From NCBI GenBank assembly GCA_964036665.1, contig OZ038526.1, positions 31,558,001-31,622,000 on the forward strand: DNA of 64,000 bases. The letters are read 5' to 3'. How positions within the stretch are numbered: the first letter of the stretch is position 1; each line of letters opens with the position of its first letter. This DNA is from Gordius sp. MW1. Lineage: Eukaryota; Nematomorpha; Gordioida; Gordea; Gordiidae. A model generated the notes under the pieces. That model had not been told where the DNA came from, ran no database searches, and worked only from the letters and a program-made list of their open reading frames with translations. Positions 1 through 64,000 of the stretch are shown in pieces. A program made the translations under genes and the position numbers.

Positions 1-216
1 CAACTTTTATGCAGTCACATAACTAAGCATAACAATAACATTAATTATGACCAATTTTCTCTTCACATTTGAATAAATGTATCTAAATTTATTTCTTGTA
101 TATAAAACAAAGTTAAACATACACAAAATAGAAATAAATCAAAATCTTGCAAACCGCGCTAAATGCAATCGTTAAATAACATGCTATTAATGCGCACCCA
201 AAATAAGTATATATAT

Positions 217-390
217 TGATAATTCACGCTGGTTAGAATTTAATAGAGAACTAATGTAAAAAATTGCGTACTACAAGTGATTTAAAATATTATTAATAAG
301 TGTTAAACAAGATAACTTCCTCTAACCCAAGTGTTGACCTCTCTCAGCAGGGTCTTTGGATATGATTCCTTGACAGGCAGCTATTTTTTT
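217..390 (+). repeat. Dispersed 170-bp repeat, copy 1
   Basis: Matches 10836-11008 over its length with about 15 differences; both contain TTGCGTACTACAAGT and TTGACCTCTCTCAGCAG. No ORF or termini recognised. Positions 1-216 are AT-rich with nothing recognised. Confidence 0.7.
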
Positions 391-393
391 AAT

Positions 394-1985
394 TGCTATG
401 CAATTTATGGGCTCGTTTTTGGTTGTCCGTCGTCCGTCGTCCCTCGTCCGTCGTCCACCAAGTTATTGGCGCCAGCTTTGTGACCTGGATATCCCGGGTT
501 CAAGCCAGGGAGAGGACGATTTTTATTTTAATTTTTTTAAATTAAATTAATATTTTGTTCTTGTTAATACCATTGATAATATGAATTTTTGACCATCCGC
601 TGGCTACTGACTAATGAAAAAAATGACCATTGGCCAAATAAAGCGAAATTTTTAATTGCTATATGCAATTTATGGTATTTTTTCGTCTTTGAATAGGTTA
701 ACATTGATAATTACCCTATGCCCTTTCCTACAAGGGCCTACGCCTCTACTGATATGGGTCCCTGTGCCCCTTACCAAAGCCTATGCCTTTACTGATATGG
801 GTCTCTGTGCCCCTTACCAAACCCTATGCCTTTACTAATGTGGGTTCGAATCCCGAAGAGGGCAAAATTTTTGTTTATTTTTTAAATTAAATTAATATAT
901 TGTTCTTGTTAATACCATTGATAATGTGACCTTTTGGCCATCCGCTGGCTACTGACCAATGAAAAAAATGACCATTGGCCAAAGTATAAATCGAAATTTT
1001 TTTTCGTTTTTGAATTGATTAATATTGATAATTATCCTATGCCCTTCCCTACAAGGGTCTATGTTTCATTATCTATATAATGTCACGCTCTTCGGTGTCT
1101 TGCACCGAATGTCTTGTCACGCATCGAATGTCTTCTCACGCTGTTTACTATTAATTTTAATTAATTTAACTAGTTTGTGGGTTCGAATCCCGGAGTTTTT
1201 TTTGACTCTTATGATTGTTCTTGTTACTTCCATTGATAATAAAACTTTTTGGCCGTCCGCTGGCTGCTGACCAATGGAAAAAAATGACCATTGGCGAAAA
1301 TGGATATCGAAATTATTTTTTTCTTTTTTTTTTGACTATTATGATTGTTCCTGTTACTACCATTGCTATTGTGACTTTTTGGCCGTCCGTTGGCTGCTGA
1401 CCAATGGAAAAAAATGACCATTGGCCAAAATGTGATTCGAAAATTTTTTTTTCGTTTTTTTTTAACTATTATGAATTTATATCCACTTTTACCGTGTCCT
1501 GGCTGCTGACCAATGGAAAAAAATGACCATTATGTGATTCAAAAATTTAGTTTTTTTTTGACTATTATGGATTTATATCCACTTTTACCGTGTCCTGGCT
1601 GCTGACCAATGGATAAAATGACCATTGGCCAAAATGTGATTCGAAAATTTTATTTTCGTTTTTTTTGACTCTTATGAATTTATATCCACTTTTACCGTGT
1701 CCTGGCTGCTGACCAATGGAAAAAAATGACCATTGGCCAAATTGTGAATCGAAATTTTTTTCCGTTTTTTCTACTCTTATGATTGTTCCTGTTAATACCA
1801 TTGATAATATGACTTTTTGGCCGTCCGCTGGCTGCTGACCAATGGAAAAAAATGACCATTGGCCAAAGTGAGCATTAAAATTTTTTTTCCGTTTTTTTTG
1901 GCTATCATTGACTTATAGAGTATCTGTTGGTACTGACCAATGAAAAAAAATGACCATTGGCCAAATTTTATATATAACCTAAAAA
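394..1985 (+). repeat. HINE/Helentron-like composite with hairpin minisatellite
   Basis: Starts with AATTGCTATGCAATTTATGG, then GTCCGTC repeats, a B-box remnant, and at least eight units of a 95-130 bp minisatellite. Each unit carries GGCCGTCCGCTGGCTGCTG and then TGACCAATGG, an A run and CCATTGGCCA, which forms a 10-bp hairpin with one mismatch. Spacing between units varies. An about 49-bp tandem unit with TTACTGATATGGGTC lies at 712-840. There are no genes; short ORFs here are repeat by-products. Confidence 0.65.
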
Positions 1986-2024
1986 TTTATTATAGATGGT
2001 CTAACAGACAGCCAACTATGTAAT

Positions 2025-2487
2025 ATATATTTTTAACCTTATAAATGCATATATATTTTTTATTGGGTTAATATATTTCATTTAATTAGATTGTAATTTC
2101 ATAGAAAACCTAAAAAGTAATAGTTAAAAAAATATAGGTATTAGATTCTAATTTACGATACAATATATTGATAGAAACTAACACAAAATTCGAAACCTCC
2201 TTCAAAGGTATAATCATAGCCCGTTCTTTCTAATTAAATTCAATCTACTCTTAAACTATTAAAACACGAATTGTACTTTATTAGATGGCGCGCGTAAGTT
2301 TATATAATTAGTAAAAATTTTTACGTGTTTAGATATTACACCGCACGTGTGGCCGGGAAATGTCCGATATTTTAAAACGAAAAGGTATTTTAGGAATCTG
2401 AAAAGGCTATTTTACCCCTGGCCGCCCTGGGCACCTACGGGTAAAGTTTCGAGCGAATCGGGCGGGTAGTTTCAGAATTTAGCCCTT
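2025..2487 (+). repeat. Interspersed repeat, copy 1 (long version)
   Basis: Shares about 450 bp with 15650-16103, including the block around ACACCGCACGTGTGGC and the end GCCGCCCTGGGCACCTACGG. There is no ORF. A SINE head follows in both copies, so the segment was copied as part of a larger unit. Confidence 0.7.
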
Positions 2488-2499
2488 TTTTAAAACTAA

Positions 2500-3157
2500 A
2501 AGGAATTTTTATTTCAGTTTTTTTTTTTTAAAATTAAATTAATATTATGTTCTTGTTAATACCATTGATAATTTGACTTTTTGACCGTCCGCTGGCTACT
2601 GACCGATGAAATATATTGATTTTCTAAACATAAAACAGAACTTTATTATTTCATCATCTATATAAATAACATAAAAACTTCTACTATTTAAATACCAGCA
2701 TGGTGTGACGGGTTATAGCGCACGGCTTGTAAACAGAGTGACCTGGATGTCCCGGGTTCAAGCTCGGGAGAGGGCAAAATTTTAATTTTTTTTTAATTAA
2801 ATTAATATTTTGTTCTTGTTAATATCATTGATAATATGACTTTTTAATCGTCCGCAGGCTACTGACCAATGGAAAAAATGACCATTGGCCAAATAAATCG
2901 AAATTTTTTTTCGTTTTTGAATTGGTTAACATTGATAATTACCCTATGCCCTCCCCTACAAGGGTCTATAACTAATTATTTTGCATTTAATACCCCCCTA
3001 TAGGCATTCTCGCCTCTTCCTACCTTTCTCGCTCATAAATTGCATAGCAAATATGCTACGTTTATACGGAGTATAGATGAGTCCCCCCCCCCCTTCCCTT
3101 CCCCTACCCCCCTTCCCCTACTCCCCTTCCCACGAGGGCCGAAGGCCCGAGTTTTTT
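2500..3157 (+). repeat. HINE-like element, 3' half with terminal stem-loop
   Basis: Hairpin minisatellite units are followed by an inverted copy of the 5' start motif (ATAAATTGCATAGCAAAT near 3035), a C/T-rich tract (3070-3130) and the stem-loop GGGCCGAAGGCCC (3136-3148) near the end. The same order recurs at 16400-16605 and, inverted, at 30246-30780 and 35300-35560. Confidence 0.55.
2694..2776 (+). mobile_element. tRNA-derived SINE head, second copy
   Basis: Same family as 16145-16216 and preceded by the same 40-bp lead-in. The A box region reads GGGTTATAGCGC and the B box CGGGTTCAAGCTCGGG. An 11-bp insertion separates it from a normal tRNA fold. Related B-box remnants occur at 496, 843, 1180, 13606 and 44700 on +, and near 34435, 34730, 34760 and 37025 on -. 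Confidence 0.55.
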
Positions 3158-3340
3158 TAGTGAAGGATGTAATTTTTTATACCATCCTAATAATTAAGGT
3201 TAAAAATGATGGATTATGTTTAAAACAATATGATGACATGTGAGTGTGAGTTTGTTATTGTTAGTAAGACGAATACGCATACGCATAGGGATAATAGGGA
3301 ATAGAAGTCATTAAGAGGTGGGTGGGCAGGACGTTATATA

Positions 3341-4250
3341 GGGGAGACCGGGGCCTGAATAGCCATAAAAAATTAAACCACTTTGAAAAAAAAACTAATG
3401 ATTATTTTTTCAATTTTTTTGTTGGAACGTAATTTTAAGGTTTATTTTTACTATCGGAAAAAAATTTGGATTTAAAAAATTAATAGTTTTTACATATTAA
3501 ATATAAAAAAAAAATCCTAAAAATTAAAAAAATGCCCGGGGCAAGTTATAGCCCCTTTCGTGGGATAGATTATCTCTTACGATTTCACTTTCTATTGGTG
3601 TATGCTAACTCAAATCAATAAAAAGATTGTTTTATTACAAAAAAAACATAGAGAATGCAAATGAATATGGTTATATTTTACATAATACAAATAAAAAAGG
3701 CTCATGAAGACAATCTGATTTAGGTACCCATAAAAAACAAAGCAATGGAAGAATCTTTAAATAGTCTATTAATATTCCAAATTACACTAACATAAATTAT
3801 TATTAAACAAAACTATTGTTTTTTAAATCTTGACATTTGTCTACGCAATGAAAAATGGCTACTACTAGCCCCTCACCGACTACCCCCGCCCCCTAATATT
3901 TTATACAAATATAAATTTATTATATTATATTGCTAATAAAAAATTTAAAATTAGGCAATATTTATAGAGTAAATATCCCTTTATAAGATAAAACTTAAAT
4001 TAGTCCAAAATATGCAGGCTAAAAAATTTTATGCGCAAAATACAAAATTTTGTCTAGGCTACTAACAGCCCGAAAAATCGTTTTTCCTCTATAAAAATTT
4101 TAAATTTTATTTCTAAACAAAAAATTTTTTACTTATACCTTATGGAAAAATACACATATGGTTTAAATTTTAATTGTATATCATTATTATTTTAAAAAAT
4201 AATTACAAAGATAATAATAGCCCCGGGCTACGACTAGCCCCGGTCTCCCC
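3341..4250. mobile_element. 910-bp TIR element flanked by TA
   Basis: Inverted termini GGGGAGACCGGGGC (3341-3354) and GCCCCGGTCTCCCC (4237-4250) sit directly between TA dinucleotides (3339-3340 and 4251-4252), the target used by Tc1/mariner-like elements. The motif GGCTAC.ACTAGCCCC and variants recur internally (near 3858, 4048, 4218). It has no transposase ORF, so it is non-autonomous. Confidence 0.7.
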
Positions 4251-5049
4251 TACTCTAATGCAGTGTATTTGTAGGGTTAATTATAAGGAACAATATGAAC
4301 ATACATAACGATACGTGATGATGAAAAGATTGTATCCAAAACGTTACTCCTGCCATTCCCAAATTGTATTGCAAAAATAATCTTATAATATAAGGTAAGT
4401 AAACATTTTATCTATCTTCATATTTGAAGTTAGATTGTTATCTACGGTACAGTACATTTTTTTATATTGTTTAAAATTTATCATTTCTACAATATTTAAC
4501 AAAATTAACTTTAAAATTTTTTGTTAAGATTTAAATAGTATAAATAAAGTAAAATGCAGAAAATTGTAGATATTAAAAATTAGTATTACTTATGTTGTAG
4601 ATGTTGTATTTACATGTCTGCATTAAATTATTAATTTGTTTATTTTAAGTATTCACACAGCAGAGAATAACGCCTACGCAATTGAGCCTACTCAAATGAG
4701 CTAAGGGAGACTGCGCGTGAACCGGCCATAAATTCTAGAAAAATTAACGAGAAAGAGAGGTTGCATAGACACCGCATACACATCTCATACATCGTCATAC
4801 GTCCCTAAACTATTATTGATAGTCCGTTACTCCCTGTATTTGGTCGACATTAATATACAACGTATTGTGATTCAACTTCTTTGTTTACATAATATTATAC
4901 CGTGAACATTCGTCCTGGCAATATGTTATCTACTCCGGTGTTTAATAAACTGGTTGTTATGAAAACTTATATAATAATCACAGGACTATGTAAAAAAAAT
5001 TTCATTTTATGAGCGATAATCTAAATTAAGATTTTAAAGTGTCAGGTCA

Positions 5050-5300
5050 TTCATATCAAAGGTCAGATTTGTTTGGAATTTTCTGCCCGAACCCGGCACG
5101 ATTAAATTTTTTTACTTCATTGCCCGCCCGACCCAACTAAGTGTCCGCCCGGGCCCGCCCGAATCGTTTAAGCTGCCCGAATTGCCCGGCCCGAAATATT
5201 AAATTTGCCCGTTAATCCCGAATTTATGCGATCCCAAATAGAGGTCAGATTTGTTTAAAATTTTCTGTCCGAACCTGGCGCGGTCCAAATTTTTATCCAA
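5050..5300. repeat. CCCG-rich MITE fragments
   Basis: Two starts of the family seen at 36135-36949: GGTCAGATTTGTTTGGAA (5044) and GAGGTCAGATTTGTTTAAAA (5241), separated by GCCCGCCCGA repeats. Relatives: 25010-25140, 37985-38100, 44730-44760, 55894-56228 and 62635-63080. Confidence 0.45.
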
Positions 5301-5339
5301 ATTGCCCGCCTGAACCTTTCTACATCCGACATACAATTC

Positions 5340-6760
5340 ATTAAAAGTAGGGCAAATATCATGGCCGACGCTCTTTCGCGAACAGAGATAGATTCCATAC
5401 AACTTACAAATACGTCAATCCCAGAAAAGATAGCTATGTCACAAAAACAGGAACAATACTCAACCGAAGAGCTTGGATCCCTTAAATTGGAGCAATGTTC
5501 AATTTCAGGTACGAATTTAACTCTTACCTGCGCATCTACTACAATTCCGAGACCCTTAGTACCCAAGAGCCCACGACGCGAAGTTTTTGAGCACCTACAT
5601 GGTCTGTCGCATCCAGCCTCCCGCCCACACCAAATTTGATTTCCAAACGTTTCGTCTGGCCTGGAATGAATAAAGATGTACGAGATTGGACGAAACATTG
5701 CATTCCATGCCAAAAATGCAAGGTTAATAGACACACCATTATAGTCCCAGCCACTTTTGCGCCGGACGCAAGATTCAGTCATGTTCGTTTGGACCTCGTG
5801 GGCCCATTACCGCCTTCTAATGGACACATTTACATTTTTAACGCCGTCGATCATTTCACCCGGTGGCCTGTTGCAATCCCAATCCCCGATGCACCAGCTG
5901 AAACTATAGCCCGAACATTTTTGACGCACTGAATAGCTAACTATGGAATACCCAGCACATTAACTACAGACCTAGGACCCCAATTCCAATCTGCCTTATT
6001 AAACACTTATCTATTTTATTATGTTACCATCATATAACCACTACAGCTTACCATCCACAAGCCAATGGTAAGGTGGAGAGATTATCGACAGCTAAAAAGT
6101 TCGATTACCGCAAACGAAGACACTACCAATTGGTCTGATCGAATTCCTTTTGTACTCCTAGGTATTCAAAGCACCGTCAAGGAAGACTTATCCTGTTTAA
6201 GCGCTGAACTGGTATACGGCACCTCTTTGAGACTGCCAGGAGACTTCTTGCAACCTTCAAATTGCGACATAAATGCCGCGGATTACATCCATCGACTTCG
6301 GAAGCAGTTTGATCACGTTCGTTTCACGGCCCCCAGACCATCAAATATCATACAACAGATTACCGACAATTTGGTTACACCACTCACGTATTTGTTAAAA
6401 TTGACCGGCATCGGAAAGCTTTAGTCCCTCCGTACGAAGGTCCTTTACAAGGTAATCGAAAAACATTCTAAATATTTTGTCATAGACTACAATAAAAAAA
6501 GACCATTTAAATTGATCGTCTAAAGCCAGCCTTCCTTGAAACGAAACCCGATGACCCTGATCTCCTAAAGCCGTACCGGTCCCCTCCAAACCAATCTAGC
6601 TTAAGCGAACCTACCATACAACCAGCTATGTTCAGTCCTACCAAAGCAAACGATTCTTCTTTTCCAACAATTAAACCCACTCCCACACTAATCACTCCCA
6701 AGTCCGGATGTCAAGTTCACTAGCCCAAGAAATTATTAATTTTATTTACCGTTTAATGTC
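5340..6760 (+). pseudogene. Ty3/Gypsy pol relic (RNase H end and integrase)
   Basis: Begins at the RNase H end (MADALSRTEIDSIQL) and continues into integrase: HCIPCQKCKVNRH (part of the HHCC finger), LDLVGPLPPSNGHIY (first Asp), TTDLGPQFQS (second Asp) and ANGKVERLS (Glu). In-frame stops near 5931 and frameshifts near 6000 and 6060 show decay. Gag, protease and RT are missing. A polypurine tract (about 6761-6771) leads into the LTR. Confidence 0.85.
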
Positions 6761-6776
6761 TAGGAAGGGGATTATT

Positions 6777-7079
6777 TGTAGGATATTTTGGCGGGTTGAC
6801 AAGATGAATGTACAGAATAGTCAACACAGCGGAGATATCCACGCGAAAGAATGAAAATAATCAAGAATATTCTAGAACAACCGTTTTTTAGATATAAAGC
6901 AATCATTCAATAAGGATTATTATTCATTAATTTACTATTCACTCTTAACTATGCTACAGTCCACCACTCTACTTCACATTTTATCTTCACATCAACACCC
7001 CATTATTCTTGCTCTACTTACGTTCGCTGTTACTTCGCGTTGATAAAGCATATCGCGTTAATAAAGTATATATTCAACA
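6777..7079 (+). repeat. 3' LTR of the Gypsy relic
   Basis: Begins TGTAGGATATTTTGGCGGG right after AGGAAGGGGATTATT and ends ATATTCAACA, the TG...CA form. Aligns with 29109-29449, with shared GTTGACAAGATGAATGTA and a late AATAAAG polyadenylation-like signal. No 5' LTR is seen. Confidence 0.7.
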
Positions 7080-7383
7080 GCATATTTTTAATAGGGACAT
7101 GTAGACAAAAGAAAAAATTACATCTAAATGATCATATTGTTTAACCAACTCGGCTTTTGCTTACAAGTTTTTACTAAATTAAACTATCTTCTTTCACGTA
7201 TTCACATATACGACAATTCACCAATGATTAATGAAGACATTTATCAATAATGATTTTAAAAAATTTTATAAATAAAGGCTATGCGCATTATATAAATTAC
7301 TTAATATAACCTAAATAAACAAGGTAAAAATTTAAAAATTGCGATCGCGTTGAAATGACAAATTATAATTCCGATTTCCTGTT

Positions 7384-9400
7384 TTAAAAAAAAGTTTCCC
7401 TTTTGTCAAGGGTATTGACAGCTATACGGCGCCCCAATTCTTTCAGAAGGGCTTGGGTTTTAGGGCCTATTGTTATAAGGGTAGTGGTCACTATAGGGCA
7501 GAAAAGGAGTGAGGAATTAAGTTCTGCGTATTTAGCGGACTTTATTCTTTCAGAATCGACAAGGGGGTCTTTGTTTTGGTTTGAGGGTGCAAAGGCATCC
7601 GGACAAGTGTAGTCCCATGCTAGGCATAGCCCTTTTGCCCCTGGTATGAGGGTCTGTCCATCGGGTCTCTTCTTGCCGCTAAGGCAAAGACCATTAGGCT
7701 CCAATTGGGAGGGAAAGCCAGCCTTATTGAAAGTCTTCTGTAGAAGAGCATTAACAGATGTGTGACCTAAAAATCTGGCCTTATTGAATTTGCAATGTAG
7801 GCCGTGATGACCTTTTGTACCTACAGATGAGCCACATAAGTTGCATTGGTGGGGGGCAACTATATCACAACCTAGGCGGAGCCCTGTTGCGATCCTGAAC
7901 TCCTTGTTTGAGAGTTGAAGGTCATGGGTCCGACTTGGGATGGCCTCCAACCACTCGTGGCCGGACCTTGATGCAAAACTTCTTAAAGCTGGTAACTCCT
8001 CCAACGAAGCGCCCGATATAAGAGTTTTAAGGGCATGGTCGTAGAGAGGAGTGTTCCAACTTTTTTGAGAGTTTATGGTAGGGAATGGAGTGTTAGGGTC
8101 GGACAAAGAGCTCCACATGTCGAGAGCGATTTGGGTAAAGGGATCTGGTTGATCGATTATTTTGTCGATGATTGGTTTGGATGAAAGTCGACTCGAGATG
8201 AAGGCCGACAAAGCTACTAGAGGGGGTGATCTCAGGCCCAAACCACCATATTTTGTGGGGAGACACGCTTGTTTCCATTGGGACCCTGTAAAAGAAAGGT
8301 TTGTGATTTCCTCGACTACACCTTTGAGTTTTCGGTCGAATATAGATAGAGCATTAGGATTTAAAAATGAGGTGGATGACCTGAAGATATGATTTATCTT
8401 GGGTAAAGAATAGCAGTTTTTAATTAAAAAGAAAGCCTGGTGGGCTGGCAAGTAAGAAAGGAGGGGTTTGATTTCTACTAGTTTTTGTATTGTCGCTGTT
8501 AATGATTGTTACAAGGGTGTGAGCCACCTATGGGAGATCCTAAGTGCGTTAGTTCGTTAGGGTGAATATGTTTGAAAGCGTCAAAGTATGGGTCTAGGCT
8601 TAAAGAGTCGGTATTGTTTTTGCAAACCTCGGTCTTGCTATGATTTAGATGGAGACCAATTTTTGAAGCCTCGACTTCTAGATAAGAGAGGGCTTCTTTG
8701 ACGTCTTCGGCATTTCCCTTGATGGTACCATCGTCTAGGTACCACAAGTTGAGTGATAGATTATATTTAGAGGCTAGGTCTTCAGTCAGGGATTTTATAC
8801 CTAGGCAGAATAGTAGGGGGCCTAGCGGGTCTCCTTGTTGAATGCCGTCACTCGATGCAATTATTTTGGAATTAAAGTTGAGCATGGAAGTAGGAGCGTA
8901 GCATGCGTTAAGGAAAATGGAGTACTCGGGAAGAGATTTGTAAGCCTCGGTTAAGAAGTGTGACCTGTAAATCGTGTTAAATGCGTTTTTGAAGTCAATC
9001 TTAGCTAGGATCGAATGGTCGGGATGGGCTAGGGCTATGCGAACAGCGTGAGAGGCGATTTCACAACCACCCTTGGTTCCGAAACCTAGTTGGATAGGAG
9101 CTAATTGATCTGCAATGTCGGATTTTACTCGTGCAATGATAAGTTTGCAGCATATGCGTCTAAAAATTGAACCCATGGCAATTGGACGAAGGCCACCATC
9201 AGGTTTGGTAAGAGATATTAAGGTGGCCCCAAAAAAATAGGGAGAGATCGCGTCAGGTACTAAGCCTTTAATAACCTGGTTAAGGAAGGTTGCTAGGGTG
9301 GATGTGAAGTGGCCAGACCTGTCAATGTGAGGTCTTGTTAATTCTATTAAATGTGAAGCACGGAAGCCGTCTAAACCAGAACCTACTAAGGATTTTAAAA
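7384..9400 (-). mobile_element. LINE relic with RT and C-terminal endonuclease-like domain, copy 1
   Basis: Read from 9400 to 7384. The RT runs from about 9400 to 8500, with PDGGLRPIAMG, QLGFGTKGGCEIASHA, KIDFKNAFNT, GIQQGDPLGPLLFCLGI and the catalytic YLDDGT. A frameshift near 8510 separates it from an open C-terminal frame (8451-7384) carrying CNLCG ... HHGLHC (zinc-binding) and RPDG ... AWDYTC. The latter looks like the PD-(D/E)xK-style endonuclease tail of R2-type LINEs. The 5' end is missing, as is common after target-primed insertion. Clade placement is inference. Confidence 0.85.
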
Positions 9401-10835
9401 AAAAAAATTCACCAATTAATTCAGACTTTGGTCAGGATTTAAAAATTAGAAAATGATTTTTAAAAAAATACAAGAGGTGAAATCTTTAAAAGTATATCAA
9501 AATTTGTTGAATTTAAAAGAAATTTGGGGTAAGGGGACGATTTAGGGAATCTAAGATTAAATCCAAAATATTTAAATGACTATTTTAAAGTTCACTATAA
9601 TAAAAAAAAACCTTTTACCGAATTACCTAAAGTTTGAAAGATTGTTGCCAGATATCTGTTTATTACTAATGATTCTAAACCCACCGGCGGTTAGATTTTT
9701 TGACTCTTAACCTATTTTAATTAAATAATCAACATCATTTTTGGCAGACACGCCCGCCTCGATAACTTAATCCTGGCCGCCTCCCCGGATGGTCTACCCT
9801 ACACTTATTATTTATACAAATTGTTGTATTATTATATTTACTAGTCGTTCCTTTAATACATGTATTGTAATTTTACTAACGCTTTACCTTTAAGTATTTG
9901 TATCGTGTGGAATTGTTTATAGCGAATTAATTTGGCCATCAGTTATCGTTGTTAAATTTAAGTTAGGCCTAACGCTCTAATGCCTTCTTTTATATCTACC
10001 TGAAATATACTTCTATTTATAGTTTTTGCCAATTGCTAATTCATGTACATGTTTGATACATGAGCCTCCTCGAAAAAAATGTAATACTGTTTATATTAAT
10101 ATGAGCAATAGACTATTTGCCAAACTTAGATGGATTCTGAAATAGTAAAATTCTTTGTTATCCCAATTGTCGTAAAAGTTTAATTTTCTTCTACGGCCAT
10201 AATTAAAATTTCGCCTCCATTTTTCTGAAACATATCCCAATTTTTCTCTGTTTGTATATGTGTTATCAAACGAACAATAAAAAAGAACGGTATATGGGAT
10301 ATAAGGCCGACAGAATAGAGAAGGTTGATGAATTCTCGTAGATGGTGGGAAGAGACGTGTTGACCTAAGACTAACAAAATTTAAAGGCATGGTAAGAGGA
10401 CTAGTAAGACGCTTACATAGCGAAAGTTATGAAGACAAAAGCGGGGAATACAATAGTAATTTAGCGTCAAGATATTTTTATCAAAGAGGAAAGTTTTTCA
10501 AGAAATCCGCATTTTATTCATCTAGCTGTGCCTGGCCAAGCGTTGCTTTGGCTTAGTTCTGTATCAGCTTAATAATTAGTACGTATTGATAGGACCTATA
10601 TGAAACAATTTGGGTCATCTTTAGGAGGGTTTATGATTTAAACATATATAATGCTGTGTTAATAATAAATATCATTAACTTAATAATAGAAATGGCTTAT
10701 TAATTCATAATTAAATAGATTTATTATAAGATACATATCAGCTAGTTTCTAATTTCATAGGGTAAAGTGCGATGTTTAGCGATTATATGCATAATTGGGT
10801 AACAAAAGTTTATAAGTTATGAACCACTGGTGTAT

Positions 10836-11008
10836 AAATATTGATAATTCACGCTAATTAGAATTTAATATAGAAATAATGTAAAATTTGCGTACTACAA
10901 GTAATTTAAAGTATTATTAATAAGTGTTAAACAAGATTACTTCCTCCGACACAAGTGTTGACCTCTCTCAGCAGATTCTTTGGATCTGAGTCTTTGACAG
11001 ACAGCTAA
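10836..11008 (+). repeat. Dispersed 170-bp repeat, copy 2
   Basis: Direct-orientation match of 217-390. Between this and the LINE end at 9400 the sequence (9401-10835) is AT-rich with no gene or repeat that I can identify. Confidence 0.7.
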
Positions 11009-11039
11009 TTTTTATCTTCTAATAGCTTATTCGGGTATA

Positions 11040-12130
11040 TATTTCGAACGACTTTGAATGATATTTGGGGAGATTCACTTGAGTTTGCCTTTGGGTTAAC
11101 GGTCGTCTGCGATCGTTTTCTTTGCATTCGTACATGGTAAGAGTTGATTTCATCACCGTTAAAATTGAATGGCACTTCCCAATTGAGCTTGCTCCGGGGG
11201 TCGTTGCTTTAATGTCACGTCACATCAATGGCTGACGAAAGACCATGTATTGGGCGTCATTGAGTTCAGGATACTCTACCCAATGTTTTCGATTTAGGCA
11301 AACAAAATAAACTTCATTACTCTCCTCCAAGAGAGCGAGACAGAAACATCGTTGCCACCCTAAGTCGTTCAGGCCGCTCCTCAATGAGAGCTATTGACTC
11401 CTCGATCTAACGGGTAAGGATATACTATATATCAGCCATCGGCGCCGACACAGGTGCCAGCGACATCACTATTTGTAAAAATATTGTAACCTGCGGTATC
11501 TTGCATAATACACAACTCCGCCCCATATTACCTGGGAGCTACACTCCAAGCCAGGTAATCTTGGACTTGACTACGATGGTATTACCCCTCATCAAACCCG
11601 TGTGGCGTTCCAGTAATTAATCAGATTAACCGAATATATAAATCACACGATGCGCAACCAGCAAAAATATTTGCTTAACCAAGCGACCTCATCAAATCTA
11701 TTTAGAAGTGATACGGCGTATAGCCAAAACAGGTCATTACTGGCATTGAGCCCTTGAAAATAAATTTGCATATTAGTTCAACGTGCGCCCATGCAAAACC
11801 AAATATAATACCCGAACTATCGCCGTACACGCACTGCTTTATACCGACATAAATTTTTCAGACTTGGCCCTACCGTCCCTATGCACCGCTTTTACCCATC
11901 AGCGCATATTGACCATACTGCCCTGCACATGCAACTTTCATGAATAACGTTAAATACCAGCGCGTCGTTTTGTCGACTTGCCATATTCCGATCATCGATT
12001 CGGAATCGCAATAGCATCCAATAGCGTCGAAATTGCAAATCTTCGGCGCTCGATTATCGCACTGCTCGGTACCAACTGATCAGAACATTGATGGACGATG
12101 ATTGAGGGTCACATGCGCGGCAATTATATT
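11040..12130 (+). pseudogene. Possible decayed retroelement segment
   Basis: Base composition is closer to even here than in the flanks, and one frame near 11448 reads GADTGASDITICKN, like a retroviral-type aspartic protease active site (DTGAS). No further motif is readable. It could be an old gag-protease relic of a Gypsy or related element. Confidence 0.3.
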
Positions 12131-13324
12131 AATAAATATATAGCGACAATTATATGCGAAAATAATTACAAATAAATATGCATTACCAAAGAAAAGTTTA
12201 TTTTTGCGCTATATGGGAATTAAGAACTACCTAATCGGCCATTTATATATAAAAATATTGCCATGCCCTTATTACACGAAATTTTAAGTTCTTACAAAAA
12301 TTAAAATGGTCCCTTTATACTTAAACCTCCTTAAGCTATTAATTTGTGTATTCCCAAAAATATAAAATTGTAGGAAATTAGCCTTATCAACATTCTAAAA
12401 CCCTTAATTTGTCCAAATTAGTAAAAAGAATATATTTCATACTGAAACAAATTTATTAGACCATGATTAAAAGAGATCTATTTAAGGTTTATTTGAAATT
12501 TTTTATAAAATTCCTTAATTCCAAAACGCGCGAAGTTTCCAGAAAAATATGAATAATAAAACTAAGGTCAACTCGGGAAAAATAATATCCGTTCGTACAT
12601 ACAATGCAATGGTAATTAATTAATTCAAACGCGATTAATGGGGAGAATAATATATATCGAGGAGGTCACAGTGCGAAGAAAATCTTATTAATAATCGCTT
12701 GCTAGCACCATCATCTGCGCTAGCGAACTGCATTTTTTAGAAAGAGAGGGGGGAAGCGTGGGAGCTAATCATAACAATGGATTATAACCTTAGAAAAAAC
12801 ATGCATCAAACTCTATGGGCTATAATTGATGATGGTATTATCAATGAACTAACAAGTTTGCCTTTTATTAGTTCAACTTTAGGAATTTTAGTCCCAATTT
12901 GCCCAAATATTTAACGAAGTCGAATATATTTAAACTTATAAATTTCCATTATTTATAATCAACAGACACATTAAATTGATACAATGTTATAATTTGCTGG
13001 AACTATTTTTTAAATTGCCTTTCGAAAGAAAATGTTATATTTATAATTTGGTTAATACATTTTTATTGTCAATTAAATTTCGCATGAAATCTTAATTAAG
13101 TTTGTGTATTAAAGTTTTCAAAATATAAAATGGTCTCCCAGCTTTTTTATTTAAAATTTTATCATGATTTTAATAAATCACGACAAATTTTTATCTAGTA
13201 TGAATTTTTATAAAGGTCGAGACAAGTCGAGAATTCTCATCGAGACTTTTCTAGACCTACACACTTATACTCGCATCTGAGACAAGACGAGATATTGCCT
13301 TCGAAACCGAGACGAGTCGAAACA
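12131..13324. other. AT-rich interval without recognisable features
   Basis: No gene, RNA or repeat recognised in this stretch. The same is true of 4253-5040, 19020-19490, 24000-24590, 30790-31630, 40780-41390, 42480-43110, 47080-47500, 47860-49000, 58720-59920 and 61260-61640, apart from homopolymer runs. Confidence 0.5.
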
Positions 13325-14335
13325 CTTATTAATTGCTATGCAATTTATGGGCTCGTTTTTGGTTGTCCGTTGTCCGTTGTCCGTTACCCTATCTATTTGC
13401 ATTGGGTATATTAGGTTATCGATTTTTTAAATTAATGCATGAGAAAGAGGTGCCCCACCCCTCATCTTTATCAAGAGGTGCCCCACCCCTCATCTCTATC
13501 TCCCTCGCTTTCGGGCGGGGTCGGGTTTTAATTGCTACGTTAAATTAATGCATAAGTATATCTATATTTAAATTTTGGTAATTGCTATGCAATTTAACTA
13601 GTTTTGGGGTTAGAATCCCGGAGTTTTTTTTGACTCTTATGATTGTTCTTGTTACTATCATTGATAATAAGACTTTTTGGCCGTCCGCTGGCTGCTGACC
13701 AATGAAAAAAATGACCATTGGCCAAAATGTGAATCCGAGTTTATTTTTTCGTTTTTTTTTTACTATTATGATTGTTCCTGTTACTACCATTGCTATTATG
13801 ACTTTTTGGCCGTCCGTTGGCTGCTGACCAATGGAAAAAAATCACCATTGGCCAAAATGTGATTCGAAATTTGTGAATCGAAATTATTTTTTTTGTTTTT
13901 TTTTGACTATTATGATTGTTCCTGTTCCTACCATTGCTATTATGACTTTTTGGCCGTCCGCTGGCTGCTGACCAATGGAATAAAATGACCATTGGCCAAA
14001 ATGTGATTCGAAAATTGTTTTTTCGTTTTTTTTTGACTATTATAAATTTATATCCACTTTTACTGTGTCCTGCCTGCTGACCAATGGAAAAAAATGACCA
14101 TTGGCCAAAATGTGATTCGAAATTTTTTTCCCCGTTTTTTTTGACTATTATGAATTTATATCCACTTTTACCGTGTCCTGGCTGCTGACCAATGGAAAAA
14201 AATGACCATTGGCCAAAATGTGTTTCGAAAATTTTTTTTCGTTTTTTTGGCTATCATTGACTTATAAAGTATCTGTTGGTACTGACCAATGGAGAAAATT
14301 TATCACGCATCAAAATTTTCTAAATTTTATTATCG
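13325..14335 (+). repeat. HINE-like hairpin minisatellite array
   Basis: Begins with the AATTGCTATGCAATTTATGG motif at 13331 and contains six or so hairpin units (TGACCAATGG ... CCATTGGCCA) spaced by about 100-130 bp. Units share the lead TATTATGATTGTTCCTGTTA or GAATTTATATCCAC. The internal order matches 1190-1980. Confidence 0.65.
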
Positions 14336-14534
14336 CGCAACAAAAATATGGGGGACAGGTTGCATTATTTTTTATTCAATTTTTAATATATATATTTTAA
14401 TTAATAGGATTATATATAAAATTAATTTAATATGGTAAATAACTTAATATTAGACTTATACATTTTATATATTGAAATGGAGCACAAATTTTATCACTAT
14501 CAAGTTGTCCTAAATAAATAAATGGGCCTGAATA

Positions 14535-14885
14535 AAAATTCGCGATTAACCGTTATATGCAAATATATAGTCATACGCTTCGCAATAAAACGATATTTTA
14601 TATATTGTGTTGTTGATTTAAGGACTCGAAAATGTTTGTGAATATCCGACACTGTAATTCTAGATAATTTAAAACAAATTCATTTTGATATTAACTTTAA
14701 AATATGTGTATTAAGGGAAATTTATTCAAATTTTCAAAATTCAATAAATTAATAAAAGGTAATTTAATATGGCATTGTCTTTACTTTTCTCGACCCCGGC
14801 AGGGACGGGCGGATACTCCCTTCTAAATCTAAAATTCGCGATTAACCGATATATGCAAATATATAGTCATACGCTTCGCAATAAG
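14535..14885. repeat. Repeat with TTCGCGATTAACC motif, two direct copies
   Basis: AATTCGCGATTAACCG followed by TATATGCAAATATATAG and CGCTTCGCAATAA occurs at 14539 and again at 14832. An inverted relative lies at 43860-44040 (ATTGCGAAGCG, AACGCGAATT). No ORF. Confidence 0.55.
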
Positions 14886-14889
14886 GGGG

Positions 14890-15640
14890 GGGGGTCTAAT
14901 TAAAAATGGTTTTAGTTCAGAGACCTGCACGGCCCTTCTTTGATAAACGTAATTCTTTTATCTTCTTTCTTATTCGTTGTGGTTAATAATAACTAATTAA
15001 AACGTTTTAAATCTTTTGATAGTTACCCTTCCCTGCCACCACACCCATGACCCTTTTATTAGTTTGTTATATAGTTTTAAGTTTATGTGATTTGCCTTAT
15101 TTTTTATTGCTCAAACAACTTTTTAACCTGTGTGGCTTATATTTTCCCCCATCCATTACAAAAACTTAAACTTACTCCCCCACATGTTTCCTTTCCTTCT
15201 TCCCTCGCAACTAAAACGCACGCCTTAGCACAAACACACAAAAACACATTAAGAAAGATTAATTACTTCTTATAAGGATTAATAACTTTCATATAAGATG
15301 GAACAATTATTTTAGTTACATTTCTTTACCGTTACTAAATAAAAATTACCTCTGAATTACGTAGCGAGTTTTTTATTTTTATTATATTGATTATACGTTA
15401 AACCCCTACCCCTCCCTATCTTACCCTTCCACCGCTGAGTTGGTATTATTAGGGGGCGGGAGTGGAGGAGATCATCCCTCAACCCCTTTTTATTATTATT
15501 GATTTTTATATGCTTTTGGCAAATTAACGGAGGGAAAGGGGGGATAGTGTGTGCGTTTAGTTTTAACGGAGGGAAAGGGGGGGAAGGAGGTAGTTACTCT
15601 TCTATTCCCCCTCACTTCAGGCAAATAGACTTAGAGCGGC
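14890..15640. other. Gene-free interval with purine and pyrimidine tracts
   Basis: No gene seen. AACTAAAACGCACGCC (15208-15223) and GTGTGCGTTTAGTTTT (about 15550-15565) are roughly inverted, with GGAGGGAAAGGGG-type tracts around, so a degenerate foldback element is possible. Confidence 0.3.
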
Positions 15641-15649
15641 AAGTCAGCT

Positions 15650-16103
15650 GTTTATATTTTTAACCTTATAAATGCTTATATATTTTTTTATTGGGTTAAT
15701 ATATTTCATTTAATTAGATTGTGATTTCATAGAAAACCTAAAAAGTAACAATTAATATTTAAAAAAATAATATAGGTATTAGATTCTAATTTACGATAAA
15801 ATATATCGATAGAAACTAACACAAAATTCGAAACCTCCTTCAAAGGTATAATCATAGCCCGTTATTTCTAATTAAATTGAATCTACTATTAAACTCAAAC
15901 ACGAATTGTACTTTATTAGATGGCGCGCGTAAGTTTATATAATTAGTAAAATTTTTCTACGTGTCATAGATATTACACCGCACGTGTGGCAGGGAAATGT
16001 CCGATATTTTTAAAATGAAAAGGTATTTTAGGAATCTGAAAAGGTTATTTTACCCCCGGCCGCCCTGGGCACCTACGGGTAAAGTTTCGAGCGAATCGGG
16101 CTC
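15650..16103 (+). repeat. Interspersed repeat, copy 2
   Basis: Near-copy of 2025-2480 with small indels. It is followed after 40 bp by a tRNA-derived SINE head, as in copy 1. Confidence 0.7.
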
Positions 16104-16144
16104 ATTATCTATATAAATAACATAATAACTTCTACTATTTTAAA

Positions 16145-16216
16145 GCCAGCGTGGTATAGTGGTTATAGCGCCGGCTTGTGAACTGGAGGTGTGGGGTTCA
16201 AGTCTGGGAAGGGACA
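16145..16216 (+). mobile_element. tRNA-derived SINE head
   Basis: A 72-bp tRNA-like sequence with an A box (TGGTATAGTGGTTATAGCGC) and a B box (GGGTTCAAGTC). No anticodon arm folds convincingly, and a T-rich body follows instead of a terminator, so this is a SINE pol III promoter rather than a tRNA gene. The hairpin minisatellite unit follows. Confidence 0.6.
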
Positions 16217-16605
16217 AATTTTTTTTTTTAATTTTTTTTAATTAAATTAATATTTGTTCATGTTAATACCAATGATAATATGAATTTTTGACCGTCCGCT
16301 GGCTACTGACCAATAAAAAAATGACCATTGGCCAAATAAATCGAAATTTTTTTTCGTTTTTGAATTGGTTAACATTGATAATTACCCTATGTCCTCCCCT
16401 ACAAGGGCCTATAACTAATTAACTAATTATTTTGCATCTAATACCCCCTATAGGCATTCTCGCCCCTTCCCACCTTTCTCGCCCATAAATTGCATAGCAA
16501 ATATGCTACGTTTATACGGAGTATAGAAGAGTTCCCCCTTCCCCTCTTCCCTTCCCCTACTCCCCTTCCCTTCTCCCCCTTCCCACGAGGGCCGAAGGCC
16601 CGAGT
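16217..16605 (+). repeat. HINE-like element, 3' part
   Basis: One hairpin unit, the AATTACCCTATG segment, the inverted start motif, a C/T-rich tract, and the stem-loop GGGCCGAAGGCCC ending near 16601. It ends about 190 bp before the stop codon of the 7TM gene. Confidence 0.55.
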
Positions 16606-16796
16606 TATTCTATATAATATCGACATTAACAATACAATGAAAACCGATAAACATTTAAAACATGCTGAGTTACAAAAACAAAGTTTATGTATGTGGAGAT
16701 AGCAAAATTAAAATTAACAATAATTTGAATTTGTTATATATTTTAACAAAGTTAACTATAAAACGATAACAAAACGCCACAAATTAGTCAGGGGCA

Positions 16797-18032
16797 TCAC
16801 AAAAGTTTCCTCAAATTTTGATCAAATAAAATGTATAATATTAAAAAGCACGTGTAATTTAAACTTTCTACTATCAAGACCCAGGAAGGAGCATAATCGT
16901 AAGGAGAACAATATTGCTTACACATTTTATACCGCATCATATACCGTATTTTAAAGACTAGATAGGGGACTATCGTACTCAAGGAAGTTATTATTAGTAA
17001 TAATAATATTAGAGCTTTCTTGAGTGCCACGGATAAATGATTGTTTCGAAATGATTTTCCTTCAAGTTGAAACTTTGTAGAATCATTAAGAATTTTTTTA
17101 TTCATGGTAAGCGTACTATAATTATCAACTACTACATGAGACAATGAACTGATGTTCATCAATGGCGTTGCAAGCTTGTATCGCCTATTCAAAATAAGTA
17201 CAAATACTGCCACGTTAATTAAAATGGCGATTAGGAATAGGGATGCAAATGACATAAATATAATTTCTCTCCATAAGTTAAATAGTATGCTAGACCGTTT
17301 CAAATCATCGTGAAGTGTTACTAAGCAGGTAACAGAAGTTGTCGAGTTTAAATCATCTTTGAGTGCCAAGGGCGAAGTTTTTTGGTAAGGTGCATTCCAA
17401 AATAACTTACTATCAAAATAATGTAATGCTATGATGAATAATCCAAAACACAAGAACATCCAGCTTTTAAAGAAGTGGCACGCAGATTTAAGGTTTGCAT
17501 TCTCGACTATTTTAATACTTGTGGTTGCGGTGGGAGAGACGGAACGCAATCCTCGAGTTAATTGTTTGTAATGACGGTAAAAATAAATTATCTTAAACAC
17601 TAGTGACAACTTAATTAGGGAAGGCTTAAGGACAAAGAAAATTTGAACGGCCAAGAGATGCAAGCGAGCGGTTTTACAGTAATCTTTCGCAAATTGTGAT
17701 TGAATTTGCGTCTTAGTGGATCCATTGAAAAGGGTATTATACCGACCTACGACAATTATAAAAGGTAACAGCGATAGTAATATATTCAAAATACACACGG
17801 CAAACAAGTAAATGAAGCAATCCGCAGGAATAACAAGTCTTTCCCTAAGAGCTCGCATTGTAAAATGTTGCCCATTAACAGTTCTTGTTTTAAAAAAAGG
17901 AATAAACCCACGCGTTTTCCAAAGCTTGTATGCCAACCATGCATTAACAAATGTGCCTGTAGCCAATGATATAGGCAAAATCACTAGATATCCAAAAACG
18001 TCAACATCTTTGATTATAAAGTTCCAAAACAT
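16797..18032 (-). CDS. Orphan seven-transmembrane receptor-like protein, intronless
   Basis: A 411-codon ORF from the ATG at 18032 to TGA at 16797-16799. A GTG-started extension of 8 codons is possible but unlikely. Seven hydrophobic segments are visible: about residues 12-39, 66-95, 122-157, 188-208, 255-285, 335-360 and 380-402. A Cys stands just before TM3 (KDYCKTAR) and another in the TM4-TM5 loop (VTCLVTLHD), the placement of the class A disulfide. TM7 ends LNYTCFLILYILF then DQNLRKLL, which resembles the end of TM7 and helix 8 of rhodopsin-like receptors. DRY is absent; TM3 ends in YFYRHYKQL. The intact long frame inside decayed repeats argues for function or a recent origin. The ligand is unknown and divergent chemoreceptor families are an alternative. 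Confidence 0.65.
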   Translation of the reverse strand: MFWNFIIKDVDVFGYLVILPISLATGTFVNAWLAYKLWKTRGFIPFFKTRTVNGQHFTMRALRERLVIPADCFIYLFAVCILNILLSLLPFIIVVGRYNTLFNGSTKTQIQSQFAKDYCKTARLHLLAVQIFFVLKPSLIKLSLVFKIIYFYRHYKQLTRGLRSVSPTATTSIKIVENANLKSACHFFKSWMFLCFGLFIIALHYFDSKLFWNAPYQKTSPLALKDDLNSTTSVTCLVTLHDDLKRSSILFNLWREIIFMSFASLFLIAILINVAVFVLILNRRYKLATPLMNISSLSHVVVDNYSTLTMNKKILNDSTKFQLEGKSFRNNHLSVALKKALILLLLIITSLSTIVPYLVFKIRYMMRYKMCKQYCSPYDYAPSWVLIVESLNYTCFLILYILFDQNLRKLL

Positions 18033-18345
18033 ATTTGAAAAATAAAGTGACCACACTTAGATGCCTGTTCAAATTTCGCGAGATAAATTAGTTGATAAAA
18101 TTAGCGCTACAACTTATTAATAATTGATATTCTTTTTTTGTTACTTAAAAACAATCTCGAATTTTGACCATGTGCTAACTCAACTATGTTTTTATCAAAG
18201 CATAATGAAATTTTGAGGCTCATCAATAATTTATTGAGAATGCCATTCGTTATATAATAAAGAGCAGGTTATCACGTTGTTAAAGCCTTATGATTTTGGA
18301 TAGGTTTTAAATATAATATGTCGTTACAACAAATTAGTCCATTAA

Positions 18346-18919
18346 CCCTCGAGAGCATTCCTGAAAATCCCGAACGCGAGAGCATTCGTGGGGTATATAT
18401 GACCCCTTTTTTTTATAAATTTTAAAGTATTCTTTTTAACATTTTAAACATGTGTTTATAAAGGTCTTAAGATTAAGGGTATACATTTTGATTTGAATCT
18501 AATTAACATTACAAAACTTATTAACGATTTTCTAAACCACCATTTTTATTTTGGTTATTTTAGAGCTTCCCCTCATTTTACCTCTTGACATCGTATACCT
18601 TAAAATAAATCAAAATAAACGTGATTTTTTATTAAAAAAAAGTTCAAATTGTAAAAGAAATCATAAAAAAAATACATACATTTTTTCTTATAGGAAAAAA
18701 CTTACGTGAGAGCATTCGTGGAGTACACAGGACCCCTGTGGCCAAAAAGATGCTATATTTTAAAAAATAATGGGCCAAAAGGTATAATATTTTCCTCAAA
18801 AGTTCTTGGTAAAATATTAGGCTACTGAAAAAGCCAGATCAATTCACTTTTAAACGCGTTTTATATTTAGGTTTATAACTATCGTGGGGTCCGTGGTACC
18901 CCACTAATGCTCTCGAGGG
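18346..18919. mobile_element. piggyBac-type MITE, 574 bp
   Basis: TTAA target sites (18342-18345 and 18920-18923) flank inverted termini CCCTCGAGAGCATT and AATGCTCTCGAGGG. TTAA plus CCCT ends is the piggyBac signature. A subterminal repeat GAGAGCATTCGTGG occurs at 18381 and 18710. It has no coding capacity and lies about 300 bp upstream of the 7TM start codon. Confidence 0.85.
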
Positions 18920-19511
18920 TTAAATCTCTAAATAGACTGCTTTTCATTAATATAGTTGCTTAGCTCTTAAAAAAGAAATAATTTGCATTAGTAGCAAAGT
19001 AATGTATGATTATAGGGCCTTAAAATGAGCACCATAAAAAATTGCGCCCCGGGTCTGGGCTTTGATAAGGGGAAATTTTTTAATTTTATAAAATTATTTC
19101 TTTAATTATTTTAAGCAAAAAAAGGCATTTATTAGCCTTATAATAAAAAAATTTATTTTTCCTAAAAAAATCAGCAATTTAAACATTAATAGCGATTAAC
19201 AAGAATAGTTTGAGGTAAATCATTATATTTTTCCCTAATTTAATAAATACATCTTTAGGCTTGAAGGTAGTGTTTGTTATTAACTTCATATGTGCACTCC
19301 AAATAATTAAAAACTTATAACAGTAGCAAATTTGTTCAAGGTAATTCATTGTATATATTAATTTTAAAATTACATAGTTTTAGCTTTTTTTCTTAAAATT
19401 TATTAAATCAATCTAATGGAACCTTCATAAGTAAATAATTCTAATGACTGCATAGAAAAGGTAAATTACCCAAATTTTATTTATCTTTTTAGAAAGTTGA
19501 TAAAACTTAAA

Positions 19512-20970
19512 ATGTTAAAACTTCAAAAATACACTCTTGTGGAAAATAACAATAAAAGTTTGATTTGGAAAAATTTTAAAAATATAGTTAATGAAACAAA
19601 ATTGGACTTTGTGCAATGTAACAATTGCAAAGATATTTTAAGCCACTCAAGAAAAACAGGCACATCACACCTTGCACGACACAAAGGTCATGTATCCGCC
19701 ATTTTATGGTCCTACAAATGGAAAAAAATTTACCCGAGAAAAAAAATTAATTTCAAGATGTGTAGCATTTTCAGCTGTGGATCTTCAACCATTTGAGGCT
19801 ATATCTGGTAAGAGGTTCAGGCATGTGGCCCAATACATTCTTGAGGTTGGAGCAAAGCATGGAGTATTTAATGTGGAAATTGTTCTCCCACACCCTACCA
19901 CGATAGCTCGTCATATTAATGACACTGAGGACAGGATAAGAAATAATTTAAAACCTGAAATCTTAGATGCTTTACGAAATTTTCAAGCTAGTGCGACTAC
20001 AGACTTATATATGGATGATTTCAAAAATTTATCTATATAACCCTCTCATTGCACTATATTCATAATTATACCTTAACAAAAAGAATACTATTCACCTGCA
20101 AATTTATGGAGTCAAAAAAAGTATACAAATATACATCTAGAACTACTATCTAATTTTACTAAACTGGGATTTTCTAATGATCATTTTGCAAGATTAACAT
20201 TTGTTTCTGACCAAGGAGCAAATATTAAAAAGGCTCTCCATATAAAAGATTAAATTGTTGTGCTCATTTGATTAATATCATATTAAGAAATACATTTAAA
20301 AAAACATTTAAGGAAATAAAACTAAACAAAGTGGCAACATACAATATTTAAGTAAAACTCTCCATCAAGATGTAGAGACAAGGTTAAATTCAAAGATCAC
20401 TATGTTAAAAAGTCTGCATGAAATGTATGAAGAATAATAAATTTTTATCAGAAAAAGATTTGATGGAAAAAATAGAAGGCATTTCTATGAAACATATTAT
20501 GCTACTAATTAATATGCTGTCTTCCTATGAAAAGGCAAGCATGGAGTTGGAATTAGATATAACCCCAACATTATATAAAGTTTTACCGTTCTACACATCA
20601 CTCAAAACCATCCAAAATATATTTCCATCTTCGTGTTATGAAGATCCTGCGGAGCTAGAAGTATATAAATTAAAATCAAGAGCCAAACATATGCTACTTT
20701 AATTAAAATTGATATCTATCATAATATATCAACATTTTTAGTTCCTAATTCCGCACATTAAAAATTATACCTGTAGATGAAAAAAGGGTTGTGAAAACTA
20801 CTCTAGCCAAAATTTTAAATAAATTCATGCAAGAAGTTCCTAGCTCTTCTTGCATTCCTTGTCCGCCTGTGAGCAATCCACCACGTGTGTTAAACAATTA
20901 TCTATTGGTGAGGCAGAAATGGATATCTCCGTTTTTTTTAATGGTTAAAAAGTTTATTTTCACGAATCAA
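19512..20970 (+). pseudogene. hAT transposase relic with BED zinc finger
   Basis: The N-terminal BED finger reads SLIWKNFKNIVNE, QCNNCKDILS and SHLARH (C-x2-C ... H-x3-H). After a frameshift near 19690 the Hermes-like core follows: SAVDLQPFEAISGKRF, VLPHPTTIARHI, then ATTDLYMDDF. Further pieces include FVSDQGANIKKALHIKD near 20205-20250 and LEVYKLKSRAKHMLL to 20702. Stops and shifts throughout show it is dead. It could have mobilised the hAT-type MITEs in this window, though terminal matches are not visible here. Confidence 0.75.
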
Positions 20971-21016
20971 GGTTACATAAATAAGCGAAGTATATAAATA
21001 AAGAAAGACATATTGG

Positions 21017-23930
21017 TTAAATACAAAGATCTATATCATTATCTTCTAAAACGGGCCATGAGTCGGCGAAGGATTTAAAGTTGTATCGTACAACAAGAAT
21101 CCCTAGTTGTTGCCTGAGTAAAAAGAATGCAGAAATTTTAGATTTCGTTGAGCGTTTTCCAATTTCTTTAAAAAACTCCATTGCCTGTTTACCGAAGGAA
21201 CCGAAGCACGAGGCAACGACAGGGATAAAAATATTGGATGCCAAAAGGGCAGAGTACTTGGTAGTTTTACGCCCTTCTACTGTAGCGATAGGGTCGTAAT
21301 TAAAATGGGAAGGGGCAAATAGGTCAATACAAGTAAAATCCCATTTGAGGGATATGCCATTTTGCCAGGGGACTAGAGAAGAGCCGTCAGGGCGCATCCT
21401 ACCCTTGAGAGAGGGATCTGACGGCTCAAGAATTGAGGGGATTTTTGCCTTTTTGAGGGCAGCTTGAATTAATAAATTGGCTTTAGTGTGCCTAACATAT
21501 TTATGTTTGTTTGCTAGGCAGTTTAGAGGGTGCCTAGCATATTCGTCTACAGTGAAAAGACAGTTTCGACAATTGAATTCTCTGCTATAGCTGATCCCCA
21601 ACCTTAAAGCTATGGAATATAATAGCTCAAAGTCTTCAAGCAGCATTCCCAAAAGTTTGCTGGGATAGGCTTCAAGCCACTCGTGACCGGAACCATCAAA
21701 TGCGAGGGACCTAAGGTTGTAATGCTGGCTATCGTCGCTGCTCGATAAAAGGTAATCAACGGAGCGCGATACGAGTCCAGAATCCCAATCCTTTTGTCTC
21801 GTACTTTGAGGTTGAACGGTCTCGGGTGTGACATTCAAATTCCAAAGCTCTAAGGCTTGAGTTAGCAGAGGGTCGGAATCATGTGTTGTGAGATTAAAAA
21901 TTAAGTTTTGGACCGACTTAAAAGAGGAAATAAAAGCAGCTAGCGATATGCTGCCGGGAGGACGAATTCCCAATTCCAGATTTGGTTGGAAGGGATGCCT
22001 GAACCCAATTATTAGTGTTAAATTTTAAATGTAAAATTTTTTCTAATAAAGTTTTTAAAAAGCCTTCGTACGACTTTAAAACTTCTGGGTGTAAAAATGC
22101 ACCAGATGAGCGAAAACAATGATTAATCTTTGAAATGTTAAAATAGTTTTTGATTATGTAAAAAGATTGATGTGCAGGCAAGCATTTTAAAAGTTCCGTT
22201 TTAGATTTTAAAATTTCGAGGTTTTTATGAAGAAAATTTAAAAGAGATTTATCACCGCCAGTGGGTGATCCCAAAAGGGATATGTTTTCTCTATCTAAAA
22301 CTAAAAAAGTTTAAAAAAGGGAAAGTCAATAGTGTTAGGGGCCTGATAGATTTCACATTTTTTCGTGTTTAATTTAAGATTTAGAGTGGGTTCAAAATTG
22401 TTGATAATTTCTATAGCTTTACTAATCGCCTCCGGACGGCCACATAGGGTGGCGTCGTCGAGGTACCAAACATTTAAATCGAGGGTACACTGAGATGATA
22501 TTGCCTCGACTAAATTATGAATGGCCAAACAAAACAAAGGAGGGCCTAATGGATCTCCTTGTTGGATGCCTTCGGACGAATCAATGACGTATTCGCTGAA
22601 ATGAAGCTTGGTTGTAGAACCATAGCTTAATAAAATGTAATTTAAAAATTGTGGAAATTCAGCTAAAAAAGTGTTAATAAGGGTTTCTCCTCGAATACTG
22701 TTAAAAGCATTGGCGAAATCTTTAACAAAGCAGGACTCGGTGGAAATATTTTGAAGTGTGATCCAGCCAGCATGGCTGGCTGCCTCACAGCCGCCTTTAA
22801 TTCCGAAGCCGAGTTGATGAGGGCAGAGCTTAGCGGACAAGGAGGGTTTTATGAGTTTGCAGAGTATCTTAGATATAATACGGCGAAAAAGGCTTCCAAT
22901 AGCAATGGGTCTAACTGAGTTATCCGGTTTTTAAATGGCGATTAGTTTTGCACCGAATAAAATAGGGATGATTTCATGAGGAATTTTTCATTACCGATGA
23001 TATTACAAAAAGAAGTAATAGAATTTAAAAGAGATTCAGTATTTAAATTATTTAAATTGAGTAAATCTTGTAGATATACTGGGCGCCATTTGTCAAGTCC
23101 AGCTGCGTCCAAAGGAAAGGAGTTAAGGGCTTCACGGATGTCTGAAGACTCAAGCACTATTGATGATGGAGATGTGGGGTATTTACTGGCTGAGGATGCT
23201 GGTGGGTGTTTTTGATTAAGCTCCCTATAAGAGTCAGGGCAACAAGGGGCTATTGAGTTGTTATCATAAAAAGCTCTAAGGGCACTTTTTGGGTTAAAAT
23301 TATGAATTTTATTTGAGATGTGCTTGGCAGTTTGGTTAATTGAGAATTCCAGTGGAAAGGGTTTTGTTTTGCTTGTGCATGTAATGGGAACATCAGTATT
23401 AAAACACAGAAGGGATTCCTTGATGAGACTTGATAAATTATGTTCATTAGATTCCCTAACATAAAGGATATGATATAAATTTAAAAAGTTTGTCCCAATT
23501 AGTTAAGTTATAAGGGTTTTTGATAATAGAAGTGAATAAATTTAGCAGAGATTGTTGGATGGAAGGTCTGGCTCCTCTTGGGATTCTAGAGATAGTATTA
23601 GGAAATGAATTTGTTAAAAAAGAATTGCTCCAAGATAAGTCAGGCGGTTGATTAATTAGTGGGGAGCATTGTAAGGGTGGGGGGATGACAGGGCTAGGGA
23701 TTGGCAATAGGGGAGCCTCTTCAAAGTTAAAAGCCAGGGGTGGAATTGGTAAGCAGGTTGGAGGTAATTTGCCAGAAGAAGGGCATCTTGAAGACACAGG
23801 GCCATGAATCAAAAAACAATTGTGTATATCAAGGCATATTCGTCGCTTACAAGTTGGGCATAGGGGTTTAGAGATTAACATATGTGGGATAAAAAAACTT
23901 GATTTATAAGAGGATAAGTTGAACAATTGA
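21017..23930 (-). mobile_element. LINE relic, same family, longer copy 2
   Basis: Read from 23930 to 21017, it extends further 5' than copy 1. The N-terminal part has CPTCKRRICLDIHNC (finger-like) and ARPSIQQSLLNLF. The RT has QLGFGIKGGCEAASHA, GIQQGDPLGPPLFCLAI and YLDDAT, where the usual Gly after DD is Ala. The C-terminal domain has CRNCLFTVDEYARHPLNC, RMRPDGSSLVPW and KWDFTCIDLFAPS. Several frameshifts and stops make it inactive. It separates hAT fragments at 19497-20970 and 24600-24890. Confidence 0.85.
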
Positions 23931-24599
23931 TACTAAAGTTGGGATCATTTTAAATTTTAAGCTGTATGATTTATAAGAATTTTGCAAGTTTAATAATACA
24001 AAAGAGTATCTGGGAAATGTATTATTAATTGTATGATATTGAAAAAAAATGGCTCAAAGAATTCACCAAAGGTCATATTAAAATCTGTAGGGTATAAATT
24101 GCTTACCTTTTATGGAAAGCATCATAAAATGTTTGTAAACATCCTCTGATAGTAGTTAAGAGATATTAAAATATATTTCAAAGTAGAATTTAATAATAAG
24201 CATATTGTGCAAATGTGAGGTATATCTGGAATAACTAGCATTGGTTAATGCATCCTCATGATATATAATTGTTGCTGCTGGTGGTAATTGAATAAATCCT
24301 TTGGAAATAATATGAGTTTTTGAATGAATTAATGCTGCAGTTGAATGGGTTTATAATTTGATTAATTGTAAAACAATACAAAAGGCTGTACAATGTAGAT
24401 AACAATTAAACCTTTTTTTTTATTGTATTTGTTAACCTGAAGTTCATGAGCACAAATTTGAAATTAGCAATACTACAATACACAAGCATATAGGTGGAGA
24501 TTTCATAGTTTCAGATATAGAAGGACGAATTGAAGCTTTTTATTGAAATTTTAGTTAAGAAAATTTGTTTAATTAATCAAGCACTACAACGAAACACAG

Positions 24600-24893
24600 A
24601 GCAATTTATAGATGGTAAATACACCAGCTCTATTTTTTTCGCGCGTGATTGAAAAGATTGAAGAGTGTAATGAAGTTGATACTTATTATAAATTGAATCT
24701 TAAACCTGAAGATGCAGAGTTAGATGTTATTTCATGGTGGAAAGAGCATGAACATTAACAAAGTTAGCTATGAAGTTTTTGTCAATTCCAGCTTCGAGTG
24801 CTACAAGTTAACGTACATTTAGTAAGGCAAGTCGCATTATTCAACAAAGAAGAACGAGATTATTACCTGATAGAATAGACAGTCTTTTATTTT
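24600..24893 (+). pseudogene. hAT transposase C-terminal dimerisation fragment
   Basis: Contains LKPEDAELDVISWWKEHE, then after a frame change KLAMKFLSIPASSATS, RTFSKASRIIQQRRTRLL and DSLLFLND: the conserved dimerisation region ending most hAT transposases. It lies 3.6 kb past the N-terminal fragment with a LINE between. A partial equivalent (NNYLSIGEAEMDIS, frame-shifted) near 20895 suggests two hAT copies rather than one. Confidence 0.7.
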
Positions 24894-25860
24894 TAAATGA
24901 CAATTTTTTAATTATAATTTTTAATTAATATTGATTTTATATGCTAAAACAATTTTTTTTCAAAGATACAAAATGTACGAATAAAAATTTTTTGAATAAC
25001 GTAGACTTATTTTACTCGTGCGGGTCTGATGCGGCGCAATTGTTGTTATTTTTTTTGCGGGCCGGGTGTTGCTAAAAAAGTTTTTTGTGCGGGTATGGGC
25101 CGGGCCAGACCCTAAAATTTCGGGCCATGCAGACCTTTAATTACAATATCAAAAACAATTTGACACTTCAACCTATATATTGTAAGAATTTAGATATAAT
25201 ATGTATATGATGTTGATGCTTACTATTTCTTCCGTGAATTTTGATTATTTAATATTTTTTATTTAAATTTAAAATACTTTAGATTTAAGTTTAAAAATAA
25301 AATTAAACGGTAAACTGTGGCCATTTTTAACTTCTATAAATGTACACAATTAAAAAACAGGGGTTTTAACTCTAACCCAACTACGAGCCGAGGCTCCATC
25401 CCTGGGGCCTTTATTTTGTCTTTCGGACTTGCCCCTAGTTCTTAGATTTTTCTTACAATATTCGTCCATACTCTGTATAAATGTCGCACATTTGCTATGC
25501 AATTTAAAATTCGGAAGAAAGATGGACTGGGATAGATGGGGGGGGCGGAAGTGAGAAAAGATAGGGGGATGGAGGGAATATTTATATTCTGCTAAATGAT
25601 TAACAATAAATAGAGGTTAGAACAAATAACATTCTAAAGGCAACATAAGGAATATCATTTTTTGCCGATATGTAATACAAAAACAAAAGCACCAGGCTCA
25701 GGCCAAGCTAACATCAATATCTATGGATGACAAGCAATAGATGGGAATTAAACTAATATTTTAACTTTTGAAAACAGTCAGATAAGCTCGCCGAGACGTA
25801 CCACACCCCTCAAATATCTAATATCATTCCTAAAGCGAACAATGGGTCGACAAGCTTAGT

Positions 25861-28800
25861 TTGAGCATCGACACTCTCTGTCAAGATCTCGACAAGCAAA
25901 GACGATTCTCAGCAAGGGACAGATGTTTATCTAGGCGCTCTCGGTCGTCTTCCAGACCCTTCACTGATGTTCCCCATGACTGCTGGTATCATCAACATTT
26001 CAAGCACAAGGCCTTCAAATGCCGACCACCCTGCAGCTACACGATAGCCACAACGTCAAACCAATAGGCCAGCCAGAAACTGCGAGGCTGGCCTAGGCCT
26101 GTCAAAAAGTCGCTTATTTTTCATTTTCGTTAAATCTACTAAACTTCCTGTTTTTATAGATACTGGGGCAGAAATTAGTGTAACACCACCCCCGCCCAAC
26201 CATTGGCTTAAATACTCACACATCTGCCTGCAGGCAACCAACACCAGTACCATCAAGACTTATGGTCAAAATCTTTGGGACTGAACCTTGGGTTGCGCAG
26301 GAACTTCAGGGTATTTACAATTGATGACGTAAAAACGCCGATCATCGGAGCGGATTTCTTAAACAACTTTAATCTCCTCGTGGACATTCGACGACAGTGT
26401 CTTTTGAACCCCACCACGACATTAAAATCGTACGGCTATTTCACTTGCTTGAATTTGTAAAATGTGCAACTCGCATTAAAAATGGATTCGCCTGATTTTA
26501 TAACATTATTAAAACAATTTCCTGATATTTATACCCCCCCCCCTAATTGCAAAGTTAACCTAAAGCATCATATTGTCCATCACATAAACACTTAAAACCC
26601 ACCCGCTTACGACAAGTCTAGGCACTTAGACCCCATTAAATTGAAAATAGCCAAACAAGAATTTACTTATATGCTTGAATTGGGTATAATCCAAATTCAA
26701 ACAGTCCCTGGGCATCTCCTCTGCATATGGTGGTCCCAAAGAAAGTACAGCGACCATGCGGTGATTACAGAGTCCTTAACACTCAAACAGTACCAGATCG
26801 ATATCCTTTACCACACCTCCACGACTTTTCACTCAGCCTAGCCTGCACAGCAATCTTTAGCAAGATAGATCTTGTCCGAGCCTACCATGAAATCTTCGTA
26901 GTCCCTGAAAACATCAAAAAGACAGCAAATACCACACCTTTCGGTCTATTCGAATATTTGCGCATGCCTTTTGGATTACGTAACTTTACCTAAACCTTCA
27001 AACGGATCAAGCCTTTCGAGGTCTAAACTTCACATTTGCCTATCTAGATGATATCTTAATCGCTAGCTTATCAGCCACCGAACATTTAGAGCATCTAAGT
27101 CAGGTTTTTCAACGCTTACGTGAGTTTGACCTCAAGATTAATGTAAGCAAATGCGAATGGGGACAATCTGCAATTGATTTCTATCTATCACCACAAGGTC
27201 TAACTCCGATACCAGACAAAATCTCAGCTATTAAAAATTTTGCCACCCTAACAGCCATGACGCAACTTTTTCGCTTCGTAGGTATGGGAAATTTTTGTCG
27301 TTTTATAGCTAACGGCGCACTATTCCTCCAGCCACTGACTGACCTCCATAATAACTCTGAAAGTCCCCTCGTTTTAACTCAAGACGTACATGATGATTTC
27401 ATAAGATTAAGAAAGCGCTAGATGAGATCACGACCCTGAATCATATCATGGAAGGCGCCTCTATCTCATTAACAACCGACGCGTTAACACCGCCATTGGC
27501 GCCGTTCTGCATTAAACAATAAATGAAAAGAGTCCCTCCTCATTTTTAACGCTTAAATTAAACAAGGCCCAGACACGCTACAGCCCATTTGGGAGGGAAT
27601 TACTCGCAATTTACCTATCCATCAAACATTATCGGCACGTTGTAGAAGGACGAGACTTCCTTACAAAGATCGCAAACCTCTGACCTATGCCTTTACTACA
27701 AAATTTGAAATATTCACCCTTGGAAAGACGACAGCTGGATTATATATCACCAATTACATCCGACATACAATTCATTAAAGGTAGTGCATATATTGTGGCA
27801 GACGCTCTTTCGCAGAGATAGATTTAATACAACTTACAAATACGTCAATCACGGAAAAAGATATCTATTTCACAAAAAGAGGAATAATACTCAACTGAGG
27901 AGCTCGGATCCCTTAAGAGCAATGTTCAATTTCAGGTACGAATTTAACTCTTACCTGCGATACATCTACCACAGTACCCAAGACCTTATTACGCGAAGTT
28001 TTTGAACACCTACATGGTCTTTCGCATCCAGCCTCCCGCCCAACACTAAAACTGATTTCTAAACGTTTCATCTGGCATGGAATGAATAAAGATGTACGAG
28101 ATTGGACGAAACATTGCGTTCCAAGTCAAAAATCAAAGATTAATAGACACATCATCACAGTCCCAGCCACTTTCGCGGAACCGGAAGCAGGATTCAGTGA
28201 TTCTGTCATGTACACTTGGACCTCGTCGGCCCTCATGTACACTTGGACCTCGTCGGCCCATTCCCGCCATCTAATGGACTCATTTATATTTTTACCGTCG
28301 TCAATCGCTTCACCCGGTCCCATTGCAATCCCAATCAACGATGCATCAGCGGAGACCGCGGCCCGAACATTTTTAACGCACTAGATAGCCAACTTTGGAG
28401 TACCCCTTACGTTGACCACAGACCGAGGGCCGCAATTCCAATCATCCCTGCTTAAACACTTATCTATTTTATTAGGAGCCCATTATATAACCACTACAGC
28501 TTACCATCCACAAGCCAAAAGAATGGTAGAGCGATTTTATCGACAGCTGAAAAATTCGATTACCAAAAAGGCGACACTACCAATCGATCTGATCGAATTC
28601 CTCTTGTACTCCTTGGGATCCGAAGCACCTCCAAGGAAACTTATACTGTTCACGCGATGAATTGGTACACAGCACCTCTTTAAGACTGCCATGAGACTTT
28701 TTACAACTTTCAAATTGATTTGTAAGAATTGATCAGCTTCGGAAAGCCTTAGTTCCTCCTTACGAAGGTCCTTACAAGGTATTCGAGAAACATTTCTGAA

Positions 28801-29100
28801 TATTTTGTCATAGACCATAATGGAAAAAAGATACTGTTTTAATTGATCGTTTAAAACCAGCCGTCCTTCAACCGAAATCCGATGACCCTGATTCCCTAAA
28901 GCCGTACCGGTCCCCTCCAAACCAACCTAGCTTAAGCGAACCTACCATACAACCAGCTGTGTTCAGTCCTACCAAAGCAAACGATTCTTCTTTTCCAACA
29001 ATTAAACCCACTCCTACACTAAACACCCTCAAGTCCAACTGTCAAGTTCACTGGCCCAAGAAATTTTTTCATTTTATGTAACGTTTCACGTCTAGGAAAG
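25861..29100 (+). pseudogene. Ty3/Gypsy gag-pol relic, longer copy
   Basis: In order: gag finger CWYHQHFKHKAFKCRPPC (about 25978); protease PVFIDTGAEISVT (about 26138); RT with [32 protein letters not shown] and AYLDDILIASL (to about 27340); RNase H with GRELLAIY-like and PLTYAF pieces; integrase with MNKDVRDWTKHCVPSQK, the Asp motifs and MVERFYRQLK (to 28560). Many frameshifts and stops. One Cys of the integrase finger is changed (VPSQK for IPCQK). A short duplication of CTTGGACCTCGTCGGCCC near 28212-28258 interrupts the catalytic core. Confidence 0.88.
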
Positions 29101-29108
29101 GGATTATT

Positions 29109-29449
29109 TGTAGGTTATTTCGGCGGGTTGACAAGATGAATGTATAGAATAGTCAACACACAGCTGAGATATCCACGAGAAAGAACGAAAAAGATCTATA
29201 ATATTCCGGATATAACCAATTATAACCTATATATAACATCAATCGTTCCTTCAAAGGGATACTAATTATTCATATATCACCAGAGGATTACTAATACGCT
29301 CAACTCCTTAACTATGCTACAGTCCACAACTCTCCTCCAACATTTTATCTTCACATCAACTAATCCCATAATTATTCTCGCGCTACTTACGCTCGCTGTT
29401 ACTTCGCTTCGATAAAATATTTCGCTTTAATAAAATATATATACTCTCA
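29109..29449 (+). repeat. 3' LTR of the second Gypsy relic
   Basis: Begins TGTAGGTTATTTCGGCGGG after a polypurine stretch and aligns with the LTR at 6777-7079, with a few insertions. The right edge (ATACTCTCA) is estimated by alignment. Confidence 0.6.
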
Positions 29450-29459
29450 TTCTATTAAT

Positions 29460-30240
29460 TGTTTTCAATAAGTGCCTGTTAGCTTTTGGTGAATCGGGTT
29501 ATGAACCTTAGGCTCGAGGAAAGCTATCTTTAACCGATCAATCGAGACAGTGTCTTACCTCCCATTGTGGTCTATGAAAAAAATTTAGTATGCTTTTCAA
29601 TCACTTTAAAAGGTGTTTTGTAATGAGAAAACAAGGCTTTGCGTAGGCGGTCAGTCTTATAAAAACGGGGTGGATGTAAATAAATTGTCGGAAATATGTT
29701 GTTTGATGTTCGATGGTTTGGAAGGTGTAAATCGGACAACATCCAACTGCTGTCGAAGGCGATAGATTTAGATGTAATCGGCGGTGTTTATGTAGCAATC
29801 CAACGATTGTAAAGAATCTCCTAGGAGTCGTAAAGAAGTACCGTATACCAGTTCAGCGCCGGAACAGGCGAGGTCTTCCTTGACGGTGTTGCGAATCCTT
29901 AGGAATACAAGGGGAATAAGGTCGGAACAAGGGGTCACTTCTCCTTTTGTGATAATTGAACTTTTAAACTGTCGGTGAAAACGTTCTACCATCCGAATTT
30001 GCTTGTGGAAGGTAATCTGTCGTTGTGATATGATTATACCTTAGTAAAATAGATAACTATTTAAAAAGGGCTGATTGCAATTGCGGTCCCCGGTCCGTGG
30101 TTACTGTCGCTGGAACACCAAAATTGACTATTCAGTGTGTTCAAAATGTGCTTGCAACGGTTTCGGCTGTTGCGTCATTAATGAGAATTGTAATCGGCCG
30201 AGTGATATAATTATACCCTAGTAAAATAGATAATTATTTA
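29460..30240 (-). pseudogene. Third Gypsy pol fragment, opposite strand
   Basis: Reads inward from 30240: MVERFHRQFKSSIITK, DLIPLVFLRIRNTVKEDLAC and AELVYGTSLRL, then a C-terminal piece with NGRQDTVSIDRLK. The same family as 5340-6760 and 25861-29100 but inverted and tail-to-tail with the second copy. Confidence 0.75.
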
Positions 30241-30245
30241 AAACA

Positions 30246-30780
30246 AGGGCCTTCGGGCCCTGGTGGGAAAGGGGAGGGGGGAAGGGAAAAGGGAGGTGCA
30301 GGAGGGAGGGGGGAACGAAACTCATTTATACTTCGTATAAACGTAGCATAGCTGCTATGCACTTTATGGGCAAGAAAGGTGGGAAGAAGATAAAATGCAA
30401 AATGATTAGTTAATTATTTATAAAAATATTTAAAAAGTTAAATTTTTGTAAATCCTGCTATAAAACATTTATTAATACTTTATTTATTGAGGAATAGGTT
30501 TTCTTTCATTCATTCTTATTTATCAACTTCTAGATAATCAAAATGACGAAAGGAACGCAAATAGAGGGTATTACCTTGGAAAAGCCAATTTCCAATCAGA
30601 CCTTAGGCATTGGTCATTTTTTCCATCACTTTGGCCAGTGGTCATTTTTACTAATGATTAGCTGACCCCCAAATAACCAGCCTATAATAAATCGATTTTA
30701 ATCTCACTTTGGCCAGTGGTCATTGTTTTATTGGTCAAATAGCCAGCAAACGGCCAATAGCTTATATTTAAAACTAGCTG
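30246..30780 (-). repeat. HINE-like element, inverted orientation
   Basis: The stem-loop GGGCCTTCGGGCCC (30246-30259) opens a G/A-rich tract, then TATACTTCGTATAAACG, the start motif, and an AT-rich body containing AAATGACGAAAGGAACGC. Hairpin units follow. The body is nearly identical to 35580-35850. It abuts the inverted Gypsy relic. Confidence 0.55.
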
Positions 30781-31639
30781 ACCCGGCCAACGTTGTTTTG
30801 CTATATACATTATTTCTAGAAAATATTATAAGTGTATGGGTTGGTTATGAATAATAAAATAATTAATTGAAGGATGGATAATTATTAAAAATATGCTTCT
30901 ATGATCGACCACGTGATAATAATGGCAAAAATTGCATAATTTAAATTTTATTTATTTAATTTAAATAGTTTGTTAAACCCCAATAATTTTGACCGTATAC
31001 TGTAATATTTTGGTTATACTTTTTATTAACAACAAGAAACGTAATTCATCAGTGTTAATTATTAGAAATAAAGATTACAGTATGAATTACTGTTTAATCA
31101 ATATTACTATTATGATTATGTGTTAGTTTAAGCCTTACCTTAAAGATCCATTTACGTATTTCCATTTTATTTATTTAAGAAAGATGCCCAAGAATTCGCG
31201 AGAAAATGATATGTATCATATGATATATATGTGAACAAAGAAAAAATATATCCAATCCACATACGCGGATTGATATCTACCTCCATATTATTGCGCGTCG
31301 ACAAATAGATCTTGTTAACTATAAATCGCATAGCGATCAATAGGGGGGAGAGGGACTACGCGTATACATTAATAAATAATAGAGAGAGATGATGAGGGGG
31401 GTTTTGTTTGAGTATGTGGAAATACATACTGCCTCGCCAGCGCAGCTGGTCTTACTACGCATAATTAGTGAATGTGTATCATAAATTGCGCATGAGTTAC
31501 GCCTGCACTTGCGAGACTGTGGTTGCGCATGCGCTGCACCTGCACGCAACCACAACACTTTTAAATATCTCATTCGAGAAAACTTTAGCCTTGTATGTAT
31601 TACGTCATTATTGTATATGATGCTTGCTACAAATAAAAC

Positions 31640-31771
31640 TGGCCGGGAAATGTCCGATAATTTTAAAACGAAAAGGTATTTTAGGAATCTGAAAATTTTA
31701 CCCCTGGCCGCCCTGGGAACCTACGGGTAAAGTTTCGCGCGAATCGGGCCGGTAGTTTCAGAATTTAGCCC

Positions 31772-31772
<1 letters not shown>
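31640..31772 (+). repeat. Interspersed retroposon-like 3' end, copy 3
   Basis: Same sequence as parts of 2345-2487 and 15985-16103: starts near GGCCGGGAAATGTCCGAT, continues CTGGCCGCCCTGGG and GGTAAAGTTTCG, and ends TTTAGCCCTT. Here a TACA array follows; at 2487 a T-rich run follows. Ends of this style with tetranucleotide tails are typical of LINE/SINE 3' ends in invertebrates. Confidence 0.6.
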
Positions 31773-31802
<30 letters not shown>

Positions 31803-34160
31803 CATACATACATACATACATACATACATACATACATACATACATACATACATACATACATACATACATACATACATACATACATACATACATACATACA
31901 TACATACATACATACATACATACATACATACATACATACATACATACATACATACATACATACATACATACATACATACATACATACATACATACATACA
32001 TACATACATACATACATACATACATACATACATACATACATACATACATACATACATACATACATACATACATACATACATACATACATACATACATACA
32101 TACATACATACATACATACATACATACATACATACATACATACATACATACATACATACATACATACATACATACATACATACATACATACATACATACA
32201 TACATACATACATACATACATACATACATACATACATACATACATACATACATACATACATACATACATACATACATACATACATACATACATACATACA
32301 TACATACATACATACATACATACATACATACATACATACATACATACATACATACATACATACATACATACATACATACATACATACATACATACATACA
32401 TACATACATACATACATACATACATACATACATACATACATACATACATACATACATACATACATACATACATACATACATACATACATACATACATACA
32501 TACATACATACATACATACATACATACATACATACATACATACATACATACATACATACATACATACATACATACATACATACATACATACATACATACA
32601 TACATACATACATACATACATACATACATACATACATACATACATACATACATACATACATACATACATACATACATACATACATACATACATACATACA
32701 TACATACATACATACATACATACATACATACATACATACATACATACATACATACATACATACATACATACATACATACATACATACATACATACATACA
32801 TACATACATACATACATACATACATACATACATACATACATACATACATACATACATACATACATACATACATACATACATACATACATACATACATACA
32901 TACATACATACATACATACATACATACATACATACATACATACATACATACATACATACATACATACATACATACATACATACATACATACATACATACA
33001 TACATACATACATACATACATACATACATACATACATACATACATACATACATACATACATACATACATACATACATACATACATACATACATACATACA
33101 TACATACATACATACATACATACATACATACATACATACATACATACATACATACATACATACATACATACATACATACATACATACATACATACATACA
33201 TACATACATACATACATACATACATACATACATACATACATACATACATACATACATACATACATACATACATACATACATACATACATACATACATACA
33301 TACATACATACATACATACATACATACATACATACATACATACATACATACATACATACATACATACATACATACATACATACATACATACATACATACA
33401 TACATACATACATACATACATACATACATACATACATACATACATACATACATACATACATACATACATACATACATACATACATACATACATACATACA
33501 TACATACATACATACATACATACATACATACATACATACATACATACATACATACATACATACATACATACATACATACATACATACATACATACATACA
33601 TACATACATACATACATACATACATACATACATACATACATACATACATACATACATACATACATACATACATACATACATACATACATACATACATACA
33701 TACATACATACATACATACATACATACATACATACATACATACATACATACATACATACATACATACATACATACATACATACATACATACATACATACA
33801 TACATACATACATACATACATACATACATACATACATACATACATACATACATACATACATACATACATACATACATACATACATACATACATACATACA
33901 TACATACATACATACATACATACATACATACATACATACATACATACATACATACATACATACATACATACATACATACATACATACATACATACATACA
34001 TACATACATACATACATACATACATACATACATACATACATACATACATACATACATACATACATACATACATACATACATACATACATACATACATACA
34101 TACATACATACATACATACATACATACATACATACATACATACATACATACATACATACA
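31773..34160. repeat. (TACA)597 microsatellite, 2388 bp, uninterrupted
   Basis: Perfect tandem TACA for 597 units with no variant seen. It starts exactly where an interspersed repeat ends (...TTTAGCCCTT at 31772-31773), so it looks like an expanded retroposon 3' tail. Long open frames reading Met-Tyr-Val-Cys on - exist only because the repeat lacks stop codons. Confidence 0.98.
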
Positions 34161-34194
34161 CTTTAATTTATATATATAGATATAGAAAAAAATT

Positions 34195-36134
34195 TGATAC
34201 CCTTTGGGCTTTGGCCAATGGTCATTTTTTTTATTGGTCAGTAGCTAGGACACGGTCAAAAAGGATATAAATACATAAGGAAAAACCAAAATGAATATCG
34301 ATTCACAATTTGGCCAATGGTCATTTTTTTCATTGGTCAGTAGCCAGGACACGGTCAAAAAGTCATATTATCAATGGTATTAACAAGAACAATATATCAA
34401 TTTAAAAAAAAAAGAAAAAAAGGCCCTCACCAGGATTCGAACCCACCAGTAGAGTCATAGGCCTTTGTAGGGGGGGGGGGGGCACAGGGACTTATATCAG
34501 TAGTGGCATAGGCCCTTGTAGGGGGAGCGCAAAGGGTAATTATCAATGCTAACAAAATATAGGTCAAATAACGAGAAAAAAAATTTCGATTCACACTTTG
34601 GCCAATGGTCATTTTTTTCCATTGGTCAGCAGCCAGCGGACGGTCAAAAAGTAACATTATCAATGGTATTAACAAGAATAATATAGCAATCTTAAAAAAA
34701 TAAAATAAAAACTTGTCCTCTCCGGGATTCGAACCAGCAATTAAGAATTTGCCCTCGCCGGGAATCGAACCCACATCGGTAGAGGCATATGCTTTTGTAG
34801 GGGGGGGGGGGCACAGGGACCCACATCAGTAGGGCATAGGCCCTTCTAGTGGAGGGAATAGGGTAATTAACAAATTTAACCTAATATAGCAATTCAAAAA
34901 CGAAAAAAAATTTAGAATCACAATTTGGCCAATGGCCATTTTTTCATTGGTCAGCAGCCACACGGTCAAAAATTATATTATCAATGGTAATAACATGGAC
35001 AATATATTAATTTAATTTAAAAAAAATTTTGCCCTGTCCGAATATCGAACCAGCATTTAAGAATTTACCCTCGCCGGGAATCGAACCCACATCAGTAGAG
35101 GCATATGCTTTTGTAAGGGGGGGGGGGCACAGGGACCCATATCAGTAGGGCATAGGCCCTTCTAGGGGAGGGCATAGGGTAATTATCAATGTTACCTAAT
35201 ATACCAATTCAAAAACGAAAAAAGAATCTCAATTTGGTCAATGATCATTTTTTCATTGGTCGTAGCCAGCAGACGGTCAAATAATTAAAAAAAAATGTTT
35301 GCCCTCTCCGGATATCGAACCAGCAATTAAGATACATGTTGAACGGACAACGGATGGACAACGAAAAGTGAGCCCAAAAAAACCACGCCATCGGCCCTGG
35401 TAGGAAGGGGGAGGGGGGAAGGGGAGGGGAGGAAGAGAAGGGGAAAGGGTAGGGGGGAGGGAGGTGCAGGAGGGAAGGGGAAACGAAACTCATCTATACT
35501 TCGTATAAACGTAGCATATTTGCTATGCAATTAATGGGCGAGAAAGGTGGGAAGGGGCGAGAATACATATAGGGGGGTATAAAATGCAAAATGATTAGTT
35601 AATTATTTATACAAATATTTAAAAATCTAAATTTTTGTAAAGTCTGCTATAAATATTTATTAAAACTCTATTTATTGAGCATAAGTTTTCTTTTATTCAT
35701 TCTTGTTTATCAATTTCTAAATTAATCAAAATGACAAAAGGAACGCAAATAGAGGGTATGACCTTAGAAAAGCCAATTTCCAATCAGACCTTGGCCATTG
35801 GTCATTTTTTTTATCACTTTGGCCAGTGGTCATTTTTTCTAATTTTTAGCAGACCCCCAAATAACTAGCCTATAATTATAATCTAGAAAAAAAATCGATT
35901 TTAATCTCACTTTGGCCAGTGGTTATTTTTTTATTGGTCAGTAGCCAGCAAACGGCCAAATAGCTTATATTTAAAATATAGAAAAAAAAATTTATACACT
36001 TTGGCCAATGGTCATTTTTTTTATTGGTCAGTAGCCAGGACACGGTCAAAAAGGATATGAATACATATGAAAAAACGAAAAAAAATATCGATTCACAATA
36101 TGGCCAATGGTCATTTTCATTGGTCAGTAGCCAG
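34195..36134 (-). repeat. HINE-like arrays, inverted, several units
   Basis: Repeated hairpin units (TTGGCCAATGGTCA ... CATTGGTCAG) alternate with inverted B-box remnants (GGGATTCGAACC) and runs of 11-14 G after AGGCATAGGCC. A G/A-rich tract and the start motif lie at 35400-35530, followed by a copy of the 30400-30700 body. There are no genes. Confidence 0.6.
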
Positions 36135-36949
36135 CAGAGATCAGATTGCCCGGCCCGGCCCGCTGCCCGAACAGGCCCGGCCCGGCCCGTGGGCCGGGTC
36201 GGGCCGGGCAACTGTCCTAAATTTTTATTTTCGGGCGGGCTCGGGCGGGCACGAAGAAGATAGGATTCGGGCAATTCGGGCTTAATGAGATTTTTTAAAT
36301 GGTGTATTTTTTTGTTACTTTTCATTAAATTGCATATGAAAATGCTAAAAAATCGCCATCCGTCCTCAAGTTGTTTTTACAATTTTTGCCAGAACCCCTT
36401 TATTTCCATCAAGTCCCTAGCTAGGTTATGGAAAGGATTAAAATATTTATATTTATGCAGCCCTTTCATTGTTCGTAATTCGCATGTGCCGTCTATACAT
36501 AGTACAAAATCGTCACCCCCAAATTGATACAACGCCTGAAAGTGTTAAATTTCATTCTAATATCATTTAATTTTTTAACAAATGATTTAACAAGGCTTCT
36601 CCAATTCGTCTTTATTATTCCCTTATCACTCATCGCTATCGTTAAGCTCAAATATTTTAGAAAGACCAAATACTACGTTTTTTGACCAATTAGGATTAAA
36701 ATCAAAGTACAAAAGTTTCATTTGAAAAAATCATTCGACTTTTAAATATTGAAAAAATTTTAGGTCGCAAAATTTCGGGCCTAACAGGCAAATTTAATAT
36801 TTCGGGCCGGGCATTTCGGGCAGCATTAATGTTTCGGGCGGGCTCGGGCGGACACCAGAAGGGTTCGGGCGGGCTCGGGCGGGCAATGAGGTTAGAGAAT
36901 TGAACCGGGCCGGGTTCGGGCAGAAAATTTCTACCAAATCTGACCTCTG
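36135..36949. mobile_element. MITE with CAGAG termini inserted in a HINE unit
   Basis: Termini CAGAGATCAGATT and AAATCTGACCTCTG are inverted and enclose about 815 bp of G/C-skewed GGGCCGGGC-type sequence. The insertion splits a hairpin unit: the flanks rejoin as GTAGCCAGGACACGG, seen intact at 34245 and 36040. GCCAG is present on both sides. CAGAG ends fit the hAT terminal pattern, but a 5-bp duplication is shorter than the 8 bp expected. Confidence 0.5.
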
Positions 36950-37425
36950 GCCAGGACACGGTCAAAAAGTCATATTGTCAATGGTATTAACAAGAACAAT
37001 ATATTAATTTGAAAAAATAAATAAGAAAAATTTGCCCTCTCCAAGATTCGAACCCACATTAGTAAAGGCATAAGCTTTTGTGGGAGGGGGCACAGAGACC
37101 CATATCAGTAGAGGCATAGGCCCTTGTAGGGGTGTCATAGGTAATTATCAATGTTAACCTAATATAGCCATTCAAAGAGCGAAAAAAAAAATTTCGATTT
37201 ATACTTTGCCCAATGGTCATTTTTTTCATTGGTCAGTAGCCAGGACACGGGCAAAAGTCATCGATGGAATTAACAAGAACAATTTATTAATTTAAAATCA
37301 AATCAAAAAAATGTGCCCTCTCCGGGATTCGAATCAGTAGAGGCATAGGCCTTTGTAAGGGGGGGGGGCACAGGGACTTATATCAGTAGTGGCATAGGCC
37401 CTTGTAGGGGGAGCTACAAACAAGG
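36950..37425 (-). repeat. HINE-like array, continuation
   Basis: Resumes the interrupted unit (GCCAGGACACGGTC), then two more hairpin units with inverted B-box remnants and a G run near 37362. Confidence 0.55.
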
Positions 37426-37629
37426 GAGCTAGGCGCTGGAAATTGACCACTGTGGTGTTGCCACCATTCCATTAATTCTATTTTTTCCCGTTGATCTTTA
37501 ACTTTATGTAGATGTCCTTTGTGAATATTTTCGCTATTAGCAGTAGATTATATTTGTTCCATACTCAATTGTAATGAATTAATGTTTGACAGATTTTTTT
37601 AATAGTATAGATATTTATTTACAAATAAT

Positions 37630-37900
37630 TGTGTATGTTACATGCTACGATATATTAAATTAATGTGCTGGCATCGAGCCATGGATTGAGTTTGAATTGG
37701 ATTTTACAATTTCCATGGTGTAAAAGAATTTTTTGGGATTGTGTAATGGATGTTATTTTTTTGATATTTATTTGAGGAATTGGCTACCCTCGGGACTAAA
37801 TTATCGAGGGTCGTGGCCATTACTGGGATAAAAATAATATTGCCGAGGTAGTTGTATTTTTCAACTTTCTTTCTCTCAGAAGAGATGAGGTGTAGAGAGA
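37630..37900 (-). pseudogene. LINE C-terminal fragment, same family, copy 3
   Basis: Reverse translation gives ERKKVEKYNYLGNIIFIPV then MATTLDNLVPRVA, which parallels GRKTTKYSALLASNIFIPV in copy 2. Only the last 90 or so codons remain. Confidence 0.55.
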
Positions 37901-38099
37901 GGTGTTAGATTTGGGAAATTATAATTAATTAAATATTTGAAATTTATATTGTTTTAAACAGAGAAAAAGACTACTTAGGCTTCTACTTTTATTTCGGGCC
38001 GGGCCTATAATTTATAAATTAAGCCCGGCCCGAATTTTTAAAGTCTCAAAATTTAAGGCCCGAGCACGGCCCGGGCCTCGGGCCGCCCGTGCAGGTCTC

Positions 38100-38440
38100 T
38101 AATCGTACATAATAGTTAAATTTGTACCTGGAATTAAGCATTGTTCTAGTTTAAGACTTTCGAGCTCTTTACTTGATATTTCTTGCTTTTGTGTCATAGC
38201 AATTCTTTTGTGATTGATGTGTTAAATTGTTGTATGGTGTTTAGTTGTTGTATGATATCGATATCGATTCGTGGCAAAGTGTTTGCTACTATATTCGCCT
38301 TACCTTTAATAAACTCTATATCTGAAAGAAATTGTGAGATATAGTCTAGTTGTCGTATTTCACGCGGTTAGTATTAATCGGATTTAGAGATGAGAGCATA
38401 AGTTAACGGGTTGTGATCAAAGTCGCAACTAGAGAACTGC
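38100..38440 (-). pseudogene. Gypsy RNase H fragment
   Basis: Reverse translation gives DHNPLTYALIS, then PREIRQLDYISQFLSDIEF and KGKANIVANTLPRIDIDII, the end of Gypsy RNase H. The usual ADALSR is ANTLPR here. Flanking DNA at 37985-38100 is GGGCCGGGC-type MITE ending GTGCAGGTCTCTA. Confidence 0.6.
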
Positions 38441-38523
38441 ACGGCACTTCTATGAGTCACAATATTATTTTCGGGTTTTTGAAATAGGTGGTTAACGATA
38501 GCTATGTTTTTCACCTTCTTTTT

Positions 38524-39040
38524 TCAGACCATGCCAATAGCCTCCATGATTGCGTTCACACCCGAGGCAAGCTTTCCCTGTGTGAGCATTAAAAACGCCC
38601 TAATAAATGGCCTTTTTCCATGTCCGATTCCTTGTATTTCCTTTTCCAACTGAAAGAATAATATGCCATTTTCTAATTCCATACACGCAATTTGTGGAGC
38701 ATACGCCCACATAATGGTTAGGCGGGCCCCTTGATCTGCAATCGTCACCCACATTAGCCTATATGAACAACGCTTAACTTCCACCACCTTGTCTTTGAAA
38801 GATTCCTTTAGAACGATACGAACCCCGTCTCCGATTTGGTGACCCACTGTAGAATTCTTTGTATCCTTCTCCTAACACTCGGGCTTTGGTTCCGTTCCAC
38901 CTCATCTCTTGTAGGCAGGCGATCTGTACCTTTCTTCTTTTTAGCATATTTGCGACCTCGATGCTCTTCCTTGTCAGCGTTTCCACATTTCAGCACATTG
39001 CATTCTTTCCACAAGTAATCTCCTTACTCGCCTTCGTTGT
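38524..39040 (-). pseudogene. RTE-type LINE endonuclease fragment
   Basis: Two overlapping frames read LTRKSIEVANMLKRRKVQIA, CLQEMRWNGTKARVLGEGYK and EFYSG, then GVRIVLKESFKDKVVEVKR and ARLTIMWAYAPQ. This is the N-terminal apurinic-endonuclease-like domain of RTE LINEs, with the catalytic-region QE kept. A frameshift near 38840 inactivates it. Confidence 0.75.
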
Positions 39041-39299
39041 GAGATGGGCAGTAACCCTATTCTATTTTTGACATTGCACTGGCGGTGTGCAGTGCGGGTC
39101 GTTTGTGGACGACCCCCAATCTTTTTCTTGTAAAATTTTGTTTTTAACTATCATGATTTTGGAATTTGTTTTTATAGGCGGTTACCAATCTGATGCCAAC
39201 CCTCAACTTTTTGCATGCGGACTTGTGACGCTCGTAGGTAGTGTTCCTACACAAAACCATTATTAAAATTTTTTTCGCTTTTTACCTTGATTAACATTT

Positions 39300-40290
39300 T
39301 TTTAATTGCTATGCAATTTATGGGTTCGCTTTTCGTTTGTCCATCCGTCCGTCCGTCCAACTTGTATTTAATGATGTGTGTTCAAATTTCGGCGAGGCAT
39401 AATTTTCTTTAAAATTAATATATTGTTCTTGTTAATCCCATTAAAAATATGGCTTTTTTAACGCTCTCCTAGCTACTGACTAATTGAAAAAAATGACATT
39501 GGCTAAAGTGTATCAAATTTTATTTCTATATTAAAAATAGAGGCTATTTGGCCGTTTGCTGGCTAGTGACCAATATGAAAAATGACCTCTGGCCAAAGTG
39601 AGATTAAAATCGATATTTGTTTCTATATTATAAATATAGGAAATTTGGCCGTTTGCTGGCTACTGACCAATGCAAAAAAGACCACTGGCCAAAGTGAGAT
39701 TATAATCGAATTTTTTTCTCTAGATTATAATTATTGGCTAGTATTTGGCCGTCTGCTGACCATTAGAAAAAATGATCTCTGACAAAAGAGAGATTAGAAT
39801 TTTTTTTTTATATTTTAAATATAGGCTATTTAGCCGTCTGCTCCCAACGCAAAAAATGACCACGGCCAAAGTGTGATTGCAATTTTTTTTTCGTTTATTT
39901 AATATTTAGCTCTTATGTATTTGGACGTTTTTTGAACTGCTGACTGCTGACCGCCTTTTTAAATTTCTTTCCCACGTCTCACCGCACCCCATACCTTTTC
40001 GGGTATGTCTTATTTGTTTAGAATATAAATATACTTTTGATTTGCTATTTTACATTTAAAACTTGGGAATTATTTTTTTTTCCAATAAATACGTATTCTG
40101 CTTGGATATTGCACCCCCCCCCCCCTATAGGCATTCTCGCCCCTTCCCACCTTTCTCGCCCATAAATTGCATAGCAAATATGCTACGTTTATACGGAATA
40201 TAGATGAGTTTCGTTTCCCCTTCCCTCCTGCCCCTCCCTTTCCCCCCCCCCCCCCCCATCCCTGCTCCCACTAGGGGCGAAGCCACTGGT
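39300..40290 (+). repeat. HINE-like array
   Basis: The start motif AATTGCTATGCAATTTATGG at 39306, CCGTC repeats, then five to six degenerate hairpin units (for example CAATGCAAAAAAGACCACTGG), a C run near 40112, the inverted start motif near 40163 and a C/T-rich tract to 40270. The terminal stem-loop is degenerate (AGGGGCGAAGCC). Confidence 0.55.
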
Positions 40291-40638
40291 TATTTTATAT
40301 GTGGTTCGAGAGGATGAATTGGATGTTATAATTTTTCCGGATTTAAATTTTAAAATTTGTTAAGGAAGTCTGGACCTATATAAAATCTTGACTAGCCTAG
40401 GATGAGTTTGGGGATTTAATAAAAAACTATATTTTAAAATTAAAATATGGTTAATGTTTACTATTTTTGAGCAAAATAAAATCATTAAATAAAAAATGGC
40501 CATCCATAAACTATATATAAATACCTAATATGTATGAATTAAGTAGCTAGGTGGTTTTTTAACATTTTGAAGGACTTGGAGTCCAAAAGATTTTTACTTA
40601 TTATAAATTTATATAAAAACATTCATAACGAACCTGGT

Positions 40639-40767
40639 CATGGGTGTAGCCAGCATTGAAATTAGAAATTTTTGAAATCTTAGTCATAAATTTAATAAAT
40701 GTCAACAAAATAAAAGGGGGGCAGCCCCCCCCCCCTCCATGCCCCCTCCCCCTTGGCTACGCTCATG
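40639..40767. mobile_element. hAT-type MITE, perfect 8-bp target duplication
   Basis: Ends CATGGGTGTAGCCAGC and TTGGCTACGCTCATG are inverted. AACCTGGT is duplicated exactly on both sides (40631-40638 and 40768-40775). The interior has the family's AATTTT...AATAAAT stretch and a G/C run. Confidence 0.85.
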
Positions 40768-41391
40768 AACCTGGTACAAACCTGACGTTAGCCCAGGAAC
40801 ATTTTTTTTAACCGTTTGTTATTCTTAAATAAATTTAAGGTTTAGTAATTTATATTTTATAATTATCTTTTATAATTTTATTAAAACGATTCTTTAATGA
40901 TTAGGGGTAACATAAAAGAAACAATTGATATATGAACCTTTTTCTGACATAAGAATGATTAATTTAGATAGCTACAATTTAATCAATTTGTTGAATTATT
41001 TATCTAAAAAATCGAAAGTATACATTTTAAGGATTATGATAGGCCCTATATTAACTATTTACTTTTAATATTATACCTATTTACAAGTTATTCTAATTTA
41101 TATTTTTTGCTTTATTGAGCCCTCTTACCAATATTTTTATAAATAATATTCATGACCGACGCATTACTTTATAATATTTTAGCATAACCTTATATATAAA
41201 TTTTTAAATCATTACGATTTTATTTTGTTTTAATAAAATATATGTAAGTAAAATATTTACAAAAAAAAATTAAAATCGTTTAGCAAATGTTTGCTTTGGG
41301 CCATTTTATTAGTTTTTTTATGGCTCTAATTGTTAGTAAGTCTTTTTTAAAAAATTAAAGTTCACCTTAGGTTCAGGTCAACCAAAAATAG

Positions 41392-41558
41392 CATGGTAGC
41401 CAGCATTGGGATTAGGGGGGGGGGGGGCAATAATGATTTAAAGAAGGGCAAAATGAACATTTTTTGAAATTTTAGCCATAATTTTAATAAATTTTAACCA
41501 ATTTTTGGGTTATGAGGGGTGCAGCCGCCCCTCCCTGTCCCCTTTGGTTACGTGCATG
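41392..41558. mobile_element. hAT-type MITE, same family, no clear duplication
   Basis: Starts CATGGTAGCCAGCATTGGG, ends TTGGTTACGTGCATG, with a G run, AAAATGAACATTTTTTG and GCAGCCGCCCC inside as in the other copies. The flanks do not match, so it is old or rearranged. Confidence 0.65.
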
Positions 41559-42100
41559 GATTAATTTATTATAAAATACCCAATTTCCTATTGGCTCTCT
41601 ACTTAATTACTTTACAAATAACATTTTTGCAAAATAATTAAACATTTAATGAAAATAGTCAAATTTTCTTTGTTAGAATCGTTAGAATGCACGTGATTTC
41701 TAAAACTCTATTTTGGAATAACATTTTTATATTTAAACAACGTGCTATATACTACATCGATAAACGAATATTTCATTAATATTCCGGACTGGGCAGGACA
41801 GACGGCAAGAATGTCACAAAAATTATAGATTTTTTATAAAACGATCCCAATATTCCTAACAAATAATTCGTAGTGGTCATTTTTTCCACATTTTTATCAT
41901 TTTCGCGTCATAAAATTAGTATTGTTTTCTACCATTGGATTCACCATCATGCCTCATATTAGTAAGGTGAAGAGAAAGGAATTTGCCTATCAAGTAATGT
42001 CAACTTGCAGTTTTTTAATATAAAAATCTATAAAAATCGCGTTTTTTATATATATGACAAAATTAGAATTTTTTAGGTTTTGAGATTTTATATGAGCATT

Positions 42101-42267
42101 CATGGGCGAAGCCAGGGGGGCAGGGAGGGGCGGCTGCTTCCCTCTAAATCCAAAAATTGGTTATTTTAATAAAATTATGGCTAAAATTTCAAAAAATAAT
42201 CATTTTGCCCCCCCCCCCCTTAAATCATTATTGCCCTCCTCTAATTCCAATGCTGGCTACGCCCATG
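42101..42267. mobile_element. hAT-type MITE, perfect 8-bp target duplication
   Basis: Ends CATGGGCGAAGCCAG and CTGGCTACGCCCATG. TGAGCATT is duplicated at 42093-42100 and 42268-42275. It is 167 bp long. The 8-bp duplication and the A2/G5 terminal bases fit the hAT superfamily. Confidence 0.88.
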
Positions 42268-42322
42268 TGAGCATTTTTACCTTTATTAAGGGGCTAATTG
42301 CTATTTATATAACATCCCGTTA

Positions 42323-42473
42323 CATGGGCGTGGCCAAGGGGGGAGGCAGGGAGGGGCAGCTGCCCTCCTCTAACAAAAAATTATTAAAATTATGGCTAAA
42401 CTTTCAAAAAATAAGTATTTTGCCCTTCCCTAAATCAATATTGCCCCTCTAATCAATGCTGGCTACGCCCATG
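42323..42473. mobile_element. hAT-type MITE, second copy 55 bp downstream
   Basis: Ends CATGGGCGTGGCCAAGG and CTGGCTACGCCCATG. The flanks TCCCGTTA and CCTCGTTA match at 6 of 8 positions, as expected for a decayed duplication. Same orientation and interior as 42101-42267. Confidence 0.75.
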
Positions 42474-43113
42474 CCTCGTTATGTTTGTAATTAATTGCAA
42501 TTAATGTTATAAAATTAAACTTATTCAACTTTAATACAATAATTCAGTTCACTTATTAAATTAATAAACGAGTTTTAGTCGTTTGATGTTTTCCCCCCGT
42601 GGCACTCTGCCGTAACAATTCATTAAAACCATTTAGTGTTTTTACCAGAAGGAATTTTATTACATTTTTTTTATAATTTATATGGAAACTAGCCGATCAC
42701 ATAGGTTACAAAAACATGTTTCTCCGATTTCCCCGCGTGAAATATGAATCTTACTCAAGCGTTAATGATTAGCCTAAAAATAAAAAAGAGCAATGAATAT
42801 TATTTATTAATCAATCATTATAATTTAATGGCGAGATATAATAAGGAAGGCAGTTAAAATCTATAAATAAAAATGCATATACACTGCGGAATACTCTTGC
42901 AAAAGTTTTATGCTGACATAATATTTTCAACTTAAACCCCCCCCCCCCCCCTTCAATACTTAAATTGAATTTTCCAGCATTTATTCAACGATAAATTACG
43001 AAATTTAAGATGCCAATATAGCACGAAAATTATACAGATTAATAAAAACTTAGACCGGGGGAGCTAAGCTTAAAAAATAAGTTTCTCCGTTAAAATTTTA
43101 AACAATATCTTAT

Positions 43114-43587
43114 TAATAATCAGAAGATAATAATAACCCCTTTCAGGAGTGCCGCAATTAACTTAAAAGTTTGATTATTATCGAAAAACCCGCAATTCAT
43201 TTACTTATTTCTTATAGAATAAAACAAAATAATTATTACTACCATAATTATGAGGGTTATTTCATAGTCACCCTAAGAATGGGTTTAAATCTAATTTGAG
43301 CATTATATATACCTATCTCGCTTAGTGAGTGACTAGAAAATAAACTAAGGCATACTGATGAGCTCTAATAAGGGCGAAAACGTTATATGTGTATGTCTGT
43401 TATTATTTTCGAAGTCACATGCTAAAAAAGATAGGGATATATATAGTTCAAATTAGTCTCTAATTAAAATCACCGATAGATGGCGCTTATTAGGGTAAAC
43501 TTTTAAGTTAATTGCGGCACTTCTGAAAGGGGTTATTATTATCTTCTGATTATTATCGAAAAACCCGCAATTCATTTACTTATTTCT
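43114..43587 (+). mobile_element. Palindromic hammerhead-bearing element (retrozyme- or Penelope-like)
   Basis: Arms 43114-43172 and 43498-43555 are inverted repeats of about 58 bp with one mismatch. The inner sequence stays palindromic up to the hammerhead at the centre (for example CTAATTTGA against TCAAATTAG, and CCTATCT against AGATAGG). A perfect 41-bp direct repeat occurs at 43172-43212 and 43547-43587, offset by 375 nt, a spacing in the size range of retrozyme monomers. There is no ORF. Assignment to retrozyme or to a Penelope terminal repeat is inference. Confidence 0.65.
43329..43418 (+). ncRNA. Type I hammerhead self-cleaving ribozyme
   Basis: The core CTGATGA (43355-43361) is followed by a 5-bp helix II (GCTCT 43362-43366 with AGGGC 43371-43375, loop AATA) and GAAA (43376-43379). 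Helix III is only A379-U384, A380-U383, C381-G382, the self-complementary AACGTT, as in minimal hammerheads that work as dimers. The predicted cleavage site follows A43385 (UUA). Helix I is 5 bp (350-354 with 386-390), then an internal loop, then perfect GAAAATAA/TTATTTTC (336-343 with 403-410) and GTGACT/AGTCAC (329-334 with 413-418). The 14 extra outer base pairs make a chance match very unlikely. Such motifs are known in Penelope-like retroelements and in retrozymes. Confidence 0.85.
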
Positions 43588-45375
43588 AATATAATATCTT
43601 ATTAATTTCAAATAAATGGAAGCTTGATTTTATTATAAAATTACTATCCGATAGCTAATCACAGCTAACAATTATTATGGGAACAAATTTATTATATAAG
43701 TTGTATTCCAGATTATTGTTCAAAAGTAATTTGATTCCTTCTAAAGCCGAGAGAAAGTTTTGCATATACAGCGCGAAAATCTTTTAATCGCTAATTTAAC
43801 CGTCAATTTGTTTTTTTTTAACGATAATATTAACAAAAACATCGTTTATTGATAAATCGCTTAATAGCACAATATCGAATATTCACAAACATTTTCGAAT
43901 CCTTAAATCAACCAGATAATTGTATAAACTATCGTTTTATTGCGAAGCGTAAGAAAATATATATTTAATATAATGTACAACATATACTTTTATTTCCATC
44001 GTTTAATCGCGAAATATCGGTTAAACGCGAATTTTTTCAGGCCCAAGGCTTTGCAATTAAACGGTTTTGACTGTAGTAGTCTAGTGTCGTGGCAATTAAA
44101 CTTTGGCTTCTATAGTTGTACGTACCTACCTTTCGAAAGAAACTTGCATAGCAATTAAAACTACGTTTTTCTACACAATAAAAAATAGTAAAATGCCAAA
44201 CTTTTGAAAACCTAGGTCGTTGCGAGATAATTTAGAATTTTTTTTACCCCCCCCCCCTCCTGTTCCTGTAAAAGAGGATCAAAGGACGCGGTGCCTCTTT
44301 TATATAAAGGCTCTGTTTGCCAGAAAATAAGGGAGAAAAGAAATTTGAGTATTTGGCCAATTTATAGCCTCATCATAACAAATTGCTTTCACCAATAAAA
44401 CGAGCTTTTTTGATGGCCGCGAGGCTAGGTTGATTGACGACAGGTGTGCCAGTTGAATTGACTTTAAACATGGATGACCTAGCCACATTTTTTCCAAAAG
44501 TAATATAAACTATGGGCCAAAAATTATAAAAAATTGTAATTTTGACCTTGACCCCCCTCCATAAACCTTAGCCCATGTTACTTAAAGGCCATTATTTTCT
44601 TATTTTTAATAGCTATGCAATTTATTTCCTTTTATTTAGCTAACATTGATAAAATTACCCTATGCCCCCCCCCCACAAAGGCCTATGCCTCTATGATGTG
44701 GGTTCGAATCTCGGCGAGGGTAAATTTTTAACCCGAAGGTCGGGTCGGGTACCCGTGCAGGCCTCTACCCCTCTCAAACAAACAAATTTTTTTAATTTTT
44801 ATATGACGAAAATTTGTTCTTTTAGCTCTCCCTACCTTTACTCATTATTGCCCCCTCCCCCCTTTAGATAGATATAAGTATCAATTTGCGATTTATTTTA
44901 GTGATATAAGTATCAATTTGCAATTTATTTAGTATTTTACCTAAAGCCATTGCAACTCCCATTTCGCGCCGTTTCGTTTTAACAATAGCTATAGGCGCTG
45001 CTATCAAACCGAATTTCACGATTAACAAGCTATTTTTGTCGACTCCACCACTCTTACTTCGAAGCAGCTTTTATTATTTGCCTTAGCAATATCCCAACGC
45101 ATTTACAATGCGTACTATAATAGGCCGTTGTATCATCGTGCAGTGTTTTCTCTTAATTTGAGCATTTTTAAAAATTGATTTTTGTTTTATAAAACCTATT
45201 TCTTAAATATTTTTAAGTTTATTATTCAAACAATTCGTATCAGGCATGGGATGTCCTCCCCCCCCCCCCCCATCATTTCAGAAATGCATATTTTTCCTAT
45301 GAATTTCATTCATTTAACCTTAAATTTTGTCACAAATTCTTTATTTTAAAACTCTTCGCCAGTTCCGATGATTGT

Positions 45376-45521
45376 AGTGATGTAACATTATTACAAATTT
45401 TTTTGGCCATATGTCGTATTATGCTTTGTTCGACGACATTAGGTGACGAATTATTAAATAAGTTCTATCCGGTTTCTAGCTATTTAATTATAAAATCTCC
45501 AGATTTTTGTATTACATCACT
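45376..45521. repeat. Candidate 146-bp TIR element
   Basis: AGTGATGTAA (45376-45385) and TTACATCACT (45512-45521) are perfect inverted ends, with TTACAAATTT / AGATTTTTGTA continuing inward imperfectly. No convincing target duplication. Confidence 0.35.
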
Positions 45522-46783
45522 GCTCTGACGCCTTATCGGGTTTAAAAACAATTTTTTGGGGGGAGGGGGTTATGATTTTGTGGGTGGTTTAAGTTGTTTA
45601 AAAAACTTTTGATTACCTATCTAGGGCAATTCAAAACTTTATACTTAGAGGGGGCAATAATGATTTAGGGAGGGGCAAAATGATAACCTTTTAAAATTTT
45701 TTCCATAATTACAATAAATTTCTAAGAATTTTTGTGTTTAGTTTAGAGCCTCCCCATTAATACCATTTTATATTTTAAATTGTATAGTACATACATTCAT
45801 GTTTTAGTGCCACGAATGAGAGGCTTGATATCGATTTGTTCCCAAAGGTCGGCTGGCTTTTTAACACATGGGTGTGATCTGAATTTTAAGCGTTAGAAGT
45901 TAGAATGGACTGGAATGGAGAGGGGACGAGAATAGATGATGAATCTAGGTTTTTAAAAAATCATTTCGTGTACATTTTCTCTTTCGCGATAATGGCATAA
46001 AGGTGAAAAATAGTTGAAAGAGCCATAGTTTTTTTTTGAAAATTTAATATAAATATTAGTTTTCCTTCAATTTTTAACGAGCTCCCCTACCTATCGAATC
46101 ACGCCCTTTAAAAAAATTTAAAATGGGTGGCAAGAAAGCACCCCCTTGTAATTGAAGCTTGGCTAAGCCCGTATATTAAAATTTTATAACAGCTCACCTG
46201 AATGATTTACAAACATATGAAAAGTCACAGCCTTTGCAAGTGCTCATGTTTATTTAGAGGGTAGGTAAATCCATGTTTTCAATCACGTAATCCGTTTTCG
46301 ACTTGAATCAATACAAAATATTTAACAAAAAAAATTCTCCAAAATTTATATAACAAGTTATAATTTAGTAAATTTACCCTCGATTTCTGCTTGGCCGATC
46401 CAAAAATCCCCTTTAAATTATGAGAAATTTCCCCAAATTTTATTTTGTCAAATTTATTTACTCAAAATATTCGCAATAGCCTATAATAAATAAACAACGA
46501 ATATTTATCGATTAAATGATGTAATAAGGAAAAGGACTTGCCGCCCCGCCCCCACGACGTTTACTCTACTACCTAATTATACGATTTATTCTTGTTTACT
46601 TGTTTACATTGGTGTGTAATTCTTGTTTACATACATCGATGACTACATAACAAACACATATATTACCTTACTACATACTACTACTACACAAAACACACCC
46701 CCTTCTCTACTTCCTGTTTTGTTGTATGTGTGTATAATACGTAACATACATAACCTATACTAATAACATTTGATTGCGTCCCT

Positions 46784-46805
46784 TTACGTCAGCCACCTTA
46801 TAAAA
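46784..46805 (+). promoter_or_regulatory. Candidate hexokinase distal promoter (CRE-like site plus TATA box)
   Basis: TTACGTCA (46784-46791), a cAMP-response-element-like site, is followed 7 nt later by TATAAAA (46799-46805). Transcription starting about 30 nt downstream would leave a 5' UTR of roughly 140 nt before the ATG at 46968. This is sequence resemblance only. Confidence 0.35.
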
Positions 46806-46967
46806 TACCAATAAGACTCATTTTTACCAAAATATTTTAAACTCCATCCAACCAAAATCATCTATATTAATCCCAAATTCCCAATTTTTAACTTCCCGTT
46901 TATCGGATTTCGCATTCCCGTTTTTCATAAAAAATAAAAGGAAAGCATTGTTTTTTAAAATAATATC

Positions 46968-49900
46968 ATGATATCCGCCGCTACATTTTTATTCAATTCC
47001 CTAAATATGAAAGTTGACGATTCGGTCAGCCTAAGTGCGGCTATGGACCTCATCAACGTGGAACGTGTGAAAGAGGTAAATTAATTGTTTGCTTAACTAT
47101 CTTCTTTTTAAGCCTGCTAAAATTATTTAGAAACTAGATGGCAGCTTGGCCCCGTTAAAATTTTTAAGTTTCATAATTAGGATGATATCCTGCCCCCCCC
47201 CCCTCTGTCCCCTTTTGCCCCCGCTATCTAGGTTGACCCACATTTTTTTATGTATCTGACAAATTAATGGTCCCTTAGTAGACCACATTACACGCAGACA
47301 TACGTAACATTGTAGGCGCGCATGGGGTAGTTAAGAATTAATTTAAAAGGGCAAAAGAAATTTTAATTATACGTTCATTTAATAATTAAAGAAGAGCTGT
47401 CGACGCCTATCTTTTTCATTTATTGCGAATTTCTTCTAATTTTTGGACGGCTTGGGGTCTCGTGGACCCCAACCTTGAACGAGTGTCTAAAACTTTGAAG
47501 GCGTGGGCAGGGGGGGGGGAGGCAAAACGTTTAAAAGTTCATTTAGAGGGGGGCAAAACATAATTTTTTTTAATTTTTCAATGTTTTTGCATTGAAATTT
47601 TTTTCTCTCTCGTAAATTAGGGGAAGGCAGCCGCCCCCCCCTGGGTACGCTCATGTTTAAAGGCCCTAAAAAATTGCGCCCTAAAATAAATGCGATAACC
47701 AAATATTTGACCCTATTAGGAGACGTTCTCTATCTGTCAAATAAAAAGGCGCTCATTATTTTTACTTTATCTACCTATGCCGCCACGTATTTGAATCATC
47801 TATCTACAAAATCGGGTGGAGTCACAATTTTATACCTGAATGATTACATATTTTAAAGGTTTTACTTACAGAGGGGGAGGGGTGTGTGTATGGGTTTTAT
47901 GACCCCCCCTCCCCCCTCTAGATTATAAATACAAAAACATAATTACAAACATATTATATCCGATCTGATAAATTTAGAGAACTTTAATGTAACTAAATAC
48001 ATTTGATTTAAAAAAAACCTTTTTGCCCCTCCCTCCATCTAAAAAAAAACAAAAAAAGGATGATTTGATTTTTTGCGTTACATTCATTTTAAATATGACG
48101 TGTTTCATAAGTATGCTATTCAAATTAAGGAAATTTGAATGACTCAACGACGCTCAATTTGCATAATATACACGACGTAATTATTTCGGAAAAACGTAAA
48201 ACGTCCACATCCGTTTTTGAGAATATTAGAATAAGAACTTTATAATAATTCTATTTATTTTCACATAAATGTTACAATTTTGCCACGTTGCATTAAATAT
48301 TAAATTATATTTTTAAAATATATTTTTTAAAAGACTAATTAAGCTGGACATCATTTGCGATTTATATACATACATGATTTTATTTGAAATTATATTGTGA
48401 AAAGTTTTGAAACTAATTATTTTCCTCTGAACTTTTACTTAATTAAATTTTACAATTTCGTTAAATTGATTAGAGCGAGACTTCCCTTTTCGGTCGAAGG
48501 TTTTAGACCTTTTCATATAAATTAAATGTTGAATGCAATACGCCTAGTTTTAATATCACAAAAACTGAATTAAAGTTATGTTCAAAAAGCCAATTTACTT
48601 TTTTTTTGTAAAAAAATAATTTATCAAACTTTATAAAGTCTAAAGATTGCAGAAAAAAATCCACCGTTAGCTGACAAATTTCCTCAATCTTATTCTCATA
48701 CATACCCAAGCAATTGTGGCGGCTAAAAATGAACTAACTTTTTAAATTTTAATTATGATTTTATCGTTAAATATACACTTTTAAGTGGGGAAAAAAATGC
48801 TTTTTTGCGGTGTTAAATCAATAGAGAATGCATTAGATTTTGCCTCAATTTTTGCACACTCCCCGCCTCTATCGAGTTATCGTATGGGCGGGTAGTGTAA
48901 GTGGGGTGTGTCTTTAGATATTAGATTAGAGGTTAAGGCAAGGTCACAACACACCCGCCCTCGTGTAGAATTATAGTTACTTTGTAAGAAGAATGAGTAT
49001 AATTTGTTGTTTTTATTGGCATGAAAATTGAGGAATTCAATATCTTTATTCCCCCCCCCCCCTTGCCCTACCCCCTACCCCCGCTAAGACATTTGTAAGT
49101 TAAGTTTATTGCGTGCGTTTTGCTGGGGATGGTTGATTATGTGACTCATGTCAAAGAGCTACGCTAGGATAAATCGATTTTTAGCTAATACGCGCATAGC
49201 GCTGATGATAATAGTTAAATTTGTTGATAAAGTTTATGCAGGTTGGGTGGGTCAAACATTTGACCACCGTGTGTCTTAAGCGAACGTTTGATTTTTATGG
49301 AGGGAGACATGGGGGTTTATCCAGCATAGGGATTAGAGGGGGGGGCAATAATTATTTCGGAAGGTGCAAAAGGATCATTTTTTCAAATTTTAGCCATGAC
49401 TTTAATGTATTTCAACAAATTTTTGGATTAAGAGGGGGGCAGTCGGCCCTTCCTCCTGGCTACGCTTATGGAGGGACAGTTGGGTTTGCCTGTTAAATTT
49501 ATAACGTTTTGCAACAGTTTGGCAATTTTATACGAGAGAGGCAAAATTTAAATATTTTTATGAAAAATATTTTTTGCGTAATTTTGAATTGCCCCCCCCC
49601 CCCCCCTAAATTTCCGAAATTTTTTTTTTCACAAAAACTTTGAAAAATTAAAAAAAATTGAACTTTTAAACGTTTTGCCCCCCCCCCCAATCCAAAACTT
49701 GGCTACGCCCATGGCTGTGGTTCGTCACAATTTCTTTTTTGCAACTAATGGGCATTCACTAGAATATATGTAAGGTTGTAGCTAGCTAGTTTTTAATTTC
49801 TCAATATTCCTTTTGTGTTTACCCGCCTCCTCAAGTATAGATCTGTCAATTCACGAAATAATACTTGAATGAATGAGAAGGGGGGAGGGTAAGTTATTTA

Positions 49901-52900
49901 AAAAAAATCGATGCCTAGGAATAAGGGTAGTGATTGTAATTTCTAAATCAAAATGAATAAATATATGGGTTTTAAATAGGAATGTTAGAATCTTTTTTTA
50001 TACCCATTTGCTTAGAAGTTCTATAATCCAATGATTTTTTAACCTGAGAACAAAAGCCTGCCCTTGTCCTGCCAAATCTCTATCGCATGGGTGTTGTTAT
50101 TTCCCTTAATTTTATTTTGTAAATTTTGGCGCATTTCTTTGTCCGTCTAACATTGACGTGCGATCAAGTTTAATTAACGGGGAGGGGAGGGGGTTTGGAA
50201 TAAAAGGGAGCAGTAAAAAAGGCGGAAGATTGAGGTAATTTAAACCGTCGACCAAAATACAACACGCATAAATGGGTGGTCCCCACGGTTAATCGTGTAC
50301 GATCGCCTCAAATCGATTGATTATTATTATCGATTAAGTAGTCCACGTTACATTATATTGATTTCCACTCCCTCCCCACTCTGTCTATAATAAAATAAGT
50401 ATTATAACCTTTGTGGCCCCCGCCCCTGCTCGCTAGAATATTCTAGTCGCGTGCAATGGGGGATGATGGGATGGGGGTGTGTTTTGTGTTTAGATAATCA
50501 ACGGGGGGGGGGTATACTAAAATTAAAGGAAAATGTCACGCTTTAGCGAGTTTACTATAGCATCATCACATCACCTCTGACTGAACCATCTGAACTAGCT
50601 CTAACCTACCGACCCTACCCTACCTATTGCAAAGCGGGAATAGCATCATTTCTATTTATATCTCTATCATCACATTAACTAATAAATACGTACATATATT
50701 AAATGCGACTTACTTAACTGTGCGCATGAGCCTCCACAGCATACGAATGAATGAATAAACAAGTGACGAAGGTGATATTAAGCAGTTAAACCTTATTTCC
50801 CGCTCCGAGATACAATATCGTAACAGTACCACCCCCATCCCAACCTAACCTTGAAATCGGCCCCCGGCGCCTTTCAAATTTTACTTTATACTCGCTATTT
50901 CTCCTATTTATAAAACTCGAATCAAATTATCATCAAGCACCCTTCCTACAATAAAATCCTCCCGTTATATTGTCCGTTTTCAAACATAAATCCCCGGCTC
51001 CAATCTACACGCCCATCAATACAATCATCATGAGGTCTTCTTCTCAATTCGGGAAAAATTTCATCTTTTACCAATCCCTGCAACCGGAAGAAATTAAGAA
51101 GAGGCGAGAAAAGGTTTGCTTTTTACGCGATAAAATTATCCCAGGCTATTGGGTGAACGTATTTATATAATTTCGACACGCCTCCCCGCGATGATCGGAT
51201 GGTGTGCCTGCCAGTTATTCTCTCCTTTCATTCTTTATAAATAGCGCTCTCCTCCCAATTTCCTATTGGCCTCTCCTTATATGTGGTTATTTTGACGTTT
51301 AAAGGTCAGAGAGCACCAAATTAGCTCCCAAACCCTAATATTTAGATTTTGCCCCTCCCCCCCCTCAACCATTTTTTTCTCCTATTTTCAAATATTAACG
51401 GGCGACGACCGTGTTTTAAATCCCAGTTTTTATCGGCCTTTGAATAGATTATCGCTCGATTAATATCTTATTAATGGTTCGTCGAAATTCCACAATTTTT
51501 TTGCACATGTTAACCGGGCTAAAAAGTATCGGTGTGCCCCGTCTTAAAATTGAGAACGGGCAAGGCGTGGCTAGGGGAAGGCAAATAGGGTATAAGCTCC
51601 CTCCCCTCCCCTAGCACCAAGAAACCATTAATGATCGACCCCCTCTTACTCCAATAAAAATTAGGTTAGACTAAAACTCGGCTTTTTCCAAATTTGTACA
51701 AATTTTTACGATTTTGTGCTTGGAGAATTTAGGTATGGGTCGCTATTGCATTTTATGCCACTGGAAAACACTGTTTATATGATCAACTATATTACAATTT
51801 TCAATATTTCTTCATTTATTTGCGCAGTAAAACAATTTTGAACGCGCTAAATTTACATAATTTTTTCATTATTTTGCATACTAAATTGAACACTATATTT
51901 GTTTTTGACGAATTAACAAAAAAGGTGGAAATAACGCTGGCACCCTTGAAGTTGCCTCATTCAACGTACGAAATCATAAGGGATATGATATTGGCTGAGT
52001 TTGTTAAAGGTCTTTCCAAAAAAACTAACCCCGAAGCAACGATTAAAATGTTCCCTTCCTACGTCAGATCCGTACCTGATGGGACTGGTGAGTACTTCGA
52101 ACCCCTTGAGCTTAGATCACATGATAATTTTATTTTTAAATTTACCTTGTAGAAAGCAAAACTAGTTGCCTTTTAAAGTATTTTTTTAATTATAAAATTT
52201 CATTTATTTGAGCTTGAAAATAAAAAAAAACCTGCATTAACAGAACAAGGCGATTTTTTGGCTCTCGATTTGGGTGGAACCAACTTTAGGGTACTTCGCA
52301 TCACGCTGGAAGGTAACAAGGTCAGCATGCAGAACAAGATTTACATGATAGCCAAAAAACTCATGACCGGACCGGGCAAAGACGTAAGTTCGCTTTAAAC
52401 CATCTTCTACTTTTATGTAGCCTTTACATAATGTTCCATGTTATCGGTTGCTTCTGACTTAGAGGAACCAGGATTAAGATTTGCAAAAAGTTCGATATTA
52501 TGATTTAAGAATGGCATAATGATTTTAAATCTAATTTTAGTAAATATTTAAGGGTATTAAAATATGAGGGACCCCACCCCCCTCCATTCAAGCTCTGGTC
52601 TAGCTGCAAACTATTTAAAAACGTTCAAAATTATTATACATCAAAAATTATTTAAGTTAACTCCTCAAAATTTAGTTGTTCGATTACATCGGTTCTTGCC
52701 TCGCCGATTTCGTGAAGGAACAGAGCCTGGCTGGTCAAGCGCTGCCCTTGGGATTTACATTTTCCTTCCCTTGCCGACAAGAAGGCCTAACCCACGCCCG
52801 CTTAACTTGTTGGACTAAAGGGTTTACTTGCCCCGGGGTGGTGGGCGAAGATGTGGTTAAATTGCTGCAAGAGGCCCTTAAAAAGCATCCCGTAATTATT

Positions 52901-55900
52901 TATATTATGTAATGCACTCGATTGCGACTGGTTTATCCAAAATGTTATTATTATTTTAATTGTTTTATTATTATTTTCAAATTAAACTGATTATGGAAAG
53001 CAATTATTCGCCTGTCTATCCCGTTTTTACCAGAATTTAGATTAAGCTTTTTCACTGCTTAGCAGAGCCTTGAAAGATTTTAATTGCCCTCTGCCCCGGA
53101 TTCGAAGGATAAAGTCTAAATGGCCTTCCCCCGGTACCAAATATTTTTTAAAAGAAGTCCCAATTTTCAACGTCTCGTAGCAAATTTGATGTTTTAAATA
53201 ACTTGATTTGATAAGTTTTATGAACATAAAATTTAATTGCGCTTAAGCACACACCCCCCCCCCCCCCCTTCCTTTAAAAAATGTCGCGAATTCTTAATTT
53301 TTGGCCATTTATTACCTAAGGAATGCGGTGGGGTAGCTACCGTAGTTGCCCTCTTAAATGACACGGTAGGTACATTGATGGCGTGCGCTTTTCAAGACAA
53401 ATACACCCTGATTGGTATTATATTGGGTGAGTGAGTTGCTTCATTCGCGCTAGCTCTCAATGACGACACTATACTAATCTTAGCCGCGGGGTCATATTGA
53501 CCCCCTCTCCCCTGTGCCTAACAATTAACCCTAGCCGCTCCCCCAAACTTTCGAGATATACGGATTAGGCAGCACTAGTATTGTAAAAACGGCTGCGTTT
53601 TTTTGGTCTGTTTTTCTTGGTCGACCCCTGGGCTTAGTCAAAATTCGAAAACAAACTAGAGTCGACAATTTGTCCTAGTAAACCCAAAGGTCGGCCAAAC
53701 AAAACCCATCCGTTTTTACACCATAGGCAGCACACATTAACATAACACAATCAACTAAAACCTCAATACCACTTGTTATACGTATACCTTTCTTTCTTTA
53801 ATCACTTAACGCGACGCTTTACTAACATTCGATGGTTCAAACGGTAGGAAGTTAACAAAAACATGCACCCAATAGCGCTACTAAACGATACAACCGGTAC
53901 TCTGATGTCTTGCGCTTTCCTCGATCCCCATACGATGGTCGGAATTATATTAGGTACCCACCCGACCGATCGGGCTTGCTCGCCAACTTTTACAAAACAC
54001 TTATCGTCAATCGCATTAACTAATCCTAATTTTTCTCGCACTTTTCTCGTTGCAATAAGACCGCTTTACCTAGCTAATTTTTCGCACATCCCGATAGCTT
54101 ATTAACTACTTAACTCTAATTTTTTAAAATTGGTTTTATACCTAGAATCTCAATCTAAAAACTTTAGGTTTGAGCAGAATTTAATCATTTTAATCTATGA
54201 TTAAATTTGGACTTTTAGTTTTTGCCCTACCCTTTGTTAACCTCCGTTATAAACCTAGTAATATTACCCTCCGTTGGTCTAGTGTTTTGGATGGTAGAGA
54301 GTCGAACGCTCTCTAAATTTTATATTATCACTTTATAACGTGAAGTTATAACAACCCGACCAACGGAGCATTATAAAAAAGTTTTGTCATACCCTAATGT
54401 CCTCGTATTCGTGCCTTTAAATTTACAGGGACGGGTAGCAATGCCTGTTACATGGAGCGACTGGAAAACGTCGAAATGTGGGATGAAGATCGAGACGAAC
54501 CCAAGCAGGTACATAGTAGATATATAGGCGCGATCGATGTTTTAAATTACATGATGATATACGATGGAACATTTTTTATGTTGCCTCCCAATCCTAAATG
54601 CTTCAGCATTAACTTATTAATAAAGCCTGTGTTTTAATAGAATTTAAACTTTTTTTTAGTTTTTAGTGGTATGTATAAATTCCTAGGTTTTGTTTTGTCA
54701 ACCATTGTTTCACCTAAAACTAACTGCTGACTTAGCAAACCACAGGCCAAAATCCTCTAGACTGTCTTTTAAAAATACGTCTAAGCCTAGAAATTAACAA
54801 ACTAAAAGTTTTTGTTCAGTTGACTAACACCAAAAGTAGACTAAACAAACCCCATGTCTTTTTAAGATACTAGTTTTTATAACATTTACATTTATCACAC
54901 CTCCGCCATAAGCTTTCTTCTTCTTTATGCGTTGCAATCGTATATGCTTCTAACGTAAAATGCAGGTAATAATAAATACGGAATGGGGTGCTTTTGGTAA
55001 CGACGGAGCCCTCAACTTTATTCGAACCAAATATGATTACGACATCGACGAACATTCACTCAACCCCGGAAAACAAATGTAAGTTTTTATCATAGACTAA
55101 TAGACTGCTCATTCCCTTTTAAAAAGTGTTCCACATTTGGCATCCATTTTGAAAAGTGAAAAACATGAATTTTGCCCAATTCATATGGTTTGATGAATTT
55201 TTAAAATCGCTAATTGTTCCATGTTATAAGATCAATGATTATTGTCCAATACAATCCATCGCTATACAAACTCTACTTCACTTATCAAAAGGCGGGCATG
55301 GGCGTAGCCAGCTTTAGGGAGGGGCAATTTGAAATCCATAATTTTAATGAATTTCAACAATTTTTTGGATTTAGAGGGGGGCAGCCGCCTCTCCCTGCCC
55401 CCCCCCTTGGCTACGCCCATGGGCGGTCGTTTTTTGCAACACTTTTGATGCGTGAATATATAAGAGATGAGCAGTCTATAAGTCTATGGTTTTTATACAG
55501 CGCTCTCCAATTATTATTTGTGATATTTTAGCTTTAAAACAGCCACTAATATACTAATGCAATGTTATCAACGTCATAACATTTTTTTGGGCCATTTTAG
55601 TTACGAAAAGATGATATCGGGTTACTACATGGGAGAAATCGTGAGGCTCGCCCTGGCGGATTTGTGCCAAAAAGGATTGCTTTTTGGGGGCAACGGGTCC
55701 GAAGAACTCTTTACCCGCGGACAATTTTTCACCAAATACGTTTCCGAAATCGAAAGGTAAACTAGTATGCCAATCAGTTAGTCAGTCATATGTGTTTAGT
55801 TGGGGTACTGGGTGACCCCACGCCCGATATCTATCTTGTTTCAATCTCATATGGCACAATTTGTATATATGTCCTTTCCATTTTAAAATAAATCAGAGGT

Positions 55901-57892
55901 CAAATTTGTTTAAATTTATTCCGCTAGAACCCGGTCCGATCCGATTTTTTAATTAAATTACCCGCCCGAACCCTTCTAAGTGTCCGCCCTGCCATGTTCG
56001 AATCATTAGAGCTGCCCAGCTCGAAATTCATGATGATCCAATTTTTAGAAATAATTTTGTCATGCCTCACTATTTTTTAATTTAATTCTCGATTTTTTGG
56101 GGTAGGAACTTCGATGAATCAATATAAAAACAGTCAGGGAAAAGTGACAAAATAATAAAACGAAAATAAATAATAAATTTAAAAAATCTCATTGAGCTTG
56201 AATTTCCCGGCCGTGCCGGGCTTCTCTGGTCTGTAATTCTCATTAAATTAACTGAGTAATGCCATTTTTGTGCCCTCTTCTAATTTCTTTTTTGTTCTGT
56301 TATAGCGATACCGTCGATGATTTTCCAAACACGCGACAAGTTCTTGAAGAGATTGGAATAGAATTTGTGTCTCAAGAAGATTGTGCCATAGTACAATACG
56401 CCTGCGTCTTGGCTTCTACCCGAGCAGCTCATTTAGCATCAGCCGGTATTTACTAGAAACGTTGTTTGAAAGTTGCAAAAATACCTGGATTTTTTTAGTC
56501 GTTTTTGGGTTCAACTAAGAAATACAGACCCAAATCCTATGGTCTGTTTTTCAAGTTTCGACTAAGCCTAGAAGGTCGAGTAAACAAAAACTAGGTCTTT
56601 TTACCACATTAGTTTACTTTATAGCTTATACTCTTTCTTAAATGTGCTCTCAAGAGCTCTCGGGTTCAAATCCCGCTTTTGGCACTTTCTTTCAAAAGCC
56701 ATAAAATATATCACATTGTCAACACGGCTGTCAGGCCTGGATAGCCATCTTGTTTGTAAACATTTCTTCTCCCCCTAAATTGCGGATAAATTTTAGAAAA
56801 CTGTTCCAAACGGCAAATAGGCGTTTTGAATAGTTATACTACGAGAAGATAATAATTTTGTGTAAGTAAGTTGACCTTTTTATGCTAACACTAGTATAGA
56901 GGATGCCACGTTCAATTAAAAGTTTATTCAGTCGATGGCTTGCCTAGCCATGTATTTAAATATTATTTCCCAAATTAGTTTGTGCATTCGGCATATATAA
57001 ATCGCGCCTAGAAGCTGTGGTATTGTTTGAGTTTTTGTGATTTCTTCCAACAAGGAAGCTCTGCCCTTTAATATAAAAAATCTCGATGAAGTAACTCTGG
57101 AAAACTTTTTAATTTCAAGGTTTTAACTTTATCAGTGCTATGTTAATCGTTCTTTAAAAATAACTTGGTTTTTAGGTGTTGCCGCCATCTTAGTCAAAAT
57201 GGGCCGACCCAAAGTAACTGTGGCCGTGGATGGTTCTCTATACCGTTATCACCCCAAATTTCACACGCTCATGGTCGACAAAATCGCCAAATTAGTCAAA
57301 AACGTCGACGTAATATCTAGATTTCATTATTATAGCTTAACATTTAAAAAATCTCTATATTATGCAGGATAGCTTAAAATTCATATCTAAATCAATTATT
57401 ATTAAGACTTGTTAGCCCTATTAAGTATAGCAAACGTAATTGCTTTGGCAACATTGAAAAGACTTTTATGAACGGTTGCTTCAAGTCTTTAACTTTACAA
57501 AATAAGCATGTTTAGTGTTTTGTACCTTTTTAACAATCGGTACCTTTGATAGAAGACCCTATGGTATCTATACAATAGTGTCAATTTTAAGGGGATAAAT
57601 AATCAATAATTACCAATAGGGTGATTATTATACACGTGTTTCAATAATTTAATTTTTATTTTTGCTGCATACACAGTTCAAGATCCTGCTTTCGGAAGAC
57701 GGATCGGGTAAGGGGGCCGCCTTAGTAGCCGCTGTAGCGACGAGGCTTAGAAAGGAAAAAGCGGATGCTAAGAGAGCTTCAGAAGGCTTCGCTCTTTCGG
57801 GCAATGGATCTTTATCTACGACACCTAGCGATTTAACAACAAACCCAGCAGCATCTAGCCATCACAATAAAAGCTCCAACGCGTCATCCTAA
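46968..57892 (+). CDS. HK: Hexokinase, complete spliced gene (11 coding exons)
   Basis: ATP-dependent phosphorylation of glucose and other hexoses, the first step of glycolysis. Proposed coding exons: 46968-47075, 51925-52087, 52244-52383, 52676-52891, 53321-53426 (or 53848-53953), 54429-54508, 54966-55078, 55601-55756, 56306-56445, 57176-57309, 57677-57892. All junctions are GT-AG and keep frame, giving 523 codons, the usual size of a single-domain hexokinase (about 50 kDa plus tail). Visible motifs: LDLGGTNFR near residues 98-106 (phosphate binding), LGFTFSFP and WTKGF near 162-187 (hexokinase signature), NDTVGT with the catalytic Asp near 223, GTGSNACY near 244, NTEWGAFG with the sugar-binding Glu near 277, and [13 protein letters not shown] near 457 (adenosine site). 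The last 40 or so residues are a Ser/Asn-rich tail. The first exon and the 4.8-kb first intron are inference; exons 2-11 are secure from protein motifs. Confidence 0.93.
49308..49470. mobile_element. hAT-type MITE in hexokinase intron 1
   Basis: Begins CATGGGGGTTTATCCAGC and ends CTGGCTACGCTTATG. The 8-bp flanks GAGGGAGA and GAGGGACA differ at one base. It lies between the two candidate hexokinase first exons. Partial relatives lie at 47502-47655, 49570-49713 and 45648-45770. Confidence 0.8.
50909..50915 (+). promoter_or_regulatory. Candidate hexokinase proximal promoter TATA box
   Basis: TATAAAA lies about 115 nt upstream of the ATG of the candidate alternative first exon, a spacing that fits a short 5' UTR. 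A further TATAAATA lies near 51237, after that exon's donor. Confidence 0.3.
51030..51113 (+). CDS. HK: Candidate alternative first coding exon of hexokinase
   Basis: ATG at 51030 opens 28 codons ending EEIKKRREK just before GTTTGC, in phase 0. This is the same phase as exon 1 (46968-47075), so it would splice to the exon starting at 51925 and give ...[15 protein letters not shown], a plausible hexokinase N-terminus. A TATAAAA box lies about 115 nt upstream. Local GC is higher than in the flanks. Whether this is the main start, an isoform or unused cannot be decided from sequence. Confidence 0.5.
53321..53426 (+). CDS. HK: Hexokinase exon 5A (catalytic-Asp exon, first copy)
   Basis: A 106-nt exon read from phase 0 to phase 1, after acceptor ...ACCTAAG and before donor GTGAGT (strong consensus). 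It encodes 35 residues containing [15 protein letters not shown] and ending GIILG, which joins to TGSNACY of the next exon. The Asp in NDT is the catalytic base in known hexokinases. It matches the family consensus better than exon 5B, including the Val after NDT. Confidence 0.92.
53576..53723. mobile_element. MITE between the two hexokinase exon 5 copies
   Basis: Inverted ends contain TGTAAAAACGG and CCGTTTTTACA. TAGGCAGCAC is duplicated exactly at 53566-53575 and 53724-53733 (10 bp). It belongs with 54666-54870 and a degenerate copy near 56480-56620, all in hexokinase introns. Duplication length suggests a Mutator-like source. Confidence 0.65.
53848..53953 (+). CDS. HK: Hexokinase exon 5B (alternative copy of the catalytic exon)
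   Basis: A second copy of exon 5, also 106 nt, also phase 0 to phase 1. It follows a perfect TACTAAC branch-site-like sequence (53820-53826) and acceptor GGTAG. It encodes [20 protein letters not shown] and continues [16 protein letters not shown]. It keeps the catalytic NDT and the GIILG end but differs at many other positions. Most third codon positions differ from exon 5A even where the amino acid is the same, so it is an old copy kept under protein-level selection. The donor reads GTACCC, which is weak. Since 106 is not a multiple of 3, using both copies or neither would break the frame. No transcript evidence is available here. Confidence 0.75.
54270..54369. repeat. Hairpin-rich tRNA-like element in hexokinase intron 5
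   Basis: An 11-bp terminal stem, CTCCGTTGGTC with GACCAACGGAG, encloses two further perfect stems, AGAGAG/CTCTCT and TTATAAC/GTTATAA, giving a cloverleaf-like outline of about 100 nt. An A-box-like TGGTCTAGTG is present. The T loop and U33 expected of a tRNA are missing, so it is not a functional tRNA by my reading. A short MITE or SINE remnant is likelier. Confidence 0.4.
54666..54870. mobile_element. MITE in hexokinase intron 6, 9-bp target duplication
   Basis: TAGTTTTTA is duplicated at 54657-54665 and 54871-54879. The ends GTGGTATGTATAAA and TTTTTAAGATAC are inverted and resemble those at 53576-53723; the inner GGTTTTGTTT / AAACAAACCCC pair is shared. Confidence 0.65.
55297..55421. mobile_element. 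hAT-type MITE in hexokinase intron 7
   Basis: Ends CATGGGCGTAGCCAGC and TTGGCTACGCCCATG, 125 bp. A shared GGCGG flanks it with a 2-bp shift, so the duplication is imperfect. Confidence 0.75.
55894..56228. mobile_element. CCCG-rich MITE in hexokinase intron 8
   Basis: Begins CAGAGGTCAAATTTG and ends GGGCTTCTCTG. The interior has TACCCGCCCGAACCC and TTTCCCGGCCGTGCCGGG. No clear target duplication. Confidence 0.45.
56480..56622. mobile_element. Degenerate MITE in hexokinase intron 9
   Basis: Right end GTCTTTTTACCAC and inner TAAACAAAAACTAGG match the family at 53576 and 54666; the left end is eroded. Confidence 0.45.
56641..56690 (+). repeat. tRNA 3'-end-like fragment
   Basis: CTCGGGTTCAAATCCCG is a good T arm with B box, followed by CTTTTGGCA, but there is no matching 5' acceptor strand upstream. 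Probably a tRNA- or SINE-derived piece in the hexokinase intron. Confidence 0.35.
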
Positions 57893-58707
57893 TTGCCTCA
57901 CTCGTGAGAATCGCTCCCCTTATGCTTTTAAGTCAGTCCCCTTACCAACTCGAGCTGCTACATAACCAACCCATCATTTTAAAATGTCCTCGAAATACTC
58001 TATGGAGCTTTACACACTCCGCCACACAATACTTAATGGAGCTACGAACCACCCCTCACACTTACCTGGCAAAATACTCTGTCGTCCGTTTGTGCTAAAC
58101 CCTCGGCTTTTTAAGTTTAACGTTATGGTAAGACGTCAAGCATTTTTACCGACCTGAAATTTCACTCACCTGTCTCCCCTACCCCTTACTTTTTAACATT
58201 GTGATATAACGTCCCTAAATTTCTTACCCCTCCCTTTTAAACCCCTATTTTTTATGTGATAGGATTCTTAGGACAGACCCGGTTTGGTGATGATAATCCT
58301 ACCGGCTTATCATTCGTAACACCCTCCCCCACAAAAATGCAATACTCTTAAATTCACTTCTGTCCCCTATTCAATTCTACCCCCGAAGCTTAAATTAATG
58401 CTATATCACTACACTATATCATTTTGATCTATAAATTTCATGGGTCATCTCTCTCACCCCGTCTCTTTACCTCCACGTAATTTATATGGCGCCGCTGCCA
58501 AATGTTTCCACGAACCCACGCATATACAATTCATAACCAGGTTGGTAAATTACATGTTTCGTTACTGCCCTATGAAACATTCGCCGTCAATTATTAATTA
58601 TTTTCATAATATTTGATTTTATCGTTGCGTTTTACCATTCTTAATATGTAACATACACGCGTGCTTACACTTCGTAACATACGTTACAATATGATCTGCC
58701 GGTATCT

Positions 58708-58713
58708 AATAAA
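58708..58713 (+). terminator. Candidate hexokinase polyadenylation signal
   Basis: This is the first canonical AATAAA that I see after the hexokinase stop codon (57890-57892). It implies a 3' UTR of about 0.8 kb. The interval 57893-58708 holds no other ORF with a recognisable domain. Confidence 0.4.
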
Positions 58714-59930
58714 TTCTTTTTAAATCTTAGCGTGCATATATAATTTGTTACAAAAAATTGGTAAACATGTTTGACAGGTGTACAATTTTTGATGACGAAA
58801 CTATTTTATAAGGCTAAATTTATTTTCACTTGCTCATAACTTAGGTGAGGTGGTCAAAATTAATAGCAATCCTTTTCTTTAGTTGTTTTTTTATCTTTGA
58901 AATATATATTTGGTCCAGCGCTGGATGAATTTAATTTATCTCAATGTGCAAAATGAACACCATAAAAACGAAGGACTTAATTTTTTTTAACCTCTGGTAC
59001 TTGTCGCAATGTTTAAAATTAGTATGCACGCTGGATGAATTTAATTCATCTCAATATGCAAAATGTATATAATAAAAACGAATGACTATTAATTTACTTT
59101 AATCTATCGTACTAATCGCAATAAAATTAATATGCTTTCTACATATGGGATTTACGCCTAACATTAAACGAATTTTGACTAACATCAACCTCTCTTATAC
59201 CATATTAGCTGTGGCCTTGATATGTTAGGTTTGTTTGAAAACTGAATAATAAGAGCCAAAGATACTATCATCTAATTTCTCGTCTAAGATTTGCCAATCA
59301 AAATCTTTCGTGGAAAGTGGCCAAAATTAGACTACAACTATAGTCAGAATTAAGTTTAAAATAGGGTCTATCGTTGTAGTATTATAAAAATGGTCTACCA
59401 AATTCACGGTTCTTCCTTGCAAGGAGTTAAAAAGAATTTAAACAAATAATAATATAAACAATATTTTAATTTCATTTTTTTAGCAATTAAATACACCAGG
59501 CGTAGGAAAAAAGAGATTCTTTTATAATATATATAGAACAAGTTTTTTTTATAAGAGAAGGCTAGCTTCTGGTAAAAACATAGACTAATAAAACCATAGA
59601 GAGCCAAACATCTGATAATTTTTTAGCAAGTATAGAAACCACCATTTTGTGTGAAATTGAACCAAACAGTAGAAGTCAACATAATTTATCGTTTTATTTT
59701 ACATGTTTTTTTTTATTTTATAAATTAAGCTATTAGTCTTATTTATATTCTTAAATATTATATGGTGGAGAGGCATAAATATACCTGTGGTTGAGTAACA
59801 AAATGGCAGCTATATTGGAGTATGAATGATTTTAATATTAAAAATCAGGTTCGGCAGTATATGGTTTTATTGTCTATGGGTAAAAATAACGGTGCCTTCT
59901 CATCTCTATTTAATTTACCATTTTACAGGT

Positions 59931-59977
59931 GCCCAACTCGCCGAAACCCTCTTGCCGAATGCATTTTAGGATAATAA
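59931..59977 (+). other. Possible small terminal exon, unassigned
   Basis: After a TTTTACAG acceptor-like site (AG at 59928-59929) a short GC-richer stretch reads AQLAETLLPNAF then stop in one frame. It stands out from the AT-rich surroundings but I recognise no family. It could be a last exon of an unseen gene, an N-terminal DERA exon in another frame, or chance. Confidence 0.15.
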
Positions 59978-60127
59978 CGAACATCTCTCCATTATCATAA
60001 AGAAGGCCCTAAATTGAGTACCTTTTATAATGATTGTCAATTTTATTATAAAAAATACTTAAGTTTTTACTTTAATCCGAAATTGAATTATTAATATGCC
60101 TATTTGTTGGGGGACATTTTTTAATAT

Positions 60128-60316
60128 TTGGACACTCAATTCGGGAAGATCGTTTTCGACAAGTTGACGGGCCACCCATTTTACATGGTTCAAAAAATAT
60201 CAGCTGACATAAATTGGGTTTTGGAAAAGTCAGTGGAATATGATAATCTCACAATTAAAGTTGACGAGATATACAAATATGATAAAAATATAACTGTATA
60301 TATACGTTTACCTTAA
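60128..60316 (+). CDS. Hypothetical 62-codon ORF upstream of DERA
   Basis: The frame starts with TTG, not ATG, so it would be exonic if real. It contains DKLTGHPFYMVQKISADINW. I recognise no domain. It lies immediately before the first DERA exon and could be an upstream exon, but it does not resemble known DERA N-termini. Confidence 0.2.
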   Translation: MDTQFGKIVFDKLTGHPFYMVQKISADINWVLEKSVEYDNLTIKVDEIYKYDKNITVYIRLP

Positions 60317-60333
60317 TCATAATATTTAGTCAG

Positions 60334-61257
60334 GAAGTGTTTTGGAGATTTTAAGTTATTTAGACTTGACATCACTAAATGATTGTGATACACAATCAAC
60401 AATCAAAGGATTGCTTTTCAAAGGTATACGACCCCTTCATTCTCTAAACTATCGAGGTATATATTTCAATCGGTGTTTCGGAAACATTTTAGTTGCTTCA
60501 ATTTGTATATATCCTTTATATGTTTCTCAATGCAAACAAACTTTAACTGAATCAAATGAAAGCTTCACACTTACATCAGGTATGGATGCTAGTAATTTTC
60601 TCATAGAAATCAAGTTGAAACTAGTTTTCCCCATGGGAAATTACCATTAAATGTATCATTATTTGGCATAAAGCAAGCCATATTAGATGGATCAGATGAA
60701 ATTGATATTGTTGTTGATAGGGGCAACATTATAAATCAAGATTGGAATAGTATATCACTTTTTTGAATTTTACTGGCAAATTTCATTAATTAAATTAATA
60801 CCACAATTTTTTTATAAAACAGAATTGTATGAGGAAGTTTTAAGAAAAAAGGAGCTTATAGATGAACTTGCTATTATCGTGGGTAAAAAGATTACTATGA
60901 AAACAATTCTTAGTGTTGGGGACATAGATAATTTAACTTTAATATACAAGGCATCTTTAATGGCAATGTTTGCAGGTAAATATCACAACTTATATGGTTT
61001 AAAACTTGCATTTTTTTAAAGTTGATTAGCAAACTTTTTATTTAATCTTGTTTAAGTTTTGCAATCAATAAATTTGTCATCTAGAAAAAACTTTGTACTT
61101 TTGAGCTATATACACATCATGTATATGTAATTTTGTTTTATAAGGATCAGACTTCATCAAAACATCTACTGGCAAAGAACCTAAAATTACAAGCCCTGCC
61201 CACGCTTATGTTATGATGTGTGCTATCAAAGATTATTTCCAAAAATATGAAATCAAG
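60334..61257 (+). CDS. DERA: Deoxyribose-phosphate aldolase, partial spliced gene
   Basis: Class I aldolase that cleaves 2-deoxyribose-5-phosphate to acetaldehyde and glyceraldehyde-3-phosphate in deoxynucleoside breakdown. Exon blocks: about 60334-60580 (YLDLTSLNDCDT, then SICIYP); about 60604-60749 (SFPHGKLPLN, DEIDIVVDR); 60823-60975 (KTILSVGDIDNL, YKASLMAMFAG); 61145-61257 (GSDFIKTSTGKE, with the Schiff-base Lys). The junctions 60749/60823 and 60975/61145 are GT-AG and keep frame. The final exons carrying the GFKPAGG segment are not seen before the window end, and the N-terminus is not identified. Between the first two blocks the frame shifts over about 25 nt with no credible intron, so this is either a frameshifted or decaying copy, or a sequence error. 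Family assignment is firm; intactness is not. Confidence 0.78.
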
Positions 61258-61663
61258 GTGACATTTTATTTTTTGTTATGATAAGTTCTGGTTATTAAAA
61301 CTAAAAATATAAGTTTTACCATAATCAAATTTTTAATATTGAAGGAATTGATGCTGTTTATATAACCTGCCTAAAAAGTTTAGATTCATAGACTTATAAT
61401 ACAATGAACTGACAAACAGCAGATTTTTGCATTAAACTAACCCATGGGTATTTAGTTTGACATTTAATTATCACGTTTAGTTTGTTGATACATGTTTCAA
61501 ACATGGCGACCTACACCCATTACTTATTAATTTTCAGCTGTTACCCTAAGCTACGTTTAATTTTCATTTCAGTGAGCTGTAATAGCTTTTCTCCCTGCCG
61601 TTTTATGCCCATTTTTCACTTCCATAAAGTAACACTGGTTTTACAATAGATGTGTATGCCTTG

Positions 61664-61983
61664 GGCCAATGTTACACGATCCAAATTCTTGGACTGTATA
61701 AGCGATCTGACATTCCATTTTCTTATTCGATCCAAAAAAAGTAATTATGTATCTTGAACCTAAAATGACTTAACCCTAACCCTAACCCTACAAAACCTGC
61801 CCTTGCGAGTCCGAAATCACAATATGAAAACGTGAGTAAGAAATTTTGTTTATTTCTTACGATTTGTGTTTTTCCGAATGCGAAAAACACTAATCTGCGC
61901 TTCGTTATTTTTTGGATCGAATAAGAAAATGGAATGTCAGATCGCTTATACAGTCCAAGAATTTGGATCGTGTAACATTGGTC
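61664..61983. mobile_element. 320-bp foldback MITE (Mutator-like) with telomeric core
   Basis: Terminal inverted repeats of about 76 bp (61664-61739 and 61908-61983) differ at one position near the tip. The element is flanked by a perfect 10-bp target duplication GTATGCCTTG (61654-61663 and 61984-61993), in the 9-11 bp range of Mutator-like elements. The loop carries three tandem CCCTAA units near 61773-61790. It has no coding capacity. It sits downstream of the last visible DERA exon. Confidence 0.8.
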
Positions 61984-62299
61984 GTATGCCTTGCTCTTTA
62001 ACCACATTGGTGTCTACTTGTCTTAATACGCGATTTTGAATCTAGATTAAAAAAGCGAATGCATGTTAAAACATGGCCGCGTCTTAAACGAGCGTCACGC
62101 CATTTTTGAATATTTGCTGTGTTTTTGTTCATAAAACAAATATTTATCCTTTAATTACGCATACTAATGCATATTCACATAGTAACTTAACTAGAATTTT
62201 TGATTACTACATGTAAATCGCATATTTGGACAAAAAATAGGCGCCTTGAAGTTGAATCGTGTACTAAGGCGGGGATTTAGATCAATTTATGGTACCAAA

Positions 62300-62529
62300 T
62301 CAAACGTTCTCAAGTCAAACGTTATAAAACAACTAAAAACAACTAAAAATAACTAAAAATTTCTTTAAAAATTATGATATAAGCTTTTAATTTAGGTAGA
62401 TCTGAAGGTTTTATACTTAATTAGGGTTCTCTATATAGGGGTAGGGTTAGGGTTAAGGTTAGGGTAAGGTTTTAGTTATTTTAGTTATTTTTAGTTGTTT
62501 TTATAACGTTTGACCCTGAAAACGTTTGA
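62300..62529. mobile_element. Palindromic element with telomere-like centre, second type
   Basis: The left arm begins TCAAACGTT twice, then repeats of AACTAAAAA. The right arm is its inverted counterpart, ending AACGTTTGA twice (to 62529). The loop near 62440-62470 carries degenerate TTAGGG repeats (GGGTTAGGGTTAAGG). The arms are unrelated to those of the element at 61664-61983. I see no clear target duplication. Confidence 0.6.
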
Positions 62530-62634
62530 CCCGGATTCCAAATTTATTTCGTGAATCCTTTTTTGGAGTGCATTGACTTCTGTTGCGCAACCTCCCCTCT
62601 TGTAGCATCCGCCGAGGTATGTAAACCCAAGGGT

Positions 62635-63080
62635 TTGAACCCGCCCAAAATAAAATCGGGTTCGTGTTCGGGTTTGCCATAAATTTTGAAATCGGGTTCG
62701 TGTTTGGGTTTAAGGAATTGGACTTGGGTTCGGGTACAGGTTCCGGTTCAAGAAATTATATTATATCTATTATATATATAATACTTACAAATAATTCATG
62801 AGATAATTAGTATCGATTAATGGATGAAAAATGCCGGAAACATAAAAATATTGAAATTACAATCGTATGGTTTTTGTTACATTGTCATGATAGAGAAAAC
62901 TGAGCTGAGCTATTCAATTCACAATATATTTTTGAATTAAAAACCCGAACCCGAACCCTTATTTGTATTCATCGGGTTCGGTTTAAGGGTATTTTTAAAA
63001 ATGGGTTCAGTTTTGGGTTCGGGTTCTGTAAAACATCGGGTTTACCCGGTTCGGGTTCGGGTTCGGGACAAACCCCTGTG
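62635..63080. repeat. GGGTTCGGGTT repeat region
   Basis: Degenerate repeats of GGGTTCGGGTT at both ends (62650-62760 and 62990-63070) with an inverted block AACCCGAACCCGAACCC (62942-62958) and AT-rich DNA between. Looks like a low-complexity MITE of the CCCG family; no gene. Confidence 0.45.
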
Positions 63081-63119
63081 TAACCTGTCTACTTTTGGGT
63101 AACTTATATAAACATCTAG

Positions 63120-64000
63120 CGATGGGGTGTCTGTAACGTTCATTACATGTATACCGTTTTTGATCGATGACCTTTAAAGCGCTTTAACCATTTTCGGCGT
63201 TTCGAATACTTTCTCCTTTGTCTCTTCCCATAGTACTATCATCGGCATCACCATGGCGATGGCTTTTAAATTTCTCTCGTTTTCGTGTCCATAATTACAT
63301 TAAATAAAAAGGGATTTAGAGCAGATCCTTGATGTTATCCAATATTAACCCGAAAAGGTTTAGAGTCCCCAACTGTCGTTCTAACGCAAGAGTCCGAGGC
63401 TTCATAAATATTTTTCATAGTCGAGTATATGCGTCAGGTATATTTTGTTTTCTCAAGCATTACCATATTATAACCCAAGGGACCGTGTCATAGGCTTTCT
63501 CCAATTCGATAAAGACCATATGTAGGTCTCTTCTTTTTTCCCCCGTATTTATCCATCATTTATCTTAGAGGGAGGATTGGGTCGATTGTGGATTGGCCGA
63601 CCACAAATCTGAATTGCTTAACTGATAAAGACCCTTTCCATAAGTTTCATAAAGTGGCAAGTTAGCTTGGTATCTCTGTAATTGCAACACTTCTGAGCGT
63701 CTCCTTTACCCTTGAATAAGGGGATAATCGTGCTTGCTCTCCATTGATTAGGAATTCGCTCTTCCCCCCAATATCTTGTTAAAGAGGGTCATGGTCGTTA
63801 CTCTTTCACCCTACCCTTGTTTACTTATGTAGTGAATATGGGTTCAACTTTGCATCTTTTTATTTTCATCTTTAACTCTATATCGGAATTGGGATCTCTG
63901 TCATATGGAACATCATAAGTTCTCAATATACCTTCCCATCACCTCCTTTGACTCGAATAGGGTTGGACTTTTTCATTGACCACTTAAAGGACTTCGGCAG
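63120..64000 (-). pseudogene. RTE-type LINE reverse transcriptase relic, reaching window end
   Basis: Reverse translation gives LTCHFMKLMERVF, then LYRIGESL / HMVFIELEKAYDTVPW, then YEASDSCVRTTVGDSKPFRV and HQGSALNPFLFNVIMD, in shifting frames. These are RT blocks of RTE elements. The YADD block is destroyed (near 63245). The 5' part lies outside the window. Confidence 0.7.

Follow-up and report, generated by a model that had tools for sequence, protein, structure and literature searches.

Whether a single animal gene can make two hexokinases by exchanging the exon around its catalytic residue is the question raised by a locus on the forward strand of the hairworm Gordius sp. MW1. The window, i.e. 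the whole stretch of 64,000 nucleotides analysed, corresponds to C8:31558001-31622000 of a 211.8-Mb genome in 12 contigs and contains, at 51030-57892, a complete hexokinase gene with 12 coding exons, including two versions of the fifth exon, here called 5A and 5B. Exon junctions were set by eye from the reading frames and then checked for one open frame, and exons 1-4 joined to either 5A or 5B and exons 6-11 gave a single open frame of 515 amino acids plus the stop. Exon 1 at 51030-51113 (84 nt), placed on the basis of its open frame and GT donor, runs from a putative start ATG and is followed by exon 2 at 51925-52087 (163 nt), exon 3 at 52244-52383 (140 nt), and exon 4 at 52676-52891 (216 nt), which carries WTKGF. 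Exon 5A at 53321-53426 and exon 5B at 53848-53953 are both 106 nt long, begin in phase 0 and end in phase 1, and have the donors gtgagt and gtaccc, respectively; the intron between them, at 53427-53847, is 421 nt long. Downstream lie exon 6 at 54429-54508 (80 nt), exon 7 at 54966-55078 (113 nt; carrying NTEWGAFG), exon 8 at 55601-55756 (156 nt), exon 9 at 56306-56445 (140 nt), exon 10 at 57176-57309 (134 nt), and exon 11 at 57677-57892 (216 nt, including the stop codon). All splice sites of the gene are GT-AG, and 5A and 5B are both bounded by AG and GT. The coordinates, lengths, phases, and peptides of 5A and 5B were as an initial sequence-only reading of this DNA had described them. No third copy of the exon was seen within 52892-54428, and tblastn of both isoforms against the window (E up to 10) found no other duplicated exon of the gene, the extra matches having E values of 2.7 or more and looking like chance.

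Of their 106 bases, 5A and 5B have 57 in common, and 20 of the 35 residues they encode are identical. Conservation is uneven along the exon, with a single shared residue in the first eight codons, which are hardly conserved, and 19 in the last 27. The claim of the sequence-only reading that almost every synonymous position had changed proved too strong, as the codons differ at 13 of the 20 shared residues and are the same at seven, one of which is a methionine with no alternative codon. The catalytic core, ALLNDT.GTLM.CAF, is nearly identical in the two exons, which diverge in the first eight residues, in V or T after NDT, in A or S preceding the cysteine, and in QDKYTLI versus LDPHTMV. Codon 14, in the NDT of both exons, falls opposite residues 209 and 657 when aligned to hexokinase 1, the catalytic aspartates of that enzyme, in agreement with the initial view that the swapped segment holds this residue. 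Other hexokinase motifs of the isoform, presumably those for sugar and ATP, were aligned to HK1 and HK2 and are kept. With the 5B peptide as query, 5A was retrieved across the whole 211.8-Mb genome with an E value of 1.4e-6, and each single-exon peptide matched hexokinases in the PDB (best E values of 3.4e-11 for 5A and 2.1e-10 for 5B), ruling out a chance resemblance. A recent duplication or an assembly artefact was also ruled out, because 49 of the 106 bases differ and the 300-nt flanks share words of at most 10 nt; the introns flanking 5A and 5B retain no mutual similarity.

Both hexokinase domains are present in either isoform, far above the family cut-offs. The scores were 232.6 bits for the 5A isoform and 231.7 bits for the 5B isoform against PF00349 (cut-off 24.3), and 274.4 and 274.2 bits, respectively, against PF03727 (cut-off 24), while the best PDB match of the full isoforms scored 861.4 bits with 5A and 861.7 bits with 5B, with 48 matching sequences each. 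When PF00349 was run against the genome, the exons alone, as short pieces, scored 18.8 (5A) and 18.1 (5B) bits, below the cut-off. The pairwise maximum likelihood estimate of omega between 5A and 5B, obtained with a codon model in which kappa was fixed at 2, was 0.153 over 35 codons and 0.057 over codons 9-35, values to be read with the small number of codons, the saturation of synonymous sites, and the choice of the border between codons 8 and 9 after the alignment had been seen in mind. Fitted separately, the first eight codons reached the limits of the parameter range and are uninformative. An omega of 0.5, the minimum predicted had selection been absent from one of two branches of equal length, was rejected with 2dlnL of 5.87 over 35 codons and 14.56 over codons 9-35. 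In a neutral simulation that matched the number of base differences, placed every change on one copy, and allowed no indels, none of 20,000 copies kept at least 20 of 35 residues (the mean being 9.2), and 5,182 of the 20,000 were without a stop. The omega test and the neutral simulation indicate that 5B has spent most of its history as a coding exon, and a long-dead copy can be excluded. Together with the equal family scores, they bear out the proposal in the sequence-only reading that the duplication is old and that both copies have been under protein-level selection.

Comparison of 26 core residues pointed to the origin of the pair. 5A and 5B share 18 of these residues with each other, and each shares 13 with hexokinase 1 in either half; 14 (5A) and 11 (5B) are shared with the N half of hexokinase 2, 14 (5A) and 15 (5B) with its C half, and 11 by each exon with the single exon 5 of a paralogue on contig C3. 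The exon 5 of the C3 paralogue has the same phases as 5A and 5B and a length of 100 nt, so that 5A and 5B are each two codons longer; the matching exon in human glucokinase is presumably exon 6, also of 100 nt and running from phase 0 to phase 1. The closest likeness being mutual, and both exons having 106 nt against 100 nt in the paralogue, 5A and 5B appear to go back to a single exon of the present gene. An ancient exon probably gained two codons and was then duplicated inside the gene, after its split from the C3 gene. The C3 locus was the only other hexokinase locus found when the genome was searched with the protein and PF00349, in a seeded search that highly diverged loci could escape, and a second gene with the same exon pair was rejected because this locus shows one exon 5. 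The C3 hexokinase (C3:20434600-20442600) is diverged, with an extra intron inside exon 4, an apparent insertion in exon 8, and NDS in place of NDT, the aspartate being retained.

The length of the exons bears on how they could be used. When both 5A and 5B are included, the frame closes at a stop codon that ends at nt 8 of 5B, upstream of six exon junctions; when both are skipped, it closes at a stop that ends at nt 4 of exon 7, upstream of four junctions. The frame is thus confirmed to break with both exons or with neither. These early stops would make 5A and 5B in effect mutually exclusive, as predicted from the reading frame; the use of either exon in transcripts is likewise a prediction. 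No signal enforcing exclusivity was seen in the 421-nt intron, the GT-AG sites throughout, the ordinary fold, or a search for docking sites. An intron of this length exceeds that allowing steric exclusion, and enforcing signals such as competing RNA pairing, a very short intron, or mixed intron types are not universal among mutually exclusive exons. Folding of the whole 5A-5B intron revealed no special structure (z of -0.91; 13 of 100 shuffles as stable), and no significant shared docking or selector site was found in a small test, in which shuffled sets did as well in three of 30 and in 18 of 30 cases. The intron does contain a strong hairpin, which was rejected as a structure for exclusivity because it belongs to a dispersed repeat. 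This repeat, at 53575-53730, is palindromic and MITE-like, with 57 match rows in the genome, and occurs at at least 40 places including itself, 40 of the 1553 candidates in the genome having been scored. Sequence resembling it by eye is also found near 54700-54880 and 56480-56620. Another hairpin, at 54262-54375 in the intron after 5B, is unique in the genome, and its ends are tRNA-like by eye. A tRNA in this intron or elsewhere in the window was rejected, as ARAGORN calls none in the window, and Rfam gave three matches within 50500-58500 at E up to 1, all far below the family cut-offs.

Considering these results, we think it likely that 5A and 5B, which derive from an old tandem duplication of exon 5 and were both long kept by selection as coding exons, are mutually exclusive and that two hexokinases are made from the gene. 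According to this model, exon 4 would be spliced to one member of the pair, which would in turn be joined to exon 6, yielding two hexokinases of 515 amino acids that would differ solely within the 35 residues surrounding the catalytic aspartate. Transcripts with both exons or neither, in which the stop lies upstream of several junctions, would probably be removed by nonsense-mediated decay. The choice of exon would supposedly be made by regulators acting on weak splice sites, with the decay of double and empty transcripts as a backstop. Splice sites were scored with a small matrix of 18 donors and 18 acceptors from the two hexokinase genes, the C3 junctions having been placed by eye, each site being left out of its own matrix and 5B never being in training. 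The 5B donor ranked ninth from the bottom among the 18 donors, and the 5B acceptor was the lowest of 18 (0.91), with those of exon 2, exon 3, and 5A nearly as low (1.01, 1.16, and 1.37, respectively).

A 5B acceptor that is the weakest among the 18 compared would also suit a regulatory 'poison' exon, in which case the enzyme would come from transcripts with 5A, and the addition of 5B to 5A would trigger decay and lower hexokinase expression; the position of the stop after double inclusion, with six junctions beyond it, fits such a role. Yet protein conservation is not required of a poison exon, whereas the last 27 residues of 5B share 19 with 5A, an omega of 0.5 was rejected, and the 5B isoform equals the 5A isoform against PF00349; we thus consider this role very improbable. 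The weak acceptor, the donor gtaccc without the usual G at +5, and the difference from 5A at seven of the first eight residues could also mark 5B, or with lower probability 5A, as a copy that was once used and has recently gone out of use, its decay beginning. However, 5B has 106 nt without a stop, an indel, or a lost splice site and retains the core residues of the family, and other donors in the same two genes are equally weak or weaker, and we consider recent disuse very unlikely.

Alternatively, both exons may be used and be functionally equivalent, so that the choice between them would be neutral and noise-like. The family scores of the isoforms, less than 1 bit apart, and the location of most changes outside the NDT.GTLM core are consistent with this idea, but one of two equivalent copies would be expected to be lost over so long a time as the saturated synonymous sites imply, and equivalence seems rather unlikely to us. 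Under the model of two distinct hexokinases, the swapped segment would be where their properties diverge. In glucokinase, the corresponding stretch also lines the pocket for allosteric activators, and the changes between 5A and 5B could accordingly shift domain closure or affinity with the chemistry unharmed. The differences in the first eight residues and between QDKYTLI and LDPHTMV are more likely to tune affinity, domain closure, or regulation than to abolish activity, judging from the retained core, and our guess is that the predicted isoforms may differ in kinetics or sugar preference.

Several other features were observed in the window and the genome. On the minus strand, long frames at 7384-9431 and 21017-23932 resemble, by eye, interrupted reverse transcriptases, and a frame of 419 amino acids at 16797-18056 with many hydrophobic stretches is perhaps, by eye, a multi-span membrane protein. 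A short tandem repeat of about 2.4 kb at 31760-34165 lacks stops in several frames of either strand (YIHT and VCMY repeats). Among the six contig starts examined, those of the chromosome-size contigs C1, C2, C3, and C8 are TTAGGG arrays, and those of C11 (76 kb) and C12 are not. Chitin_bind_4 had no match in the genome, a result that is little informative because the control genomes were also without a match. C12 is the mitochondrial genome (14,798 bases; genes named by eye from reading frames), and its cox1 has one AGG codon at a position where lysine is usual. C12 contains 41 perfect inverted repeats with arms of at least 14 bases, overlapping pairs counted apart, the longest being 108 bases, whereas none of 20 shuffles had more than one, and most of them are positioned in nad1, atp6, nad5, nad2, and nad6. 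Mikhailov et al. (2019) described coding palindromes in the mitochondrial DNA of four species of Nematomorpha, these genes being among those affected, and a gastrotrich as the most conspicuous case outside Nematomorpha, with repeats of up to 60 bp in some genes (PMC6649704). The mitochondrial coding palindromes thus point to Nematomorpha, as a strong but not exclusive mark. An insect origin was rejected on the palindromes and the TTAGGG contig starts.

The exon pair has the sequence features of mutually exclusive tandem-duplicated exons, i.e. adjacent homologues, equal length and phase, intact splice sites, a break of the frame, and selection, the last estimated over few codons. This general class includes 236 human tandem duplicated exon substitution events that have been analysed, and neither 'hexokinase' nor 'HK1' occurs in the main text of that survey (PMC9741552). 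In ketohexokinase (KHK), splicing picks one of two adjacent 135-bp exons that arose by local duplication, producing KHK-A or KHK-C, and the Km for fructose is 7 mM in one isoform versus 0.8 mM in the other (PMC2651755); the swapped region adjoins the ATP site, and the catalytic arginine is the same in both isoforms (PMC9741552). The two cases are alike in that a sugar kinase has two adjacent exons of equal length, one of which is, or in our model would be, chosen. However, KHK belongs to the ribokinase family and is no relative of the hexokinase fold, its exons are divisible by three and keep the frame on double inclusion whereas 106 nt shifts it, and both its isoforms are proven and active whereas the hexokinase pair is known here from sequence. 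In coq-2 of nematodes, annelids, and molluscs, the mutually exclusive exons 6a and 6e, of 134 nt each, remodel the enzyme core and switch the quinone (PMC7434440), and Nematomorpha and Nematoda are sister phyla (PMC11603191). Equal-length internal exons that are not a multiple of three, in a metabolic enzyme, are common to coq-2 and the hexokinase gene, but COQ-2 is a prenyltransferase, and its switch, which follows the entry of the parasite into anaerobic sites, was shown by RNA-seq and exon deletion, whereas the hexokinase pair has been read from genomic DNA. The present genome has a UbiA gene, perhaps coq-2, at C3:10170500-10176500, in which, unlike in nematode coq-2, no duplicated exon was found in a non-exhaustive search of plus-strand frames of at least 30 amino acids at E up to 0.05. 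The pyruvate kinase PKM is a glycolytic enzyme that likewise swaps homologous exons, a residue of its fructose-1,6-bisphosphate site differing between the isoforms (PMC9741552), though it is another enzyme and its swapped segment is allosteric where that of hexokinase is catalytic. No description of a hexokinase exon pair was found in open-licence papers, among the matches listed and judged by title, and no open-licence paper on a nematomorph hexokinase was found; among open-licence papers on hexokinase and exon duplication, ketohexokinase was the relevant case. The arrangement is thus of a known kind, and no earlier report of it in a hexokinase was found in the open-licence literature.

Hexokinase is the control point at which sugar enters metabolism, and the usual view is that animals diversify it through separate genes. 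If the model of mutually exclusive exons is true, one gene swapping its catalytic exon would be a compact route to two enzymes, and the exon pair would offer a natural experiment for learning which positions around the active site govern affinity and regulation. Hairworms are parasitoids that develop inside arthropods and become free-living adults (PMC6649704). The biology of the animal and the coq-2 precedent are the two bases for a tentative reading, unlikely as it stands, in which one isoform would serve the endoparasitic phase in the arthropod host and the other the free-living adult. It is similarly doubtful, though conceivable, that such a life-stage switch would change sugar affinity or regulation through the swap of the catalytic exon. 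In a parasitoid of this kind, the exon pair would represent a candidate metabolic switch open to direct testing.
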